Source: Hasllibacter sp. MH4015 (GTDB taxonomy: Bacteria; Pseudomonadota; Alphaproteobacteria; Rhodobacterales; Rhodobacteraceae). From it: a stretch of 64,000 bases of DNA. The notes beneath the pieces are model-generated. The model did no database searches. It saw only the letters and a list, made by a program, of their open reading frames with translations, and was not told the origin of the DNA. The DNA is taken from contig NZ_JAHTBK010000001.1 in NCBI RefSeq assembly GCF_020177575.1, positions 806,001 to 870,000 on the forward strand, written 5' to 3'. A program made the translations under genes and the position numbers. Shown one piece after another: positions 1-64,000 of this stretch (its first letter is position 1; the number at the start of each line of letters is the position of its first letter).

Positions 1-1
1 C

Positions 2-1066
2 GTCGGCAAGGGGGAGCAATACTGGCTGGCCGAAACCCGCGAATTTGCGACCGAAAAGATGATGGACCTGATCCGGGAGGATCTGGCGCTTCTGGGCGTG
101 GAGATGGACGTGTTCTACAGCGAGAAATCGCTCTACGGCACCGGACGGATCGAGGCGGCCATCGACGATCTGCGCGACAAGGGTCTGATCTACGAAGGCT
201 ACCTTGAACCGCCCAAGGGAAAAAAGCCCGAGGATTGGGAACCGCGCGAACAGACCTTGTTCAAATCCACCGCGCACGACGATGACGTGGACCGTCCGGT
301 GATGAAATCCGACGGCTCCTGGACCTATTTCGCGCCGGACATCGCCTATCATTTCGATAAGGTTTCCAGGGGGTTCGATGCTCTTATTGATGTATTCGGC
401 GCGGATCACGGCGGCTATGTCAAACGGATGAAGGCGGCGGTGTCGGCGCTGTCGGACGGGCGCGTGCCGCTGGATGTGAAGCTCACTCAATTGGTCAAGC
501 TGCGCCGCGGCGAGGAGGAGCTGAAGATGTCCAAGCGCGCGGGCACTTTCGTGACCCTGCGCGACGTGGTGGAGATGGTGGGCGCCGACGTCACCCGCTT
601 CCACATGCTGACCCGCAAGAACGACGCGCCGCTTGATTTCGACGTGGACAAGGTGCGGGAACAGTCCAAGGACAACCCGGTCTGGTACGTCCAATACGCC
701 CATGCGCGCATCCAATCGGTGTTGCGCAAGGCGGCGGAGGCGGGGATCACGCCGGACGTGGCAAACGTTAACGCTGTTGACGATCCCGCCGAACTGGCGC
801 TGGCCGCGAAGGTGGCGGAATACCCGCGCCTGATCGAGATCGCGGCCCAGGCCAATGAGCCGCACCGGATCGCCTTCTACCTCTATGACCTTGCCTCGGA
901 ATTTCACGCGCTGTGGAACAAGGGCAATGCCGAGCCGCATCTGCGCTTCTTCCAGGAGGATGATCCATCGGCAACATCCGGGAAATTATGCCTGATTTCC
1001 GCCGTGGCGATTGTCATTTCGAACGGTCTTGGTATTTTGGGCGTGACCCCGGTCGACCAGATGTGA
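2..1066 (+). CDS. argS: Arginyl-tRNA synthetase, C-terminal part (cut by left edge)
   Basis: Class I aminoacyl-tRNA synthetase charging tRNA-Arg in the cytoplasm. The reading frame is open to the left edge, so the N-terminal HIGH-motif half lies outside the window. The visible part carries the class I KMSKS-type signature as [11 protein letters not shown] near base 520-545, followed by the anticodon-binding helical (DALR) region, with the typical HFHALWN-like stretch near base 900 and a short C-terminus ending in VDQM. The next gene follows after 87 bases. In related Rhodobacteraceae argS is followed by a SPOR protein, nagZ, scpA and scpB, exactly as here. Identification is secure. Confidence 0.97.
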
Positions 1067-1153
1067 GGCATCAAGACCTTCCTCGGCCGGGATAAACAGG
1101 CAAACAACCCGGATCAGACCATGAAATTGGCGCTTCGGGTCAGTGAGGCGGGC

Positions 1154-2233
1154 ATGGCAGATATCCAATATTCCGGGGGCAATTCCCCCGAGTACGGCTA
1201 CGACTATTCCGAATATCCTGATGAAACGGCGGCGGGCCACGGCGCGCCCGGTGACGCATCGCGCGTGACGCAGCTTGTGAACTGGGCGGGTGCGCTGGTG
1301 TCGATGGGCCTTGTCATTGGCATGGGCGTCTGGGCGTGGCAATTGATGATGCGCGACGTGGCCGATGTGCCGGTGATCCGTGCGCTGGAAGGTCCGATGC
1401 GCATCGCGCCGGAAAACCCCGGCGGCTCGGTCGCCGAAAACCAGGGCCTCGCGGTCAACCGCCTGGCAGAAGGGGAGGAGGCCGCGCCGGTCCCCGACCA
1501 ACTCACCGTGGCACCCGGCCCGATCGAGCTGATCGAAGTGCCGCAGATCGCCGCGGACGTGCAAGAGCAGGAATTCGACAATGCGTCCGCCGCGACGCCG
1601 CAGCCAGAGGTTAACGCCGTTAACGAGCCGGTCGAGGAGGTCGCAGCGGCAGAGCCGGAAGACACCGACGCGCTGATCGAACGCCTGTTGGCCGAAGCGC
1701 AGCCTCTTGCGGGGATTGAGGAGAGTGGCTTGCCGAATGCGGCCGACACGCCGGACACCGCGACGCCCGACCTCGTGGCGCGCGCGGATACGATCCCGAT
1801 TTCCATCCCCGGCGTCCGCCGGTCCCCGCGCCCCGCCACGCGCCCCGCCGATCTTCAGGCCCGCGCCTTGGCCGCCGCCGCCGTTGCGGCCCCGGCCGCG
1901 CCCGAGGCAGAGGCCGAGGCGGCCGCCACCGGCGTTACGGAGGACGACGCAGGGTTCGAGATTGCCGCCGCGGAGCTGGAAACCGGCACCCGCCTGGTCC
2001 AGCTTGGCGCCTTCGATACGCCCGATCTGGCGCGCGCCGAATGGGCGCGCCTTGCGCAGAACTACCCCGATTTCTTCCTTGGCCGCGCCCGTGTGATCGA
2101 GGAGGCGTCTTCGGGCGGGCAGACCTTCTATCGCCTGCGCGCCCATGGCTTCAGCGACCTGTCGGCCTCGCGCCGGTTCTGCGCGGCGCTTGTCGCGCAA
2201 GGGGCGGCCTGCATCCCCGTCACGGTCCGGTAA
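1154..2233 (+). CDS. SPOR domain-containing membrane protein
   Basis: About 359 residues. The start chosen is ATG 1154 (MADIQYSGG), preceded by GAGGCGGGC as a plausible ribosome binding site. An in-frame ATG at 1121 would add eleven residues but has no better signal. A tyrosine/glycine-rich cytoplasmic N-terminus is followed by one membrane segment (around residues 40-65, ending in GVWAWQLMM), a long acidic Ala/Pro/Glu-rich periplasmic linker, and a C-terminal SPOR domain (RLVQLGAF ... FYRLRAHGFSD). SPOR domains bind denuded peptidoglycan at the septum, so a role in cell division or wall turnover is likely, consistent with nagZ starting directly at its stop codon. Confidence 0.9.
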   Translation: MADIQYSGGNSPEYGYDYSEYPDETAAGHGAPGDASRVTQLVNWAGALVSMGLVIGMGVWAWQLMMRDVADVPVIRALEGPMRIAPENPGGSVAENQGLAVNRLAEGEEAAPVPDQLTVAPGPIELIEVPQIAADVQEQEFDNASAATPQPEVNAVNEPVEEVAAAEPEDTDALIERLLAEAQPLAGIEESGLPNAADTPDTATPDLVARADTIPISIPGVRRSPRPATRPADLQARALAAAAVAAPAAPEAEAEAAATGVTEDDAGFEIAAAELETGTRLVQLGAFDTPDLARAEWARLAQNYPDFFLGRARVIEEASSGGQTFYRLRAHGFSDLSASRRFCAALVAQGAACIPVTVR

Positions 2234-3229
2234 ATGGGCGCAGCCACCATCCTTGGCTGCGCGGGCCTGCGCCTGTCCCGGGATGAACGTGATTTCTTCA
2301 AGGACGCCGCCCCATGGGGTTTCATCCTGTTTGCGCGCAACGTCGAGGATGCGGGCCAAGTCTCTGCCCTGACATCGGAATTGCGCGATAGTGTCGGCTT
2401 TGACGCTCCGATCCTGATCGACCAAGAAGGCGGGCGCGTTCAACGGCTCCGCGGCCCGATCTGGCGGGAATGGCACCCGCCGCTGGACCAGATGGCGCGC
2501 GGCGGGGCGGAGGCGATGCGCCTGCGCTACCGTCTGATCGCCCACGAATTGCGGGCGATCGGGATCGACGTGAACTGCGCGCCGCAAGCCGATGTCGCAC
2601 GCGCCGACACCCACCCATTCCTGCGCAACCGCTGTTATGGCGAGGATGCGGCCACGGTTACCGAAGCGGCCCTGGCGGTCGCCGACGGCCTGATGGAGGG
2701 CGGCGTTCTGCCGGTGGTCAAGCACATCCCCGGCCACGGCGCGGGGATCGTCGACAGCCATCACGATCTGCCCCACGTGACGCAGGATCGCGCGACGTTG
2801 GAGCAAGTGGATTTCGCCCCGTTCCGCGCGCTGTCGCACCTGCCCCTGGGGATGACAGCGCATATCCTTTATGACGCGCTCGGCCACACCTGGCCCGCGA
2901 CGATGGATGCGGAGATGATCTCGCTCATCCGCGACGAGATCGGGTTCCAAGGCGCGCTGATGACCGATGATCTGTCCATGAACGCCTTGCCCGGCACGAT
3001 CGGCGAGCGGGCCGCTCGGGCCAAGGCGGCGGGCGTCGACCTCGTGCTGCATTGCAATGGCGAGCTTGCGGAGATGGAGGATGTCGTCACAGAATCCGGC
3101 CCGCTCGACGGCCCCTCCGAATCGCGCGCCGACGCGGCGCTTGCCTGGCGCAAGGCCCCTGATCCGCTTGACATCCCGGCCACGGAGGCGGCACTTTCCG
3201 GCCTTCTGGACGGAGAGGTTTATGTCTGA
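2234..3229 (+). CDS. nagZ: Beta-N-acetylhexosaminidase (GH3 family, NagZ)
   Basis: 331 residues, the usual NagZ length. A cytoplasmic glycoside hydrolase of family 3 that removes N-acetylglucosamine from anhydro-muropeptides during peptidoglycan recycling. Visible signatures: IDQEGGRVQRL in the barrel, KHIPGHG followed by the DSHHDLP loop that holds the His/Asp general acid dyad, and MTDDLSM with the nucleophilic Asp. The ATG directly abuts the stop of the SPOR gene (TAA then ATG), and its last bases overlap the scpA start, so these genes are translationally coupled. Confidence 0.96.
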   Translation: MGAATILGCAGLRLSRDERDFFKDAAPWGFILFARNVEDAGQVSALTSELRDSVGFDAPILIDQEGGRVQRLRGPIWREWHPPLDQMARGGAEAMRLRYRLIAHELRAIGIDVNCAPQADVARADTHPFLRNRCYGEDAATVTEAALAVADGLMEGGVLPVVKHIPGHGAGIVDSHHDLPHVTQDRATLEQVDFAPFRALSHLPLGMTAHILYDALGHTWPATMDAEMISLIRDEIGFQGALMTDDLSMNALPGTIGERAARAKAAGVDLVLHCNGELAEMEDVVTESGPLDGPSESRADAALAWRKAPDPLDIPATEAALSGLLDGEVYV

Positions 3230-4016
3230 GCCGGGACAGCCTGCGAATACCGACGACTGGGATCAAGTGACCGCGCGGCGCGAGGCCGAGGCGCTGATCA
3301 TCGACGTGGACGGTTATGAGGGGCCGCTCGACCTTCTCCTGACCCTCAGCCGGACGCAGAAGGTGGATTTGCGGAAAATCTCCATCCTTGCGCTGACCGA
3401 ACAATACCTCGCCTTCATCGAACAGGCCCGCAAGCTTCGGATCGAACTGGCCGCCGACTATCTGGTCATGGCGGCGTGGCTCGCATTCCTGAAATCCAAG
3501 CTTCTCCTGCCGCCTGAACCGGGGGAGGAGGGACCATCGGGCGAAGATCTGGCGGCCCATCTTGCGTTCCAGCTCGAACGCCTTGCCGCGATGCGGGAAT
3601 GCGCCGCCAAGCTGATGGCGCGCGACCGCCTGGGCCGCGACCGCCTGGTGCGCGGCGCGCCGCAGGCCATGACGACCAACCGCAAGATCACCTACACCGC
3701 CGGCCTTCTGGACCTGATGCAGGCCTATGCCCGCATCCGCACCAGGGACGATTTCCGCCCTTACACAATGGACCGTGATGCGGTGCTGACCATGGAGCAG
3801 GCGCTGGACCGGCTGCGCGGGCTGGTGGGGTATATGGGCGACTGGGCCGACCTGATGACCTATCTTCCCGACGGCTGGACCACCGATCCCAAGCGCCGCC
3901 GCTCCGCCGCTGCCGCCAATTTCGCCGCCGCTTTGGAGTTGACGAAGGCCGGCAAGGTTGAAATCCGTCAATCCGACAGTTTCGAGCCCATCCAGATGCG
4001 CCGGAAAGAGCCATGA
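3222..4016 (+). CDS. scpA: Segregation and condensation protein A
   Basis: 264 residues. ScpA is the kleisin subunit of the bacterial SMC condensin, bridging the SMC ATPase heads together with ScpB. The N-terminal signature (EGPLDLLLTLSRTQKVDL, residues about 30-48) and the helical ATLEQYLAFIE-type region are clear, as is the C-terminal winged-helix region. The start ATG 3222 lies inside the end of nagZ (8-base overlap). An upstream in-frame extension to 3057 would lie wholly within nagZ and is not credible. Confidence 0.96.
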   Translation: MSEPGQPANTDDWDQVTARREAEALIIDVDGYEGPLDLLLTLSRTQKVDLRKISILALTEQYLAFIEQARKLRIELAADYLVMAAWLAFLKSKLLLPPEPGEEGPSGEDLAAHLAFQLERLAAMRECAAKLMARDRLGRDRLVRGAPQAMTTNRKITYTAGLLDLMQAYARIRTRDDFRPYTMDRDAVLTMEQALDRLRGLVGYMGDWADLMTYLPDGWTTDPKRRRSAAAANFAAALELTKAGKVEIRQSDSFEPIQMRRKEP

Positions 4017-4702
4017 CCGATACACCAGACGCCCCGGAAGAAAGCCTGTTCCGCGCCCCGCCCCTGGCGGAGCAGGAGCGGATGGTGGAGGCGCTTCTCT
4101 TTGCCTCGGCCGAACCGGTTTCCATGTCCGAACTGGAGGCGCGGCTGCCCCATGGCTCCGACCCGGCGGAGGCGTTGCACCTGCTGCGCAAACGCTACGA
4201 GGGGCGGGGGGTGCAGGTCTCCAAGGTCGGGGAGGCATGGGCCTTCCGCACCGCCGCCGATCTCGGGTTCCTGATGGCGCGTGAGCAGGTGGAACAGCGC
4301 AAGCTGAGCCGGGCCGCCGTCGAGACGCTGGCCATCGTCGCCTACCACCAACCCGTCACCCGCGCCGAGATCGAGGAGATCCGGGGCGTCGGCGTCAGCC
4401 GCGGCACCGTGGATCAACTGATCGAGTTGAATTGGATCAAATTCGGACGCCGCCGCATGACCCCGGGACGCCCCGTCACCTATGTCGTGACGCAGGATTT
4501 CCTGGATCATTTCGGCCTGGAAAGCGCGCGCGATCTGCCGGGGCTCAAGGAATTGCGCGAAGCGGGCCTTCTGGAAAGCCGCCCGCCCGAGATGGAAGAC
4601 GGGCCGGAGCCGCAACGCGCGGACGACACCGGCGATATGTTCGACGACGATGCCGACGCCGCGCCGGAGGACGACGATCCGATCTTCGAGGATGATGCCT
4701 GA
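4013..4702 (+). CDS. scpB: Segregation and condensation protein B
   Basis: 229 residues; partner of ScpA in the SMC complex. Winged-helix tandem typical of the family is seen in VEALLFASAEPVSM (start of domain 1) and VETLAIVAYHQPVTRAEIEEIRGV (domain 2, described here by its first bases near 4320). The C-terminus is an acidic Asp-rich tail. The start overlaps the scpA stop by four bases (ATGA). In many relatives tatA follows; here it does not. Confidence 0.96.
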   Translation: MTDTPDAPEESLFRAPPLAEQERMVEALLFASAEPVSMSELEARLPHGSDPAEALHLLRKRYEGRGVQVSKVGEAWAFRTAADLGFLMAREQVEQRKLSRAAVETLAIVAYHQPVTRAEIEEIRGVGVSRGTVDQLIELNWIKFGRRRMTPGRPVTYVVTQDFLDHFGLESARDLPGLKELREAGLLESRPPEMEDGPEPQRADDTGDMFDDDADAAPEDDDPIFEDDA

Positions 4703-4825
4703 GCTTCCCGCGCGCCTCCGCCCGGGGCACGCGCAAGTCGGCGTTCGGCGGCGACCCGCATCCCGTTTGAAGAATCTCTCGGATCGGTCCAATCTCCGCT
4801 CGATTTGAACAGAGGATTTATACCG

Positions 4826-5785
4826 ATGATTAAAGGATTAACCCTTTCGACCGGCCTCTTGATCGCGCTGGCCGGCCATGGGCAGGCCAACACGTTTCTT
4901 TGCCCCGGTTTTGGTGACGTGGATGTGCGCGTGACGTTTCTGGAAGGCACCAACGCTGCCGTCGCGGAATTCATCGCGGGCGCGGATTCACCGTCCGGCG
5001 GGACCGATCCCGTCACCCTGCGCTCGCAACCCGTTGCCAGCGGGTTCCGCTATGCCGGTGGCGACATCGTGCTGGTGGGCGACGGCGGCATCGCGGACCT
5101 GACGGCGGGGGACATTACGGTCCGTTGCGCGTTGGAAACGGACCTTCCGACCGATGCGCCCGCAGGCGACGAGGGCGGGGCGGCACAATCCCTCGACACC
5201 GGCGAGGCGACCGTCGACGCCTCCGGTTCTGCGGACATCCCGGCCGTATCCCTTGGCGGCAACCTGCGGTCCGGTCCGGGCACGGAGTTCGAAACGGTGG
5301 GCAGCCTGGATGAAGGCACGCCAATCACCCTGATCGTCGATACCGGTGTGGTCTTCGACGGCTATACGTGGTGGGAGGTGGAGCCCCAGGGCGGCGGCCC
5401 GATTGCGTTCCAATGGGGCGGTGTGATCTGCGTGCCCAGTGGCGGTGTCGCGGGCGTGTTGGAGGATGCGGCCCTTTGCAACGGCGCGGCGCCTGCGGAG
5501 GAAGAGGGTGTCGGCGAAGCGACCAGCGACGCGGCAGGCGGGCTGAACATTCCCGCCCTATCACTGGGCGGCAATTTGCGCTCCGGCCCCGGCACGGCGT
5601 TCCCGGATATCGGCGGGTTGCAGGAAGGCACGCCCATCGTGCTTCTCTCCGATAGCGGTATCACCTTCGATGGCTACACCTGGTGGGAGATCGCGCAACC
5701 CAGCGGGGAGGTCGCCTTCCAGTGGGGTGGCGTGATCTGCGTCCCCGCAGGCGGGGTCGAAGGTGTGCTGGAAAGCTGCGAGTAA
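4826..5785 (+). CDS. Secreted protein with two bacterial SH3 repeats
   Basis: About 319 residues. ATG 4826 is chosen: it has AGAGGA ten bases upstream and opens a clean signal peptide (MIKGLTLSTGLLIALAGHGQA). A TTG further upstream is less likely. After a beta-rich N-terminal domain with paired cysteines come two near-identical SH3b-type repeats, about bases 5240-5430 and 5550-5740, each with GGNLRSGPGT, GYTWWE and FQWGGVICVP. SH3b domains in exported proteins usually bind peptidoglycan or other wall ligands; the actual ligand is unknown. A one-repeat paralogue follows at 6247. No enzymatic domain is visible. Confidence 0.82.
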   Translation: MIKGLTLSTGLLIALAGHGQANTFLCPGFGDVDVRVTFLEGTNAAVAEFIAGADSPSGGTDPVTLRSQPVASGFRYAGGDIVLVGDGGIADLTAGDITVRCALETDLPTDAPAGDEGGAAQSLDTGEATVDASGSADIPAVSLGGNLRSGPGTEFETVGSLDEGTPITLIVDTGVVFDGYTWWEVEPQGGGPIAFQWGGVICVPSGGVAGVLEDAALCNGAAPAEEEGVGEATSDAAGGLNIPALSLGGNLRSGPGTAFPDIGGLQEGTPIVLLSDSGITFDGYTWWEIAQPSGEVAFQWGGVICVPAGGVEGVLESCE

Positions 5786-5941
5786 CCCGTCCTTTGGGGC
5801 CGTCCCGCGCGCCGGTCGGTGGCGCGGGGGCCACACTTCGCAAGCCTCCGCCACAATTGGGCCGGGCCTGCCCAGATTTTGCCTTATTTCGCCGACAAGC
5901 CTGTCCTCAAGAACGAAAGCAACAAGATATGAGGCAGAGAC

Positions 5942-6136
5942 ATGGAGCGGATCGTCAACAATTTCCTGCGCTTCGTCGCGGGCCGCGATGGTGAGCGTGG
6001 CACGGATATTCACGTGAACAGGATCGCCCAAGGCGGAAGCCATGATCGCGCGCTTGCGGCATTCAAGGCCGACCAGGCCAAGATCGCCAGCCGCCAGGAC
6101 GGGGCCACCTTCGCCACGAAACGCGCGGCGAAATAG
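5942..6136 (+). CDS. Small hypothetical protein (64 aa)
   Basis: A 64-residue basic ORF (pI apparently high, ending TKRAAK) with ATG 5942 preceded by GAGGCAGAG. No signal peptide, membrane segment or recognised domain. Support for it being real: a good rho-independent terminator starts 25 bases after its stop, and it lies in a gap between two genes on the same strand. Against: it is short, and the terminator could simply serve the upstream SH3 gene. Function unknown. Confidence 0.45.
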   Translation: MERIVNNFLRFVAGRDGERGTDIHVNRIAQGGSHDRALAAFKADQAKIASRQDGATFATKRAAK

Positions 6137-6160
6137 GCAGGCACCCTGTGCAGGACCTCG

Positions 6161-6186
6161 AAGACGCCCGATGGGGCGTCTTTTTC
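6161..6186 (+). terminator. Rho-independent terminator
   Basis: GACGCCC and GGGCGTC arms around a short loop followed directly by TTTTT. Ends transcripts from the small ORF and possibly the upstream SH3 gene. Confidence 0.8.
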
Positions 6187-6246
6187 GTTTGCTTGGCCGG
6201 GCCTTGATGGAGTTACCATGCTCCATTGCAATCAAGGACCCCATTG

Positions 6247-6846
6247 ATGCGCTTCAAAACCCTTCTGGGCGCCGGCGCCGCGTGCCTGATATGGACCGGT
6301 GCAGCCGCCGCGAATGTCGAATATGGCTGCGGCCAATTTAACATCGCGACATACACCGTCACTCTTTTCGATGAGGAAGACATCGCCGAGATCCGCGCCG
6401 TGGATCTGGCGGGGCAGACGGCCTCGGCGCTGATGCGACCCGCGCCGTCGGGCAGCGGCGCGCGCTACGTGTCCGACACCGGAAACAGCGAATTCATCGA
6501 GCATCAGGGGAATGCCTATCTGTTCGTTCTGGGCAACCAGTTGAATTGCGTCGTGACAGCCGTGACCGAGCCGGGTGTCGGCGCGGATGCGGATGCGACC
6601 CTGCCGCCCTGGGCGGGGCGGTCGTTCGGCGGGAACCTGCGGGCCGGGCCGGGCACCAATTTTGCTGATGTCGGCTCGACCTATAACGGTCAGCCGATCA
6701 CGATTCTGCAAAACACCGGTGTCTACATGAACGGCTACACGTGGTTTGTCGTGCAGTTGCAGAACGGCCAGCAAGCCCACCAATGGGGCGGCATCCTCTG
6801 CGCGCCGGGGCAGTTCCTGCAAGGCGCGTTCAACGATGGGTGCTGA
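6247..6846 (+). CDS. Secreted protein with one bacterial SH3 domain
   Basis: About 199 residues; start ATG 6247 chosen because it opens a signal peptide (MRFKTLLGAGAACLIWTGAAAA). A TTG seven codons upstream would spoil the signal. The layout repeats that of the protein at 4826: an N-terminal cysteine-containing beta domain, then an SH3b-type domain with GGNLRAGPGT, GYTWF and HQWGGILCAP. The two are paralogues from a local duplication, this copy having a single SH3 unit. Likely envelope-located; no known pathway. Confidence 0.8.
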   Translation: MRFKTLLGAGAACLIWTGAAAANVEYGCGQFNIATYTVTLFDEEDIAEIRAVDLAGQTASALMRPAPSGSGARYVSDTGNSEFIEHQGNAYLFVLGNQLNCVVTAVTEPGVGADADATLPPWAGRSFGGNLRAGPGTNFADVGSTYNGQPITILQNTGVYMNGYTWFVVQLQNGQQAHQWGGILCAPGQFLQGAFNDGC

Positions 6847-6859
6847 GGTGGATCGCGGG

Positions 6860-6875
6860 TTAACATTTGGTTAAC
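6860..6875. promoter_or_regulatory. CtrA-like box
   Basis: TTAACATTTGGTTAAC matches the alphaproteobacterial CtrA consensus TTAA-N7-TTAA exactly. It lies just after the 3' end of the SH3 gene and about 120 bases before the 3' end of glnA, so no gene start is obviously served. It may be chance or mark an unseen transcript. Confidence 0.4.
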
Positions 6876-6948
6876 AGAGAATCCAAAGAGAGTGAAAATC
6901 AGTGGGTTAACTATGGGTTGCAAGCGTGCAACCTCCGCGGTTCCAACG

Positions 6949-6976
6949 AAAAAGGGCGCCCCGAGGGGCGCCCTTT
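6949..6976 (-). terminator. Rho-independent terminator of glnA
   Basis: Read on the minus strand: AAGGGCGCCCC, two-base loop, GGGGCGCCCTT followed by a T run. Located about 20 bases past the glnA stop codon. Confidence 0.85.
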
Positions 6977-6994
6977 CGTGTTTCGAGCCGCTGA

Positions 6995-8401
6995 TCAGCA
7001 GCTATAGTACATCTTGTATTCCACCGGGTGCGGCGTGTGCTCGTAGGCGTAAACCTCTTCCCACTTGAGCGCGCAGTAACCCTCGATCTGGTCGCGGGTG
7101 AACACGTCGCCCTTCAGCAGGAATTCGTGATCGGCTTCCAGCTCGTCCAGCGCCTCGCGCAGGCTTGCGCAGACGGTCGGGATACCGGCCAGCTCTTCCG
7201 GCGGCAGGTCGTAAAGATCCTTGTCCGACGGATCGCCCGGATTGATCTTGTTCTGGATGCCGTCCAGACCGGCCATCAGCAGGGCCGCGAAGGCGAGGTA
7301 GGGGTTCGCCGCGGGATCGGGGAAGCGTGCCTCCACGCGCTTGGCCTTCGGGCTTTCCGTCCACGGGATACGCACACAGCCGGAGCGGTTGCGGGCGGAG
7401 TACGCGCGCAGAACGGGCGCTTCGAAGCCCGGGATCAGACGCTTGTAGCTGTTCGTCGACGGGTTGGTGAAGGCGTTGAGCGCCTTTGCGTGCTTCAGGA
7501 TGCCACCGATGAACCACAGCGCCTCATCCGACAGATCCGCGTATTTGTCGCCCGCGAAAAGCGGCTTGCCGTCCTTCCAGATCGACATGTTGACGTGCAT
7601 CCCCGTGCCGTTGTCGCCCGCGATGGGCTTGGGCATGAAGGTGGCCGACTTGCCGTAGGCGTGGGCCACGTTGTGGATGACGTACTTGTATTTCTGAAGT
7701 TCGTCGGCCTGTTTCGTCAGGCTGTCGAAGATCAGACCAAGCTCGTGCTGGCACGACGCGACCTCGTGGTGGTGCTTGTCGACCTTCATGCCGATGCGCT
7801 TCATCGTGGACAGCATCTCGGAGCGCAGGTCCTGGCCCGCGTCGATCGGGTTGACCGGGAAATAGCCGCCCTTCACGCCGGGGCGGTGGCCCATATTGCC
7901 CATCTCGTATTCGGTGTCGCCGTTCCACGATGCGTCTTGGGCGTCGATCTCGTAGGAGACCTTGTTGATGTCCACGGAGACGCGCACATCGTCGAACACG
8001 AAGAATTCGGCCTCCGGGCCCATGTAGGCCGCGTCGCCGATGCCGGTGGATTTCAGGTAGGCTTCGGCCTTCTCCGCGGTGCCGCGGGGGTCACGCTCAT
8101 AGGCTTCGCCGGTGTCCGGCTCCACGATGGAGCAGTGCACGCAGATCGTCTTTTCGGCGTAGAAGGGATCGACATAGGCGCTGTCGGTGTCGGGCATCAG
8201 CTTCATGTCGGAGGCTTCGATGCCCTTCCAACCGGCGATGGAGGAGCCGTCGAACATGAACCCTTCTTCAAGGAAGTCCTCGTCGACCTGGTCGGACATG
8301 ACCGTCACGTGCTGGAGTTTGCCGCGCGGGTCGGTGAAACGGATATCGACATATTCCGCTTCTTCGTCCTTCACCATTTTCAAGAAGTCTGCTGTGCTCA
8401 T
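6995..8401 (-). CDS. glnA: Glutamine synthetase type I
   Basis: 468 residues, standard GSI length. Makes glutamine from glutamate, ammonia and ATP; a dodecamer in the cytoplasm and the entry point of nitrogen assimilation. Visible: [14 protein letters not shown] near residue 50, the metal-site [11 protein letters not shown]-type motif (here [10 protein letters not shown]), [10 protein letters not shown], the ATP-binding [14 protein letters not shown], and the [11 protein letters not shown] segment whose Tyr is the adenylylation site. It lies 57 bases downstream of glnB on the same strand; a small GC hairpin (CCCCG/CGGGG) sits between them. Regulation through PII/adenylyltransferase is expected from the family. 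Confidence 0.98.
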
Positions 8402-8458
8402 GTGATCTTCCCTTGAGTTCGAACTTTTGGCCCCGTCGTCCGGGGATTTCGTTGCAGG

Positions 8459-8836
<378 letters not shown>

Positions 8837-8965
8837 TCATTTTGGCGCGCAGGCGTCCATGCGGGACGCGGGGCAGCACTGGGATGTCCTGCGGAATCCG
8901 TAGGCTGCGATGAGGGATTAGGCAATGCGCATATTTTTTGTGCAGAATTGAATCGGAGGCGGCGG

Positions 8966-10537
8966 ATGCGGCTTTTGACGGCGGTCGAGATGCGGGCGAT
9001 CGAACATCGCGCGATGGATGCAGGCGAGGTCACGGGGCTTGAGTTGATGGAACGGGCGGGCCGCGGCGTGGTGGAGGCGACCTTTGCCAAATGGCCCGAA
9101 CTGGCGAAAACGCCGCATCGCGCAGTGATCTTGTGCGGGCCGGGAAACAATGGTGGCGACGGTTACGTCATCGCCCGGCTGTTGCGCGATTGGGGCTGGG
9201 AGGTGGCCGTCTTCGGCATGGGCGCGCCGCAAGCGATGCCGCCCGACGCCGCGGAGAACCGAGAGCGCTGGCGGCAGATGGGAACGATTGCTCCGCTGGA
9301 GGAAGCGGATTTCGAAGGGGCGGACCTGATCGTGGACGCGCTTTTCGGAACTGGACTTTCGCGCGGCTTTGCCCCGCCGGACCGGATCGGGGCGGAATTC
9401 CACGCGCTGTTCGCCGACGGGTTCTGGGGCCATGGGCGCGACCTTCCGCCCCGCGTTGTAGCGGTCGACATCCCCTCGGGCCTCGACGCGGATACGGGGC
9501 GGGTGCTTGCCGCCGATAGTCCGTGGTGTGGCGATGTCGCCGCGCATCTGACGGTCACGTTCCACCGCGCCAAGCTGGGGCATGTCCTGGCCGACGGGCC
9601 GTTCCATTGCGGTGAATTGGCCGTGGTGGATATCGGCCTGAGCGATGACGGTGCGGGCGTCGCACTGGCCCGCGCGCCCGATCCGGTGCGGGCAGAGCCG
9701 GCCTTGGGGAAGGGCAGCGGGGCGGACCACAAGTTTTACCACGGGCACGCGCTGATCCTGTCGGGCGGGATCGGGCGGACGGGGGCCGCGCGGCTGGCGG
9801 CGCGTGCAGCTTTACGGGTGGGTGCGGGCCTTGTGACACTGGGTGCGCCCGGCTCCGCCATCTTGGAATGCGCCGCCCATTCCACCGCCGTGATGGTGCG
9901 CCGCTGCGATGGATCGGAGGGGTTATCGTCCCTGTTGCAGGACAAACGCCTCAACACGCTGTGCCTCGGTCCGGGATTGGGGCAGGGGGCGGAGGTGCGG
10001 GACCTGGTTCTCGCGGCCCTTGGTGCGGGTAGGTCGGTCGTGCTGGATGCGGACGGGTTGTCGACCTTCTCCGACGCGCCGGACGCGTTGCTGGCCGCGC
10101 TCCATCACAAGGTCGTTCTGACGCCCCATGGAGGTGAATTCGCGCGCATCTTCCCCGATATCGCCGCGCGCCTGAACGAACGGGCGACGGACGGCCCCGC
10201 GTATTCACGCCTGACTGCAGCGCGGGACGCGGCGGATCGGGCGGGCTGTGTCGTGCTGTTGAAGGGGCCCGATACCATCGTTGCCGCGCCGGGCGGCCGG
10301 GCGGTGATCCACGCCGCCGCCTATGACCGCGCGGCGCCTTGGTTGGCGACGGCGGGATCGGGCGATGTGCTGGCGGGGCTGATCACCGGGCTGATGGCGC
10401 GCGGGTTCGATCCGTTCGAGGCCGCGCAAACCGGCGCGTGGCTCCATACCGAGGCCGCTCTGGCCTTCGGCCCCGGCCTTATCGCCGAAGATTTGCCGGA
10501 GATGCTTCCAAAAGTGTTTCGCGATATTGGTCTTTGA
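8966..10537 (+). CDS. nnr: Bifunctional NAD(P)HX epimerase / ADP-dependent dehydratase
   Basis: 523 residues. Repairs hydrated NADH and NADPH: the N-terminal YjeF domain epimerises R-NAD(P)HX and the C-terminal ribokinase-like domain dehydrates S-NAD(P)HX with ADP. Seen: GPGNNGGDGYVIARLL (epimerase, residue about 54), VVAVDIPSGLDADTG, and in the second half LGPGLGQG, LDADGL, LTPHGGEF and the ATAGSGDVLAGLI signature. Start ATG 8966 has GGAGGCGG upstream. A longer in-frame opening back to 8672 overlaps glnB on the other strand and is not used. Divergent from glnB with a 168-base gap. Confidence 0.95.
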   Translation: MRLLTAVEMRAIEHRAMDAGEVTGLELMERAGRGVVEATFAKWPELAKTPHRAVILCGPGNNGGDGYVIARLLRDWGWEVAVFGMGAPQAMPPDAAENRERWRQMGTIAPLEEADFEGADLIVDALFGTGLSRGFAPPDRIGAEFHALFADGFWGHGRDLPPRVVAVDIPSGLDADTGRVLAADSPWCGDVAAHLTVTFHRAKLGHVLADGPFHCGELAVVDIGLSDDGAGVALARAPDPVRAEPALGKGSGADHKFYHGHALILSGGIGRTGAARLAARAALRVGAGLVTLGAPGSAILECAAHSTAVMVRRCDGSEGLSSLLQDKRLNTLCLGPGLGQGAEVRDLVLAALGAGRSVVLDADGLSTFSDAPDALLAALHHKVVLTPHGGEFARIFPDIAARLNERATDGPAYSRLTAARDAADRAGCVVLLKGPDTIVAAPGGRAVIHAAAYDRAAPWLATAGSGDVLAGLITGLMARGFDPFEAAQTGAWLHTEAALAFGPGLIAEDLPEMLPKVFRDIGL

Positions 10538-10539
10538 CC

Positions 10540-10660
10540 AAAGAAAAACGGCACCCCGCTGCCATGGGGCGCCGTTAGGTTCCGAATTGGGGGGCTGTCT
10601 GCAAGAGCCGCAAATCGGAAGGGGTCGTTTGGTTGATGGTCCGGGCCAAAAGGCCCCGGA
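10540..10660 (-). terminator. Hairpin plus rho-independent terminator of the Hint gene
   Basis: On the minus strand a GC-rich hairpin (10638-10660, GTCCGGGGCC arm with TTTT loop) directly follows the stop of the Hint-domain gene, and a second, AACGGCGCCCC/GGGGTGCCGTT, followed by TTTTTCTTT lies at 10540-10576. The second is a proper rho-independent terminator; the first may protect the mRNA 3' end. Confidence 0.75.
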
Positions 10661-10666
10661 CGCCGT

Positions 10667-11275
10667 TTATTTTGCTTTGGCCACAACCCGTGGCTTGTCG
10701 GCGGAGGCCAACTCAAGCCCGTCGGCGTAAAGCACCTCCGGCGCGCCGAAATAGAGCGACAGCATGATCTGGCGGCCTTTGGTTTCGGACCGGATGAACT
10801 TTCCATCGACAAGGCGCTGCACCTGCGGGGCGGCAACGTCCTTGCCCCAAAGCGCCTGCGCACGCCAGTCGCGCACTAAGATGCGCTGGCCGGGCATGAG
10901 GGTCACGTCAGTGGCGGGCTTGCCGCCGAGCGCATCGGCGGAGATGACGACGCGCGGGGTGCCTTCGGGCAGGTTGTGGCGCATGACGGCCTTCAACTTG
11001 CGCACGCCGCGCCGCGTGATGATGCGGTCGCCGGGGTTCAGAAACTCGACGGGGATTTCACCGTCCAGGGTCAGGACGGTGGTTCCGGGGGCAAGGCCAG
11101 CCTCACAGGCATGGGTCTTGCCGCCCGCGCGGGCCGTGGGCCGCGGGGAGGATTGGGTCATGGGATCTACTGCTCGCTCTGTCGGGCACTTTTGGCCTCG
11201 TGTTTGTGTGAGCGAGTCTACGCGATCCTCGGCCATCGGGCGAGAAATTTCTTCGATGAGTGCAGCGTCGGTCAT
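10667..11275 (-). CDS. Hint (Hedgehog/intein) domain protein
   Basis: 202 residues. A polar N-terminal third of about 65 residues without a signal peptide precedes a Hint_2-type domain beginning near ACEAGLAPGTTVLTLDG, with the characteristic VEFLNPGDRIITRRG and PGQRILVRDWRA. Proteins of this type are common in Rhodobacteraceae, often as C-terminal parts of secreted proteins; their function is not established. No Asn/Cys pair typical of a splicing intein C-terminus is visible, so protein splicing is unlikely. Start ATG 11275 has a GAGGGGAAG ribosome site. Monocistronic, with its own terminator. Confidence 0.8.
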   Translation of the reverse strand: MTDAALIEEISRPMAEDRVDSLTQTRGQKCPTERAVDPMTQSSPRPTARAGGKTHACEAGLAPGTTVLTLDGEIPVEFLNPGDRIITRRGVRKLKAVMRHNLPEGTPRVVISADALGGKPATDVTLMPGQRILVRDWRAQALWGKDVAAPQVQRLVDGKFIRSETKGRQIMLSLYFGAPEVLYADGLELASADKPRVVAKAK

Positions 11276-11436
11276 TTTAACTTCCCCTCAGGATTTTTCC
11301 GGTGGCAGCCCGGATTGGAAGCAAACTCGCGGTGAATTGGGGCGCAATGTGGGCGAAACAAAGTTACATCTGGGTTAATGCAGGGGTGATTTTTGGCCTC
11401 GCGCAGCCGCCGATCCCCTGCTAAATCCCGCGCAAT

Positions 11437-11521
11437 GCGGGTGTGGCGGAATTGGTAGACGCACCAGATTTAGGTTCTGGCGCCGCAAGGCGTGGGGGTT
11501 CAAGTCCCTTCACCCGCACCA
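11437..11521 (+). tRNA. tRNA-Leu (anticodon UAG)
   Basis: 85 bases with acceptor stem GCGGGTG/CACCCGC, discriminator A and genomically encoded CCA. Anticodon stem CCAGA/TCTGG with loop TTTAGGT gives anticodon UAG. A variable arm longer than in most tRNAs and T-loop GGTTCAAGTCC are present, as expected for a class II leucine tRNA. Confidence 0.95.
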
Positions 11522-11742
11522 TTTCTTGTTTGGCCTACCGCCCTTCGGGCTACTTGAGGCCATGGTTTGGGTTCCAGGTTTCTCCTTTAACCCGCACCAC
11601 TTTTTCCTTGGCCTACCGCCCTTCGGACTACTTGAGGCCGTGTTGGTGGTTCCGGGTTGGTCCTCTCACAGCCCACTCCTTTATTGGCCTGCCGCCCTAT
11701 GGGCTACTTGAGGCCGTGTTGCTGGCGCCTCTCGCCCGCACC
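11496..11742 (+). repeat. Tandem repeats derived from the tRNA-Leu 3' end
   Basis: Three imperfect units of roughly 73-80 bases start in the T-arm of the tRNA. Each has GGTTC, a CCCGCACC-like remnant of the tRNA 3' end, then the 32-base core at 11530-11561, 11608-11639 and 11684-11715, beginning TTGGCCTACCGCCC and ending CTACTTGAGGCC. A fourth CCCGCACC remnant is at 11735. The core can fold with outer arms GGCCT/AGGCC and inner arms GCCC/GGGC. Copy 3 keeps the inner stem with a changed loop (TAT for TTC); copy 2 has one mismatch. No protein is expected here. Confidence 0.75.
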
Positions 11743-11776
11743 GACGCGCCTTATGGCGGGAAGGGTGGGGAAGGCG

Positions 11777-13045
11777 TCATTGATCGCCACCGCCGACCCG
11801 AAGCCGCCCCGCCAATATCGCCGAGGCGCCGACCATCACTGCCGCCGTTCCCAGCATCAGGGGCAGGCCGCCCATCTGGTAGGTGACACCGGACAACACC
11901 GTGCCCAAGAGCCGCCCGGCGGCGTTTGCCATGTAGTAGAAGCCCACATCCATCGTCACCCGCTCCGCCCGCGTAAAGGCGAGGATCAGGTAGGAATGCA
12001 GGGCCGAATTCACTGCGAACACTCCGCCGAAGGCCAGAAGCCCCGCCACCAGCACGATCGTCAGGCTGAGTTGCGGGCCGTCCAGGGCCAGCGCCAAGGC
12101 GGTCAGCGCCAAGGGGATCGCGGCGAGTGCCCAGGCCCAGATGCGGGCCGCATCGATCAGCTGCGCCTCGCTTCGTGCGTGGGCGCGCAAGATGCGCGGT
12201 GCGGTAGCCTGAACGGCGCCATAGAAGATGATCCAGGCCGCCATGAACATCCCGATCATGAAGAACGCCGCCCGGTTGCCCGCCACGGTTCCGTCCGACA
12301 GCACGGCGTAGAAATAGATCGGGATGCCGACCACGAACCAGACGTCGCGCGCACCGAACAGGAACACCCGCGCCGCTGACAGCCAGTTCACGTTGGCGGA
12401 CTTCGAGAACACTTCGGAGAATTTCGCGCCCTTCCGGCCCCGGGGAAGGCCGGGGGGCATCGCGAAGAGGACCGCCACAAGGATTGCCGCCAGGATTGCC
12501 GCCATGCCCAGAACGGCGCCCACGAAACCCACACTGGCCAGGAGCGCCGCGCCCAACAGGAAGCCCGCACCCTTCACCGCGTTCTTCGATCCGGTCAGGA
12601 ACGCGACCCACCTGAAAAGGCCCGCCCCTTCCGCCGGGGCCAGAAGCTTCACCGCGGATTTTGACGACATCTTGGAAAGGTCCTTGGCCACGCCGCTGGC
12701 CCCCTGGACGACCATCACGAAGGTGACGGAGGCCGCGATGCCCCATGCCGGGTCCAATTGCGACAGCGCCAGAAGCGCCAGGACCTGGATCGCGAGACCC
12801 GCGTAGAGCGTCGTGGTAAGGCCGAACCGCGCCGCGATCCACCCCGCCGCCAGGTTCGTGGCCATCCCCGCGACCTCGTAGAGCACGAAGAGATAGGCCA
12901 GCTGCACCGGCGAAAAGCCGAGCGTGTGGAAATGCAGCAAGACCAGCATGCGCAAAGCGCCATCGGTCAGCATGAAGGCCCAATAGGCCGCCGTGACCGC
13001 GATATAGGCTGACAGCCCCTCTGGCCGGGGCGGGGCGTCCGTCAC
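11777..13045 (-). CDS. arsJ: Organoarsenical efflux MFS permease ArsJ
   Basis: 422 residues with about eleven or twelve hydrophobic segments. ArsJ exports 1-arseno-3-phosphoglycerate, made by a dedicated GAPDH from arsenate and glyceraldehyde 3-phosphate. Assignment rests on the MFS layout and on the family-typical start ([19 protein letters not shown]) and [20 protein letters not shown] loop, plus direct linkage to a GAPDH and an ArsR. The start is GTG 13045 and overlaps the TGA stop of the GAPDH gene (GTGA), so the long in-frame extension upstream is spurious. The first gene of the operon carries an operator that should make the operon arsenic-inducible. Confidence 0.92.
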
Positions 13046-14040
13046 AAAGACGCTCCGACCATCGTGGCGACATCGACCAGCCGGTGGGCATAGCCCATCT
13101 CGTTGTCGTACCACGCATAAACCTTCACTTGCGTGCCGTTGATGACCATCGTGGAGGGCGCGTCGATGATGCCGGATCGCGTGTCGTTGGTATAATCGGC
13201 GGAGACGAGGGGACGGGTCTCGTATCCCAGTATCCCCTTGAGCGGGCCGTCTGCCGCCGCTTTGAACAGGGCGTTGACTGCGTCCGCGTCGGTTGCACGC
13301 TCCACCTCGAACACGCAATCGGTCAGCGACGCGTTGAGAAGCGGCACACGGACCGCGTGCCCGTTCAGACGGCCCTGCAATTCCGGGTAAATGAGGGTGA
13401 TCGCGGTGGCGCTGCCCGTCGTGGTCGGGATCAGCGAATTCAGCGCCGACCGCGCCCGGCGCAAGTCCTTGGCGGGGCGATCCACGATGGTCTGCGTGTT
13501 GGTGACATCGTGGATCGTGGTGATGGAGCCGTGGCGGATGCGGAGCGCGTCGTGGATCACCTTCACCACGGGGGCGAGGCAATTGGTTGTGCAGCTTGCG
13601 GCGGTGACGATGCGGTGGCGGTCGGGATCAAAGGTATCGTGGTTCACGCCGTAGACGATATTGGCCGCATCGCCGTCCTTGACCGGCGCGGAGACGACGA
13701 CCTTCTTCACCCCGGCGTCAAAGTAGGGCGCGAGCGCGGCCTCGGTTTTGAGCACGCCCGTGCAGTCGATCACGACATCGACGCCGGCAAGCGGCAGGTC
13801 CGCCAGGTCCCTTGTGCCGATAAAGGGGAGCCGGGTGCCGTCGATGGTGATGGATTGCGTGTCGTGGGCGATCTCCGCATCCCACCGCCCGTGGACCGTG
13901 TCGAATTCGAGCAGATGCGCGTGCATGGCGGCATCGCCGATTGCGTCGTTGATCCACGCGATGTCCGCGCCCCGGTCCAACAACGGCTTCAGGGCGAGTT
14001 TCCCGATACGGCCGAGGCCGTTCAGCGCGTAAGTTGTCAT
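13042..14040 (-). CDS. ArsJ-associated glyceraldehyde-3-phosphate dehydrogenase
   Basis: 332 residues. NAD-binding N-terminus ([14 protein letters not shown]), catalytic [10 protein letters not shown] with the active-site Cys near residue 150, and the C-terminal [14 protein letters not shown] are all present. In ArsJ operons this enzyme uses arsenate in place of phosphate to make 1-arseno-3-phosphoglycerate, which ArsJ exports. It overlaps both neighbours by four bases (ATGA with arsRC, GTGA with arsJ), so a role in arsenate detoxification rather than central glycolysis is the best reading. Confidence 0.93.
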
Positions 14041-14882
14041 GCAGTCTCTCCGGCGTGAGACTGGCCGATGTCATCGACGGCCCGTTGCAGGGAAATCCGA
14101 TCCAGCGATGCGAAGGGCAGGGACGTGAATGCCACGATCCGGTTGCGCAACGCACCATAGGTTTGCTGGAAGGCGAGGCTTCGTTCGGCGTCGGAGCCTT
14201 CGGCCTGAACCGGGTCGGGCAGACCCCAATGGGCACTGATCGGCTGGCCGTGCCAGGCCGGGCATTCCTCATTCGCGGCCTGATCGCAGACGGTGAAGAC
14301 GAAATCGAAGTCGGGCGCGTCATTGGCCTGAAACTCGGCGACGTTCTTGGAACGAAGGACGGAGACGTCGTGGCCCTTTTGCTCCAGCACCGCCAAGGCG
14401 AAGGGGTTCAATTCCGATCGCGGCTTGGTTCCTGCGGAATAAGCCGTGAAGCGATCTCCGGCCACGTCGCGCAATATGGATTCCGCGAAGATGGATCGGG
14501 CCGAATTGCCGGTGCAGATGAACAGAACGTTGTAGTGTGGGTCCGCCATGGAGTGCGCTCCTTCAATGGCATTGGGGGAGGGCGCGTAGCAAAGGTCTGG
14601 CCGACCCCGGCAGCAATCGCGCAGAAGATAATCGAACATGCCCTGCGCCGCTTCCATGCTGATCGCGTAGCGCAGGGACGTGCCAAGGCGCTCCCGCGTG
14701 ACGAGACCTGCCTGCATCAATGCGTTGACGTAGTTCGAAAGCGTGTTGGGCTTGAGATCGAGCGCGCCTGCGAGCTCCGTCGCCGGGACCCGGTCCGGAT
14801 AGCGCCGCATGAGAAGACGAAACAGCGCAAGACGTTGTGGATGACCGAGGGTCGAGAGTTGGCTAGCGATAAGTGATTCCAT
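14037..14882 (-). CDS. ArsR repressor fused to ArsC-type arsenate reductase
   Basis: 281 residues in two parts. Residues 1-100: ArsR/SmtB winged helix ([19 protein letters not shown] recognition helix region) ending in a Cys cluster, Cys90, Cys91 and Cys98 ([10 protein letters not shown]), a plausible As(III) site. Residues 115-280: low-molecular-weight phosphatase fold arsenate reductase with the P-loop CTGNSAR (Cys123, Arg129) and the shuttle-cysteine region [11 protein letters not shown]. The fusion links arsenite sensing and arsenate handling in one chain. First gene of the arsRC-gapdh-arsJ operon; an operator overlaps its start codon. Confidence 0.92.
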
Positions 14883-14906
14883 AATTCATGAATATATGAA
14901 TTATGG
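14879..14906. promoter_or_regulatory. ArsR operator (perfect inverted repeat)
   Basis: Arms CCATAATTCAT and ATGAATTATGG, each 11 bases and perfectly complementary, around a 6-base centre. The left arm contains the start codon of the arsRC gene (read on the minus strand). ArsR-family operators are AT-rich inverted repeats of this kind; autorepression is inferred. Confidence 0.8.
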
Positions 14907-14981
14907 TAAAGCGCAACGGGTAATCTCTCGCCGGAAGGATATATCGCCCGGCCCGGGCAAACCGACGGATGACGTCCGCGT

Positions 14982-15647
14982 TTATCCCGCGGCGCGGGCG
15001 TCGGCGGCGGTGCCGTATTGCGGCAGGTCGGCCCCGGTCTTGCCATGGGCGGCCATCAGCGTGTCGCGGACATAGGCGATATGGGCCGTCTCCTCGATAA
15101 TCTCCGCCAGATATTGCGCGGCCATGAGGTCTTTCGCGGCGCCGATGGTGCCATGGTTGGCAAGGACGGCGGCGCGGATGCTGGGGTCGCGGAAGACCGG
15201 GCTGATCTCCACTTCGGTCTGCGGTCCGCCATTGGCACTCAGCGGGATGAGGGGCATCCGCCCGATCTTTTCGATGGTCTGAACGGTGAGGCACGGGATC
15301 TCGATCCCCGCGCTGGCATAGCCGGTGGCCCAAGGGCTGTGGCAATGGACGATGGCGTTGATGTCCTCGCGAATGCGGTAAAGATCGAGGTGAAAGTCGA
15401 GGTCCTTGGACGGCTTCAGCGCGACCTCGGAGGGCAGGATCGTGCCGTCCAGCATGACGACCTGAAGGTTGTCGCGGGTGCATTCCCTGAACCCGACGCC
15501 CGAAGGTTTGATGACGATCGCGTCCCGTCGGTCCAGCCGCACCGACAGGTTTCCGCCGGCATTGGTCTGCAAGCGACCGTCGAAACAGCGTCTGGCCGTT
15601 GCGATCAGGGCATCCATCTTTTCGTGAAGGTCGGCGAATTCAGGCAT
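14982..15647 (-). CDS. Class II aldolase/adducin family protein
   Basis: 221 residues, fuculose-phosphate aldolase size. Zinc ligands expected of the family are visible in HCHSPWATGYA and the later NHGTIGAA; the phosphate-binding NAGGNLSVR and KPSGVGF motifs are in the first third. Probably a zinc-dependent cleavage of a sugar or acid phosphate into two- and three-carbon pieces. Last gene of the minus-strand transporter operon; its start overlaps the end of the Tm-1-like gene by eight bases. A second, longer class II aldolase lies in the plus-strand arm. Substrate unknown. Confidence 0.85.
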   Translation of the reverse strand: MPEFADLHEKMDALIATARRCFDGRLQTNAGGNLSVRLDRRDAIVIKPSGVGFRECTRDNLQVVMLDGTILPSEVALKPSKDLDFHLDLYRIREDINAIVHCHSPWATGYASAGIEIPCLTVQTIEKIGRMPLIPLSANGGPQTEVEISPVFRDPSIRAAVLANHGTIGAAKDLMAAQYLAEIIEETAHIAYVRDTLMAAHGKTGADLPQYGTAADARAAG

Positions 15648-16782
15648 GTTCGGTCCTTTGGGTCATGGCGGTTGCAAGGGCGGCAACGGCCTCCGCCGCA
15701 ATGTCGGGCGTGTTGATGTGGTGGGGCAGGCGCGTGACGGAATAGGCCTTGGCGTGCTGTTCGAGAATGTCGGCGGCGACGTTGCGCAGGCCTGGGTCCT
15801 CGATCGCGCCGCCCGGTCGATCCTCGTGACTGAACCCGCCCATGGGAAGCAGAACGTGGCACGGCGCGGTGGACAGGTTGAGCAGATCCGCCAAGACCGT
15901 CGCCTGATCCGCCATCTCGTCCTCCGTCAGCTTCACATGGGTGAATTGCGCCGTGTGCCGGTAATGGGGGCGGGCCAGATGCGCATCGCTGACGGTGTCG
16001 ACGGCGCCCAATCCGATGAAGTTCAGCCCGCCGGGCAAGGTCACGCGGGGCAGATGCGCCGCCGCGGTGAACCGGCCCGGCATCTCCACATGTGCACCGG
16101 CAAGGCGCAGCCGTCCCAATTCGTGCACGTTCAGGTCGATCACGCCGCTGACGCGACCCTCTGCCACGAAACGCACGAACGCCGCCCCGCCATATCCGTT
16201 GGCGTGGAACAACGTGGCCTCGAACCCCGCCTCCGCCAGTTGACGGGAAATCTCGGCCCCCGCCTTGCCGGTCGCCCCCAACGTTGTGACCGCGATGGCA
16301 GGCGCGTCCGGGGTAGGGGCGACCTGCGCGCGATACAGGCCCGCGACCATGGAGGCGGTGTTCTCAAACACTTGCCGCAGGGTGGGGTTCAGCCCCTCGA
16401 TATCGCATAGCGTGGGAACCAGAGTGATCGCGGTGTCGGCCAATGCCGCGCGCGGATCGAAGGCCATCGTCGTGATAAGGACCTTGGGGTAGACGGCGGG
16501 CAGGCCCTTGAGCGCGGCCATCACGATCTCGCCCCCCGTGCCACCGCCGACGCCCAGGGCGACGTAGCATTCGTCGCATCGCGCGGCGATCTGCGCGGCT
16601 GCCGCCTCTGCCCGTTCGGCCATGCGCGCGAGCTTTTCCGCCCCCGACCAGATCACCCCGCCCGAGCCGAGAGAGACGTCGACCTCCTCCACCGTCAGGC
16701 CATTGCGGGCGAGGGCGTCGGCCAGATATCCAAGCTCCGCCGTCTTGGTCTCGAATGTTCCAATCAACAGAACGCGCGACAT
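15640..16782 (-). CDS. Tm-1-like ATP-binding protein (UPF0261)
   Basis: 380 residues. Matches the two-domain Tm-1-like family: RVLLIGTFETKTAELGYL at the start, GVGGGTGGEIVMAAL and VLITTMAFDPRAALADTAI in the first domain, then LGATGKAG and GLNFIGLGAVDTV, with HLPRVTLPGG in the second. The plant Tm-1 member binds ATP and viral replicase; bacterial members are found in catabolic operons, and no reaction is established that I can state. It sits 3 bases after the permease gene, so a catabolic role with the adjacent aldolase is inferred. Confidence 0.85.
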   Translation of the reverse strand: MSRVLLIGTFETKTAELGYLADALARNGLTVEEVDVSLGSGGVIWSGAEKLARMAERAEAAAAQIAARCDECYVALGVGGGTGGEIVMAALKGLPAVYPKVLITTMAFDPRAALADTAITLVPTLCDIEGLNPTLRQVFENTASMVAGLYRAQVAPTPDAPAIAVTTLGATGKAGAEISRQLAEAGFEATLFHANGYGGAAFVRFVAEGRVSGVIDLNVHELGRLRLAGAHVEMPGRFTAAAHLPRVTLPGGLNFIGLGAVDTVSDAHLARPHYRHTAQFTHVKLTEDEMADQATVLADLLNLSTAPCHVLLPMGGFSHEDRPGGAIEDPGLRNVAADILEQHAKAYSVTRLPHHINTPDIAAEAVAALATAMTQRTEHA

Positions 16783-16785
16783 GGA

Positions 16786-17721
16786 TCAGCCCTTCACCGC
16801 GCCCGCCGTCATGCCGGTGATGATCTGGCGCGATGCGAAAAGTGTGAAGAGGATGGGCGGCACGGCCAGCAACATGCCCGTGGCCATGATCGTCCCCAGC
16901 CCATCGAATTCGGAGGCGTTATTCACGATCAGGATCGGCACAGTCATCGTGTCGCGATCCGCCAGTGCGGAGGCCAGAAGATATTCGTTCCACGCGATGC
17001 GGAATGTGAAGATGGACGCCGCAGCGAGCCCCGGTTTGATCAGCGGCAGAACGACGAGGAAGAAGACCTGGAATGGCCCCGCCCCATCAACGCGGGCGGC
17101 CTCCTCCAGCGATCTGGGGACCTGAACGATGAAGCTTTGCAAAATCCAGATGACGAAGGGCAGGTTCATCGCGACATAGACGATGATGATGCCGGAATGC
17201 GTGCCCGCAAGGCAGACATCGCCCCGTCCGCCCACCATGTCGCGGATCCATCCGCCGACCAGACTTTCGTTGTCGATGCAGAACGCGTTGTTCCAAAGGC
17301 TGAAGACGGGCACCAGGAGGACGGCGGGCGGGATCATGCGCACCGCCAAGGTGCTGAGAGACAGGCTGTCACGCCCCATGAACTTGAACCGCACCAGCGC
17401 GTAGGCCGCCATACAGCCGAACACGAGCGTGAGTGCGGTGGAGATCAGCGCGATGATGAGCGAATTGATGAACGCCCCGCCGAAGCGGATTGTGCAAAAG
17501 CGCAAATGCTCCGGCTCGTACCACAGGATGTCGCAAAGGGCGGTCTCGTAGTTGCGGATCGTGGGCATGAACAGAAGCCCACCCGCGCCGGAGGTGATAT
17601 CCACATCGAGCCGCAGGGAATTGGCCATCAGAAGGATCACCGGACCGATGGACATGAAGATCAGGATACCGATCAGCACGTAATAGGCGGGGTTCTGGCG
17701 GTCGTAAGTGGTGTCAGCCAT
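16786..17721 (-). CDS. Carbohydrate ABC transporter permease (MalG type)
   Basis: 311 residues with six predicted membrane segments. The cytoplasmic EAA loop that docks the ATPase is visible as EEAARVDGAGPFQVFFLVVLPLIKP (described from bases near 17080). Inner-membrane component of the binding-protein-dependent importer encoded by the flanking genes. Three bases separate it from the preceding permease and three from the next gene. An unusual periplasmic insertion with several cysteines and acidic residues (bases about 17210-17290) lies between membrane segments. Confidence 0.9.
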   Translation of the reverse strand: MADTTYDRQNPAYYVLIGILIFMSIGPVILLMANSLRLDVDITSGAGGLLFMPTIRNYETALCDILWYEPEHLRFCTIRFGGAFINSLIIALISTALTLVFGCMAAYALVRFKFMGRDSLSLSTLAVRMIPPAVLLVPVFSLWNNAFCIDNESLVGGWIRDMVGGRGDVCLAGTHSGIIIVYVAMNLPFVIWILQSFIVQVPRSLEEAARVDGAGPFQVFFLVVLPLIKPGLAAASIFTFRIAWNEYLLASALADRDTMTVPILIVNNASEFDGLGTIMATGMLLAVPPILFTLFASRQIITGMTAGAVKG

Positions 17722-17724
17722 GGC

Positions 17725-18663
17725 TTACCCCTCCTCCTCGGCGGCGAATTTCAGGCGACGCGCGCGCGCCTCCTGCCAGCGGGTGAAGGCAAACATGCCA
17801 AGGGTCAGGATCATCAACAACATCAGCAGGTAATTCGACATCGCCGCTGCTTCGCCCAATTCGCGGAATTCGCGTGCGGTCCGCGCGATGCGCAGGGCAA
17901 GGATTTCGGTCGAGAGGCCAGGCCCGCCGCCGGTCAGCACGAGGATCACTTCGAGAACCTTGAAGGCGTCGATCAGGCGCAGAAGCATGGTGACGATCAG
18001 AACCGGTGCCATCAGCGGCAGCTTGATGTGGATGATCTGCTGCCAGCCGGTCGCGCCGTCGATGCGCGCGGCCTCCAACGCGGAGCGGGGCAGCGATTGC
18101 AGGGCGGCCAGCGACAGGATGAAGATGAAGGGGGTCCATTGCCAGATATCGGCGATCATCACCGACAAAAGCGGGTTCTGGCCCAACCAATCGACCGGGC
18201 CGATGCCCAAGAAGCCGCCCCACCACGTGTCACCCACCGCGCCAAGGAAGCGATTGAAGGTGCCATAGGTCTGGTGGAACATGAACCGCCACACCAGGCC
18301 GACAACGACCGGGGCGATCATCATCGGCAGGATGAACAGGGTGCGCAGGACCGACATGCCGCGGATATTGCGGTCCAGAAGCAGGGCAAGGCCCACGCCG
18401 AGCACCATTTCGACCAGTACGACGGTGAAGGCGAAAATCAGGGTGACGGTGAAGCTTTCCCAGAAATTCGGGTCGAACCACAGCCGAATGTAATTCTGCA
18501 ACCCGACGAATTCCGTCTCCGAGATCGCCTGGCTCGGGTCCCATTCGCGAAAACTGCCCCAGATCATGTAACCGATCGGGTAGAACAGCGCGAGGATCAT
18601 GACGAGCGCCGCGGGCGCGATGAACATGTAAGGGGTCAGGCGGCTGACGTTCTGACGGTTCAC
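17725..18663 (-). CDS. Carbohydrate ABC transporter permease (MalF type)
   Basis: 312 residues with six membrane segments; EAA motif seen as LEAARIDGATGWQQIIHIKLPL. The start is a GTG (MNRQNVSRLTPYMFIAP) without an obvious Shine-Dalgarno sequence; the first membrane segment follows immediately, leaving little room for another start. A strong hairpin lies between this gene and the upstream binding-protein gene. Confidence 0.9.
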   Translation of the reverse strand: MNRQNVSRLTPYMFIAPAALVMILALFYPIGYMIWGSFREWDPSQAISETEFVGLQNYIRLWFDPNFWESFTVTLIFAFTVVLVEMVLGVGLALLLDRNIRGMSVLRTLFILPMMIAPVVVGLVWRFMFHQTYGTFNRFLGAVGDTWWGGFLGIGPVDWLGQNPLLSVMIADIWQWTPFIFILSLAALQSLPRSALEAARIDGATGWQQIIHIKLPLMAPVLIVTMLLRLIDAFKVLEVILVLTGGGPGLSTEILALRIARTAREFRELGEAAAMSNYLLMLLMILTLGMFAFTRWQEARARRLKFAAEEEG

Positions 18664-18709
18664 GGGAAGGACGCCTTGTTCGGAATGCTTCGGGGGTCTG
18701 GCAGGGTTT

Positions 18710-18751
18710 GGCGCGCGCCCCCCTCCGGGAGACTGGGGGAGGGCGCGCGCC
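18710..18751 (-). terminator. Intercistronic GC hairpin after the binding-protein gene
   Basis: GGCGCGCGCCC and GGGCGCGCGCC arms (11 pairs, more with the C/G-rich inner part) just after the solute-binding-protein stop and before the permease genes, with no T run. Such hairpins usually keep the binding-protein message more abundant than the permease message. Confidence 0.65.
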
Positions 18752-18767
18752 GGGTCAGGTCAGGCGC

Positions 18768-20102
18768 TTATTGCCAGACGTAATAGCCTTCTTCTTCCAT
18801 CAGGGCGCGGGTGCGGTCCGCGACGCCGTCCAGCGCCTCCTGAATGTCCAGGCCTTCTGTCAGGACCTGGCTCATCGTGGTGCCGATATCGGCATTGATC
18901 CGGCCCCAGGGCGGGATGATCGGACGCCAATCGGGATCGGCATTCTCCAGCGCGGCCCCGAAGGTGGCGGACCAGGGATAAAGCTCGTTCAGCTCCTCGT
19001 TGGCATAGGTGGAGAAGCGGGACGGGTTGCCGCCGGCCATCGCCACCGCCAGGTCACCCTCGCGGCTGGTCAGCCATTGCATCAGCAAGAAGGCCGCTTC
19101 CGGCTCTGCCGCATTGCGCGGAATGGCGAGGCCGAAGCCGCCGGTCTGCGACGCGCAGGCCTCGGCGCAGGGGTGGGGCGCCCATCCGACATTGCCCGCC
19201 ACGGTGGAGCGGCTTTCATCCTCGAATGTCGGGGCGAAGGCGATGGAGTCGATGAACATCGCCGCCTGTCCCTGGGCAAACGCGTTCGCCGCTTCCGCCG
19301 GTCCGAAGGCAGAGGAGCCTTCCGGGCCGCATTCCACGATCGTGCGCAAGGCTTCGGCCGCGGCCACGCCCTCGGGCGAGTTGATCGTCGGCTCCCATCC
19401 TTCGCCGAACACGCGGCCGCCAAGCGGCGCCAGGTGCAGAAGGAAGGCGTGGGAGGCCTGGTGGCCCGATGCCGCGCGTGAAGCCACGCCGCCCATACCG
19501 GGCATCTGCTCGGGGATCAGGCAGGCCTGTTCCAGCAAGGTGTCGTAATCTTCCGCCGGCTCAAGACCCAGCTCCTCGAAGACATCAGTGCGGTAGTACA
19601 TGACGGAGGTCTCAGACCCGAAGGGCAGCCCGTAGAGCGACCCGGTGGGACCGGGCAGATACCCACGCTCCCCGCCAGCCACGCCGATATTCTGGACGTA
19701 GCCGTCGATCAGGTCTTCGGCATCGTAGTTGGGATCAGCCAGACGCGGGTTCATGAAGAACGGCGCGAGGTTGTAGATCTGGTCGGCATAGACGTAGTCG
19801 GCCTTGGAAAAGACGACGTAGGCGATCAGATCATAGGCCCCTTCGTCGAGCGAAAGCTCAAGCGTCTGACGCTCGCGCATGTCGAGATAGGGCAGCATGT
19901 CGACTTCGACCTCGATCCCCGTCTCCTCGGTGAATTGCGGCAGAACCTCCAGCACCGCGTTGTAGTGCGGATGCGAGGGGAAATTCACGATGAGCGTCGT
20001 GCCTTCATAGGGCGCGTAGGGCCCGCCATGGCCGTCGGCAAGCGCCGCGCCGGTCAGCGCAAGCCCGCCCACGATGGTGGATGTCATTAACGTCTTCAGC
20101 AT
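18768..20102 (-). CDS. Extracellular solute-binding protein of a carbohydrate ABC importer
   Basis: 444 residues. N-terminal signal peptide (MLKTLMTSTIVGGLALTGAALA), then a family 1 solute-binding fold (VLPQFTEETGIEVEVDMLPY; later INSPEGVAAAEALRTIVE and AAMFIDS). Periplasmic receptor for the importer whose ATPase is 33 bases upstream and permeases downstream. Two cysteine pairs (CAEACAS region and others) are a minor oddity. The ligand is probably a sugar, polyol or related compound but cannot be told from sequence. Confidence 0.9.
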   Translation of the reverse strand: MLKTLMTSTIVGGLALTGAALADGHGGPYAPYEGTTLIVNFPSHPHYNAVLEVLPQFTEETGIEVEVDMLPYLDMRERQTLELSLDEGAYDLIAYVVFSKADYVYADQIYNLAPFFMNPRLADPNYDAEDLIDGYVQNIGVAGGERGYLPGPTGSLYGLPFGSETSVMYYRTDVFEELGLEPAEDYDTLLEQACLIPEQMPGMGGVASRAASGHQASHAFLLHLAPLGGRVFGEGWEPTINSPEGVAAAEALRTIVECGPEGSSAFGPAEAANAFAQGQAAMFIDSIAFAPTFEDESRSTVAGNVGWAPHPCAEACASQTGGFGLAIPRNAAEPEAAFLLMQWLTSREGDLAVAMAGGNPSRFSTYANEELNELYPWSATFGAALENADPDWRPIIPPWGRINADIGTTMSQVLTEGLDIQEALDGVADRTRALMEEEGYYVWQ

Positions 20103-20135
20103 ACTTATCCTCCCAGTTGCTGATTGGTTCGGGCG

Positions 20136-21224
20136 CTAGAGCGCCACGTCCGTTTTCGGATCGAACAGGTGCAGCCCCTCCGGCCGCACCGCAAAGCGCA
20201 GGGTTTCGCCCAACGCGATTGGTGTTTCTGACTTGATCTCGACCGTCACCTTCGCGCCGCCGCAATCGCAGATCAGCACCGATTGCGCCCCGATATATTC
20301 CGACACGACCACGTTTAGGTCGAGGGACTGGTCCGGATCGGCCCCGGGCGAGAAATCGAGGTCCGAGGGCCGCAGGCCAAGCACGACTTTGCCCGCCACT
20401 TGCCCCCGGGCGCGATTGGCCAGCGCCTCTGGCAGCACGATCGAAAAGCCGTCGCCACGCGCCCGCATCGCGCCGTCTTCCTCGACCAGATCGGTATCGA
20501 GGAAATTCATCGGAGGAGAGCCGAGAAACCCGGCCACGAACTTGTTGACCGGGTTCTTGAACAGCTCAGCCGGGGTGCCCTGTTGCTGGATATGGCCGCC
20601 ATGCATGACCACGATGCGGTCGGCCAGCGTCATCGCCTCGATCTGGTCGTGGGTGACGTAAATCATGTTCTTCTTCACGTTCTGGCGCATCAGCGCGAGC
20701 TCCGCCCGCATCTGCCCGCGCAGCTTCGCGTCGAGGTTCGACAGGGGCTCATCGAAAAGAAACGTGCTTGCATCGCGGCAAAGCGCGCGGCCCATCGCAA
20801 CGCGCTGACGCTGGCCACCGGACAATTCGCCGGGTTTGCGCCCGAGGAACGGCGACAGGCCCAACATCTCGGCCACATCCTTGACCTTCTTGTCGATCGT
20901 GGCCTGGGGTGTCTTTTGCAGGCGGAGGGAGAACGACATGTTCCGCGCGACGTTCATGTGCGGGTAAAGCGCGTAATCCTGAAAGACCATCGCGATATCA
21001 CGATCCTTCGGGTCAAGCGCGCTGATCGCCTTGCCATCCATGAAGATCTCGCCCTCCGACACTGTCTCCAGCCCCGCAAGCATGCGCAGGGTCGTGGATT
21101 TGCCGCAGCCGGACGGGCCGACAAGCACGGTGAATTCGTGCTCGGCCATATCAAGGTCGATGCCGTGCAACACCTCCACCGCGCCATAGCGCTTCACCAG
21201 CTTTTCGAGGCGTATGGTCGGCAT
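20136..21224 (-). CDS. Carbohydrate ABC transporter ATP-binding protein (MalK/UgpC type)
   Basis: 362 residues. Walker A GPSGCGKST, signature LSGGQRQRVAMGRAL, Walker B FLFDEPLSNLDAKLR and switch His VTHDQIEAMTLA are all present, followed by a C-terminal TOBE/MalK regulatory domain (VVLGLRPSDLDF). Start ATG 21224 (MPTIRLEKLVKRYG) has GAAGAGGGA upstream; the much longer in-frame opening overlaps the divergent GntR gene. First gene of the minus-strand operon, with a TGTATACA operator 35 bases upstream. Confidence 0.94.
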   Translation of the reverse strand: MPTIRLEKLVKRYGAVEVLHGIDLDMAEHEFTVLVGPSGCGKSTTLRMLAGLETVSEGEIFMDGKAISALDPKDRDIAMVFQDYALYPHMNVARNMSFSLRLQKTPQATIDKKVKDVAEMLGLSPFLGRKPGELSGGQRQRVAMGRALCRDASTFLFDEPLSNLDAKLRGQMRAELALMRQNVKKNMIYVTHDQIEAMTLADRIVVMHGGHIQQQGTPAELFKNPVNKFVAGFLGSPPMNFLDTDLVEEDGAMRARGDGFSIVLPEALANRARGQVAGKVVLGLRPSDLDFSPGADPDQSLDLNVVVSEYIGAQSVLICDCGGAKVTVEIKSETPIALGETLRFAVRPEGLHLFDPKTDVAL

Positions 21225-21256
21225 CGAATCCCTCTTCCCATCGTTCCTCGGATGAT

Positions 21257-21268
21257 TGTGTATACAAA
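21257..21268. promoter_or_regulatory. GntR-type operator, ABC-operon side
   Basis: TGTGTATACAAA, containing the 8-base palindrome TGTATACA. It differs at one base from the site in front of the metallo-hydrolase gene. Position suits control of the minus-strand ABC operon and the divergent regulator gene. Confidence 0.7.
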
Positions 21269-21354
21269 ATTGATTGTAAATATCCAAAATTGCCTTTTTT
21301 GGAACGGCGCGGTAACAGTGGGGGGTGATCGATCGCAAGAGAGCTGTGTCCCCT

Positions 21355-22023
21355 ATGGCAAATGACATGTCCACCAAGCGTACCGCCACCCCAAGGGGCA
21401 GCACCGTCCGCCATATCGAGACGACACTGATGGACGAGATCGCGGCAGGCGCGCTTGCGCCGGGGGAGCGGTTGGACGAGATGAAGCTGACCGAACGCTT
21501 CGGCGTGTCCCGCACGCCGGTGCGCGAGGCGCTGTCGCGATTGGTGGCGCAAGGCATCCTGATCCCCGGCGAGAAACGGGGCGTGCGCGTGGCTCAGTAT
21601 ACGCGAGAGGAATTGGCGCAAATCTTTGAAGCCATGCACGAAATCGAGGCAGCCTGCGCCCGCATCGCGGCCCAACGGCTGACCCTTCTCGCCCGGCTGG
21701 AGATCGAGACGGCGCAGGCCGATTGCGTCGCTGCCGCCGAAGCGGGAGAGCGGATGGCCTATATGCGCGCGAACGAGGCCCTGCACGAGGCGATATACCG
21801 CGCGACCGGCAATCCCTACATGGCCGAGATCGCCAGCGAATTCCGCCGTAGAACGGGGCCGTTCCGGGCCAAAAAGTTCGCCAGTTCCCAAGATCTGATC
21901 GCGTCGGCCAGGAGCCACGAGGAGTTGATCGCCTCCATCTTTTCCGAGGATTCGAACGAGGCGTCCGACGGGATGCGCGCCCATATGGCGGCCAGTTTCA
22001 AGCAGACCCTCGCGGCCAACTGA
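21355..22023 (+). CDS. GntR family regulator, FadR/FCD type
   Basis: About 222 residues from ATG 21355. GTG 21325 and ATG 21367 are possible alternatives in the same frame. N-terminal winged helix with the signature LTERFGVSRTPVREALSRLVAQG, then an alpha-helical FCD ligand-binding domain (FEAMHEIEAACARIAA; metal-type residues in NEALHEAIYRATGNP and SHEELI). Members sense metabolites such as carboxylates or sugar acids and bind short palindromes. It stands divergent to the ABC operon and just upstream of the catabolic arm; matching operators lie before both. Confidence 0.92.
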   Translation: MANDMSTKRTATPRGSTVRHIETTLMDEIAAGALAPGERLDEMKLTERFGVSRTPVREALSRLVAQGILIPGEKRGVRVAQYTREELAQIFEAMHEIEAACARIAAQRLTLLARLEIETAQADCVAAAEAGERMAYMRANEALHEAIYRATGNPYMAEIASEFRRRTGPFRAKKFASSQDLIASARSHEELIASIFSEDSNEASDGMRAHMAASFKQTLAAN

Positions 22024-22069
22024 CCCTCCGCGAAACTTTTCTGGTTGCGTTCGCACACAAGACCCGACA

Positions 22070-22081
22070 TTTGTATACAAA
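22070..22081. promoter_or_regulatory. GntR-type operator, catabolic-arm side
   Basis: TTTGTATACAAA, a perfect 12-base palindrome 29 bases before the start of the metallo-hydrolase gene. Same core as at 21257-21268. Confidence 0.75.
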
Positions 22082-22109
22082 CACGAGTCGCTGCGAATGG
22101 AGGGTCCAG

Positions 22110-23036
22110 ATGGGCGTGCAGGAAACCAAGATCTATCCGATCAATACCGGCTGGTTGGAAGCCGATCTGGGCACCTACATTTTCTGGAAAGGGCCCGCTG
22201 GAAAGAAGATCTGGAACCCTGTCTATTGCCATTATGTCGACACCGGCACCCATAAGATCCTGATTGATACCGGACTTTGCGACGAGGAACGGGCCACCAA
22301 GTACCACCACAAATGCGACAAACGCGGCTGTCTTCAGGTCCACGAGCATCTGGAACAGAAGCTCGGCGTCCATCCCGACGAGATCGACGCGATTGTCTTT
22401 ACCCACCTGCACTGGGATCATGTGCAGAATATGAAGGAATTCAAGAACGCCCGTTACATCGCGCCCAAGGCCGAGATCGAAATGGCGTTCAATCCGCTGC
22501 CCCTCTATTACCGGACCTATGAGAGCGGGTATCTCGGGATCGAGCCCGCCTATTCCGGCTGCGTGTTCGAAGCGGTGGAGGACGAATGCGAGGTGCTGCC
22601 CGGCATCACCATGTTCCACACGCCCGGTCATTCCGTGGGCCACATGGCCGTGACGGTCGCCACATCTGCGGGCGATATCGTTGTTGCTGGCGATGCGATC
22701 TTCCAGGAACGCAATATGGAGCCGAACCCCGATGAAGGCTGGCGCTATTGGGTGCCGGCACGTTTCGTGAACTCTTTCGAAGGGTGGAAATCGGTGGAGG
22801 AGCTGGACAAGCGCGCCGATTACATCCTTGCCTGCCACGACAAGGTCGCCAACGCGCGGTCCGACGTGTTCCCGTATGACGGTATGCCGATCCGCAAGCG
22901 GCGGCAGGTGATCCCGGGCTATCAATTTTACTTCGGCGACATGCCGGGGGACGCGACGCAAAAGGCCGCCCCTGCGCTCAGCCGGGAGGAGGTGGAGGCC
23001 TATATCGCGGGCCTCGTGCCGCCGACCCCGGATTGA
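22110..23036 (+). CDS. Metallo-beta-lactamase-fold hydrolase (lactonase-like)
   Basis: 308 residues from ATG 22110, which has an ideal GGAGGG site. Metal-binding THLHWDH motif near residue 100, then HTPGHSVGH, AGDAIF and LACHDK supply the remaining ligands of a dinuclear zinc site. Relatives are annotated as N-acyl-homoserine lactonases, but here it is the first gene of a sugar-catabolic arm (HAD phosphatase, aldolase, kinase follow with 3-base gaps or overlap), so a sugar or sugar-acid lactone is an equally likely substrate. Cytoplasmic; no signal peptide. Confidence 0.85.
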   Translation: MGVQETKIYPINTGWLEADLGTYIFWKGPAGKKIWNPVYCHYVDTGTHKILIDTGLCDEERATKYHHKCDKRGCLQVHEHLEQKLGVHPDEIDAIVFTHLHWDHVQNMKEFKNARYIAPKAEIEMAFNPLPLYYRTYESGYLGIEPAYSGCVFEAVEDECEVLPGITMFHTPGHSVGHMAVTVATSAGDIVVAGDAIFQERNMEPNPDEGWRYWVPARFVNSFEGWKSVEELDKRADYILACHDKVANARSDVFPYDGMPIRKRRQVIPGYQFYFGDMPGDATQKAAPALSREEVEAYIAGLVPPTPD

Positions 23037-23039
23037 CCC

Positions 23040-23885
23040 ATGGCGCGGGCCGAACGCACGCAGGCCATCGAAAGCCTGGCGGAGATCGCCACGCGGTTTG
23101 ACGCCATGGTGCTCGACCAATGGGGTGTCCTGCATGACGGCACTGCGCCTTATCCCGGCGCGATCGACGCCCTGCGCGCGCTGGATGTCCCGCTGGCGGT
23201 TCTGTCCAATTCGGGCAAACGCGCAAAACCCAACGCGGCCCGCATCGCGTCAATGGGCTTCGCGGAGGACTTGTTCGAACATGTGATGACCTCGGGTGAG
23301 GCTTTGTGGCGCGACATCGCCGCGGGTCGCGTCTCCGCGCAGCACCTCTATCCGATCGAACGGGCAGGCGGCGATGCCGCGGATTGGGCCTCGGGCCTCG
23401 ACGTGAGGCTGGTGGATGATTTGGGGCAGGCCGACGCGATCTTGCTGATGGGTCTGCCCGACAACGCGCCGCCCGATGCTTTCGACCGTGATCTGGTCCG
23501 GGCGCTTGACCGCGCGATCCCCATTCTTTGCACCAATCCCGACCGGGCGTCCCCGCGCGCGGGTGGCGGCATCGTCACATCACCCGGTGCGCTGGCCCAT
23601 GCTCACAAGGATCGCGGCGGGGAGGTAAGGTTTTACGGCAAGCCCCACGCCCCGGTCTTCGAGGCGCTTGAGGCGGCGCTTGGCACGTCGAACCTGCTGA
23701 TGGTGGGCGACAGCCTGGAACATGACATTGCGGGCGGGGACGCGGCCGGATGGGCGACCGCTTTCGTGCGCGGCGGCCTTCATGCGGCGGCGTTCGGGGA
23801 TGGCGACCCGATCCCGGCACTAAGCGCCCTTGCCCGGGCGGAGGACACGCCGATGCCTACCTACACGCTCCACCAGCTTGGATAG
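23040..23885 (+). CDS. HAD-superfamily hydrolase, NagD-like (subfamily IIA)
   Basis: 281 residues. Motif I as VLDQWGVLHDG (nucleophile Asp followed by Gln-Trp, as in the TIGR01459-type subfamily), motif II LSNSGKRAKPN, motif III region GKPHAPVFEAL and motif IV VGDSLEHDIAGG. Probably dephosphorylates a small phosphorylated metabolite. Starts 3 bases after the preceding stop. Whether it belongs to the same pathway or is a passenger cannot be told. Confidence 0.88.
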   Translation: MARAERTQAIESLAEIATRFDAMVLDQWGVLHDGTAPYPGAIDALRALDVPLAVLSNSGKRAKPNAARIASMGFAEDLFEHVMTSGEALWRDIAAGRVSAQHLYPIERAGGDAADWASGLDVRLVDDLGQADAILLMGLPDNAPPDAFDRDLVRALDRAIPILCTNPDRASPRAGGGIVTSPGALAHAHKDRGGEVRFYGKPHAPVFEALEAALGTSNLLMVGDSLEHDIAGGDAAGWATAFVRGGLHAAAFGDGDPIPALSALARAEDTPMPTYTLHQLG

Positions 23886-23888
23886 ACC

Positions 23889-24854
23889 ATGATCGAACCC
23901 GCTGATTTCTCCTCGTTTCGCACGCTCTCGGCCCGCTTAGGGCAGGACCCGTTGCGCGTGCAAGGGCCGGGGGGCAATACGTCGATCAAGCAAGACGGTG
24001 TGATGTGGATCAAAGCGTCCGGCACCGAATTGGCCGACGCGGAGCGGGCCGACATCTTCGTTGCCGTGGATCGCGACGCGGCACGGGCGGAGGCGGATGG
24101 CGACGGCGACGGAAGCTGCAAGGCCACCGTTCTGGACCCGGAAAACACCCTGCGCCCTTCGATTGAGACGACATTTCACGCCGCGCTCGACTGGACGATT
24201 GTTGCCCACACCCATTCCATCGCCGTGCTGACCCACGCGGTCAGTCCACGCGGGCGCGACGTGGCGCGGCGCAAGCTTTCCGGGCTGCCCGTGGCCTTCG
24301 TGCCTTACGCCAAGCCCGGCCTTCCGCTGACGCGACAGATCCTGGAACGCATCACGCCGGAGACGCAGGTCATCGTGCTGGAAAACCACGGGCTGATCTG
24401 TTGCGGCGCGTCGGTGGCCGAGGTCGCGGCGCTGATGGACGAGGTGGAGGATCGGCTTACCATGCCCGTCCTGCGCGGCGGAGGTGGTGGGCCGGATGCG
24501 CCCGCGCCAGACGGATTTGTCTGGGCCGCCGAAAGCTGGCTGGCCAAAGATCCGGCGGCTGCCGCCCTTGCCCGTGCCGGGTCGTACTACCCCGACCACG
24601 TCGTATTCCTCGGCCCGGCGCTGCCGCAGGCCGATCACGATGGCGCGCCGCCCGCGATCCTTGTCACGGGGACGGGAGTGGCGCTGAGGGACGGGGCGAC
24701 CCCGTCGCAAAAGGCGATGTTGCGGTGCCTGTCGGACCTGCTGTCGCGCCTGCCCGAGGATTGGACGCCGGAGCCGATCGGGGCCGATGCGGAGGCGGAA
24801 TTGCTCAACTGGGATGCCGAGAAATACCGCCAGGCGCTGGCCGGGCGGTCATGA
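23889..24854 (+). CDS. Class II aldolase/adducin family protein (long form)
   Basis: 321 residues. N-terminal class II aldolase domain: GPGGNTSIKQ, WIKASGTELADA, AHTHSIAVL with paired His, and LENHGLICCGAS. The C-terminal 100 residues resemble the extension seen in rhamnulose-1-phosphate aldolase/dehydrogenase-type proteins. Likely metal-dependent aldol cleavage of the product of the adjacent kinase. Its stop overlaps the kinase start (ATGA). Confidence 0.86.
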   Translation: MIEPADFSSFRTLSARLGQDPLRVQGPGGNTSIKQDGVMWIKASGTELADAERADIFVAVDRDAARAEADGDGDGSCKATVLDPENTLRPSIETTFHAALDWTIVAHTHSIAVLTHAVSPRGRDVARRKLSGLPVAFVPYAKPGLPLTRQILERITPETQVIVLENHGLICCGASVAEVAALMDEVEDRLTMPVLRGGGGGPDAPAPDGFVWAAESWLAKDPAAAALARAGSYYPDHVVFLGPALPQADHDGAPPAILVTGTGVALRDGATPSQKAMLRCLSDLLSRLPEDWTPEPIGADAEAELLNWDAEKYRQALAGRS

Positions 24855-26134
24855 GGGGCCTGTCGCTTGGCCTTGATCTGGGGACGTCCGGCATTCGGTC
24901 TGCGGTCATCGACGCCTCGGGCGCGGTCCTCTCCATGGCGCGGGGCGAATACGGGCCGACCGACCCGGACCGGATCGACGCGACCGCGTGGTGGCGGGGC
25001 GTGGAGGCGTGCCTGACGGCCCAGATGGTGGCCTTGCGCCGCGAAGGGTTCGACCCCGCCGACATCTCCCGCATCGGCGTGGACGGAACGTCGGGTTCCA
25101 TGGTGGTGACGGACGCGGATTTACGCCCGGTGACGCGGGCGCTGATGTACAATTCAGGTGGCTTTTTGCCGGAAGCGGAAAGGGTCGCGGCCCTTGCCCC
25201 CGATCCCCACATCACGCGAGGACCCAACTCGGCCCTGACGCGCGCGCTGCGCCTGCTTGCGGAGGATAGGGGCGGCAACGCGGCGCATCTACTGCACCAG
25301 GCGGATTACATCACCGCCAAGCTGTCGGGGCAGGGCGGGTATTCGGACCACAACAATGCGCTGAAGACGGGCTTTGATCCGGCCACCGGCGCCTGGCCCG
25401 ATTGGTTCGGGGCGCTGGGTCTGCCGATGGAGGTGCTGCCGAAGGTTCTGCCTGCGGGTGCGCCCGTCGCACCGCTGGCGCCCAATATCGCCGCGCGGTT
25501 CGGCTTGTCGCCGCAAGCGACGGTCCATGTCGGCACGACGGACAGCATCGCCGCGTTTCTCGCCGCCGCGCCGATGCAGATCGGGGCCGCGGTCACGTCG
25601 CTTGGCACAACGCTGGCCGTGAAGATTCTCAGCCCGCAGCGCATTGATGCCCCGGACATCGGGCTTTACGCGCACCGTTTGGGGGACGGTTGGCTCGTCG
25701 GCGGAGCGTCCAATTCCGGGGGCGGTGTGTTGCGGCAATTTTTCAACGACGAAGAGATCGCGGCGCTTTCTGGCCAGATCGACCCGGCGCGGCCAAGCGA
25801 ATTGGACTATTACCCCCTGCCAGCGCCGGGGGAACGGTTTCCGATCAACGACCCGCATCTCGCGCCGCGTCTGGAGCCCCGGCCCGAAAATGATGCGGCG
25901 TTCCTGCACGGTTTGTTGGAAGGCATCGCCCGGATCGAAGCGCGGTGCTACGGCGAGATGACGGCGCGGGGGGCAGGCGTGCCAGAGCCGCTGTTCACGG
26001 CCGGGGGCGGGGCGCAGAACCCGGTCTGGACCGCCATCCGTGCCCGCGTTCTGGGCCGCGACATCTTTCAGGCCGAGCATACGGAGGCGGCCATTGGAAC
26101 GGCACGCTTGATATCCCGCGTGGATGCCGGCTGA
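24851..26134 (+). CDS. FGGY family carbohydrate kinase
   Basis: 427 residues from ATG 24851 (MRGLSLGLDLGTSG); the longer in-frame opening lies inside the aldolase gene. Two actin-like ATPase domains: phosphate-1 LDLGTSGIRSAVID, the catalytic-Asp region VGTTDSIAAFL, phosphate-2 SLGTTLAVK and the adenosine site TAGGGAQNPVW. Phosphorylates a sugar or polyol taken in by the ABC transporter. Shorter than glycerol or xylulose kinases (about 480-500), with a compact C-terminus. Last gene of the catabolic arm. Confidence 0.9.
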   Translation: MRGLSLGLDLGTSGIRSAVIDASGAVLSMARGEYGPTDPDRIDATAWWRGVEACLTAQMVALRREGFDPADISRIGVDGTSGSMVVTDADLRPVTRALMYNSGGFLPEAERVAALAPDPHITRGPNSALTRALRLLAEDRGGNAAHLLHQADYITAKLSGQGGYSDHNNALKTGFDPATGAWPDWFGALGLPMEVLPKVLPAGAPVAPLAPNIAARFGLSPQATVHVGTTDSIAAFLAAAPMQIGAAVTSLGTTLAVKILSPQRIDAPDIGLYAHRLGDGWLVGGASNSGGGVLRQFFNDEEIAALSGQIDPARPSELDYYPLPAPGERFPINDPHLAPRLEPRPENDAAFLHGLLEGIARIEARCYGEMTARGAGVPEPLFTAGGGAQNPVWTAIRARVLGRDIFQAEHTEAAIGTARLISRVDAG

Positions 26135-26385
26135 GCGATCGGACAAAGCAATCCGCCACCCCTAATGGAGCCTCGCAACGCGCATGCGCCTGGCTTGCTT
26201 GCGCCTTTCCCCTTCCAATTTGCCAGTCCCGCCACCGCTCCTTGCGCAAAGGAATGAGAATCGCATGCCTCGGCATCCGGTCTTGGCGCCTATCGACCGG
26301 CGCCCAAAACGCTCACAAAGCCTCGCCCTACAACCTCCAGTTGAGCGCGATAGGGTTGAAAGCCACTTCCCCATGTGTCCGATAG

Positions 26386-26403
26386 TGTAAATCTCACTTT
26401 ACA
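26386..26403. promoter_or_regulatory. PpsR/CrtJ operator 1
   Basis: TGTAAATCTCACTTTACA, an exact match to TGT-N12-ACA, the operator of the redox and light-responsive repressor PpsR/CrtJ of photosynthesis genes. Confidence 0.85.
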
Positions 26404-26410
26404 GTTGACC

Positions 26411-26428
26411 TGTAATTTAACTGTGACA
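26411..26428. promoter_or_regulatory. PpsR/CrtJ operator 2
   Basis: TGTAATTTAACTGTGACA, a second exact TGT-N12-ACA, 25 bases downstream of the first and separated by 7 bases. Paired sites allow cooperative PpsR binding in known photosynthesis promoters. Confidence 0.85.
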
Positions 26429-26561
26429 TCCTGTGAGGTGATGGACCCAATGGGACGAGTCCCTGCAAAGTGACCCGCACCGGACGGGCCGTCGCTCGCC
26501 GGTCCAGGACCTTTCTCAGAGGCCTTGGATCAAAACTCGAAGCGAAGAGGAAAGGGATCTC

Positions 26562-26717
26562 ATGTCTGACGATCCGGATAAAGTCTGGCCCACGGGTCTG
26601 ACCCTCAACGAGGCGGAAGAGGTGCATAGCTACCTCATCGACGGTACGCGTGTGTTCGGGGGGATCGCTCTGGTCGCCCACTTCCTCGTCGCCGTTGCAA
26701 CGCCTTGGCTAGGCTAA
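26562..26717 (+). CDS. pucB: Light-harvesting 2 complex beta subunit
   Basis: 51 residues ([18 protein letters not shown]...), the usual PucB length and close to the Rhodobacter protein throughout. One membrane helix; His in LVAHFL binds the B850 bacteriochlorophyll and the His of EEVHSYL lies near the B800 site; ends TPWLG. Ribosome site AGGAAAGG lies before the ATG. Pairs with PucA, encoded 15 bases downstream, in the peripheral antenna ring. Confidence 0.96.
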
Positions 26718-26732
26718 GGGGAGCAAGATCGC

Positions 26733-27095
26733 ATGAATAATTCAAAGATCTGGCTCGTCGTGAAGCCCACCGTCGGTATCCCGCTGTTCTTGTCAGCGGT
26801 CGCCGTCGGTTCGTTCGCGGTGCATGTCGCAGTGCTCAGCAAGACCAATTGGTACGATAATTACGTGACCGGCAACGATCTGGACGCCAGTTCAGCCGCG
26901 CTGGAAACGGACGCCACGGTTCTGCCTGCCAGCGCAGACGTTACCGCAGATGCCCCAATGTATCTTGACGCCGCTGCCGAGAACGGCATGACGGTGATCC
27001 TGCCCGATGGGCGGACTGCAAGGCTTGTCATCGAAGACCCGGTGACGCTTGCCTCGGCAAGGACATTGGTAACACCGAACACGGCGCTCGACTGA
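26733..27095 (+). CDS. pucA: Light-harvesting 2 complex alpha subunit, with long C-terminal extension
   Basis: 120 residues. The first 47 align without gaps to Rhodobacter PucA: KIWLVVKPTVGIPLFLS, His31 as B850 ligand, Trp40. At 44-45, where Rhodobacter has Tyr-Tyr, this protein has Tyr-Val, so one hydrogen bond to the B850 pigment should be lost. After residue 47 comes an acidic, Ala-rich extension of about 70 residues with no known counterpart in the short Rhodobacter protein. Ribosome site AAGGGGAG. Cotranscribed with pucB. Confidence 0.95.
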   Translation: MNNSKIWLVVKPTVGIPLFLSAVAVGSFAVHVAVLSKTNWYDNYVTGNDLDASSAALETDATVLPASADVTADAPMYLDAAAENGMTVILPDGRTARLVIEDPVTLASARTLVTPNTALD

Positions 27096-27111
27096 GCGGC
27101 TTGTTTTCCAC

Positions 27112-27170
27112 GACCGGGGGATAGAAGCGCGCGACGCTTCTTGACCCGGTCCTGTGGCCCCTCCGGCCAC
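27112..27170 (+). promoter_or_regulatory. Two intercistronic stem-loops between pucA and pucC
   Basis: Hairpin 1 (27112-27151): GACCGGG/CCCGGTC outer and AGAAGCG/CGCTTCT inner arms. Hairpin 2 (27154-27170): GTGGCC/GGCCAC around CCTCC. No T run follows, so they more likely stabilise the pucBA message or reduce read-through into pucC than terminate fully. Confidence 0.7.
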
Positions 27171-27190
27171 CCTCACAATGACGGGGCCAA

Positions 27191-28588
27191 ATGGCTGGCA
27201 TTCGCGACAATATCCTGCGCCGGATCACACGGATCACGCCGCGCTACCTGCCCTTCGCCGATGTCGCCAGCGAAACCGCCCCCCTGTCCCGTCTGCTGCG
27301 CCTTTCCCTTTTCCAGGTCTCCGTCGGCATGGCACTTGTCCTGCTGGTCGGCACGCTGAACCGCGTCATGATTGTGGAGTTGGGCGTGCCCGCCTCCCTC
27401 GTGGCGGTCATGCTGGCGCTTCCGCTGATTTTCGCGCCGTTCCGCGCGCTGATCGGATTCAAGTCCGATCAACACCGCTCCGCCCTTGGATGGCGGCGAG
27501 TGCCCTACATCTGGAAGGGCTCCATGCTGCAATTCGGCGGGTTTGCCATCATGCCCTTCGCGCTTCTCGTCCTGTCCGGGTTTCAGGAGGCGGCCGATGC
27601 CCCGGCCTGGATCGGCTATTCCTCGGCCGCGCTGGCCTTCCTGCTTGTCGGTGCGGGCGTACATACCGTGCAGACGGTGGGCCTCGCACTTGCCACCGAC
27701 CTCGTCCCGGTGGAGGATCAGCCCAAGGTCGTCGGCCTGATGTACGTGATGCTGCTGGTCGGCATGATCGTCAGTGCGCTCGTCTTCGGCTGGCTGTTGC
27801 GGGATTATTCGCCCAGTCGCCTGATCGAGGTGGTGCAAGGCGCGGCTGTCACAACCATTGCCTTGAACCTGATTGCCCTGTGGAAGCAGGAGCCGCGCGA
27901 CCGTGCACGTGCCGCCAACCCGCCGCCGGTGGAAAGCTTCACGCAAGCCTGGTCCGTGTTCTCGGCCCGGGAAGGCACGATGCGGCTTCTGATCGTGATC
28001 GCCCTTGGCACCATGGCCTATGGCATGGCCGAGGTTCTGCTGGAGCCCTATGGCGGGCAGGTGCTGGACATGTCGGTGGCGATGACCACCCGGCTGACTG
28101 CCGTTTTGGCCGCCGGTTCCCTTCTGGGGTTCTGGTTTGCAAGCCATGTCCTGCTGCGCGGGGCGGAACCGCTGAACGTCGCCACGTTCGGTGCGGCCAT
28201 CGGTGTGCCGGGATTTCTCGCAATCTCTGTGGCGGCCCAAATGGGTGGTGTCGCAATTTTCACGCTCGGGGTTTTCGCGTCTGGCGTCGGCGCGGGCCTG
28301 TTCGGCCACGGCACGCTGACCGCCACGATGCGCCGCGCGCCACGGGCGCAGATCGGCCTCGCCCTCGGCGCATGGGGCGCGGTGCAGGCCACGGCAGCGG
28401 GGATCGCGATTGCCGCGGGCGGCATCATCCGCGACCTGATCCTGGCGCTGCCCGGCGGCGCATCGCTGCGCCCGGCGGCGCAATATGTACCGGTTTTTCT
28501 GCTGGAGGCGCTGTTCCTGGTGGCGGCTCTTTGCGTAATTTGGCGGTTGCACGCCATGAGCACTCGAAATTTGGGGGCAGAGCCCTAA
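27191..28588 (+). CDS. pucC: PucC-type LH complex assembly protein (BCH2/MFS family)
   Basis: 465 residues with about twelve membrane segments. Matches the PucC/LhaA family in its N-terminal region (LRLSLFQVSVGMALVLLVG, LNRVMIVELGVPASLV) and the FKSDQHRSALGWRRVPYIW loop. Needed in Rhodobacter for assembly or stability of LH2, perhaps by delivering bacteriochlorophyll. Located directly after pucBA, the canonical order. Start ATG 27191 lacks a strong ribosome site, consistent with low expression. Confidence 0.94.
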   Translation: MAGIRDNILRRITRITPRYLPFADVASETAPLSRLLRLSLFQVSVGMALVLLVGTLNRVMIVELGVPASLVAVMLALPLIFAPFRALIGFKSDQHRSALGWRRVPYIWKGSMLQFGGFAIMPFALLVLSGFQEAADAPAWIGYSSAALAFLLVGAGVHTVQTVGLALATDLVPVEDQPKVVGLMYVMLLVGMIVSALVFGWLLRDYSPSRLIEVVQGAAVTTIALNLIALWKQEPRDRARAANPPPVESFTQAWSVFSAREGTMRLLIVIALGTMAYGMAEVLLEPYGGQVLDMSVAMTTRLTAVLAAGSLLGFWFASHVLLRGAEPLNVATFGAAIGVPGFLAISVAAQMGGVAIFTLGVFASGVGAGLFGHGTLTATMRRAPRAQIGLALGAWGAVQATAAGIAIAAGGIIRDLILALPGGASLRPAAQYVPVFLLEALFLVAALCVIWRLHAMSTRNLGAEP

Positions 28589-28664
28589 CATAATCATCTG
28601 GCAACAGAACTCTGTTACACGACCGGAGTTGCCGCGCGCATAACCTAGGGAGGCTCTTTCAGAG

Positions 28665-29303
28665 ATGACCACTGTTGTTACACGGCTTTATGACGATGCC
28701 GCACATGCCGATGCCGTCGTGGCGGCCCTGAAGGTGGAAGGCTTTCCCGAAAGCGCCCTCGATGTGATCGAGCAACGCTCGCGCACCTCCGCCGAGGATC
28801 AGATCACCGATGCGGGCGTGCCCGCGAATGTAGCGCAGCAATATGCGCAACATCTGACATCCAGCCGCGCCCTGCTGGTTGTTCGCGCGCCGTTCGTGCC
28901 CTTCGGCGCGGCCAAGCGCGCGATCGAGGAGGCGGACAAATACCCCTCCTACAACGCGGGCGTGGCGAACCAGAACCTCAACGTGCCTGACCAGGTGGAT
29001 CGGGAGCTGTTCCTGTCGATCCTGCCGAGCCACCGGTTGTTCCTGACCGGGCTGTACGAGTTGCGCAACAACCTAAAGCCGCGCGGGCTGTCCAATGCGT
29101 TTCGCATTCCCCTTCTGGCCAAGCGGAAGAAAAAGCGGATGCGCCCCGCCGTGATCCAACGGCAGTTCTTCGCGCCGAAGCGGATGAATCACCGCCGCAC
29201 GTCGCGCAAGTTGTTGATGGATCGCTTCTTCGGCGGGCCGCTGCCCCAGACCTGGGACCGGCGACCGCCGCGCCAGGACGCGCATTTCAGGGTCACGAAC
29301 TAA
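28665..29303 (+). CDS. Hypothetical protein linked to puc operon
   Basis: 212 residues. I do not recognise a named family. The N-terminal 75 residues (VVTRLYDDAAHADAVVAALKVEGF) resemble the alpha/beta module of general-stress YflT-like proteins; the C-terminal half is very basic, with an RKKKRMRPA cluster and KRMNHRRTSRK, and has no membrane segment. A nucleic acid or membrane-surface role is possible. It follows pucC after 76 bases with a good GGGAGG site and overlaps the oxyR 3' end by four bases. Association with the antenna is inferred from position only. Confidence 0.75.
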   Translation: MTTVVTRLYDDAAHADAVVAALKVEGFPESALDVIEQRSRTSAEDQITDAGVPANVAQQYAQHLTSSRALLVVRAPFVPFGAAKRAIEEADKYPSYNAGVANQNLNVPDQVDRELFLSILPSHRLFLTGLYELRNNLKPRGLSNAFRIPLLAKRKKKRMRPAVIQRQFFAPKRMNHRRTSRKLLMDRFFGGPLPQTWDRRPPRQDAHFRVTN

Positions 29304-30193
29304 CCGGGCGCGATGGCCGACCGCACCACGTCGGCCATGCCCGCCAACCGCTCGGCCAAGGGGCTGCTGCGGCGCCAGACCATGCCGATGGTCCGTTTCG
29401 GCCTGACATCCACAAAGCGCGCCACCGAGACAGCGGCGGAGCGTGTTTCCACGCCGACCGCCATGTCCGGTATCAACGTCACCCCGATACCCGCGCCCAC
29501 CATCTGAACCAGCGTCGACAGGCTCGACCCGTCCAGCCCGTCGCGTGGCAAGGGGGATCGGATGTTGCAGAATTCAAGCGCCTGATCGCGGAAGCAATGC
29601 CCCTCCTCCAACAAAAGCAGGCGCATCTGGGCGAGCGCCTCTCCGTCCGGGACAGGCTTTCCGGCGTCCTCCTCTGGCCGGACCAGAACGAATTCCTCCT
29701 CGTGCAGCGGCACCTCCGTCAGGGACGGCTCTGACACTGGCAGGGCCAGGATCGCCGTGTCGAGCCGTCCGGCCGTCAAGTCTTCCAACAGGGTCGGGGT
29801 CAACGTTTCCCGGATATGCAGGTCGATCTGCGGATAATTCAGGGACAATGCCCCGATGATGCGCGGCAATAGATAGGGCGCGATGGTCGGGATCACGCCA
29901 AGGCGCAGCCGTCCGGTCAGCCCATCGCGCGCGGCGCGGGCCAGATCGTCCAGCTCATCGACCGATCGCAGGATCGCGCGGGCGCGGTCCAGCACGGTTT
30001 CGCCGAACCCGGTCAGGCGGACCTGGCGGGGCCCACGCTCGAACAGGGCAAGGCCGAACGTCTCCTCCAGCTCCTTGACCTGCATCGACAGCGCCGGTTG
30101 GCTGATATTGCACGCCGCCGCCGCGTGGCCGAAATGACCGTGATGGGCCAGGGCCTCGATATATCTGAGCTGTTTGATGGTCAGGTTTGCCAT
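29300..30193 (-). CDS. oxyR: Hydrogen peroxide-responsive LysR regulator OxyR
   Basis: 297 residues. N-terminal helix-turn-helix (HFGHAAAACNISQPALSMQ) and a LysR substrate domain. The peroxide-sensing pair is present: GHCFRDQALEFC, two Cys nine positions apart, as Cys199/Cys208 of E. coli OxyR. On oxidation it activates catalase and other peroxide defences. Divergent from katG with 131 bases between the starts; a T-N11-A palindrome overlaps its own start codon, fitting autoregulation. Confidence 0.95.
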   Translation of the reverse strand: MANLTIKQLRYIEALAHHGHFGHAAAACNISQPALSMQVKELEETFGLALFERGPRQVRLTGFGETVLDRARAILRSVDELDDLARAARDGLTGRLRLGVIPTIAPYLLPRIIGALSLNYPQIDLHIRETLTPTLLEDLTAGRLDTAILALPVSEPSLTEVPLHEEEFVLVRPEEDAGKPVPDGEALAQMRLLLLEEGHCFRDQALEFCNIRSPLPRDGLDGSSLSTLVQMVGAGIGVTLIPDMAVGVETRSAAVSVARFVDVRPKRTIGMVWRRSSPLAERLAGMADVVRSAIAPG

Positions 30194-30206
30194 AAGATCA
30201 TCTTAT
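30192..30206. promoter_or_regulatory. Candidate OxyR operator
   Basis: ATAAGATCATCTTAT is a perfect palindrome with the LysR T-N11-A pattern, overlapping the oxyR start codon and lying 119 bases before katG. A neighbouring TTATCAG-like half-site follows. Confidence 0.6.
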
Positions 30207-30237
30207 CATGCTTATCAGAATATCCAACTGTAGCTAA

Positions 30238-32499
<2,262 letters not shown>

Positions 32500-32521
32500 A
32501 GGGTTGATCTGAAACTGAATG

Positions 32522-32555
32522 ATGGCGCGCCGGGGCACCTTGGCGCGCCATTTTT
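32522..32555 (+). terminator. Rho-independent terminator of katG
   Basis: ATGGCGCGCC/GGCGCGCCAT arms, loop of about 10 bases, then TTTTT. Confidence 0.9.
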
Positions 32556-32640
32556 CGTGGGGCTCATGCGCAAGCGTGCAGATTGATGCGAGGACAGCCC
32601 CACAGGCCCGCAGATGTGTTCCTGACGCGAAGAAGGCGGA

Positions 32641-33021
32641 TCACGCCCGTTTGGCGCGGTGGTACGTCAGCGCCATCGCGGCGATCTGTTGAAAGGCGGC
32701 TTCGGAAAAGCCGGGGCTCAGAAGGACCGCGCGATTGCCGGAATAGGTGAATTCATTGGGGAACTCAGCGCGGTAGCGATCGACAAGCGTGGTGCCGCAA
32801 TGAACGAACAGAGCCGGGTGATCCGCCTCCACCCCCAGGCGCAGGGTGGTCCCGGCGCGTTTCGCGGGCAGGTAGGCGGGTTGGCCCCATTTCAGCGTTT
32901 CTTGCAGGGGCATCGTGTGCGTGGCCTGCGCTGCGGCGAAGATCAGGGCGCGCATGCGCATTGCTTCTGGGGGCAGCGCCGCAAGGGCGGGCGCGACGTC
33001 TGGCGGAATCGGGTGTGTCAT
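32641..33021 (-). CDS. DUF1801 domain protein
   Basis: 126 residues. Matches the small YdhG/DUF1801 fold: an N-terminal helix (ALIFAAAQATHTMPLQETLKWGQPAY), LRLGVEADHPALFVHCGT and a C-terminal region. Function is not established for the family. No neighbour on the same strand closer than 9 bases upstream; may be the last gene of the 36269-32641 minus-strand series. Confidence 0.8.
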   Translation of the reverse strand: MTHPIPPDVAPALAALPPEAMRMRALIFAAAQATHTMPLQETLKWGQPAYLPAKRAGTTLRLGVEADHPALFVHCGTTLVDRYRAEFPNEFTYSGNRAVLLSPGFSEAAFQQIAAMALTYHRAKRA

Positions 33022-33030
33022 CCCCGAAGA

Positions 33031-33339
33031 TTAGCCCGAGGCGACGGGTTCGCGCAGGAAATTCGGAATACAGGCCTCCAACCCCGCCGGAAGGACCAGC
33101 CAGGCCCCCGCCTCGTAGAGTTGCGCGGTCAGCGTCGCGCTGTCCCCGCGCAGGGTGAGGGAGATCGGGGACCGTCCGGTGATCGCGATGTCGCGGGGCA
33201 GGGCATCGACCAGATCGGCGGAGGGAAACGGAACGAACGCTGCCGGTGCGTCACCTCCTGCGGCCATCACTACGGCCAGGGTCCCGATCCAACCCACGAA
33301 AAGGATCGGAAGGGCGATCAGGAGCCGCCTAATAGTCAT
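33031..33339 (-). CDS. Small membrane-anchored hypothetical protein
   Basis: 102 residues from ATG 33339 (MTIRRLLIALPILFVGWIGTLAVVMAAGG). One N-terminal hydrophobic segment serves as anchor or signal peptide, followed by a beta-rich periplasmic domain with a single Cys. No known family recognised. Starts inside the end of the preceding gene (11-base overlap), so translation is coupled. Confidence 0.7.
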   Translation of the reverse strand: MTIRRLLIALPILFVGWIGTLAVVMAAGGDAPAAFVPFPSADLVDALPRDIAITGRSPISLTLRGDSATLTAQLYEAGAWLVLPAGLEACIPNFLREPVASG

Positions 33340-34375
33340 GGATATGCTCCAGGCGCAGGCCGCGCGCGTCCAGGCCACGAAGCGCATCGGCCAGCTCCGC
33401 CACGGGAACGAGAAAAAGGTGCCGCGTGTCGCCGTAACCTTGGCGCGGCAGGCTGGCCAATGCACCGTCCTGAGCCTCTGCGCGTGAGATGGCAGTGAAC
33501 ATGATCTGGTCATTGCCCGCCATATCGAGGAAATCCGCCCCCTGCGTCGCCCAATCGGCGAGGATGAGGGTCAGTTCGCGGTAGCGCGGCGTCTCGATCT
33601 CCAGCCCGCCGGGCGCTTCCCCCAGAACGCGCACGCCCTCAACGTCTTCCAGCGTCGCTTCGGGCAGGCCGGTGATGACCATTTGAAGGGTCAGGTCGTC
33701 GAAACCCGTGGCGGCGACGGCTTGCGCGATAAGCCCCGCATAGGCCGCGCGCGCGCGATGTTCGAGGCCAAGGGCGAAGGCCCGTTCCTGGTCCCGGAAT
33801 GCATCGGTGGCAACGGCCTCCAACGCAGCGGCGTCGGCCCGGAAATCGTAGCGATACCACGGCACCTGTTGCAGGAAAGCGGCGTATTCGGCGGCCTGCT
33901 GCGCCGACATGTTGTCCAGGCGCGCGTGCTGCGGCCCGCGGATAAGTGTTGCGACGCGGCCGATCGTCTCCTCGTAGGCGGCTTTCATCATCATCTCGAA
34001 GGTGAACGACACGCCGATCACGTGGACCAATTGCCGGGTTGGGCCGTCGATCTCTCCCAACTCCGCCGAACGCTCCGTCAGGGTGCAGAGCGACGACCAA
34101 TAACCGAAGACGGCCTCCAGATAGTTGAAATCGTGGGGGTCTTCATCGCGGATTACCTCCGCGTAATCGTCGTAGGCGTGGACGATATGCCATTCCGGAT
34201 AGGTCAGCAGCGTTCGGATCTCGGGCCGTGTCTCCGCCGAGAGCGGGTTGGCGGGCGCGGGCGCGCCGGAGCCACGGCACATCGTCTCCACGTAGATCAC
34301 GGGTGTCGCCAGCAGCACGACCAGCAAAAGGCCAAGCTGCAGGATGCGCTTGAGCAGGCGGCCGAGAAACCTCAT
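33329..34375 (-). CDS. Conserved hypothetical protein with N-terminal membrane segment
   Basis: 348 residues from ATG 34375, which overlaps the stop of the upstream gene (ATGA). N-terminal segment LLKRILQLGLLLVVLLATPVIY anchors it; the rest is a mainly helical soluble domain (LLTYPEWHIVHAYDDYAEVI, FTFEMMMKAAYEETIGRV) that I cannot assign to a named family. Probably located on the periplasmic face. Belongs to the FAD-oxidase operon by overlap. Confidence 0.75.
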   Translation of the reverse strand: MRFLGRLLKRILQLGLLLVVLLATPVIYVETMCRGSGAPAPANPLSAETRPEIRTLLTYPEWHIVHAYDDYAEVIRDEDPHDFNYLEAVFGYWSSLCTLTERSAELGEIDGPTRQLVHVIGVSFTFEMMMKAAYEETIGRVATLIRGPQHARLDNMSAQQAAEYAAFLQQVPWYRYDFRADAAALEAVATDAFRDQERAFALGLEHRARAAYAGLIAQAVAATGFDDLTLQMVITGLPEATLEDVEGVRVLGEAPGGLEIETPRYRELTLILADWATQGADFLDMAGNDQIMFTAISRAEAQDGALASLPRQGYGDTRHLFLVPVAELADALRGLDARGLRLEHIHDY

Positions 34376-34779
34376 GACGTGCGCCGCGACAACAGCCCGG
34401 CGGCCAGCGCCACGGCGCCAAGCGCGATATGGGGCAGATTGGCGGCGATGCGTTGGAAAGACCAATCCATGCCGAGCGCTTCATTGGTGAAGATGCCAAA
34501 ATCGAGATAGCCCCAGCCGGTGAAGATGCCGAATATCCCGTCGCCCAGATAGGCGGCGCCGAACAGGATCAGGAAGGTGCGCGCGGAGCGATTGGAGATG
34601 AGGCCCGCCAGAAACGCCCAGATGGCCGAGACCAGGTGAAGCGCGTCGTCGAACGGGTCGAGTGCGAAGATGCCAAAGGCCAGCCCGTTTTCGTCCGTCA
34701 GGCCAGGGATGTAATTGATCGCCGCCGCCCCCAGAAGGATCACGGCATAGATCAGGCAAAGGCGGCGGATAAAGGACAT
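34372..34779 (-). CDS. DUF4383-like four-helix membrane protein
   Basis: 135 residues with four hydrophobic helices; DPFDDALHLVSAIWAFLAG and DGIFGIFTG fit the DUF4383 pattern. Function unknown. Its ATG shares one base with the stop of the oxidase gene (TGATG) and its end overlaps the next gene by four bases. Confidence 0.8.
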   Translation of the reverse strand: MSFIRRLCLIYAVILLGAAAINYIPGLTDENGLAFGIFALDPFDDALHLVSAIWAFLAGLISNRSARTFLILFGAAYLGDGIFGIFTGWGYLDFGIFTNEALGMDWSFQRIAANLPHIALGAVALAAGLLSRRTS

Positions 34780-36269
34780 CAGAGCCCCTCCATATACGTG
34801 TCCCAGAGATTATTGCGCAGGGTCAGCTGCGGGTCGATCTGGCGTTTGAGCGCGGCGAATTCGCGGGCGCGGGGATAGGCCGTGGCGAATTGCTCGATGC
34901 TCGCATGGGGCCGATAGGGCAGGTAATAGCTGCCGCCGATGTCGATGACGCGCTGGATCAGGGCGCGGGTCATGCGGGCGTGGTCGGCCTCGGCCCGGGC
35001 GGTCATTTCTTGCGTGAAGGACATGACCGCGGCGATGCGCGGGCCCGGGGAATGGGGCAGGTAGCTGTCGGTATCGGGGGCCACGTAGCGCAGGGTGACA
35101 TTCAGGAATTCGACGAAGGCGCCCGGGATTACGTCGCGGCAGGCCTGATGGAACCAATCGAACGCCTCGAACGGCACGAAATATTCGTGGAGGATGTCGA
35201 CGCGGGCCGGGTCACGGTCGTCCAGTGTTACGACCGGTTCGTTCATCAGCGAATTGCGGGTGCTTTCCCCGGCGAAGCGCGGCCCGAGCGACGTTTCCAC
35301 CCACCAGCGCCAATCTTTCATGCCCTCGCGGCCCACCTGCCCCCGGTAAAGGTAGGAGGCGGCATGGGACAGCCAGCCGGATTCCGTGGCCGCAGGGATC
35401 TCCGACTGGTCGGCCGTGGGCGAATAGGTCACAAGGAGTGCCTCCTCGAAAAGGGTCTCGCGGCTCACATTCAGGCGCCCATAGGCCATGGGTTTAGAGG
35501 GATCGTCCACGGCGGCGCGGAACGTGTCGGGGAAGTCCGTGGCGGCGATGGTCTCGAACGATGGGACAAGGCGCAGGTTCGGGACCATGTCGACCTCCAT
35601 GTCCACGATCAGCCCGGTCAGGCCGTAGCCGCCCATGGCCATCTGGAAGAGTTGGGTATTTTCCGTGCGAGAGGCCGTCACAAGCTCCCCATCGGGCAGG
35701 ACCATGCGGATCGACCGTACGGTGGCCCCCATCGGGCCATAGGGGACGGGCCAGCCATGGGCGCCGACGCTGAACGTCGCGGCCACGCCGAAATCGTGGT
35801 TTGACTGCATGACGGCCGGTGAAAAACCGATCGGGTCAAGCGCCGCGATCACGTCAAGCCAACGTGCGCCCCCATTCACAAGGTAGGTTCCGTTCGCCGT
35901 GTCGGGTTCGATCCAGGCATCGTCCACAGTGATGGCATGGCCGTCGCGCGGGATCGACTGGCCGCCCATGGAATGGCGCGCGGCGGAGACGCAGACGGGG
36001 CGTCCGTCGGCCTGGGCGTCGCGCAGTTCCGTCCGAAACGCCTCGATCAGGGCATCGCCGTGGGCGGTGGGGCGTTGGTGGATGTGGATCGGGGTGGCCT
36101 GAAGCTCCGACGCGTCGTTGAGGAACAACCCCTCCGGTGTGCCGCCGATCCGCGCCACGCCGTCCAATTGCGACAGGCCGGGCGCCCAAGCGCGGCCCGC
36201 GAAATAGCCACCAACGGCACCGGCCCCAAGCAAAAGCGCGCGGCGAGAGAGTTTACCGGAACGGGCCAT
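34779..36269 (-). CDS. FAD-linked oxidase, D-arabinono-lactone oxidase type
   Basis: 496 residues. Opens with a Tat-like signal (SGKLSRRALLLGAGAVGGYFAG), then a PCMH-type FAD domain (VCVSAARHSMGGQS, QSNHDFGVAATFSVGAHGWP, MAMGGYGLTGLIVDMEV) and a C-terminal substrate domain ending in RNNLWDTYMEG, as in aldonolactone and related oxidases. Probably exported folded with FAD and oxidising a sugar lactone or similar alcohol; the substrate is not evident. First gene of a four-gene overlapping set, with a palindromic operator 36 bases upstream. Confidence 0.85.
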   Translation of the reverse strand: MARSGKLSRRALLLGAGAVGGYFAGRAWAPGLSQLDGVARIGGTPEGLFLNDASELQATPIHIHQRPTAHGDALIEAFRTELRDAQADGRPVCVSAARHSMGGQSIPRDGHAITVDDAWIEPDTANGTYLVNGGARWLDVIAALDPIGFSPAVMQSNHDFGVAATFSVGAHGWPVPYGPMGATVRSIRMVLPDGELVTASRTENTQLFQMAMGGYGLTGLIVDMEVDMVPNLRLVPSFETIAATDFPDTFRAAVDDPSKPMAYGRLNVSRETLFEEALLVTYSPTADQSEIPAATESGWLSHAASYLYRGQVGREGMKDWRWWVETSLGPRFAGESTRNSLMNEPVVTLDDRDPARVDILHEYFVPFEAFDWFHQACRDVIPGAFVEFLNVTLRYVAPDTDSYLPHSPGPRIAAVMSFTQEMTARAEADHARMTRALIQRVIDIGGSYYLPYRPHASIEQFATAYPRAREFAALKRQIDPQLTLRNNLWDTYMEGL

Positions 36270-36304
36270 GGGCCTCCCCTTCGTGTCAGATCACGTGTCG
36301 TTTG

Positions 36305-36317
36305 TGAACGACGTTCA
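36305..36317. promoter_or_regulatory. TetR-like operator palindrome
   Basis: TGAACGACGTTCA, perfect arms TGAACG/CGTTCA around one base, 36 bases before the FAD-oxidase start. The pattern is typical of TetR-family repressors, yet no TetR gene lies in the window. Confidence 0.55.
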
Positions 36318-36415
36318 TTTATCTTCTAAAGACCTAACCACGCTTTGACCATGGCAGAAGGTAAGGAAATCCGGAAGGTGACGTAGGGTTCGGACGGGGG
36401 CAGCGGCATCGCAAA

Positions 36416-36452
36416 GAAAAACCGGCGCGAGGGGGGCCCTTGCGCCGGTTTC
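36416..36452 (-). terminator. Rho-independent terminator of the BCCT gene
   Basis: Minus strand: AAACCGGCGC and GCGCCGGTTT arms followed by TTTC. Lies 22 bases past the BCCT stop. Confidence 0.85.
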
Positions 36453-36473
36453 CGTGTCCGTCCGATCCGGCGA

Positions 36474-38225
36474 TCACTCCGCCGGGGTCGGGATGTCGTC
36501 GTGGGTGCTTGCCACACCGGCCCGGTTGCGGCGTCCATCGTTGATGACGGCCTTGATGAGCGACAATCCCATCAGCACCATCACAAGGCTGAAGGGCAGG
36601 GCACCGATTACCATCGCGGTCTGGATCGCGCCCAAGCCGCCCGCCACGATCAGACCACCGACCACAAGCGCCAGCGCGGCGCCCCAGAAGATGATGTGGG
36701 GACGCGCCTTGGGCCCCTCGTCACCGGCGGCGTTGATCGTGTTGATGATCAAGACGGCCGAGTCGGCGGACGTGACGAGATAGGTCAGCAGCAAGATCAC
36801 CACGATCACCGACATGATCCAAGCGAGATTATCGCTCAGCATCACGGCCAGCATCGCGAACAGCTGATCCGATTGGGCAGCCCCGGAAATTGCGCCATTG
36901 GCGTCTCCGTTCAGCTCCAGATCGATGGCCGTGCCGCCGACGATGGCGAACCAGGTGAAGCACATGATCGCGGGTACGATCATCGCCCCCAGCACGTATT
37001 CCCGGACCGTGCGGCCCTTGGAAATGCGTGCAAGGAACACGCCCACGAACGGCGCAAACGCGATCCACCACGCCCAGTAGAAGATCGTCCATCCGCCCTG
37101 CCAACCGGCAAGCTGCGACGCCTCGGACCCTTCGGCCCCATCGGATGCCCAGACCGTGAAGATGTTGCCGGGGATGGAGACGAGGTAATCGAAGATGCCC
37201 ACAACCAGCGCCTGAAGTCCGAAGAAGGTCGATCCGAAGGCGAGGAAGAAGAGCAGGATGAAGAAGCTGAGCCCCATGTTGATGTTGGACAGCCATTTGA
37301 TGCCCTTGCCGACACCCGAAAGGGCCGACAGTGTCGAGGCTCCCATGATGACCAGAAGGGCCACGACGATGCCGATGGTCGACGGGCCGATGCTTCCGTC
37401 CTCTGCCGTGGCCTGAAGCCAGTCGCCAAAGCCGATCCGAACGAGGCCGGAGATGAACTGTTCCACCCCGAAGCCCAGGGTTTGCGCAACGCCCAGAACC
37501 GTTGCAACAACGGCGACCACATCCACGACATGGCCCAGGAACCCTTCCATCGAGCGTCCGAAGAGCGGCACGAGCGCCGAGCGGATGGTCAGCGGCAGGT
37601 TCCGGCGATACGCGAAGTATCCCAGCGCAAGGCCCACGATCGCGTACGAGGCCCAGGCCGCAAGCCCCCAATGGGTGAAGGACCAGATATAGGCGTCGCG
37701 CACGTTTCCGGCGGTCGACCCTTCGGTCAGGCCCTGGATCGTCGAGGGGTTCGACCCCCAGTGATACATCGGCTCCGCCGTGGCGAATGTCAGCATCCCG
37801 ATGCCGATACCCGCACCGAACATCATCGAGAACCAGGAGAAGTTGGAGAATTCGGGCTTGTCACCGTCCAGACCCATGCGCAGCCGCCCCGATGCGGGCC
37901 AGAGCGCGAGGAGAAGGCACAGGATGACGAAGAACGCCATCACGTAGACGTACCAATAGTTGAAGCTCGCCAGGATGATGGAGTTGATCGCCCCCAGAAC
38001 CACGCTCGCCGCGGCGGAGTAATTGCCGTCACCGTCGATGAAGAGCGAGGTTGCACCCTCGGGCGCGGGGCCGAAGGTCAGGGATGCGGCGGGCAGGAGC
38101 GCCCAGATGATCAGAACCGCGACCAGGAATTTGCCTGATATTGCGACGATCTTGGTGAATCCCTTGTAGAAGCCTTCATCGGCGACGGGAATATCTAGCT
38201 CGGTAATCGGTGGTTCTATGGCCAT
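36474..38225 (-). CDS. BCCT family transporter (betaine/choline/carnitine type)
   Basis: 583 residues with twelve membrane segments. The family signature is clear: FSMMFGAGIGIGMLTFATAEPMYHWG, the Trp-rich FYWAWWIAFAPFVGVFLARISKGRT helix (aromatic betaine site) and VTSADSAVL. Start ATG 38225 has GGAGGG upstream; the longer in-frame opening is rejected. Imports a quaternary ammonium compound with sodium or protons. The methyl-metabolism operon 5 kb away would handle such a substrate. Confidence 0.94.
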   Translation of the reverse strand: MAIEPPITELDIPVADEGFYKGFTKIVAISGKFLVAVLIIWALLPAASLTFGPAPEGATSLFIDGDGNYSAAASVVLGAINSIILASFNYWYVYVMAFFVILCLLLALWPASGRLRMGLDGDKPEFSNFSWFSMMFGAGIGIGMLTFATAEPMYHWGSNPSTIQGLTEGSTAGNVRDAYIWSFTHWGLAAWASYAIVGLALGYFAYRRNLPLTIRSALVPLFGRSMEGFLGHVVDVVAVVATVLGVAQTLGFGVEQFISGLVRIGFGDWLQATAEDGSIGPSTIGIVVALLVIMGASTLSALSGVGKGIKWLSNINMGLSFFILLFFLAFGSTFFGLQALVVGIFDYLVSIPGNIFTVWASDGAEGSEASQLAGWQGGWTIFYWAWWIAFAPFVGVFLARISKGRTVREYVLGAMIVPAIMCFTWFAIVGGTAIDLELNGDANGAISGAAQSDQLFAMLAVMLSDNLAWIMSVIVVILLLTYLVTSADSAVLIINTINAAGDEGPKARPHIIFWGAALALVVGGLIVAGGLGAIQTAMVIGALPFSLVMVLMGLSLIKAVINDGRRNRAGVASTHDDIPTPAE

Positions 38226-38562
38226 TCGGGGGTCCCTCCCAGTTCCTTGAACGATTGTGCGATGATGGGGCTGCCGCCTTCGATGGCGGTCGGCAAATGC
38301 GACCATGGCGGGTCGTTCTGCGCCATGCGTGCCGGTCCTGCCGCCCAATTCACGCGGGTCAATCGCTCTGATCGGCGGTGGAACAGATCCACCGCTGCTC
38401 AAGCTTGGGTTGTGCGGGCACGATTCGTCTACAAGATTCCCCCGCGTGGATCGGCAATGTGCCGCGCGTGATGCGATGCGCAGGAGTGCGCGCGGCGGCG
38501 GCTTGACGCGTCGTCTGCCCTTCGCCCTAACTGGCCGTGCCCTGGCCAAGGAGTGTGATGCC
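38226..38562 (+). other. Intergenic region between divergent BCCT and dehydrogenase genes (337 bases)
   Basis: No credible gene. A candidate promoter for the dehydrogenase is TTGACG at 38503-38508 and CCTAAC at 38526-38531 with 17 bases between; the -10 match is poor. A short inverted repeat GCGGTGGA/TCCACCGC is at about 38373-38394. The rest shows nothing. Confidence 0.45.
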
Positions 38563-39645
38563 ATGACCCTTCCCGACACGATGCGCGCCATGGTCCTGAC
38601 CCGCCACGGCGATCTTGACGCCTACGCATGGGTCGAGGATTGGCCAAGGCCGGAACCAGCGGCGGGAGAGGTACTTGTAAAGGTCGGGGCAACCGGCCTG
38701 AACAATACCGACATCAACACGCGCACGGGCTGGTATTCCAAGTCCGTCAGCGAAGCCACAACCGGTGCCGCCTACGCCGATGTGGGGGAGGATGATCCTG
38801 CATGGGGCGGCGCCCCGATCCGATTTCCGCGCATCCAGGGGGCCGATGTCTGCGGCCGGATCGTCGCGGTGGGCGCGGGCGTGGATGCGGGGCGTATCGG
38901 CGAGCGTGTGATCACCGACAATTGGCTGCGCGACGAACACGAGCCCGCCGACCTCGACAAGACGGACTACTTCGGCAGCGAGCGGGATGGCGGATACGCG
39001 GAATACTGCACCATGCCCGCCCGCAACGCGTTGGCCGTGACCTCCGACCTGACGGATGCGGAACTTGCAACGTTTTCCTGCTCCTATTCCACGGCGGAGG
39101 GGATGCTGGACCGCGCGCGTGTGACCGCGTCCGACACGGTGCTTGTGCCCGGCGCGTCCGGCGGGGTGGGCAGCGCACTGGTGCAACTGGCCAACCGTCG
39201 CGGCGCGCGGGTGATCGCCATGGCGTCGGAGCCGAAACACAAGGCGGTCGCGGAACTCGGCCCCGACATAATCTTGCCCCGCGCACCGGACGACCTGCGC
39301 GCAGCCCTCGGCGCGGAGACGGTGTCGGTTGTGGCCGACATCACCGGCGGGCCGCAATTCGCGGCATTTCTCGACGTGCTGGAGCGGGGTGGGCGTTACA
39401 CCTGCTCGGGCGCGATTGCCGGGCCGATGGTGGAGCTGGACCTGCGCACCATGTACCTCAAGGACCTGACGTTCACCGGCTCCACCGTGATCGGACCGGA
39501 CGTGATGGCGAACCTTGTTCGGTATATCGAGGACGGAAGCGTCAAGCCGGTCCTTGCGGCGACCTATCCCCTGCACCAGTTGCGGGAGGCGCAGACGGCG
39601 TTCCTTGAGAAGCGCCATACGGGCAATATCGTCGTGATCCCCTGA
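38563..39645 (+). CDS. Medium-chain alcohol dehydrogenase/quinone oxidoreductase family protein
   Basis: 360 residues. GroES-like N-terminal domain (AGEVLVKVGATGLNNTDIN; GADVCGRIVAVGAGVD) and Rossmann domain (TVLVPGASGGVGSALVQLAN). The classical catalytic zinc ligands are not evident; Asn-Thr-Asp replaces the usual Cys region, as in zinc-independent quinone-oxidoreductase relatives. NAD(P)H-dependent reduction of an enone or aldehyde is likely. AAGGAG lies 11 bases before ATG 38563; a terminator follows the stop. Confidence 0.85.
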   Translation: MTLPDTMRAMVLTRHGDLDAYAWVEDWPRPEPAAGEVLVKVGATGLNNTDINTRTGWYSKSVSEATTGAAYADVGEDDPAWGGAPIRFPRIQGADVCGRIVAVGAGVDAGRIGERVITDNWLRDEHEPADLDKTDYFGSERDGGYAEYCTMPARNALAVTSDLTDAELATFSCSYSTAEGMLDRARVTASDTVLVPGASGGVGSALVQLANRRGARVIAMASEPKHKAVAELGPDIILPRAPDDLRAALGAETVSVVADITGGPQFAAFLDVLERGGRYTCSGAIAGPMVELDLRTMYLKDLTFTGSTVIGPDVMANLVRYIEDGSVKPVLAATYPLHQLREAQTAFLEKRHTGNIVVIP

Positions 39646-39687
39646 GGCATATGGACTCGCCCGCCGGGTCGCGTCCGATGCCTCTTT
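39644..39687 (+). terminator. Probable terminator
   Basis: GAGGCAT/ATGCCTC outer arms with an inner GGAC/GTCC stem, then only TTT. Begins at the dehydrogenase stop codon. Confidence 0.6.
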
Positions 39688-39848
39688 GGTATGTCAGCGC
39701 GTTTCAACCTGCACCGTCCAATCCATGCAGCGCGTGAAGCGAACGGGCGTTCGGCGCGGGGAAATTGGATACCTATTCGGTCGGAAACAGGCGGGCGGAC
39801 GCGCACCGGACCGCGCAGCTTTGCCGGACGTAAAGGGTGGAGGACCAG

Positions 39849-40805
39849 ATGCAGGTAGGCTTTATCGGGTTGGGATCGGTGGGCGCGAAGCTTGCCGGAT
39901 CGCTTCTGCGCAATAGCGTGGATTTGTGCGTGCTGGACCTGGATGCCAACGCCGTCGCGGCCTTTGTCGCACGCGGGGCCGTGGCGGGCGGCGATCCGGC
40001 TGCGATGATGCGGGATTGTGACGTGGTCATCACCTGCCTGCCGTCGCCCGCGGCGAGTGCGGCGGTGGTCGATGCGATGCTGCCGGAGGTGCGCGCGGGC
40101 AAGATCTGGATGGAAATGTCCACGACCGATGCCGCCGAGATTCTGCGGATCGCGCCGCTGATCGAGGCGCAGGGGGGGCAGGTTGCCGAATGCCCGGTCT
40201 CGGGCGGATGCCACAGGGCGGATACAGGCAATATCTCCATCTACATGAGCGGCGCGCGGGAGGTCTTCGACCGGGTCTTTCCCCTGCTGACGAAGATGGG
40301 GCGGCGGGTGCTGCATACGGGGCCTCTGGGCGCGGCTTCGACGCTGAAGGTGATGACGAATTACCTCGCCACCGGGCATTTGCTGATGCTGTGCGAGGCG
40401 CTGACGGTGATGCGTGCGGCGGGGGTGGACATGGCCACGACCTATGAGGCGATCGCGGTGTCATCGGGCAATTCGTTCGTCCATGAGACCGAGAGCCAGT
40501 TGATCCTGAGTGGCTCACGGGACGTGAACTTCACGCTCGACCTGATCCAGAAGGATGTGGGGCTGTTCCAGACGATTGCGGACCGGTTCGGCGTGCCGCT
40601 GGAGATCAGCCCGAAGATGATCGAGATGCTGAGCGAAGGGCAGCGGGCGCTGGGCCACGCGGCGCAGTCGGATCGGATGATCGAGCTGTTGGAGGCAGCC
40701 ACGGGGTTGGACGTGCGGGCGGACGGGTTCCCGATGGAGCTGGTGGATGAGGAGCCGGAGGAAGCGGGCTATGAGGTGGTTGTCAGGCGAAGTTATCACG
40801 GTTGA
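39849..40805 (+). CDS. 3-hydroxyisobutyrate dehydrogenase family oxidoreductase
   Basis: 318 residues from ATG 39849, preceded by GGAGG; a GTG four codons upstream is less likely. NAD-binding VGFIGLGSVGAKLAGSLL, the substrate loop CPVSGGCHRAD and the catalytic Lys region TLKVMTNYLATG mark a beta-hydroxyacid dehydrogenase. The catalytic Lys of the family is present as K in LKVMTN. Substrate unknown; the nearby betaine genes and BCCT transporter may be relevant. AT-rich sequence follows. Confidence 0.88.
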   Translation: MQVGFIGLGSVGAKLAGSLLRNSVDLCVLDLDANAVAAFVARGAVAGGDPAAMMRDCDVVITCLPSPAASAAVVDAMLPEVRAGKIWMEMSTTDAAEILRIAPLIEAQGGQVAECPVSGGCHRADTGNISIYMSGAREVFDRVFPLLTKMGRRVLHTGPLGAASTLKVMTNYLATGHLLMLCEALTVMRAAGVDMATTYEAIAVSSGNSFVHETESQLILSGSRDVNFTLDLIQKDVGLFQTIADRFGVPLEISPKMIEMLSEGQRALGHAAQSDRMIELLEAATGLDVRADGFPMELVDEEPEEAGYEVVVRRSYHG

Positions 40806-41010
40806 TAAGGCGTTTTAAAGTATTGAAATACAAATAAAAATTCCGTCGTCTTTACCCTTTCTTAACCTCTGAAGCGCTTCTTTGCCCGATCGACCGTCGC
40901 GTCCACGATGGGGAGGCGCAAATCTTTCTTCTCGCACCTTCCAAGGATTTCTTGGTCAACGCCGTCATAGGGAGTGAGCGGCACGGAGCCGTAGTCCTGA
41001 GAGGAAAGAA

Positions 41011-41418
41011 ATGATGTTGCGTCAAACCCTGATGATCGGTGCCGCGCTGGTTGCGGCGAATACGGCGGTCGCCGGTGAACTGGCCGGAACCGCCAACAAT
41101 CGCGAGCGGATCGCATTGCCGCCCGAGGCGACATTCCAGGCAATCCTGTACGATATCTCTGACAACGATCAGGTGGAGATCGGGCGGTTCGAGGCGCCCG
41201 GCGACGCGGGCCCGCCCCATGCGTCCGTGATCGACTATCCGGACGAGGCGGTTGTGGCCGACGGGCTGTATGCGATCACGGTTCAGGTGATCCGGCCCGA
41301 CCGTGCCTATGTCGCGGCGGGTACGATCCTTGACGGGTTTCCGGCGGTGACGCCCGAGATCGACCTTGTCATGGTGCGCCCCGGTATCTCGCCCGCCGAC
41401 GATGCGGTGACGGAGTGA
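41011..41418 (+). CDS. YbaY/YscW-like exported protein
   Basis: 135 residues. Signal peptide MMLRQTLMIGAALVAANTAVAG without a lipobox cysteine, then the beta-sandwich pattern of the YbaY/YscW family (IALPPEATFQAILYDIS ... YAITVQVI). GAGAGG site upstream; ATG 41011 and 41014 are both possible. The upstream 205-base gap is unusually AT-rich and contains TTTA-N7-TTAAC, one mismatch from a CtrA box (40852-40867). Function unknown; periplasmic or outer-membrane associated. Confidence 0.75.
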   Translation: MMLRQTLMIGAALVAANTAVAGELAGTANNRERIALPPEATFQAILYDISDNDQVEIGRFEAPGDAGPPHASVIDYPDEAVVADGLYAITVQVIRPDRAYVAAGTILDGFPAVTPEIDLVMVRPGISPADDAVTE

Positions 41419-41480
41419 GGGCGCGTATCCGTTGCGGCGGCACCTTCGCTTTTCCCGCCGCAGGGCATTAGGGTTCGGGC

Positions 41481-42124
41481 ATGAGTGCCTTGTCTACGCG
41501 TGAGAGCCTGTCGGGGGCCGCCCGTAAGGGTGCGGCCCTGATCGCACTTGTAGCGGCGATCACCCTGGCCACCCGCCTGTTCCTGCGGGCGCAGCAAAGC
41601 GACGGCGTCCTCGACGCGCTGTCCTACATGTCGCAATATTTCACCATCCTGACCAATACGATCACGCTCGCGATGAGGTGCTGATTGCCGTGGGCCGCGA
41701 TCTGTCGCCAAGGCTCATCAAGGCGATCTGTATCGCCATCGTGCTGGTCGGGCTGATCTATCATACGTTGCTGGCGCATCTTGTGGCCCTCTCGGGCCTC
41801 GATCTGTGGGCGGATCACGGCACGCACACCTTCGTGCCGATCCTGTCGGGCCTGTGGTGGCTGTTCCTGGCCCCTAAGCCCGGGTTTCGCTGGGCCGACA
41901 TCCCGCTATGGGTCGCGTGGCCCGTGATCTATTGCATCTACATCCTGATCCGGGCGAGCTTCACCGGCTTCTATCCCTATCCGTTTCTGAATGTCCCCGA
42001 GATCGGGTGGGACGGGCTTGCCGCGCCCGTCGCCGGGTTGCTGGTGGGCTTTGTCCTGGTCGGTCTGGTGATGACCGGTCTTGGAAAGCTGTCCGGGCCG
42101 CGCACTGCCACCGGCCAGCGCTGA
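41481..42124 (+). pseudogene. Frameshifted Pr6Pr-like membrane protein gene
   Basis: Two overlapping frames encode one membrane protein. The first (41481-41684) gives MSALSTRESLSGAARK and ends ILTNTITLAM before an early TGA; the second (open through 41678-42124) continues with LIAVGRDLSPRLIKAI and carries four more helices with DHGTHTFVPILSGLWWL and GFYPYPFLNV, typical of Pr6Pr/FAR-17a-like proteins of about 215 residues. A one-base loss near 41673-41680 would explain it. It could be a true pseudogene, a sequencing error, or a minus-one shift. Both halves keep good coding character. Confidence 0.7.
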
Positions 42125-42132
42125 GCGCGCCT

Positions 42133-42978
42133 TTATCCCGCCATCCGACCGCGCAGGACCTTTGCCATCCTCCGATAGCCCGCCCGATGACGGTTGCGCA
42201 GATGCATGGACGTGAAGACGGGCTGGGCGATGATCGGCGCATCTTGCACGATACGGGCGGTGCCGTCCGCGACCAGCGCATCGGCCATCTCGGCGGGCAG
42301 ATACGTGGTGCCCTTGAGCGCGATCAGCAGGCCGCGGACGGCGGCGGCCTGACCGCTTGAAACGCTCCCTTCGGACAGGCCCGGCAGCAGGCTTGCGTGG
42401 GTCTGGGCGAAGGCGGGGGCGTAATTGGGCAAGATGTAATCGGCGGGTCTGACGCCTGCGAGCGTGTCGGTGGAGAATGAGACCATGCGGTAGGGAATCT
42501 CGCCCATCGACTCGAAATAGAGATCGGGGGAGGGGCGGGGGGTGAATACGACGCCGAGATCGAGCGCCCCGGCCTCCAGATCGCGGCACATCTGGCGGGA
42601 ATAGTCGCCGTCGACGTAGAAGCCGCAATCCGGCAGGGCGGAGCGGAGCGCGGTCAGCCAGTCGGCCACGTGGTTTTCCAGAAGGTCGTGCTGGATGCCG
42701 ATCCGGAGCATCACCGCAGCGCCGTAGGGTTTGACGTCGGCCTTGGCATCGGCCCAGGCGCGGCGCAGGACGCGGGCGTGGGTCTCAAAACGGAGCGCGG
42801 CGGTGGTGGGCTGCGTGCCCGAGCGGGAGCGTTCGAACAGCCGTTCGCCGAGGGCCTTTTCGAGGGCTTTGACGCGACCGGAGATGGTCGATTGGGTGAC
42901 ATCGAGCCTGTCCGCCGTGCGGTTGAAGCTGCGTGTGTCGAGGAGGTCGAGGAAGGTTTCGATCTGGTCGATCTGCAT
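42133..42978 (-). CDS. LysR family transcriptional regulator
   Basis: 281 residues from ATG 42978 (MQIDQIETFLDLLDTRSFNRTADRL). ATG 42993 is in frame but directly abuts a stable hairpin that leaves no room for a ribosome site. N-terminal helix-turn-helix with DVTQSTISGRVKALEKALG and a LysR effector domain. Divergent from the dimethylglycine dehydrogenase-like operon, which it probably controls. No redox cysteine pair. Confidence 0.9.
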   Translation of the reverse strand: MQIDQIETFLDLLDTRSFNRTADRLDVTQSTISGRVKALEKALGERLFERSRSGTQPTTAALRFETHARVLRRAWADAKADVKPYGAAVMLRIGIQHDLLENHVADWLTALRSALPDCGFYVDGDYSRQMCRDLEAGALDLGVVFTPRPSPDLYFESMGEIPYRMVSFSTDTLAGVRPADYILPNYAPAFAQTHASLLPGLSEGSVSSGQAAAVRGLLIALKGTTYLPAEMADALVADGTARIVQDAPIIAQPVFTSMHLRNRHRAGYRRMAKVLRGRMAG

Positions 42979-42993
42979 GGGCGTCGGGTCCAT

Positions 42994-43045
42994 TTGGGGG
43001 CCAGCCCCCAAACCCCCGGGATATTTCAAGCACATGGAAGAGGGG
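42994..43045 (+). repeat. Dispersed hairpin-plus-CCCCCGGGATATTTC element, copy 1
   Basis: Hairpin TTGGGGG/CCCCCAA (42994-43011) followed by a 33-base conserved block (43013-43045) starting CCCCCGGGATATTTC and ending CACATGGAAGAGGGG. A second copy with 31 of 33 identical bases is at 49326-49358. Confidence 0.75.
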
Positions 43046-43175
43046 CGCATCGTCGGGAGGGCTAATCGGATTTACCGATCAAAACAGATGTGCTGCGCGA
43101 ATTGAACCCCGAATGGTTCGGAAGGATACTTTCGCGCAAGACGATATGGGCCGAGGCCCGGAACGGGAGAGAGAC

Positions 43176-45626
43176 ATGGCGGATTTGCCGAGCACCGCGC
43201 GGGTTGTTATCATCGGGGGCGGGGTCGTGGGAACCTCGGGCCTCTATCATCTGGCGAAGGCGGGCTGGACCGATTGCGTGCTTTTGGAGAAGAACGAGCT
43301 GACGGCGGGCTCCACCTGGCACGCGGCGGGCAATTGCCCGAATTTCTCAACCTCCTGGGCGGTTCTGAACATGCAGCGTTATTCGCTGGAGATGTACCGG
43401 ACGCTGGCCGAGGACGTCGATTATCCGATGAATTACCACGTCACCGGGTCATTGCGGTTGGGCCATACCAAGGAGCGCGCGCAGGAGTTTCAGCGGGTTC
43501 TGGGCATGTCGCAATACCAGGGCATCGACATGCGGATGGTGTCGAACGAGGAGGCGCGGGAGATGTATCCGTTCCTCGAAACCCACGATTTGAGCGGTAT
43601 TCTGTTCGATCCCTATGACGGCGACATAGACCCGGCGCAGTTGACGCAAGCCATGGCCAAGGGCGCGCGGGATCTTGGCGCCACGATCATGCGGTTCTGC
43701 CCGGCAACCGGCGTGCGGCGGGAGAATGGCGAGTGGATCGTGGAGACCGAGAAGGGCGAGATCCGGTGCGAATACGTGGTGAACGCCGCCGGATACTACG
43801 CGCAGCGCGTGGGCGAGTGGTTCAAGCCCCATGGCGGGCGGACCGTGCCGATGGTGGTGATGAGCCACCAGTATTTCCTGACGGAGGAAATTCCCGAGGT
43901 GAAGGACTGGACGGAGGCCAACGGGCGCAAGCTGCCGCTGATCCGGGATGTGGATAGCTCGTATTACCTGCGTCAGGACAAGCACGGGCTGAACCTTGGG
44001 CCCTATGAACGGAACTGCAAGGCCCATTGGGTGACGCCAGACGATCCGATGCCGGAGGATTTTTCGTTCCAGCTCTACCCCGACGATCTGGACCGGTTGG
44101 AATGGTATATCGAAGATGCGATGGCTCGGGTGCCGCTGCTGGGTGAGGGCGGCGTGGGGCGCAACATCAACGGGCCCATTCCCTACGCGCCCGATGGCCT
44201 GCCGATGATCGGGCCGATGCCAGGTGTGGAGAATGCGTTCGAGGCGCATTCCTTCACCTTCGGGATCGTGCAGGGCGGGGGCGCGGGTAAGGTTCTGGCG
44301 GAGTGGATCACGGACGGCATGACCGAGTGGGACATGTGGGCCGTCGATCCGCGCCGCTACACCGACTACACGGATCATTCCTATTGCCTCGACAAGGCGT
44401 TGGAGACCTATGGCCACGAATACGGGATGCATTTCCCGTGGAAGGCCTGGCCCGCGGGGCGCGACAAGAAGCTGTCGCCGGTTCACGACAAGGTCGTCGC
44501 GGCGGGGGGGCAGATGGGGGCCTATGCGGGCTGGGAGCGGGCCAATTGGTTTGCCAGGGAGGGGGACGACACCTCGCTTGAGGCGACCGAGACATGGGGG
44601 CGTGCCGGGCCGTGGGAAGCGCGGGTCCGCGAGGAATGCGAGGCGGTGCGCGACGGGGTCGGGGTTCTGGACCTGCCCGGATTTTCGCGCTTCAACCTGA
44701 CCGGGGAGGGCGCGGCGGAGTGGCTGCGCGGCCGCATTGCGGGGGCGCTGCCCAAGGTCGGGCGGATGAACCTGGGCTATTTCCCGGACCCGCGTGGGCG
44801 CATCCTGACGGAGATGTCGCTGATCCGGCACGACGAGGATCACTTCACCCTGATCACGGCGGCGCCCGCACAATGGCACGATTACGAGGTGCTGTGGCGC
44901 GACGGTCTGCCCGACGGGGTGAGCCTGACCGATCACACGACCGAATTCAGCACGCTGATCGTGACCGGGCCGAACGCGCGGGACCTGTTTGAGGCGATCG
45001 GAACGGATGCGGACCTGAGCCTTGGCTGGCTGACGCATCAGACGGCGGAGGTGGCGGGGCGGCCCGCTTTCCTGGCACGGGTCTCCTTCGCCGGGGAATT
45101 GGGGTGGGAGATCCACGCCGCCAACGCCGAAATGCCCGCGATCTACGATGCCGTCGTGGCGGCGGGGGCCAAACCCTTCGGGATGTGGGCGTTGAACGCG
45201 CTCAGAATCGAGAAGGGTTACCGCGCGTGGAAGGGCGATCTGAGCACCGACTATTCGATGCTGGAAGGTGGGCTTGAGCGGTTCATCAAGTTCGACAAGC
45301 CGCAGGATTTTCCGGGGAAGGCGGCGCTTTTGTCCGAAAAGCAGAGTGGCGTGAAGAAACGGTTTGTCACCCTGAAGGTGGAGGCGGGCGAGGCGGATGC
45401 GCCCTATATGTCCACGATCTCCCGTGACGGAACGGTGGTGGGCGAGACGACGAGCGGGGCCTGGGGCTACCGGGTGGGCCATTCCGTCGCCCTGGCCATG
45501 GTGCGCGCCGATCTGGCCGAGCCGGGGACGGAATTGGACGTCAATATCTACGGCGACATCTGCAAGGCCACGGTGCAGGGCGACGGGCCGCTCTGGGATC
45601 CGCAGAACGCGCGGATCCGCGCATGA
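43176..45626 (+). CDS. FAD-dependent dimethylglycine/sarcosine dehydrogenase-like protein with GcvT domain
   Basis: 816 residues. N-terminal FAD domain (VVIIGGGVVGTSGLYHLAKAG; ELTAGSTWHAAGN, the segment carrying the covalent-flavin His in this family), a middle FAO_M region, and a C-terminal folate-binding GcvT/GcvT-C part (VGVLDLPGFSRFNLTG; ALRIEKGYRAWKGDLS). Oxidatively demethylates an N-methylated amine such as dimethylglycine and passes the one-carbon unit to tetrahydrofolate. Start ATG 43176 with GGGAGAGAG. Overlaps the next gene by four bases (ATGA). Confidence 0.9.
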   Translation: MADLPSTARVVIIGGGVVGTSGLYHLAKAGWTDCVLLEKNELTAGSTWHAAGNCPNFSTSWAVLNMQRYSLEMYRTLAEDVDYPMNYHVTGSLRLGHTKERAQEFQRVLGMSQYQGIDMRMVSNEEAREMYPFLETHDLSGILFDPYDGDIDPAQLTQAMAKGARDLGATIMRFCPATGVRRENGEWIVETEKGEIRCEYVVNAAGYYAQRVGEWFKPHGGRTVPMVVMSHQYFLTEEIPEVKDWTEANGRKLPLIRDVDSSYYLRQDKHGLNLGPYERNCKAHWVTPDDPMPEDFSFQLYPDDLDRLEWYIEDAMARVPLLGEGGVGRNINGPIPYAPDGLPMIGPMPGVENAFEAHSFTFGIVQGGGAGKVLAEWITDGMTEWDMWAVDPRRYTDYTDHSYCLDKALETYGHEYGMHFPWKAWPAGRDKKLSPVHDKVVAAGGQMGAYAGWERANWFAREGDDTSLEATETWGRAGPWEARVREECEAVRDGVGVLDLPGFSRFNLTGEGAAEWLRGRIAGALPKVGRMNLGYFPDPRGRILTEMSLIRHDEDHFTLITAAPAQWHDYEVLWRDGLPDGVSLTDHTTEFSTLIVTGPNARDLFEAIGTDADLSLGWLTHQTAEVAGRPAFLARVSFAGELGWEIHAANAEMPAIYDAVVAAGAKPFGMWALNALRIEKGYRAWKGDLSTDYSMLEGGLERFIKFDKPQDFPGKAALLSEKQSGVKKRFVTLKVEAGEADAPYMSTISRDGTVVGETTSGAWGYRVGHSVALAMVRADLAEPGTELDVNIYGDICKATVQGDGPLWDPQNARIRA

Positions 45627-46498
45627 TAAACGGCGTGGCGCTTCTGGACGGGGGCATGGGCCAGGAGCTTATTGCGCGGTCCGATGCGCCGCCCACGCCG
45701 CTTTGGTCGACGGACGTGATGCGACAGGCCCCGCATCTGGTGCGGGACGTGCACGCGGATTTCTTCGCCGCAGGGGCCGAGATTGCGACGGCCAACACCT
45801 ATGCAATCCACCGCGACCGGCTGGTGCGCGAGGGTTTGGAAGACCAGTTCGAAGCGCTGCACAATCTGGCGCTCGATCAGGCTCACGGGGCGCGTGACGC
45901 ACACGGATCGGGCCGCATCGCGGGGGCCATCGGGCCGCTGGGCGCATCCTATAGGCCCGACGCGCATCCCGACCATATCGTTGCGGTGGGCCTTTACTCC
46001 GAGATTGCCACACTGCTTGCGCCGCGCTGTGATGTGTTGATCGCAGAGACGGTCGCGTCCGTGGCCCATGCGATTGCGGTGTTGGAGGGCGCGTCGGGCC
46101 ACGATGTGCCGGTCTGGCTGGCTTTCACGGTGGACGATGAGGACGGCAGCCGCCTGCGGTCGGGTGAGGCCCTGGCGGATGCGGTGGCGGTTTCAAGCGG
46201 CGCGGCGGCGTTGCTGGCCAATTGCTCCGCGCCAGAGGCGATGCCTGCAGCGCTGGAGGTGCTGGGAAAGGGCGCCGTTCCGTTCGGGGCCTATGCCAAC
46301 GGCTTCACGCAGATCACCAAGGCGTTTCTGGGCGAGGCCCCGACGGTCGATGCGCTCAAGGCGCGGCGCGATATGGGTCCGGAGGCCTATGCCGATCATG
46401 TGATGGGCTGGGTCGATCGGGGCGCCACGATTGTCGGCGGCTGCTGCGAGGTGGGTCCGGCGCATATCGCGGAAATTGCGCGGAGGCTCGCACGATGA
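45623..46498 (+). CDS. Homocysteine S-methyltransferase family protein
   Basis: 291 residues; (beta/alpha)8 barrel. LLDGGMGQELI at the start and zinc ligands in LLANCSAP and GGCCEVGP are those of betaine- or S-methylmethionine-homocysteine methyltransferases. With a dimethylglycine dehydrogenase-like gene just upstream, a betaine:homocysteine reaction producing methionine and dimethylglycine is the favoured role, though related methyl donors such as DMSP are possible. Confidence 0.88.
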   Translation: MINGVALLDGGMGQELIARSDAPPTPLWSTDVMRQAPHLVRDVHADFFAAGAEIATANTYAIHRDRLVREGLEDQFEALHNLALDQAHGARDAHGSGRIAGAIGPLGASYRPDAHPDHIVAVGLYSEIATLLAPRCDVLIAETVASVAHAIAVLEGASGHDVPVWLAFTVDDEDGSRLRSGEALADAVAVSSGAAALLANCSAPEAMPAALEVLGKGAVPFGAYANGFTQITKAFLGEAPTVDALKARRDMGPEAYADHVMGWVDRGATIVGGCCEVGPAHIAEIARRLAR

Positions 46499-46914
46499 GC
46501 GGGCTGAAACGCCCCTTGCGGCCACCCGATTGGTCGGACACGCACCGGGCCGAGGCGCGGCCCGATCTGACAAGCGCCCGCGCCGCCTACGAGGTGGCGC
46601 TTGGCACGATGCCGCCCTGGGTGCGGCGGGCGATGGGTCTTCGCAACCGGATCGTGCACCTGTTCGGGTTGGCGACCCCCACGATGGAAAAGGGCATGGC
46701 GGACCTGCCGATCGTGGCCGAACGCCCGAAGGTTTATGAAGTGGGCCTCGCGGATCGGCATCTGACCTTCACGCTGGAAACCCGCCTTGAGGACCGAACC
46801 GCGTCGCTGACCACGCGGATCTGGTTCAATCACTGGACCGGGCGGCTCTATCTTGCCGTCGTTCTGATCCCCCACAAGATCATCGTGCGATCCGCATTGA
46901 GGAGGCTGGCATGA
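46495..46914 (+). CDS. DUF2867 domain protein
   Basis: 139 residues from ATG 46495, overlapping the previous stop by four bases. LTTRIWFNHWTGRLYLAVVLIPHKIIVRSAL fits the C-terminal signature of DUF2867 (described from bases near 46815). No catalytic motif known; no signal or membrane segment. Its place between methyltransferase and lyase genes suggests a support role in the pathway. Confidence 0.75.
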   Translation: MSGLKRPLRPPDWSDTHRAEARPDLTSARAAYEVALGTMPPWVRRAMGLRNRIVHLFGLATPTMEKGMADLPIVAERPKVYEVGLADRHLTFTLETRLEDRTASLTTRIWFNHWTGRLYLAVVLIPHKIIVRSALRRLA

Positions 46915-47741
46915 CCTTGTCCGAACGACATCAGGTGTTTGCGGAGCTGCACGGGTCGGGGTGTTTCGTGATGCCGAACCCGTGGGATATGGGCAGCGCC
47001 CGGATGATGGCCGCGATGGGGGCGGTGGCCTTGGCGACGTCATCGGCTGCCCATGCCTTCACGCTTGGTCAGCCCGATATGGGCGGCGTGACCCGGGACG
47101 AGGCGCTGGCCCATGCGCAGGATATCGTGGCCGCGACAGACCTGCCCGTGTCGGGCGATTTCGAGAACGGGTTTGGCGATACGCCCGAGGATGTGGCCGA
47201 GACGGTGCGACTGGCGGCAGAGGTCGGCCTGTCGGGCTGCGGCATCGAGGATATGGCGTTCGGAGAGAACGTGACCGCCTATGACTTTGACCTGGCTGTG
47301 GAAAAAGTGCGCGCCGGTGTGGGCGCGGCGCGGGCCTTGGGTCGGCCTTTCGTGCTGACCGCGCGGGCCGATGGGGTGATGAACGGAATCTATGACCTGG
47401 ACGAAGGCATCCGCCGGTTGCAGGCGTTCGAGGCGGCGGGGGCCGATTGCCTCTACCTGCCGGTGCCGCCGGGGCGGGCAGAGTTGGCGCAGGTGCTCGG
47501 TGCCGTCTCGGCCCCGGTGAACGCGCTTGCGGTGGGACCATTGCAGGACCTTTCGGTGGCCGAACTGGCGGCGATGGGGGTGCGCCGGATTTCGCTTGGC
47601 AGCCAGGTGGCACGGCTGACCCATGCGGCGATCCGGGACGGGATGGCGGGCCTGATGGCGGGTGATCTGACGCCGTTCAAGGGCTCGGCGTCGGGTGATG
47701 AGATTGATGCGATGTTGAGGGAGGGCAGCGCGGATGGTTGA
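46911..47741 (+). CDS. Isocitrate lyase/PEP mutase family protein
   Basis: 276 residues. Barrel of the ICL/PEP mutase superfamily: FVMPNPWDMGSARMMAAMG at the start, DFENGFGDTPEDVAETV, GIEDMAFGE and TARADGVMNG. It lacks the KKCG motif of isocitrate lyase, so it is probably a carboxyphosphonoenolpyruvate/oxaloacetate-type or methyl-branched acid lyase. Substrate unknown. Overlaps both neighbours (ATGA before, eight bases after). Confidence 0.85.
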   Translation: MTLSERHQVFAELHGSGCFVMPNPWDMGSARMMAAMGAVALATSSAAHAFTLGQPDMGGVTRDEALAHAQDIVAATDLPVSGDFENGFGDTPEDVAETVRLAAEVGLSGCGIEDMAFGENVTAYDFDLAVEKVRAGVGAARALGRPFVLTARADGVMNGIYDLDEGIRRLQAFEAAGADCLYLPVPPGRAELAQVLGAVSAPVNALAVGPLQDLSVAELAAMGVRRISLGSQVARLTHAAIRDGMAGLMAGDLTPFKGSASGDEIDAMLREGSADG

Positions 47742-49275
47742 GGTTCAGGTGATGAAGGGGCGCCGCGGCGGTGGCCGCGCGGCACGGGTGGCGGCGCGCG
47801 CGGCGGCCCTGCCCGAGGAAATACGCCCGATCCGTCCGGGGATGGAGGGCGGAACGCTCAAGGTCCTGAGCGAGGCGCAGGTGGTCGAGATCCACGACAG
47901 CGCGCTGGAGGCGCTGGCCACGATCGGCCTGGCCGATGCACCGCAATCGGGGATCGACGCGATGGTCGCGGTGGGCGCCGTGCTGGGCGATGACGGGCGG
48001 CTCCGGTTTGCCAGGGACGTGGTGGAGGCGGCCCTGTCGCAGTCGGCGCGCAACATCACGTTGGCGGCACGGGACCCCAAGCACGATCTCGAGCTGTTCG
48101 GATCCAAGGTGCATTACGGCACCGCCGGGGCGGCGGTGAATATCGTGGATGTGGCCACCAACAGCTATCGCCATTGCACGGCGCAGGACCTTCACGACGC
48201 CGCGCGGATCACGCAGGCGATGGACAATGTCCACTTTTTCCAGCGCCCGATGGTGTGCCGGGACATCGAGAACAACCTGGAGATGGACCTCAACACCATC
48301 TACGGCGCGGTGGCGGGGACGACGAAACATATCGGCACGTCGTTCAGCGATCCGTCCCACGTGGCCCCCTGCATGGAGCTGATCCACATGCTGGCGGGCG
48401 GGGAGGCGGCGTGGCGCGCGCGGCCGTTCATCAGCAATTCCAATTGCTTCGTGGTGCCGCCGATGAAATTCGCAACGGAAAGCTGCGAGACGATGGAGTT
48501 GTGCATACGCGCGGGCATGCCGGTGCTGCTTCTGTCGGCGGGCATGGCGGGGGCGACGGCACCCTCGACCATCGCGGGGGCGATCATGCAGGCGACGGCG
48601 GAATGCCTGGCGGGTCTTGTCTATGTCAACGCGATCGCCCCCGGCCATCCGGCCGTCTTCGGGACCTGGCCCTTCGGACTGGATCTGCGCACGGGCGCGA
48701 TGTCGGTGGGATCGGGCGAACAGGCGCTTCTGTCGGCGGGATGCGCGCAGATGCACCGCTTCTACGGCCTGCCGGGCGGCGCGGCGGGAGGTGCCTCGGA
48801 CGCGAAGATGCCGGACATGCAGGCGGGATGGGAGCAGATGTGCTCCAACGTCATGGGCGGTCTGTCAGGGCTCAACATGGTCTACGAGGCGGCGGGGATG
48901 CATGCGTCGCTTCTGGGGTTCTGTCTGGAGAGCCTGATCCTGTCCGACGACCTGATCGGGCAGGCGATGCGGTGCGTGCGGGGGATCGAGGTGAACGAGG
49001 ACACGCTGGCGCTCGATCAGATGGCGGAGGTCTGCCTCGGCGGAAGCGGGCACTACCTTGGCACGGACAAGACGCTGGCCTTGATGCAAAGCGATTTCGT
49101 CTATCCCGCCCTTGGCAACCGGATGAGCCCGAAGGAGTGGGAGGAGGCGGAGAAGCCCGACCTGCTGGCAAACGCCACGGCCCGGAAGGAGGCGATCCTG
49201 GCCGAGGGCGCGTGCCAGGTGGATGCGGCTTTGGACCGGGCGGTGCGAGAACGGTACCGGATCTATTTCGACTGA
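47734..49275 (+). CDS. MttB family methyltransferase (non-pyrrolysine)
   Basis: 513 residues. Similar to trimethylamine methyltransferase MttB throughout (GTAGAAVNIVDVATNSYRHCT; SAGMAGATAPSTIAGAI; FGTWPFGLDLRTGAMSVGSGEQ). The reading frame has no internal TAG, so it is of the non-pyrrolysine type, which in characterised cases demethylates glycine betaine, proline betaine or carnitine with a corrinoid protein. No corrinoid protein gene lies in the window. Starts inside the end of the previous gene. Confidence 0.9.
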   Translation: MVEVQVMKGRRGGGRAARVAARAAALPEEIRPIRPGMEGGTLKVLSEAQVVEIHDSALEALATIGLADAPQSGIDAMVAVGAVLGDDGRLRFARDVVEAALSQSARNITLAARDPKHDLELFGSKVHYGTAGAAVNIVDVATNSYRHCTAQDLHDAARITQAMDNVHFFQRPMVCRDIENNLEMDLNTIYGAVAGTTKHIGTSFSDPSHVAPCMELIHMLAGGEAAWRARPFISNSNCFVVPPMKFATESCETMELCIRAGMPVLLLSAGMAGATAPSTIAGAIMQATAECLAGLVYVNAIAPGHPAVFGTWPFGLDLRTGAMSVGSGEQALLSAGCAQMHRFYGLPGGAAGGASDAKMPDMQAGWEQMCSNVMGGLSGLNMVYEAAGMHASLLGFCLESLILSDDLIGQAMRCVRGIEVNEDTLALDQMAEVCLGGSGHYLGTDKTLALMQSDFVYPALGNRMSPKEWEEAEKPDLLANATARKEAILAEGACQVDAALDRAVRERYRIYFD

Positions 49276-49277
49276 GC

Positions 49278-49301
49278 GGTGGGTGGGCCCGCCCACCCAC
49301 C
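49278..49301 (+). terminator. GC hairpin after the MttB gene
   Basis: GGTGGGTGGGC/GCCCACCCACC, 11 pairs with a two-base loop, 3 bases past the stop. No T run; may attenuate transcription into the dipeptidase gene. Confidence 0.65.
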
Positions 49302-49306
49302 CCAAT

Positions 49307-49358
49307 GGGGGCTCTGCCCCCTTGCCCCCCGGGATATTTCGGGCACATGGAAGAGGGG
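49307..49358 (+). repeat. Dispersed hairpin-plus-CCCCCGGGATATTTC element, copy 2
   Basis: Hairpin GGGGGC/GCCCCC (49307-49321) followed by the 33-base block at 49326-49358, identical to copy 1 except GG for AA in the middle. Confidence 0.75.
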
Positions 49359-49397
49359 TGCTTGACGGTGCCGACGGCCTCAGGAAGGGTTCGGCCC

Positions 49398-50372
49398 ATG
49401 CGCATCGACAACCTTCAATATTGCAACTGGTCGCGTCGCATCTTCGAGGAGATGCGCGAGGGCGGGTTGGATGCGGTCCATGTGACCATCGCCTATCACG
49501 AGGTGTTTCGCGAAACGGTTCTGCAGATCGAGCGCTGGAACCGGTATTTCGAGGAACACGGCGATCTGATCGTGCGGGCAGGCTCCGCTGCGGATGTGGA
49601 TGCGGCGAAGGCGGCGGGCAAGACGGCGATCATTTTCGGGGCGCAGAATCCGTCACCAATCGAGGATGATATCGGGCTGGTGGAGGTTCTTCACACGTTG
49701 GGCCTGCGCTTCATGCAGTTGACCTACAATAATCAATCCTTGCTGGCGACGGGTTGTTACGAGGACGAGGATCCCGGGCTCACGCGGATGGGCCGGGAGG
49801 TGGTGGCGGAGATGAACCGGGTGGGGCTGGTCGTGGATATGAGCCATTCCGCCGACCGCTCCACTATCGAGGCTGCCGCGCATTCGACCCGACCCATCGC
49901 CATCACCCATGCCAATCCGCACCAATGGCACCCGGCGCGGCGCAACAAACGCGCGGAGGTGGTCGAGGCCGTGGTGGCGGGCGGCGGCATGATGGGGTTT
50001 TCGATCTATCCCCATCACCTGAAAGACGGCAGCGCCTGCACGCTCGACAGTTTCTGCGGGATGATCGCGGATATGGCGGAGCTTTATGGCGTGCAGCATT
50101 TCGGGATCGGCAGCGACCTGTGCCAGGATCAGCCCGACAGCGTTGTGGAATGGATGCGCGTGGGGCGCTGGACGAAACGGATCGATTTTGGCGAGGGGTC
50201 GAAGGACAATGCGGGCTTCCCGCCGCAGCCCGACTGGTTCCGCAGCAACGCCGATTTCCCGAAGCTGGAGGCCGGCCTGCGCGCCGTGGGGTTCGACGCG
50301 GCAGGCGTTGAGGCGGTGATGGGCGGCAATTGGTATCGCTTCTATGCGGAGAATTTCGGAGGTCAGCGATGA
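49398..50372 (+). CDS. Membrane dipeptidase family (M19) protein
   Basis: 324 residues from ATG 49398 (MRIDNLQYCNWSRRIFEEM) with AGGAAGG upstream. Overall M19 fold: VVDMSHSADRSTIEAA, PIAITHANPHQWHP and FGIGSDLCQDQ are kept. The usual N-terminal DGHND metal motif is absent (here LDAVHVT) and the Glu of the family's bridging site is replaced in IIFGAQNP, so the metal centre must differ. Homologues occur in betaine/dimethylglycine operons of pseudomonads. Cytoplasmic; no signal peptide. Confidence 0.85.
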   Translation: MRIDNLQYCNWSRRIFEEMREGGLDAVHVTIAYHEVFRETVLQIERWNRYFEEHGDLIVRAGSAADVDAAKAAGKTAIIFGAQNPSPIEDDIGLVEVLHTLGLRFMQLTYNNQSLLATGCYEDEDPGLTRMGREVVAEMNRVGLVVDMSHSADRSTIEAAAHSTRPIAITHANPHQWHPARRNKRAEVVEAVVAGGGMMGFSIYPHHLKDGSACTLDSFCGMIADMAELYGVQHFGIGSDLCQDQPDSVVEWMRVGRWTKRIDFGEGSKDNAGFPPQPDWFRSNADFPKLEAGLRAVGFDAAGVEAVMGGNWYRFYAENFGGQR

Positions 50373-52039
50373 AGGAATTGGCGCCCATGCCGGTCGCGAT
50401 GCGCGATCCGGACGTTGTGATGCGGCTCAAGCGCATGGGGTCGTTCCACCAATCGCGGTTGAGCTTCATGCGCATCCTGCTGCGTCGGATGAAGGCGGAG
50501 AATTGGGATTTCACGCGCCCCGAATGGGACTTGGATGCCAAGGGCGTCGGCCATGCGGTCTATAGCGCCCACGGGCCCGAGCGGACCTATTCGCTGGTGG
50601 CCTTCGCCCATGATTTGCCGCCCGATCAGCGCAGCGACCGGGTGATCGCCACGGCATGGGACGCGACATTCGCGCTGTTTGACGGGGTGCCGGGGGCCGA
50701 TGACATCGCGCGCCTGTCGCAAAACGTGCCCTACCAGGAGGCGGGGCGCGTGAGCGGGCGGGAATTGACGCTGAGCCGGGCCAATCGGTCGGTCCGGTTG
50801 TGGGACCATGTGGTGTCGGCGTTGGCAAGCGGGCGGCAGCCGGACCGGGACCTGATTGAGCGCGTGGGCTACCTGATGCGGACCACGGCGGTCTACGGGT
50901 CCGCCAAATTCGGGGCGGCGGATCGCGCGATGATCGAAGACCGGCAGGAGTTGCACGCGCCGTTCCAGGCGGAAATGTTGAGCGTCTACCTGATCCGGGC
51001 CTTCGTGATGGACCTGGTGGAGCATATGGCGCGCATGCGCTCCGCGGATGCCGTGGTGCTGGATGCGGGCCTGCGGCGGCGCTTCGGGATCGGCAATTCC
51101 ACCGGCCTTGGCATGGCGCCGTTCCTGGTGAACCATCCGCGCCTGATCCACCATTGGATCGAGGCGCGCGAATGGGCGCTGGCGCAGGTGCGCGGCTTGG
51201 TGCGCGCGACGGATGAAGAGGCGCGGGTTCTGCGCCACTTCGCCCTGCGCGCCCGCCGCAATGCGATGGAATGGCAATCGGAGCATCCGATCCAGCAGGC
51301 GAAGCTGGCCGATCTGCGCGCCGATATGGACCTGCTTCTGGTCAAGCTGGACGGCACCGATCTGACCCAGGCGGGTGCAATGGATGCCCTGTGGCGTTGG
51401 GGGGAAGCGGCCTTGAGCGTCGAGGGGCAGGAGCAGCTGGCCGCCCTGATGCTGGAGCCGTTCGGGCAACTGGTTGATGGTGCGGCAGAGCGCATGGCCG
51501 CCGACGAGACGCCGCGCCGGATCGACGGGCAGCGCGACGTGGCCGAGATCAGGGCGCTGATCGAGCGCATACACCCGGAGGCGCTTGAAACCGATTGGAC
51601 CTGCGCCACCCAGAATGCGCGGGTCTGGTACACCTCTGCCGAAAAGCTGGAGCCGCGATTGGGGGAGCGGGCGGAAGAGGATCTGGACGCCTATGCCAAC
51701 CCGCTTTGCCCTGGATATGAGGCCGCGCGGCTGCATGCGGCTCTGGAAGGGGAAAGCGGACCGATCGCCGCGTTCCTGTTGCGCCATCCGGACCACCGCC
51801 ACACGGTCCGGCGCCTTCTGATTGCGGAGACGCATCCCTACGCGGAGGTGCGTGACAACACGCTCCACGCCGATATTGCGCCGATCGACCTTCTGCGCGC
51901 GAAGCTGAGCTTTTTCGGGGCCACGCGCTTCGACCCGAGGTCCGATCGCTGGGTCCGGATCACGATGTTCCAGAATGCGCCGTTTCCGCAGGAATTGGCC
52001 GGGGCTGACCCCGATGGGTGGAGCTACCCCGCGCCGTGA
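50369..52039 (+). CDS. Conserved hypothetical protein in betaine-type operon
   Basis: 556 residues from ATG 50369 (ATGA overlap with the dipeptidase). Largely helical and soluble, rich in Arg and Glu; no signal peptide, membrane segment or cofactor motif that I recognise. Segments such as AENWDFTRPEWDLDAKGVGHAVY and YLMRTTAVYGSAKFG look conserved rather than low-complexity. Always between a dipeptidase and a DUF3726 gene in the arrangement seen here; function unknown. Confidence 0.75.
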   Translation: MKELAPMPVAMRDPDVVMRLKRMGSFHQSRLSFMRILLRRMKAENWDFTRPEWDLDAKGVGHAVYSAHGPERTYSLVAFAHDLPPDQRSDRVIATAWDATFALFDGVPGADDIARLSQNVPYQEAGRVSGRELTLSRANRSVRLWDHVVSALASGRQPDRDLIERVGYLMRTTAVYGSAKFGAADRAMIEDRQELHAPFQAEMLSVYLIRAFVMDLVEHMARMRSADAVVLDAGLRRRFGIGNSTGLGMAPFLVNHPRLIHHWIEAREWALAQVRGLVRATDEEARVLRHFALRARRNAMEWQSEHPIQQAKLADLRADMDLLLVKLDGTDLTQAGAMDALWRWGEAALSVEGQEQLAALMLEPFGQLVDGAAERMAADETPRRIDGQRDVAEIRALIERIHPEALETDWTCATQNARVWYTSAEKLEPRLGERAEEDLDAYANPLCPGYEAARLHAALEGESGPIAAFLLRHPDHRHTVRRLLIAETHPYAEVRDNTLHADIAPIDLLRAKLSFFGATRFDPRSDRWVRITMFQNAPFPQELAGADPDGWSYPAP

Positions 52040-52653
52040 GCTTCGATCTGTCATTGGGGGAATTGCAGGCGCTGGTCAGCAAGGCCGCACGGGGGGCCGG
52101 GCGCAGTTTCGGCATGGCGGAGGAGGCCGGGCGCGCGGCCCGCTGGTTGACGGAGCGCGGCGGAAACGGCGCGGGCGCGGTGGCGCGGCTTCTGGAGTTG
52201 ACCGACGGGGCGGACATGGCACGGCTTTCACCCGAATTGCCGGGGATGACGTGCCGGGGTCGCGCAATGTGCCCGCTGATCCTCGGGGCCTATCTGTCCG
52301 ACACCGGGCGCTTGCCCGAGGGACCGGTCGGTCCGGTGCTGGAGCCGCTGATCCTTGCCCCGTTCCTTGCTGATTTGACGGGAGTGGACGGCGTGCGGGC
52401 GGATTGGGGCGAGGGTGCCTTCGGGATAACGGGCGACGGGGATCTGACGGGAGAGACCGGGAGTGCGGCGGCGCGGGTCCTGACGCTCTCGGCGGGCGCA
52501 TTGCCCGGTACGGCCCACGGTAGGCGCAGGCGCGCCCGCGTGGTGCCGCCGGCCTACACGATCCTGATGACGCTCGCGGCCCGGACCTATGCGCCCGCAA
52601 CCGAGGAAAGCCGGGCGCGCGGGGCCGGGGCGGGCCTGATCGACAGCGACTGA
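52036..52653 (+). CDS. DUF3726 domain protein
   Basis: 205 residues. GTG 52036 is chosen because it overlaps the previous TGA (GTGA), giving SFDLSLGELQALVSKAARGAG as the start. The pattern matches DUF3726, a family found in amine and betaine operons. Weak Cys pair (GMTCRGRAMC). Last gene of the operon; no clear terminator follows. Confidence 0.75.
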   Translation: MSFDLSLGELQALVSKAARGAGRSFGMAEEAGRAARWLTERGGNGAGAVARLLELTDGADMARLSPELPGMTCRGRAMCPLILGAYLSDTGRLPEGPVGPVLEPLILAPFLADLTGVDGVRADWGEGAFGITGDGDLTGETGSAAARVLTLSAGALPGTAHGRRRRARVVPPAYTILMTLAARTYAPATEESRARGAGAGLIDSD

Positions 52654-52871
52654 TCGCTCACACGGGTCCGTGATCCCGAACCGCGCAGGTGCTGAGGTTT
52701 TCCACCACTCGCCAAGACTTTCAAATTCCTTCACGTTTGCCGACAGTATGCTACGACTTGTTCCAGTGCGCCCGGTGGCCTTTCCGCGCCGGGCTTTGGA
52801 CGGACGTTAGACCATCCGCTGGCGGAGCGGGCAGGTGGCTGCCTGCCGGTGACAGAGACGAGAGGTTGCCC

Positions 52872-53552
52872 ATGGCCAAGAAACCCATCCTGACCGATGA
52901 TGAATTGGACGGGGGCATCCCCGGTACGGGCGATGTGCCGCCGCCCCCCCTACCACCCGCGCGTGCGGGGTCTGGCACGGCCACGCGGCCCCTGGATGCT
53001 GCCCCGCCGCCACCGCCCGCGCCGCCTGCCGCGACGCGGCCATTGGATACGCCCGAGCCGCCCGAGGCAGAGCAACCGCCCGCCGTGGCAGAGCCTGCGG
53101 GACGCGATGCATCGGGTCACGCACGCCCCAAGACGCGCATCCATGGATACGGTGGAGCCGCGCGCGATGCCGCGGAGCAGGCCGAGGTAGCCGACGCCCC
53201 GGACGTGCCGCCGGTCGTGGGCTGGTTGGTCGTCACCGAAGGCCCCGGACGCGGCGCGTCCCTGCCGCTGGTCGCGGGCATGAACAGCATCGGGCGGGGT
53301 AAGGAGAACGCCGTGCAGGTGGATTTCGGCGACGCCACGATCAGCCGCGATCCCCACGCTTTCGTCACCTATGACGCAGAGGCGCGGAAATTCCATCTGA
53401 GCCATGGGGGCAAGACCAACATCGTCTACCTCAATGATGCACCGGTTCTGGCCTCCGAGACCTTGGAAAATGGCGCGCAGGTGCGGATCGGGGCGACACA
53501 TCTGCGTTTCGTCGCCTTCTGCGGCCCCGATTTCGATTGGGCGGACGCATGA
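52872..53552 (+). CDS. FHA domain protein
   Basis: 226 residues. A Pro/Ala-rich disordered N-terminus of about 110 residues with repeated ATRPLD motifs precedes a C-terminal FHA domain (NSIGRGKENAVQVDFGDATISRDPHAFVTYD; then NIVYLNDAPV). FHA domains bind phosphothreonine. Key residues R (IGRG), S and (S)R(D) and N are recognisable, though the usual SRxH is SRDPH. First gene of the signalling locus; 218 bases upstream without a gene hold only a weak TATGCT (52747). Overlaps the phosphatase gene (ATGA). Confidence 0.88.
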   Translation: MAKKPILTDDELDGGIPGTGDVPPPPLPPARAGSGTATRPLDAAPPPPPAPPAATRPLDTPEPPEAEQPPAVAEPAGRDASGHARPKTRIHGYGGAARDAAEQAEVADAPDVPPVVGWLVVTEGPGRGASLPLVAGMNSIGRGKENAVQVDFGDATISRDPHAFVTYDAEARKFHLSHGGKTNIVYLNDAPVLASETLENGAQVRIGATHLRFVAFCGPDFDWADA

Positions 53553-56281
53553 AGACGGACGGCACGAGGACGGGCGCGGCCCCGGTCGGATACGACGTGG
53601 CCACGGCGCTCTGGCAGGGCAAACGGCCTTACCAGGAAGACACGCTGCTTGCCGATTTCCACGGCGGCATGGATCGCGGCTTCGCGGTTCTGGCCGACGG
53701 GATGGGCGGACATGCGGCGGGTGATCTGGCCTCTCGGCTTGTGGTGATCGACGCGGTCAGCCACCTGAAATTCCTGATGCACGATGGCGCGGCGCTGGAA
53801 AAGAACCTCCAGGCGGAACTGTCCTCGGCCATCGACACCGCGAACGACGTGCTCAAGGATCGGGGGGCGGAGGATCGTCGCCTGCAAGGTATGGGGGCGA
53901 CGTTCCTGGCCACCGTGATGTTCGAGGATCGGCTCTATTGGGCATCGGTCGGGGACAGTCCGCTTTACCTTTGGCGGGAAGGCGCGCTGAAGCAGCTGAA
54001 CGAAGATCATTCCATGGCGCCGGTCATCGACCAGATGGCCAAATCCGGCGAGATTTCCAAGGAAGAGGCCGCCAACCACCCAGACCGCAACGCGCTGACC
54101 TCCGTCCTGATGGGCCGCGCGGTGAAATCGCGCGACGTGCCGAAGACCGCCATGGTCCTTGACCCCGGTGATGTGCTGATCCAGGCCTCCGACGGGTTGC
54201 AGTATCTGGAAGAAGACCAGATCACGGAGGTCCTGCGCGGGATGAAGGACGGCGCGACGAGCCGTCAGATCGCCGATGCGCTGATGGCCGCGCTGCACAC
54301 GCTCGATGACCCGTCCCAAGACAACACCGCCATTCTGGTCCTGCAACTGACCGAAGGGTTGGACGGCGGCGGTGGCGCGACTGTTGCCGCGGCCTCCGGT
54401 GCCGGTGCGGCGTCCTTCGCTGGCGAACGCGCGGTGGATAGTGGCGGTGCGGCTGCGGGCGCGACCGCCCCCCGTGCCGAAGCGCCAGCGGATGTGGAGC
54501 AACCACCGGGCGGGCGACGATGGCTGATACCGGCGGCCCTTCTCGGCGGGGCGGCACTGGCACTTGGGCTGATTTTCGGCCTGCCGAGCACGCAAGATGA
54601 ACCCAACCTCGCCAACGGCACGCCACCGCCGGGGGACGAGACGGGTATCGCATCTGACGATCCCACTTCTGAACCGGTGGCCGTGGCGGGGGACGACACA
54701 CCCGATTTGCCCGACGATGCCGAAGGCACGGACCTTGCGGATGCTGCGCCCGACCCGGACACGGCGCAAGACAGTGCCACACCCGCGGAGGATGGCGCGG
54801 ACGCGCCCGACCCGGCCCCGGCGGCCGAAGATGATGCCACACCTGCGCAAGAGGTGCCGGCCGAAGACGACATCGCGGCGGAAGACAAGGATGAGAGCGC
54901 GGATGCGGAGATAGAGGCCGCCGACCCGGATACGCCGGATGCGAGCGGTCCCGATGCAACCCCGCCCGGAGAGACCAATCCGGCCGTGGAGGACGAGGCA
55001 GCAAGCGAGGCGGCGCGCGATCCCGAGACGGGGCCCGAGGCCGACACGGCCGGGGCGGAGGCGGAGCCCGCGCCGGAGCAGCCCGCGGACGCGCCCGATC
55101 CCGCAGAGGCCGCAGCGCAAGCGGAAACGGACGAGGACGGCGCGGACAGCGCAGCGAATGCCGGGGACGGCGCGACCGATCCGGGCGAAGATGCGCCCGC
55201 TGACGGCGCAGCACCCGATTTGGCTGAGAATGACGAGGCGGTTCCGCCCGCCGATGTGGACGAAGACGGCGCGGATGTCGCGGCGAATGCGGGCGCCGGT
55301 GCCACCGATCCCGGGGAGGGTGCGCCTGACGATGGCGCTGCGGCGGACGAGGCCGACGCTATCGCCGCACAGCCCCAGTCCGAAGCGCCGGAACGCGACG
55401 CGGAGCCCGCGGCGGAACCCGATGCCGATCTGGCGGAGGTCGAGACTGAAAGTCCGGTCACGGTATCCCCCGCACGGGACGCCGACGATACCGGACGCGG
55501 CGACGGTGCGGACCAAAGCGCGGAGGCAGATCCGATGCCCGTGGCCGACAGCCAGCCCGGCGCGGTGGATGGCGAAGGTGACGCGGCGGCGATCCCGGGG
55601 CCGGAGACAGCACCGGACGCGCCGGAGGCGGAGGTGCCGACGGAAGCCGCCGATCTGCCCGCAGCGGAGCCCGACGCATCCGGCGCTTCGCCTGCCCAGA
55701 CAGAAGTAATCGTGCCGGGTACGGCCACGCCTGCGCCTGCCCCCACTCCCGCACCTGCTCCCGCACCTACGGCACCGCTTAGCCCGGCCCCGCTGCCTGC
55801 GCCCGCACCGCAACCCGCCCCCGCCCTGCCGATGCCGCCCGCCGGTGGTACGCCGTCGCCCGGTCAGGTTGTGCCGATCCCCGGCGTCGGTCCGATCCAG
55901 CGCGAGGGCCTCGATGCCCCGGCCCAGGGCCAGGGGACCACGGCGCCACAGGATGTCGCGCCGCTCTTGCCGCGACAGCCCGCACGCCCCGCCACCCCGG
56001 AGGATGAGGTCAACGTGGTGCCGCGCCAGGGCGGTGATGCCTCGCAAGAGGCGCAATCCTCGACGATCCCCGGCCCCGCGCAGCAGCCGTTCACGGCGCC
56101 CGGGCAAGGCGATGCACCGACGGCGTTGATGCCGCCCTTCGTGCCATCGGGCCAGACCATATGTCAGCGCCGCCATTGCTTCGCCATCGTGATTGGACGC
56201 GACGGACGGCAAAGGCTTGTTGTCCTTCCACCGCGCCAAAGGACCGAAGTGGACAATCCGGCAGCAAGACCGGTTAAATGA
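53549..56281 (+). CDS. PP2C-type Ser/Thr phosphatase with membrane segment and long acidic tail
   Basis: 910 residues. Residues 1-265: PP2C domain with metal-binding QEDTLLADFHGGMDRGFAVLADGMGGHAAGD, ASVGDSPLYLW and QDNTAILVLQL (motifs described by their starts). One membrane segment at about 325-345 (WLIPAALLGGAALALGLIFG). The remaining 560 residues are low-complexity Asp/Ala/Pro/Glu sequence predicted outside the cytoplasm, ending with a basic, cysteine-containing tail (ICQRRHCFAIVIG). It would reverse phosphorylation by the Ser/Thr kinase at the end of the locus. Confidence 0.9.
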   Translation: MKTDGTRTGAAPVGYDVATALWQGKRPYQEDTLLADFHGGMDRGFAVLADGMGGHAAGDLASRLVVIDAVSHLKFLMHDGAALEKNLQAELSSAIDTANDVLKDRGAEDRRLQGMGATFLATVMFEDRLYWASVGDSPLYLWREGALKQLNEDHSMAPVIDQMAKSGEISKEEAANHPDRNALTSVLMGRAVKSRDVPKTAMVLDPGDVLIQASDGLQYLEEDQITEVLRGMKDGATSRQIADALMAALHTLDDPSQDNTAILVLQLTEGLDGGGGATVAAASGAGAASFAGERAVDSGGAAAGATAPRAEAPADVEQPPGGRRWLIPAALLGGAALALGLIFGLPSTQDEPNLANGTPPPGDETGIASDDPTSEPVAVAGDDTPDLPDDAEGTDLADAAPDPDTAQDSATPAEDGADAPDPAPAAEDDATPAQEVPAEDDIAAEDKDESADAEIEAADPDTPDASGPDATPPGETNPAVEDEAASEAARDPETGPEADTAGAEAEPAPEQPADAPDPAEAAAQAETDEDGADSAANAGDGATDPGEDAPADGAAPDLAENDEAVPPADVDEDGADVAANAGAGATDPGEGAPDDGAAADEADAIAAQPQSEAPERDAEPAAEPDADLAEVETESPVTVSPARDADDTGRGDGADQSAEADPMPVADSQPGAVDGEGDAAAIPGPETAPDAPEAEVPTEAADLPAAEPDASGASPAQTEVIVPGTATPAPAPTPAPAPAPTAPLSPAPLPAPAPQPAPALPMPPAGGTPSPGQVVPIPGVGPIQREGLDAPAQGQGTTAPQDVAPLLPRQPARPATPEDEVNVVPRQGGDASQEAQSSTIPGPAQQPFTAPGQGDAPTALMPPFVPSGQTICQRRHCFAIVIGRDGRQRLVVLPPRQRTEVDNPAARPVK

Positions 56282-56341
56282 AGAAAACACCGATGACACG
56301 CACCAGACACGATAAAGACGAATGCAACGGGGACAGATGAC

Positions 56342-57208
56342 ATGAGCGACGATGTGGAGCTTTCGATCCGCGACGCCGGGACCGGGGCCGAGGTGCTGGG
56401 GACCCAGACCCTGCGCCTGCCGGTCGAGATCGGGCGGTTCGGGGCCGACAATGTGGGCCGGATCAGCGCAGGTGACGGCCAGGTTGTTCATTTCGGCGAC
56501 GGGTTCGGGACATTGTCACGCCAGCACCTGACGGTCACGGGCAGCCCGGATGGCGGCCTTGTGGTGACGGATCTGAGCTCGAACGGCGTGACGCAGATCG
56601 GGCAGGCGGGGTCTGCCCCCGTGCCATTGGGGCGCGGCGGAACGGTGCGCATGGCCCCCGGCGCGATGCGGGCTTTCGAGACGGTGGGCCTGCAAATCAC
56701 GCTGTGTTCGCCCAAGGCCGCGCAGGTCGACACGATCGGACAGCCGCTGCATCTGGTCTATGACAGCTCCTCCACCGGGCGGTTGAAGGCGCTGGACCTT
56801 GACGGAGTTTCCATCGCGCTGGTGGCCGGTGGCCCCGACGAAGTGCTGATGCGCCGCCGCAAGGGCAGCGCGCAGGCGGCGATGGACGGCTTGACCGCGG
56901 AAGGGGCAAACTGCCTTGTGACCATCGGCCCCGACGGTGCGGGCGGGATCGTCGCGATTTGCGGGCAGGGGGACGAGGTGTCCCACAACAGACGCATGAT
57001 GGATGCCGGTGAGCGGGCCGAGATGGATCACCTTGCCACGGTGGAAATCCGCGGCCAGCTTCTGCGCATCATGTCCGCGGAGGAGGGCAAGGGGTTGAGC
57101 TGCACGAACACCGAGTGCCGCCAGTTGAACCCCTATCTGCCGGGGGAGAATTGCCGTTATTGCGGGCAGCGTCTGGGGGATGGCACCTCCTACTGGGTAC
57201 ATTCGTAA
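56342..57208 (+). CDS. FHA domain protein with C-terminal zinc ribbon
   Basis: 288 residues. N-terminal FHA domain (IGRFGADNVGRI; GTLSRQHLTV; DLSSNGVTQIG) with the expected Arg, Ser-Arg-x-His and Asn residues. A central alpha/beta region (VVEIRGQLLRIMS part) follows, and the C-terminus has a zinc-ribbon with CTNTEC and CRYC. No membrane segment. Probably an adaptor recognising phosphothreonine on the kinase or its targets. Ends 9 bases before the FHA-flavoprotein gene. Confidence 0.87.
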   Translation: MSDDVELSIRDAGTGAEVLGTQTLRLPVEIGRFGADNVGRISAGDGQVVHFGDGFGTLSRQHLTVTGSPDGGLVVTDLSSNGVTQIGQAGSAPVPLGRGGTVRMAPGAMRAFETVGLQITLCSPKAAQVDTIGQPLHLVYDSSSTGRLKALDLDGVSIALVAGGPDEVLMRRRKGSAQAAMDGLTAEGANCLVTIGPDGAGGIVAICGQGDEVSHNRRMMDAGERAEMDHLATVEIRGQLLRIMSAEEGKGLSCTNTECRQLNPYLPGENCRYCGQRLGDGTSYWVHS

Positions 57209-57217
57209 GAGGCTGTT

Positions 57218-59227
57218 ATGATTACGTTTCCTGTTCGTTTCCGGGTTCGCCAGATCGGCATAGACGGCAATACGATGGGCCCGTCCCGCATCTTGCTGTG
57301 CGAGGAGCCGGGCGCCTTCCTGATCGGCAAGACCGAGGACGCCGACGTACCGCTCACCGGTGACGCGGTCAGCCGCCGCCACATGTCGCTGGTGATGAGC
57401 CACGAGGATGTGCGCGTCCGCGACGAGGGCTCCACCAACGGCACCTATGTCAACGGCACCCGCGTCGATGAACAGGTCCTGGAAATCGGCGACCAGATCT
57501 CCATCCCCGGCTGGTTGCTGGAACTTCTGGCCGCGGCAGAGACGCCCGCCAGCGCCACGCGCATCGCCGGCGTGGAGGTGGATGCGAGCCTAGTGAGCCG
57601 CCTTGTCATTACCGATGACGACGCGCCGCCGCCGTCGCGCCGCAACTTCCCGGACATGGAATTCGACGGCAAGGACGTGGTGGGGATCGAGGCGTTGCGC
57701 GCCTCGGGTCATCCGGTGGAAGAGGTGAAATTCTGCGCCGTGGGCGGTGGGCTAGGTAGCTTCGTCTGGGTCGATCACCTGCGGTGCTACGGTGTCCCGG
57801 CCTCCGACATCCGCGCCATCGGGACGGAGGAGGTCTGCTACCAGACCTACAAGCGATACTGCAAGAACAGCCAGATCCCGGATCACGAGCGGCTCCGCTC
57901 CAATTCCCTCTCGCGGCCTGACAATATCTGGGGTTTCCCGGGTTACGCCTTGCGCGAAGTGGGCAAGGGGATCGGCGTGAAGGGCGTGTTCCAGGTCTTC
58001 GGAGAACCGACCCTGTCGGAAAGCTACACGCCGCGCGCAGGGGATGTGTTCGACAGCCTCGACAAGGAGGCCGTTCGGATCGGCTGGGGCGAGATGCTGG
58101 TCAAGGCGCAGGTACTGGGCGTCCGCAAAACGTCCGACGGGCGCTACGCGGTGGCCTACAAGCTCTGGGGTGGGGAGGCTTCGGGCCAGGAACGCAACCG
58201 GTATCTGATCGCCGACGTGGTGCATCTGTCCACCGGATATCCGGCGACGCGGTTCGTGGACGATTTCCAGACCTTCATCACCAATCACCCCGACAGCCGC
58301 GCGCAGGTCGCGAACGCCTATGAACCCCATGACCAGATGTACGTGGAGGCCGAGCGCAGGGGCGGCCCGGTGCAGGTCGTGGTGCGCGGGCGCGGGATCG
58401 TGGCCAGCCGGATCATCCAGCGCCTGTTCGAGGCGCGTAAGAAAAATCCCCATATCCGCATCCTGCATTCCATGCGGTCGGCCATCGGTCCGCGCGACGG
58501 CGCGGTGTTCCGCAAGGCGCGTCGCTTGGTACGAAATAATGTGGAGATCCAGCCCTTCAACTGGCCCAAGAGCTGTTGGGGTGGGGATCTGCGCGTGGAA
58601 TACGAACGGGCTTCGGATCAGGATCGCGGCGTGATGCTCAACCAGCTGGGCGGCACGACCACCGCCGAACGCTCCGACTGGATCGCGATCGCGGAGCGCG
58701 GTGCGGAGGAGGGGTGGTACAGACCGGTCTACGGCAACATCTCGGACCTGCAACCCATACCGCCCCAGGGGGAGAACCAGCCAGCGGGCGTGCAGGTGGC
58801 CATCGACACACAGGAAGGCAATCGGGAGGAGTTGAACGCCGATTATCTGATCGACTGCACCGGCCTGATTGCCGATATCCGACGCTCTCCCTTCCTGGCC
58901 GACATGCTCGACACCTATCATCTGCCGCGCAACCACGCCTATCGCGAGAAGGGCGGCGCGGTGGAGCAGGGCGGGGCCACGGGCCTGCGCTGTACCAATG
59001 ATTTCGAGATCGAGGGTCTGCGCAACGGCAATGGCCGGGTCTACGCGGCCGGGACGATCACGACGGGCGGGCCGTATCTGGCCGTCGACAGTTTTCTGGG
59101 CCTGCAATACTCGGCGCTCAGATCCGTGGATCACATGGTGACGGAGCGTATTCACAAGGTCCCGAACCTCGGGCCCCTGCGATCCTTCGCCGGGTGGTCG
59201 AAATGGATGGTGGGGGCGCGGCCATGA
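57218..59227 (+). CDS. FHA domain fused to flavoprotein-like oxidoreductase
   Basis: 669 residues. Residues 1-105: FHA domain (FLIGKTEDADVPLTGDAVSRRHMSL, then RDEGSTNGTYVNGTRV), with Ser-Arg-Arg-His and Thr-Asn-Gly all in place. Residues about 155-660: a two-dinucleotide-domain oxidoreductase, with a GGGLGSF Rossmann turn, a second nucleotide motif VVVRGRGIVASRII, LIDCTGLIADIRRS and the C-terminal VYAAGTITTGGPYLAVDS that matches the FAD-terminal motif of flavin monooxygenases. No enzymatic activity can be named. The fusion implies phosphorylation-dependent control of a redox enzyme. Confidence 0.85.
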   Translation: MITFPVRFRVRQIGIDGNTMGPSRILLCEEPGAFLIGKTEDADVPLTGDAVSRRHMSLVMSHEDVRVRDEGSTNGTYVNGTRVDEQVLEIGDQISIPGWLLELLAAAETPASATRIAGVEVDASLVSRLVITDDDAPPPSRRNFPDMEFDGKDVVGIEALRASGHPVEEVKFCAVGGGLGSFVWVDHLRCYGVPASDIRAIGTEEVCYQTYKRYCKNSQIPDHERLRSNSLSRPDNIWGFPGYALREVGKGIGVKGVFQVFGEPTLSESYTPRAGDVFDSLDKEAVRIGWGEMLVKAQVLGVRKTSDGRYAVAYKLWGGEASGQERNRYLIADVVHLSTGYPATRFVDDFQTFITNHPDSRAQVANAYEPHDQMYVEAERRGGPVQVVVRGRGIVASRIIQRLFEARKKNPHIRILHSMRSAIGPRDGAVFRKARRLVRNNVEIQPFNWPKSCWGGDLRVEYERASDQDRGVMLNQLGGTTTAERSDWIAIAERGAEEGWYRPVYGNISDLQPIPPQGENQPAGVQVAIDTQEGNREELNADYLIDCTGLIADIRRSPFLADMLDTYHLPRNHAYREKGGAVEQGGATGLRCTNDFEIEGLRNGNGRVYAAGTITTGGPYLAVDSFLGLQYSALRSVDHMVTERIHKVPNLGPLRSFAGWSKWMVGARP

Positions 59228-59270
59228 ACCTGCAGACCCCGATCCCCATCGCGTTGAAGGAGCCCGCGAC

Positions 59271-59729
59271 ATGATCCCGACACTTGCAGGCCGACTTCAG
59301 ACGCGCATCTTCCTGTTTTTCTTCATCGGATTGCCGATCACGATCCTCTACGGCCTCTACTGGACCGGGTGGCAATGGGATTGGCGGACGATCCAGATCT
59401 TCGTCTGGTTCCTGTGCACGATCACGGCGCTGGGGCTATTCCTCGACCCGCTCTACATCTTCTTGCAATCGACGCGCTGGGACCGCGACTGGCCTTTTGC
59501 CTACCAATTCTTCTTTTCGTGGGTGGAATTCGGCATCGTGTTCTTCGTGGCCCGTGCAGGCTTGCTGCCTTACTTGCCGGAATTCGCGTTCCAGGGCGGG
59601 CGCGGATTGAGCATCGCGGTGCTGCACTTCGCGCTTGTGTTCATCCCGTCCTTCCTGGCGCTGCTTGGACCGTTGCAGGCGATCTTCATCCGCTGGCGCT
59701 TCAAGGGCGGCCAGTTCGGGAAGATGTGA
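59271..59729 (+). CDS. Four-helix membrane protein
   Basis: 152 residues with about four hydrophobic helices and conserved aromatic/acidic loops (DPLYIFLQSTRWDRDWPFAY). No family recognised. Lies between the FHA-flavoprotein and TauE/SafE genes; the next ATG follows its stop directly. May form the membrane partner of the redox protein; this is inference from position. Confidence 0.75.
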   Translation: MIPTLAGRLQTRIFLFFFIGLPITILYGLYWTGWQWDWRTIQIFVWFLCTITALGLFLDPLYIFLQSTRWDRDWPFAYQFFFSWVEFGIVFFVARAGLLPYLPEFAFQGGRGLSIAVLHFALVFIPSFLALLGPLQAIFIRWRFKGGQFGKM

Positions 59730-60686
59730 ATGGCCCATCCGTCCGCGATGAAGCCCGTCATCAAGGCGTGGATTCCGATCCACCTGCTTTTGCTGGCCGG
59801 GGCCTATGCCTGGCTCCTTTGGGAAAGCGCGCTCACGCTGGAGGTCCTGATGGGCCTTTGGTTCTTCTTCCCGGTGGGCATCCTGGGCGCGATCATCGCC
59901 AATGCGACGGGCACGGGCGGCGGCGTCGTCTTCGTGCCGGTCTTCACAGCCTTGCAGGACGGGACCATCATGATCCCGCCGGAGCTGGTGCAGATCGCCA
60001 CGCTGAAGCCCGAGGAATCGGTGGCGGTGTCCTTCACCATCCAATGCTTCGGCATGTCCATCGGGGCGCTGACTTGGGCCTACGCCATTTTCGTCAAGGA
60101 CAGTCTTGCCTGGGACGAGAAGGTATCGTCGCAGACCCTCGCGATGCTGACCTTCACGCCGCTTGCTACCGGCATCCCGGCCCTGTTGCTGACCCAGGCC
60201 TTTGTGGAGGTCGAGGGCGATCAGCTGATCATCTGGTTCAAGTTCTTCTCGCTCGCCCTTGGTGTCACGCTTCTGATCTTCACGTGGCTGCAACGCAGGC
60301 AGGCGGCGAAGGATCGCAAGCTGTGGGTATCACCGGGCGAATTGTGGGTGCTTCTGGGCCTTGGCATTCTAGGCGGGGTCGTGACCGCGCTCTTCTCCGT
60401 GGGGATCGGGGAGTTTCTGGCGATCTACCTGATCCTGCGCCGCTTCCCCACCAAGGTTGCGATTGCCGTGGCCGTCTGGGTCAGCGTGGTCTGCGTGATC
60501 GCGGGGTTCTGGGACGGCTATTTCGGCGGATTGGTGCGGCTGGAGATTGTATTGATCGCTGTGCCGGGCGCGATCGTGGGCGGGTTCCTGGCCAAGGGGA
60601 TCGCGTCACTTCTGGGCTCGCTGTGGCTCAAGACGCTGGCGTCGATCTGGATCATCGCGTCGAGCCTTTACCTGCTTTTGACCTGA
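59730..60686 (+). CDS. TauE/SafE family permease
   Basis: 318 residues with eight or nine membrane segments, and the family repeat seen as ANATGTGGGVVFVPVF and later VTALFSVGIGEFLAIYLILR. Members export or import anions such as sulfite, sulfoacetate or sulfolactate. Ends 3 bases before the convergent kinase gene. Its link to FHA signalling proteins is unusual. Confidence 0.87.
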   Translation: MAHPSAMKPVIKAWIPIHLLLLAGAYAWLLWESALTLEVLMGLWFFFPVGILGAIIANATGTGGGVVFVPVFTALQDGTIMIPPELVQIATLKPEESVAVSFTIQCFGMSIGALTWAYAIFVKDSLAWDEKVSSQTLAMLTFTPLATGIPALLLTQAFVEVEGDQLIIWFKFFSLALGVTLLIFTWLQRRQAAKDRKLWVSPGELWVLLGLGILGGVVTALFSVGIGEFLAIYLILRRFPTKVAIAVAVWVSVVCVIAGFWDGYFGGLVRLEIVLIAVPGAIVGGFLAKGIASLLGSLWLKTLASIWIIASSLYLLLT

Positions 60687-60689
60687 GCT

Positions 60690-63600
60690 TTACGGCGCAG
60701 TGGTCGTGCCGGTCAGGGTGATCAGGGCATCGCAGGTTTCCCCCTCCGGCGCGGCAAGCCAGATGTCGAGCGCGCGCGCCTGGTTGCCGTCATCGGACAG
60801 GGCGACGGACGCGGCGGGGCCGGTGCCGCCCGGCAGATGCCATTCGGTTCCGAAGCGCACGATGGGGACGGGGCCACAGGACCCGGTGGCGCGCACATTC
60901 AGCTCCACCGGGCGCGACGTGTCCTGAATATCGATGGCGATGTCGGGGTTCCGCGTCACGAACAGCGCATTTGTCGCCGATTGCAGGGCCTGCGCGAGGG
61001 CGGGCGCCGTCGCGGCGGCGCAACGCGTCACCTCTTCCCCGCCGCCCGCCTGGACGGAGAAGATGCGTCCGTTTTCCAGCCCGCCCGGCAGGATAGAGAT
61101 GCCGTTGCCCACACGGTCCAGCACCGCGCATCCGGTCAGGTCGGGGGCGGGTGCGACGGGCGCTACGGGTTGCACCGGGACGGGCAAGGTGGCGATCACC
61201 GGCTCGGGCGCGGGCGCGCTGCCCAGACGCCAGATCTCCGCGTCGGGCTCTCCGAGCGTGCCGGTGGCCAGGTGCAGGTTGTCGAAGCTGAAATAGCCTT
61301 CCCGCGCGTCGCCGAAGCTCTGAACCTCCTGTCCGGTCTCGACCTCGATGACCTGCGCCGGGACGGTTCCTATGGCCCCGATGAACAGCATCGACGCATC
61401 CGACGAGATCGACAGGAACGCCCCAGCGCGGCCCGCGCCCAATTCGCCCGAGCCCCGGATCTCACCGGTCAGAAGATCGATGACCTCCCACATGTTGGAG
61501 TTGGCGCGCAGGAAATTCAGCCGATTTCCCGACAGGCGATAGCGGGTGTAGCTGCTGTTGGCGGGAATCTCTGCGGTGGGCGATTGGGTCACTGGATCGT
61601 CCAGCAGACGAACGGTGCCATTGCCGCGCAGAACCATCAGCCCCTGATCGCCGCCGATGGGCGACAGGGCCGCAAAGGGACCGATGCGGTTGGAATTGCT
61701 GCGCGTCAGCCGCCCGTCGGGTTGGAAAAGCTGCAATTGGGTCGGCGTGACGACAAGGATCTGGTTCGATGTCTCGGCAAAGGTGATGCGCACGGCGTCG
61801 CCCTCATCGGCCTCCGTCAGAACCGTGTCGGGCGCGGCGCCGGGATCGGCGGCGGCGCTCAGCGCATCCAGATCGTAGAGCACGACCTCGGTGCGGTTGC
61901 CCGCGCCCGTGCGGGTGAAGATGAAGTATCGCTCATCCTCGCTGATGGCGCGATTGGCGGTCGTGACGGTCGTGGGCTCGAACCGCAGGATCTCGCGCCG
62001 AGTGGGGATATGATAGAGGCGGTTCGGCGCGCCGTCTTCGGTGGTGGCAATCAGGTAGGTGCCGTCACGGGAAAACCCCAGACGTCGGATCGTGTCGGGT
62101 ATGCCACGGGCCAGGTGCGCCTCGTATCCGCCGGTCTCGCGATTGTAGAGCGCGATGCCGCCGGTATCGTCGGCGACGGCAATCCGCTGATTGTCCCAGG
62201 AAAAGCGCGGCAGAAGCGCAAGCGTGCCATTGGGCGACCGCAATGTCGCGTCCTGCACCCAATGGGCGGTTTCCGCGGCCTCCCCCACGCCGGTCAGCGC
62301 CAATGCCTCCTGCGCGCGGGCCAGTGCGGCGCGGAGCGTGTCGTTCTCGGCCTCCAGCTCCTCGATGCGGGTGCGCAGCGTCTCCATCTCGGTGGCGTTG
62401 TCGTCGGAATTGGCGGACATTGTGTCGGCCTCAACCCGCAGGCGATCGCGCTCGGCCTCTGTCGCGGCCAGAACGTCTTCCAACGCGCTCAACTGCTCCT
62501 GCAACGCCTCTGCATCGGTTTCGCCGGCCAGCGCCTGTTGCAATTGCTCCTCCAGTGACATCGCCCGCGCATTGGCGGACGCAAGGGCGGCCTCCGTCAC
62601 CGTCAGGTCGGCTTCGATCTCGCGCAATTGGGCGGCTTGGGTCCGCGCCTCTTCCAATGCGCCGGTGGTCTGGGACAGGCGCAGCTCCAGCGCGCGGATC
62701 TGTTCGGTGGCCGCGTCGCGGGCAGCTTCCAGCGCGCCGATGCGTTCGTCGTCCGCCACGCCCTCGGCGACCAGTTCCGCCGCGCGCGCCTCTGCCGCGT
62801 TGCGTTCGGCCTGCGCGGCTTCCAGCGCGGCTTGGGTTTCGGCAAGGGTGGTCAGGTCCTCCTCCAACCCCGCGATACGGTCGGCGGCGGTATCGCGGGC
62901 GGCGCGGGCAGCGTCCAGTTCGGCCATCGTGGCGGCCATGTCGCCGTCCATCTCCTCCAGTCGGGCAAGCTCCGCCTCGGCCGCATTCAGCTCGGCCTGC
63001 AAGCCTTCCAGCTCTGCCGTGGCGGCTTCGCGCGCGGCCTCGGCCTCCGCCAGACTGCTTTCCAGAAGGCTCATCCGCTCCATCATCGCGCCCATGTCGG
63101 GGGTGAGCCAAGGCGGCTGCGTGGCCCAGATCGCGCCGCCCGCGCCGGCGATCAGTAGTGCGCCGACCAGAAGGCCGGGGACAAAGCGGCTGCGGCCTCG
63201 CGCGGTTCCTTCCGCCGGTGCCGCCACGGCGGGTTGCACCAGCGTCGTTGGCGCATCGGCCAACGCGCTCAGCCATGCCGCCGCGTTTTCGGGGCGGTCG
63301 TCGGGGGCCATGCGCAGGGCGCGGTCGATCAGGGTCAGAAGGCGCGCATCGTGTTCCTCGTACCGCCCGGCGATGGGGACGTAGGGGTCGGGCTGACCGG
63401 TGGCCAGCGCGCTGGCGCGTTCGTCGGCGGCCACGGGCGCGGCACCGGTGATGACATGATGCAAGGTCGCGGCCAGCGCGTAGAGGTCCGAATGGGGACC
63501 CTGCGCCGCGCCGGTAACGTAGAATTCGTGGGGCGAATAGCCGTCGGTCACGACCCGGAACGTCCCCGCCATCCTCGACCGCGCCTGGGTTTCCGCCCGG

Positions 63601-64000
63601 GCCGCCCCGAAATCAATGAGCATCGGCATCCCGAAACGGTCGATGCGGATATTCTGGGGTTTGATATCGCGGTGCAGGACGCCCTGGCCGTGGACGTAGT
63701 CGAGTGCGCCTAGAAGATCGCGGGCCAGTTCCAGCACACGGGCGGGGGCAAGACCGGCGTCAGAGCCCACGATCTCCTCGTGCAGGTCGCGGCCATGGAT
63801 GAAATCCATCGCCATATAGGCGGTGCCGTTCTCCTCGAACAGCGTCTGGACATGGACCACGTTGGGATGGCGCAGGCGGGCCAGCATCCGCGCCTCGCGC
63901 AGGAATTGCGCGCGCGCCGTCTCGAAATGCTCGGACGTCCCGGCGGAGGTTGCGCTGACCGTGTGGGTCATCGCGGCGCGTTGGGCAAGGCCGAGGGGGA
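60690..64000 (-). CDS. Ser/Thr protein kinase with coiled coil and beta-propeller (cut by right edge)
   Basis: At least 1,102 residues visible; the frame is open to the right edge, so the Gly-rich loop and beta-3 Lys lie outside. Kinase core: RHPNVVHVQTLFEE, catalytic HRDIKPQN, DFGAAR, and GYSPHEFYV in the activation segment. Then a membrane segment (LLVGALLIAGAGGAIWA), about 250 residues of Glu/Ala-rich coiled coil, and an extracytoplasmic region of WD40-like repeats (LLPRFSWDNQRIAVADDTGGIALYN, then LGFSRDGTYLIATTED). Ends with a cysteine-containing domain. Convergent with TauE/SafE; partner of the PP2C and FHA proteins. Confidence 0.9.
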   Translation of the reverse strand, partial: PLGLAQRAAMTHTVSATSAGTSEHFETARAQFLREARMLARLRHPNVVHVQTLFEENGTAYMAMDFIHGRDLHEEIVGSDAGLAPARVLELARDLLGALDYVHGQGVLHRDIKPQNIRIDRFGMPMLIDFGAARAETQARSRMAGTFRVVTDGYSPHEFYVTGAAQGPHSDLYALAATLHHVITGAAPVAADERASALATGQPDPYVPIAGRYEEHDARLLTLIDRALRMAPDDRPENAAAWLSALADAPTTLVQPAVAAPAEGTARGRSRFVPGLLVGALLIAGAGGAIWATQPPWLTPDMGAMMERMSLLESSLAEAEAAREAATAELEGLQAELNAAEAELARLEEMDGDMAATMAELDAARAARDTAADRIAGLEEDLTTLAETQAALEAAQAERNAAEARAAELVAEGVADDERIGALEAARDAATEQIRALELRLSQTTGALEEARTQAAQLREIEADLTVTEAALASANARAMSLEEQLQQALAGETDAEALQEQLSALEDVLAATEAERDRLRVEADTMSANSDDNATEMETLRTRIEELEAENDTLRAALARAQEALALTGVGEAAETAHWVQDATLRSPNGTLALLPRFSWDNQRIAVADDTGGIALYNRETGGYEAHLARGIPDTIRRLGFSRDGTYLIATTEDGAPNRLYHIPTRREILRFEPTTVTTANRAISEDERYFIFTRTGAGNRTEVVLYDLDALSAAADPGAAPDTVLTEADEGDAVRITFAETSNQILVVTPTQLQLFQPDGRLTRSNSNRIGPFAALSPIGGDQGLMVLRGNGTVRLLDDPVTQSPTAEIPANSSYTRYRLSGNRLNFLRANSNMWEVIDLLTGEIRGSGELGAGRAGAFLSISSDASMLFIGAIGTVPAQVIEVETGQEVQSFGDAREGYFSFDNLHLATGTLGEPDAEIWRLGSAPAPEPVIATLPVPVQPVAPVAPAPDLTGCAVLDRVGNGISILPGGLENGRIFSVQAGGGEEVTRCAAATAPALAQALQSATNALFVTRNPDIAIDIQDTSRPVELNVRATGSCGPVPIVRFGTEWHLPGGTGPAASVALSDDGNQARALDIWLAAPEGETCDALITLTGTTTAP

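Follow-up and report, generated by a model that had tools for sequence, protein, structure and literature searches.

An FHA-bearing flavoprotein strictly paired with a small membrane protein in sampled bacteria, at a locus with a Ser/Thr kinase and a PP2C phosphatase

The locus and its genes

The window, meaning the whole 64,000-nucleotide stretch of DNA that was analysed (G000:C1:806001-870000), ends in a locus that runs from position 52872 to the right edge. Its genes, together with two motifs of the putative flavoprotein FLAV, are as follows.

52872..53552, + strand: FHA1, 226 aa with a low-complexity N-terminus (PF00498, E=1.4e-6)
53549..56281, + strand: PP2C (PF13672, E=1.7e-10), with one hydrophobic segment and a long acidic Pro/Ala tail
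56342..57208, + strand: FHA2 (PF00498 at 15.9 bits, under the Pfam cut-off of 20.7), with a C-terminal zinc-ribbon-like motif
57218..59227, + strand: FLAV, with an N-terminal FHA domain (aa 35-96; PF00498, E=1.3e-14) and a putative flavoprotein domain (aa ~153-669)
57743..57760, + strand: FAD-type motif GxGxGS of FLAV (aa 176-181); G176, G178, G180 and S181 in 54/54 sequences
58388..58411, + strand: NAD(P)-type motif GRGIVASR of FLAV (aa 391-398); G391 and G393 in 54/54, S397 in 51/54
59271..59729, + strand: TM, a 152-aa four-helix membrane protein (AF2 mean pLDDT 89.7)
59730..60686, + strand: TauE/SafE permease (PF01925, E=4e-16)
60690..64000, - strand: C-terminal part of a transmembrane Ser/Thr kinase (PF00069, E=4.9e-31), running past the window

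The genes named in the earlier note on this DNA (PP2C, FHA proteins, membrane proteins and a convergent kinase) are all present on the strands that it gave. Its transmembrane Ser/Thr kinase is indeed convergent, the gene ending three bases beyond TauE, but the gene is incomplete in the window and its apparent start, an ATG at 63971, is internal; the entire gene occupies L002:9191-12847, and its ATP-binding lobe (GGFGITY, VAVKE) lies beyond 64000. Outside the window, past its right end, lie a dual-specificity-type phosphatase and a second kinase, and then an ORF that resembles trigger factor by eye. The locus had been described as lacking secretion genes, and this description stands: the T6SS sheath family PF05943 (VipB), the sole T6SS family searched, was not found in the genome (0/1) while an E. 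coli control was positive, and inspection by eye of the ORFs in the next 20 kb (to 890000) revealed no recognisable secretion gene.

Several further features of this flanking DNA were observed. The dual-specificity/tyrosine-phosphatase-like protein (L002:12798-13448, + strand) is encoded between both kinases, with an overlap of ~50 bases with the longest 5' reading of the first kinase. The second kinase (L002:13461-15911, - strand) bears a C-terminal, CDTTLLVN-like, Cys-containing domain, which recurs in several apparently secreted, partly repeat-bearing proteins (L003:2-1288, L003:1449-1910 and L003:4967-5890) encoded ~4-12 kb downstream of it, and these could possibly form an envelope family that has the kinase's sensor domain in common. 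About 19 kb to the right of the window, an ORF resembling a terminase large subunit by eye (L003:11471-12600, + strand) possibly marks where a gene-transfer-agent or prophage cluster begins.

Strict pairing of FLAV with TM

The constant partner of FLAV is the small membrane protein TM and not the permease, and the earlier note missed this, just as it missed the antiporters that take the transporter's place elsewhere. Neither the FLAV family nor the TM family has a convincing match in Pfam or NCBIfam, and the two form a strict pair in the cyanobacteria, actinobacteria and alphaproteobacteria that were sampled. FLAV (E <= 1e-30) was found in 41 of 244 genomes of the cyanobacterial phylum, or about one in six, and TM (E <= 1e-6) in the identical 41, as judged by comparing the two lists by eye. 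Both occur in the same 5 of 246 genomes of the actinobacterial phylum and, among 240 alphaproteobacterial genomes, only in the window's own. Across the three samples, 47 of 730 genomes thus possess both genes, and none was found with either one alone, in searches that scored, for each genome, up to 6 first-look candidates for FLAV and up to 16 for TM and may therefore miss a lone copy. The probability of such overlap by chance is ~10^-46.8 for the cyanobacterial sample and ~10^-9.9 for the actinobacterial one, figures that overstate the evidence because the genomes are akin. TM was also present in 15 of 15 genomes that were checked separately, 12 of them cyanobacterial genomes with no TM seen in the FLAV locus, and the two genes adjoin in three Chloroflexota loci.

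The pairing extends to duplicates and to genes that lie far apart. G830, the sole genome of the cyanobacterial sample with two FLAV genes, also has two TM genes, and a second case of paired duplication was observed in Pseudanabaenaceae LEGE 13415 (L061, L062). While 34 of the 42 cyanobacterial pairs lie within about 9 kb, eight are apart, either on one contig by 0.5-3.2 Mb in linear coordinates (G724, G781, G823 and one pair of G830) or on different contigs (G642, G813, G851 and G853), so the pairing is not explained by linkage. TM itself possesses invariant residues G7, R8, R12, G55, W70, D73, W74, E86 and R143; all 67 of 67 rows have Thr or Ser at residue 11, and 63 of the 67 have Thr at residue 4.

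Transporters beside the pair

The identity of the window's permease is secure, with a PF01925 score of 59.8 against a gathering threshold of 32.6 bits. The earlier note had proposed, as one option, that the circuit controls a sulfur-compound process, and the distribution of the permease lends this no support: TauE lies within 6 kb of FLAV in 12/23 alphaproteobacterial loci and in none of the cyanobacterial (0/30 and 0/20, one locus belonging to both sets) or actinobacterial (0/24) loci, and one congeneric genome without a TauE match (G004) has kept FLAV and TM. Antiporters of the Na+/H+-exchanger type (PF00999-type, E < 1e-20), which we take to be CPA2, lie within 6 kb of FLAV in 18/24 actinobacterial loci, in a single alphaproteobacterial locus of 23 (L028), and in 2/30 and 3/20 cyanobacterial loci, L166 and L063 being the same locus. 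None was found farther than 6 kb from FLAV in these loci, and the window locus has no cation:proton antiporter.

Where a cyanobacterial TM lies apart from FLAV, an antiporter adjoins it in 5/8 cases of a first set and 2/11 of a second, in which several contigs are short. The five weak antiporter matches among these seven lone-TM cases reach E 4.7e-45 or better against Pfam PF00999, and all seven are Pfam-confirmed in the member or in a 90%-alike relative, L188 through its likeness to L187. Because the DNA of L187/L188, of L190/L196 and of L191/L204 is 90-93% alike within each pair, the seven cases amount to three arrangements; L190, L191, L196 and L204 have one convergent order in common, and their antiporters carry TrkA_N/TrkA_C at the C-terminus. 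USP is found at the antiporter C-terminus in L063 and L187, and no C-terminal domain in the second L187 gene or in L189. In L028, a Tepidamorphaceae MAG, the antiporter gene (L028:6986-8650, + strand) encodes a C-terminal FHA domain (E 1.1e-7) and adjoins FHA1, FHA2, FLAV and TM, providing the one direct fusion of the signalling domain to a transporter.

These associations suggest, by analogy with KefF and KefC, that the pair is repeatedly associated with ion transport, as a minority pattern in Cyanobacteria. KefF has a flavodoxin-like fold. It is conceivable that FLAV and TM form a redox-sensing adaptor that gates an adjacent ion transporter under phosphothreonine tuning, in the manner of KefF on KefC, and we hold this possible, if tentatively so. 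The actinobacterial antiporters near FLAV, the lone cyanobacterial TM genes beside antiporters and the FHA-bearing antiporter of L028 all speak for such a regulator, as does the account, in an excerpt of PMC10224563, of the KefF quinone reductase being needed for full KefC activity. On the other side, most cyanobacterial loci have no nearby antiporter, an antiporter adjoined only 2/11 of the second set of lone TM genes, the seven lone-TM cases collapse into three arrangements, the pair persists without TauE in G004, and the predicted fold of FLAV appears to differ from that of KefF.

Other genes were also observed near FLAV in the cyanobacterial loci L166-L185 and L063, with names assigned by eye: an endonuclease-V-like gene within 6 kb in 12/20 loci of one set, and a GDSL-lipase-like gene in 7/20 of one set.

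Motifs and predicted fold of FLAV

The description of FLAV as a flavoprotein-like oxidoreductase holds for its motifs and predicted fold and fails in Pfam, which detects the FHA domain alone and no oxidoreductase domain; the flavin part of the window's FLAV has no match in Pfam or NCBIfam, and PF13434 and similar family models give zero matches to it. The family is well conserved, with 45 positions invariant across 54 sequences, and a conserved stretch at aa ~221-270 is the more poorly modelled one (pLDDT 55-75). From these motifs and the predicted fold, FLAV models as a FAD/NAD(P)H flavoprotein. The predicted structure has the class B monooxygenase/YpdA fold, of SidA/PvdA/YpdA type, as expected of a class B flavin monooxygenase (NMO/FMO), and its top Foldseek matches are ornithine N-hydroxylases. 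KefF is not among the fold matches listed, and the FHA part has GarA and OdhI chains among its best matches in the PDB.

The individual motifs are variants of those familiar from such enzymes. The FAD-binding GxGxxG was counted as present on its two leading glycines (G176/G178, 54/54), since S181, preceded by G180, takes the place of the third and yields GxGxGS. The central NAD(P) motif reads GxGxxxS, with the third-glycine site occupied by A396 in 50/54 sequences and by G in 3/54. An ATGY-like motif (G340 and Y341 54/54, A338 41, T339 27) precedes the NAD(P) motif and is not C-terminal, while a second motif, D-x-T-G-L, is C-terminal. The motif that identifies FMOs, FxGxxxHxxxY/F in its three-x form, is not conserved in the 54 sequences; at its sites, H371 is present in 54/54 and Y375 in 52/54, but V fills the F site in 40 sequences, against F in 4, and A fills the G site in 50, against G in 4. 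The same motif is given as FxGxxHxxY/F in an excerpt of PMC9960948. No Cys pair is conserved in the family.

A metabolic role is a second alternative, in which TM holds a small molecule or lipid that FLAV hydroxylates on N or S, TauE/SafE exports the product and the FHA domain merely tethers the enzyme. The ornithine N-hydroxylases at the head of the Foldseek matches point this way, together with weak matches of single family members to PF13434 (1/54, E 0.021) and to the histamine N-monooxygenase model TIGR04439 (1/54, E 0.0092). Members of the family also match PF04820 Trp_halogenase (5 of 54, best E 1.2e-4) and PF12831 (3 of 54). We hold such a hydroxylase possible too, likewise tentatively.

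Signalling proteins

The earlier note's stand-alone phosphothreonine circuit, with kinase, PP2C and FHA proteins around a flavoprotein, is supported, and neither of the two findings that the note named as fatal to it (co-occurrence in this strain alone, type VI secretion genes just past the right edge) was made. The PP2C possesses DGMGG, GDS, SDG and QDN motifs, which we take to be metal-binding, and matches NF033484 (Stp1 PP2C; E=1.2e-42) under the model's cut-off. The full kinase carries GGFGITY, VAVKE, HRDIKPQN and DFG, and past its membrane segment are a coiled coil and a beta-propeller-like region whose propeller matches are weak and under cut-offs. A CxxxxC...CxxC pattern was read from the sequence of the FHA2 C-terminus. 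Of 81 aligned FLAV rows, two of which are the window's, 58 include an FHA domain, and these largely retain the phosphothreonine-binding residues: G in 58, R/K in 56, S in 56, H in 57, N in 53 and G in 50. The residues GR, SxxH and NG, described as those of phosphothreonine binding by FHA domains in an excerpt of PMC1262709, are thus present, with K for R in the window's FLAV. Among actinobacterial FLAV, 21/24 scored without an FHA domain.

The neighbourhoods tell a more varied story. Counts were summed over five groups, covering ~827 kb of near and ~451 kb of far DNA. Separate FHA genes lie within 6 kb of FLAV in 64/80 loci against 2 with one farther out, kinases near it in 36/80 and farther in 6, and PP2C near it in 15/80 and farther in 1. 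Close to FLAV, PP2C and kinase occur in 9/11 and 10/11 Rhodobacterales loci, in 4/12 and 3/12 other alphaproteobacterial loci, and in 1/30 and 4/30 cyanobacterial loci, respectively; a kinase is near in 19/24 actinobacterial loci. Kinase and PP2C are thus inconstant neighbours, above all in Cyanobacteria; the gene for the cognate kinase may lie at another site, or the connection may be a loose one.

This patchiness beyond Rhodobacterales is what would be expected if the signalling were incidental, FLAV and TM being a redox pair with a constitutive housekeeping function to which the neighbouring kinase, PP2C and FHA genes are unrelated. The fusion of FHA to FLAV with a conserved phosphothreonine pocket, and the concentration of separate FHA genes near FLAV, both argue against it, and we consider it improbable.

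Conservation and distribution

FLAV was found in 13/13 genomes of the genus (taken as Roseicyclus), and the order FHA1-PP2C-FHA2-FLAV-TM-TauE-kinase is intact in 11 of the 13, comprising 12 relatives and the window genome. The G008 contig (9.4 kb) ends before the kinase does, and G003 is represented by a 9.3-kb contig beginning at FHA2. G004 keeps FHA1, FHA2, FLAV and TM and has its PP2C in two ORFs; it gave no TauE match (E <= 1e-20), and at this site it has no kinase of the window's type (KIN), a KIN2-type kinase following instead, so the permease and the window-type kinase both seem dispensable for retention of the core.

Beyond the genus FLAV is rare, being found in 3 of 394 sampled genomes of the family, two of them from its own genus, and in 1 of 240 genomes of the class (Alphaproteobacteria), namely the window's own. 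A scan of 84,980 species gave 213 stretches encoding relatives, from which 79 loci were kept, belonging to Alphaproteobacteria, Cyanobacteria, Chloroflexota and Actinobacteria. On a tree of 54 FLAV sequences, one change accounts for Alphaproteobacteria (support 100), one for Cyanophyceae (support 97) and two for Actinomycetes; this clustering of large classes suggests an old family that was lost many times, and not one that spread recently.

The co-occurrence is therefore not peculiar to one strain, as it is found in the genus and in other alphaproteobacterial loci. In 16 non-Roseicyclus alphaproteobacterial loci, some on short contigs, clustering placed FHA2 in 16, FHA1 in 10, PP2C in 8, kinase in 6 and TauE in 5, and TM was found in 16/16 by phmmer and in 15/16 by clustering. 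A cluster of proteins with FHA plus another domain recurs in 12/16; two members, L025 and L033, were tested and have vWA as the other domain, which in L028 is the antiporter. The recurring actinobacterial neighbours are TM, an FHA protein with a zinc-ribbon-like motif, a Na+/H+-exchanger-type antiporter and a small kinase.

An anti-phage or other defence module, also entertained in the earlier note, is very improbable: Hanks kinases are known in defence systems and both kinases are hit by kinase models of PADLOC (PD-T4-6, mad6), but these matches are limited to the kinase region and the other six of the eight proteins scanned are unmatched. Unlike a mobile defence island, FLAV is in every genome of the genus and at one place, with an unchanged pair of upstream neighbours in each of the ten relatives whose regions extend far enough, and the family tree follows class.

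Proposed mechanism and significance

From the computed gene content, conservation, FLAV-TM pairing, predicted fold class, kept FHA pocket and catalytic motifs, we infer that the locus probably encodes a NAD(P)H flavoenzyme that is docked at the membrane, gated by phosphothreonine and accompanied by exchangeable transporters. The core would be a two-protein redox unit, in which a cytosolic FAD/NAD(P)H flavoenzyme, FLAV, most likely docks on the conserved cytosolic face of the four-helix TM. FLAV would oxidise NAD(P)H, and a membrane-associated acceptor or substrate would receive the electrons or else an oxygen atom. The transmembrane kinase may sense an envelope signal through its part past the membrane and phosphorylate its own threonines or those of its partners; the resulting phosphothreonine would be bound by FLAV, through its FHA domain, and by the separate FHA/zinc-ribbon protein, such that the unit is assembled or activated, and PP2C would reset the switch. 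The transporter, TauE/SafE here and a Na+/H+-exchanger-type antiporter elsewhere, would be an exchangeable accessory and possibly an effector.

A bolder version, in which the pair is an ancient phosphothreonine-gated redox adaptor for various transporters, would have the kinase phosphorylate TM at its cytosolic N-terminus, where the conserved Thr/Ser 11 and Thr 4 lie, FLAV dock there through its FHA domain, and flavin chemistry that uses NAD(P)H at the membrane drive or gate a Na+/H+-exchanger-type antiporter or a TauE-type permease. We think this version unlikely.

No description of a FLAV-TM system was found in the open-licence literature, as judged by titles and the starts of abstracts, and the set looks like an uncharacterised signalling-and-redox system. 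To our knowledge, few direct enzymatic outputs of bacterial Hanks-kinase/FHA signalling have been described, and the fusion of FHA to a putative flavoenzyme offers a directly testable one. The strict pairing, which would surprise specialists in bacterial kinases or flavoenzymes, leads to a clean genetic prediction, in that deletions of flav and of tm should behave alike.

Comparison with known systems

The closest likeness of FLAV is to the class B or N-hydroxylating monooxygenases SidA, PvdA and KtzI and to flavoproteins with two dinucleotide domains of the YpdA/thioredoxin-reductase-like type, which it matches in predicted fold, in the order of its FAD and NAD(P) motifs and in 'TG' linker motifs. 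It differs from them in its N-terminal FHA domain, its constant membrane partner and its want of a conserved Cys pair, and its identity to the fold matches is 9-15% (best 10 VIA rows).

Among signalling systems, the threonine phosphorylation pathway of T6SS (PpkA-PppA-Fha/TagH) has a kinase, PP2C and FHA set, as does the window locus; however, the window genome has no sheath gene and the FHA partner here is a putative flavoprotein. GarA/OdhI-PknG is a metabolic switch in which an FHA protein controls metabolism, the FHA protein there being a separate inhibitor, whereas here FHA is fused to the presumed enzyme. The kinase/PP2C/vWA triads of conflict systems, presumably of TerY-P type, resemble other alphaproteobacterial loci of this family, where vWA-FHA proteins, PP2C and kinases likewise occur, but the loci examined had no recognisable GTPase, MoxR or Ter component, and their core is the flavoprotein. 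An excerpt of PMC7159879 describes a linked set that comprises a kinase, PP2C and vWA. Finally, KefF-KefC and KefG-KefB likewise join an NAD(P)H flavoprotein to a cation:proton antiporter, according to an excerpt of PMC10224563, whereas the system described here has a FLAV whose predicted fold appears to be another, a separate four-helix protein, FHA domains and an antiporter that is optional.
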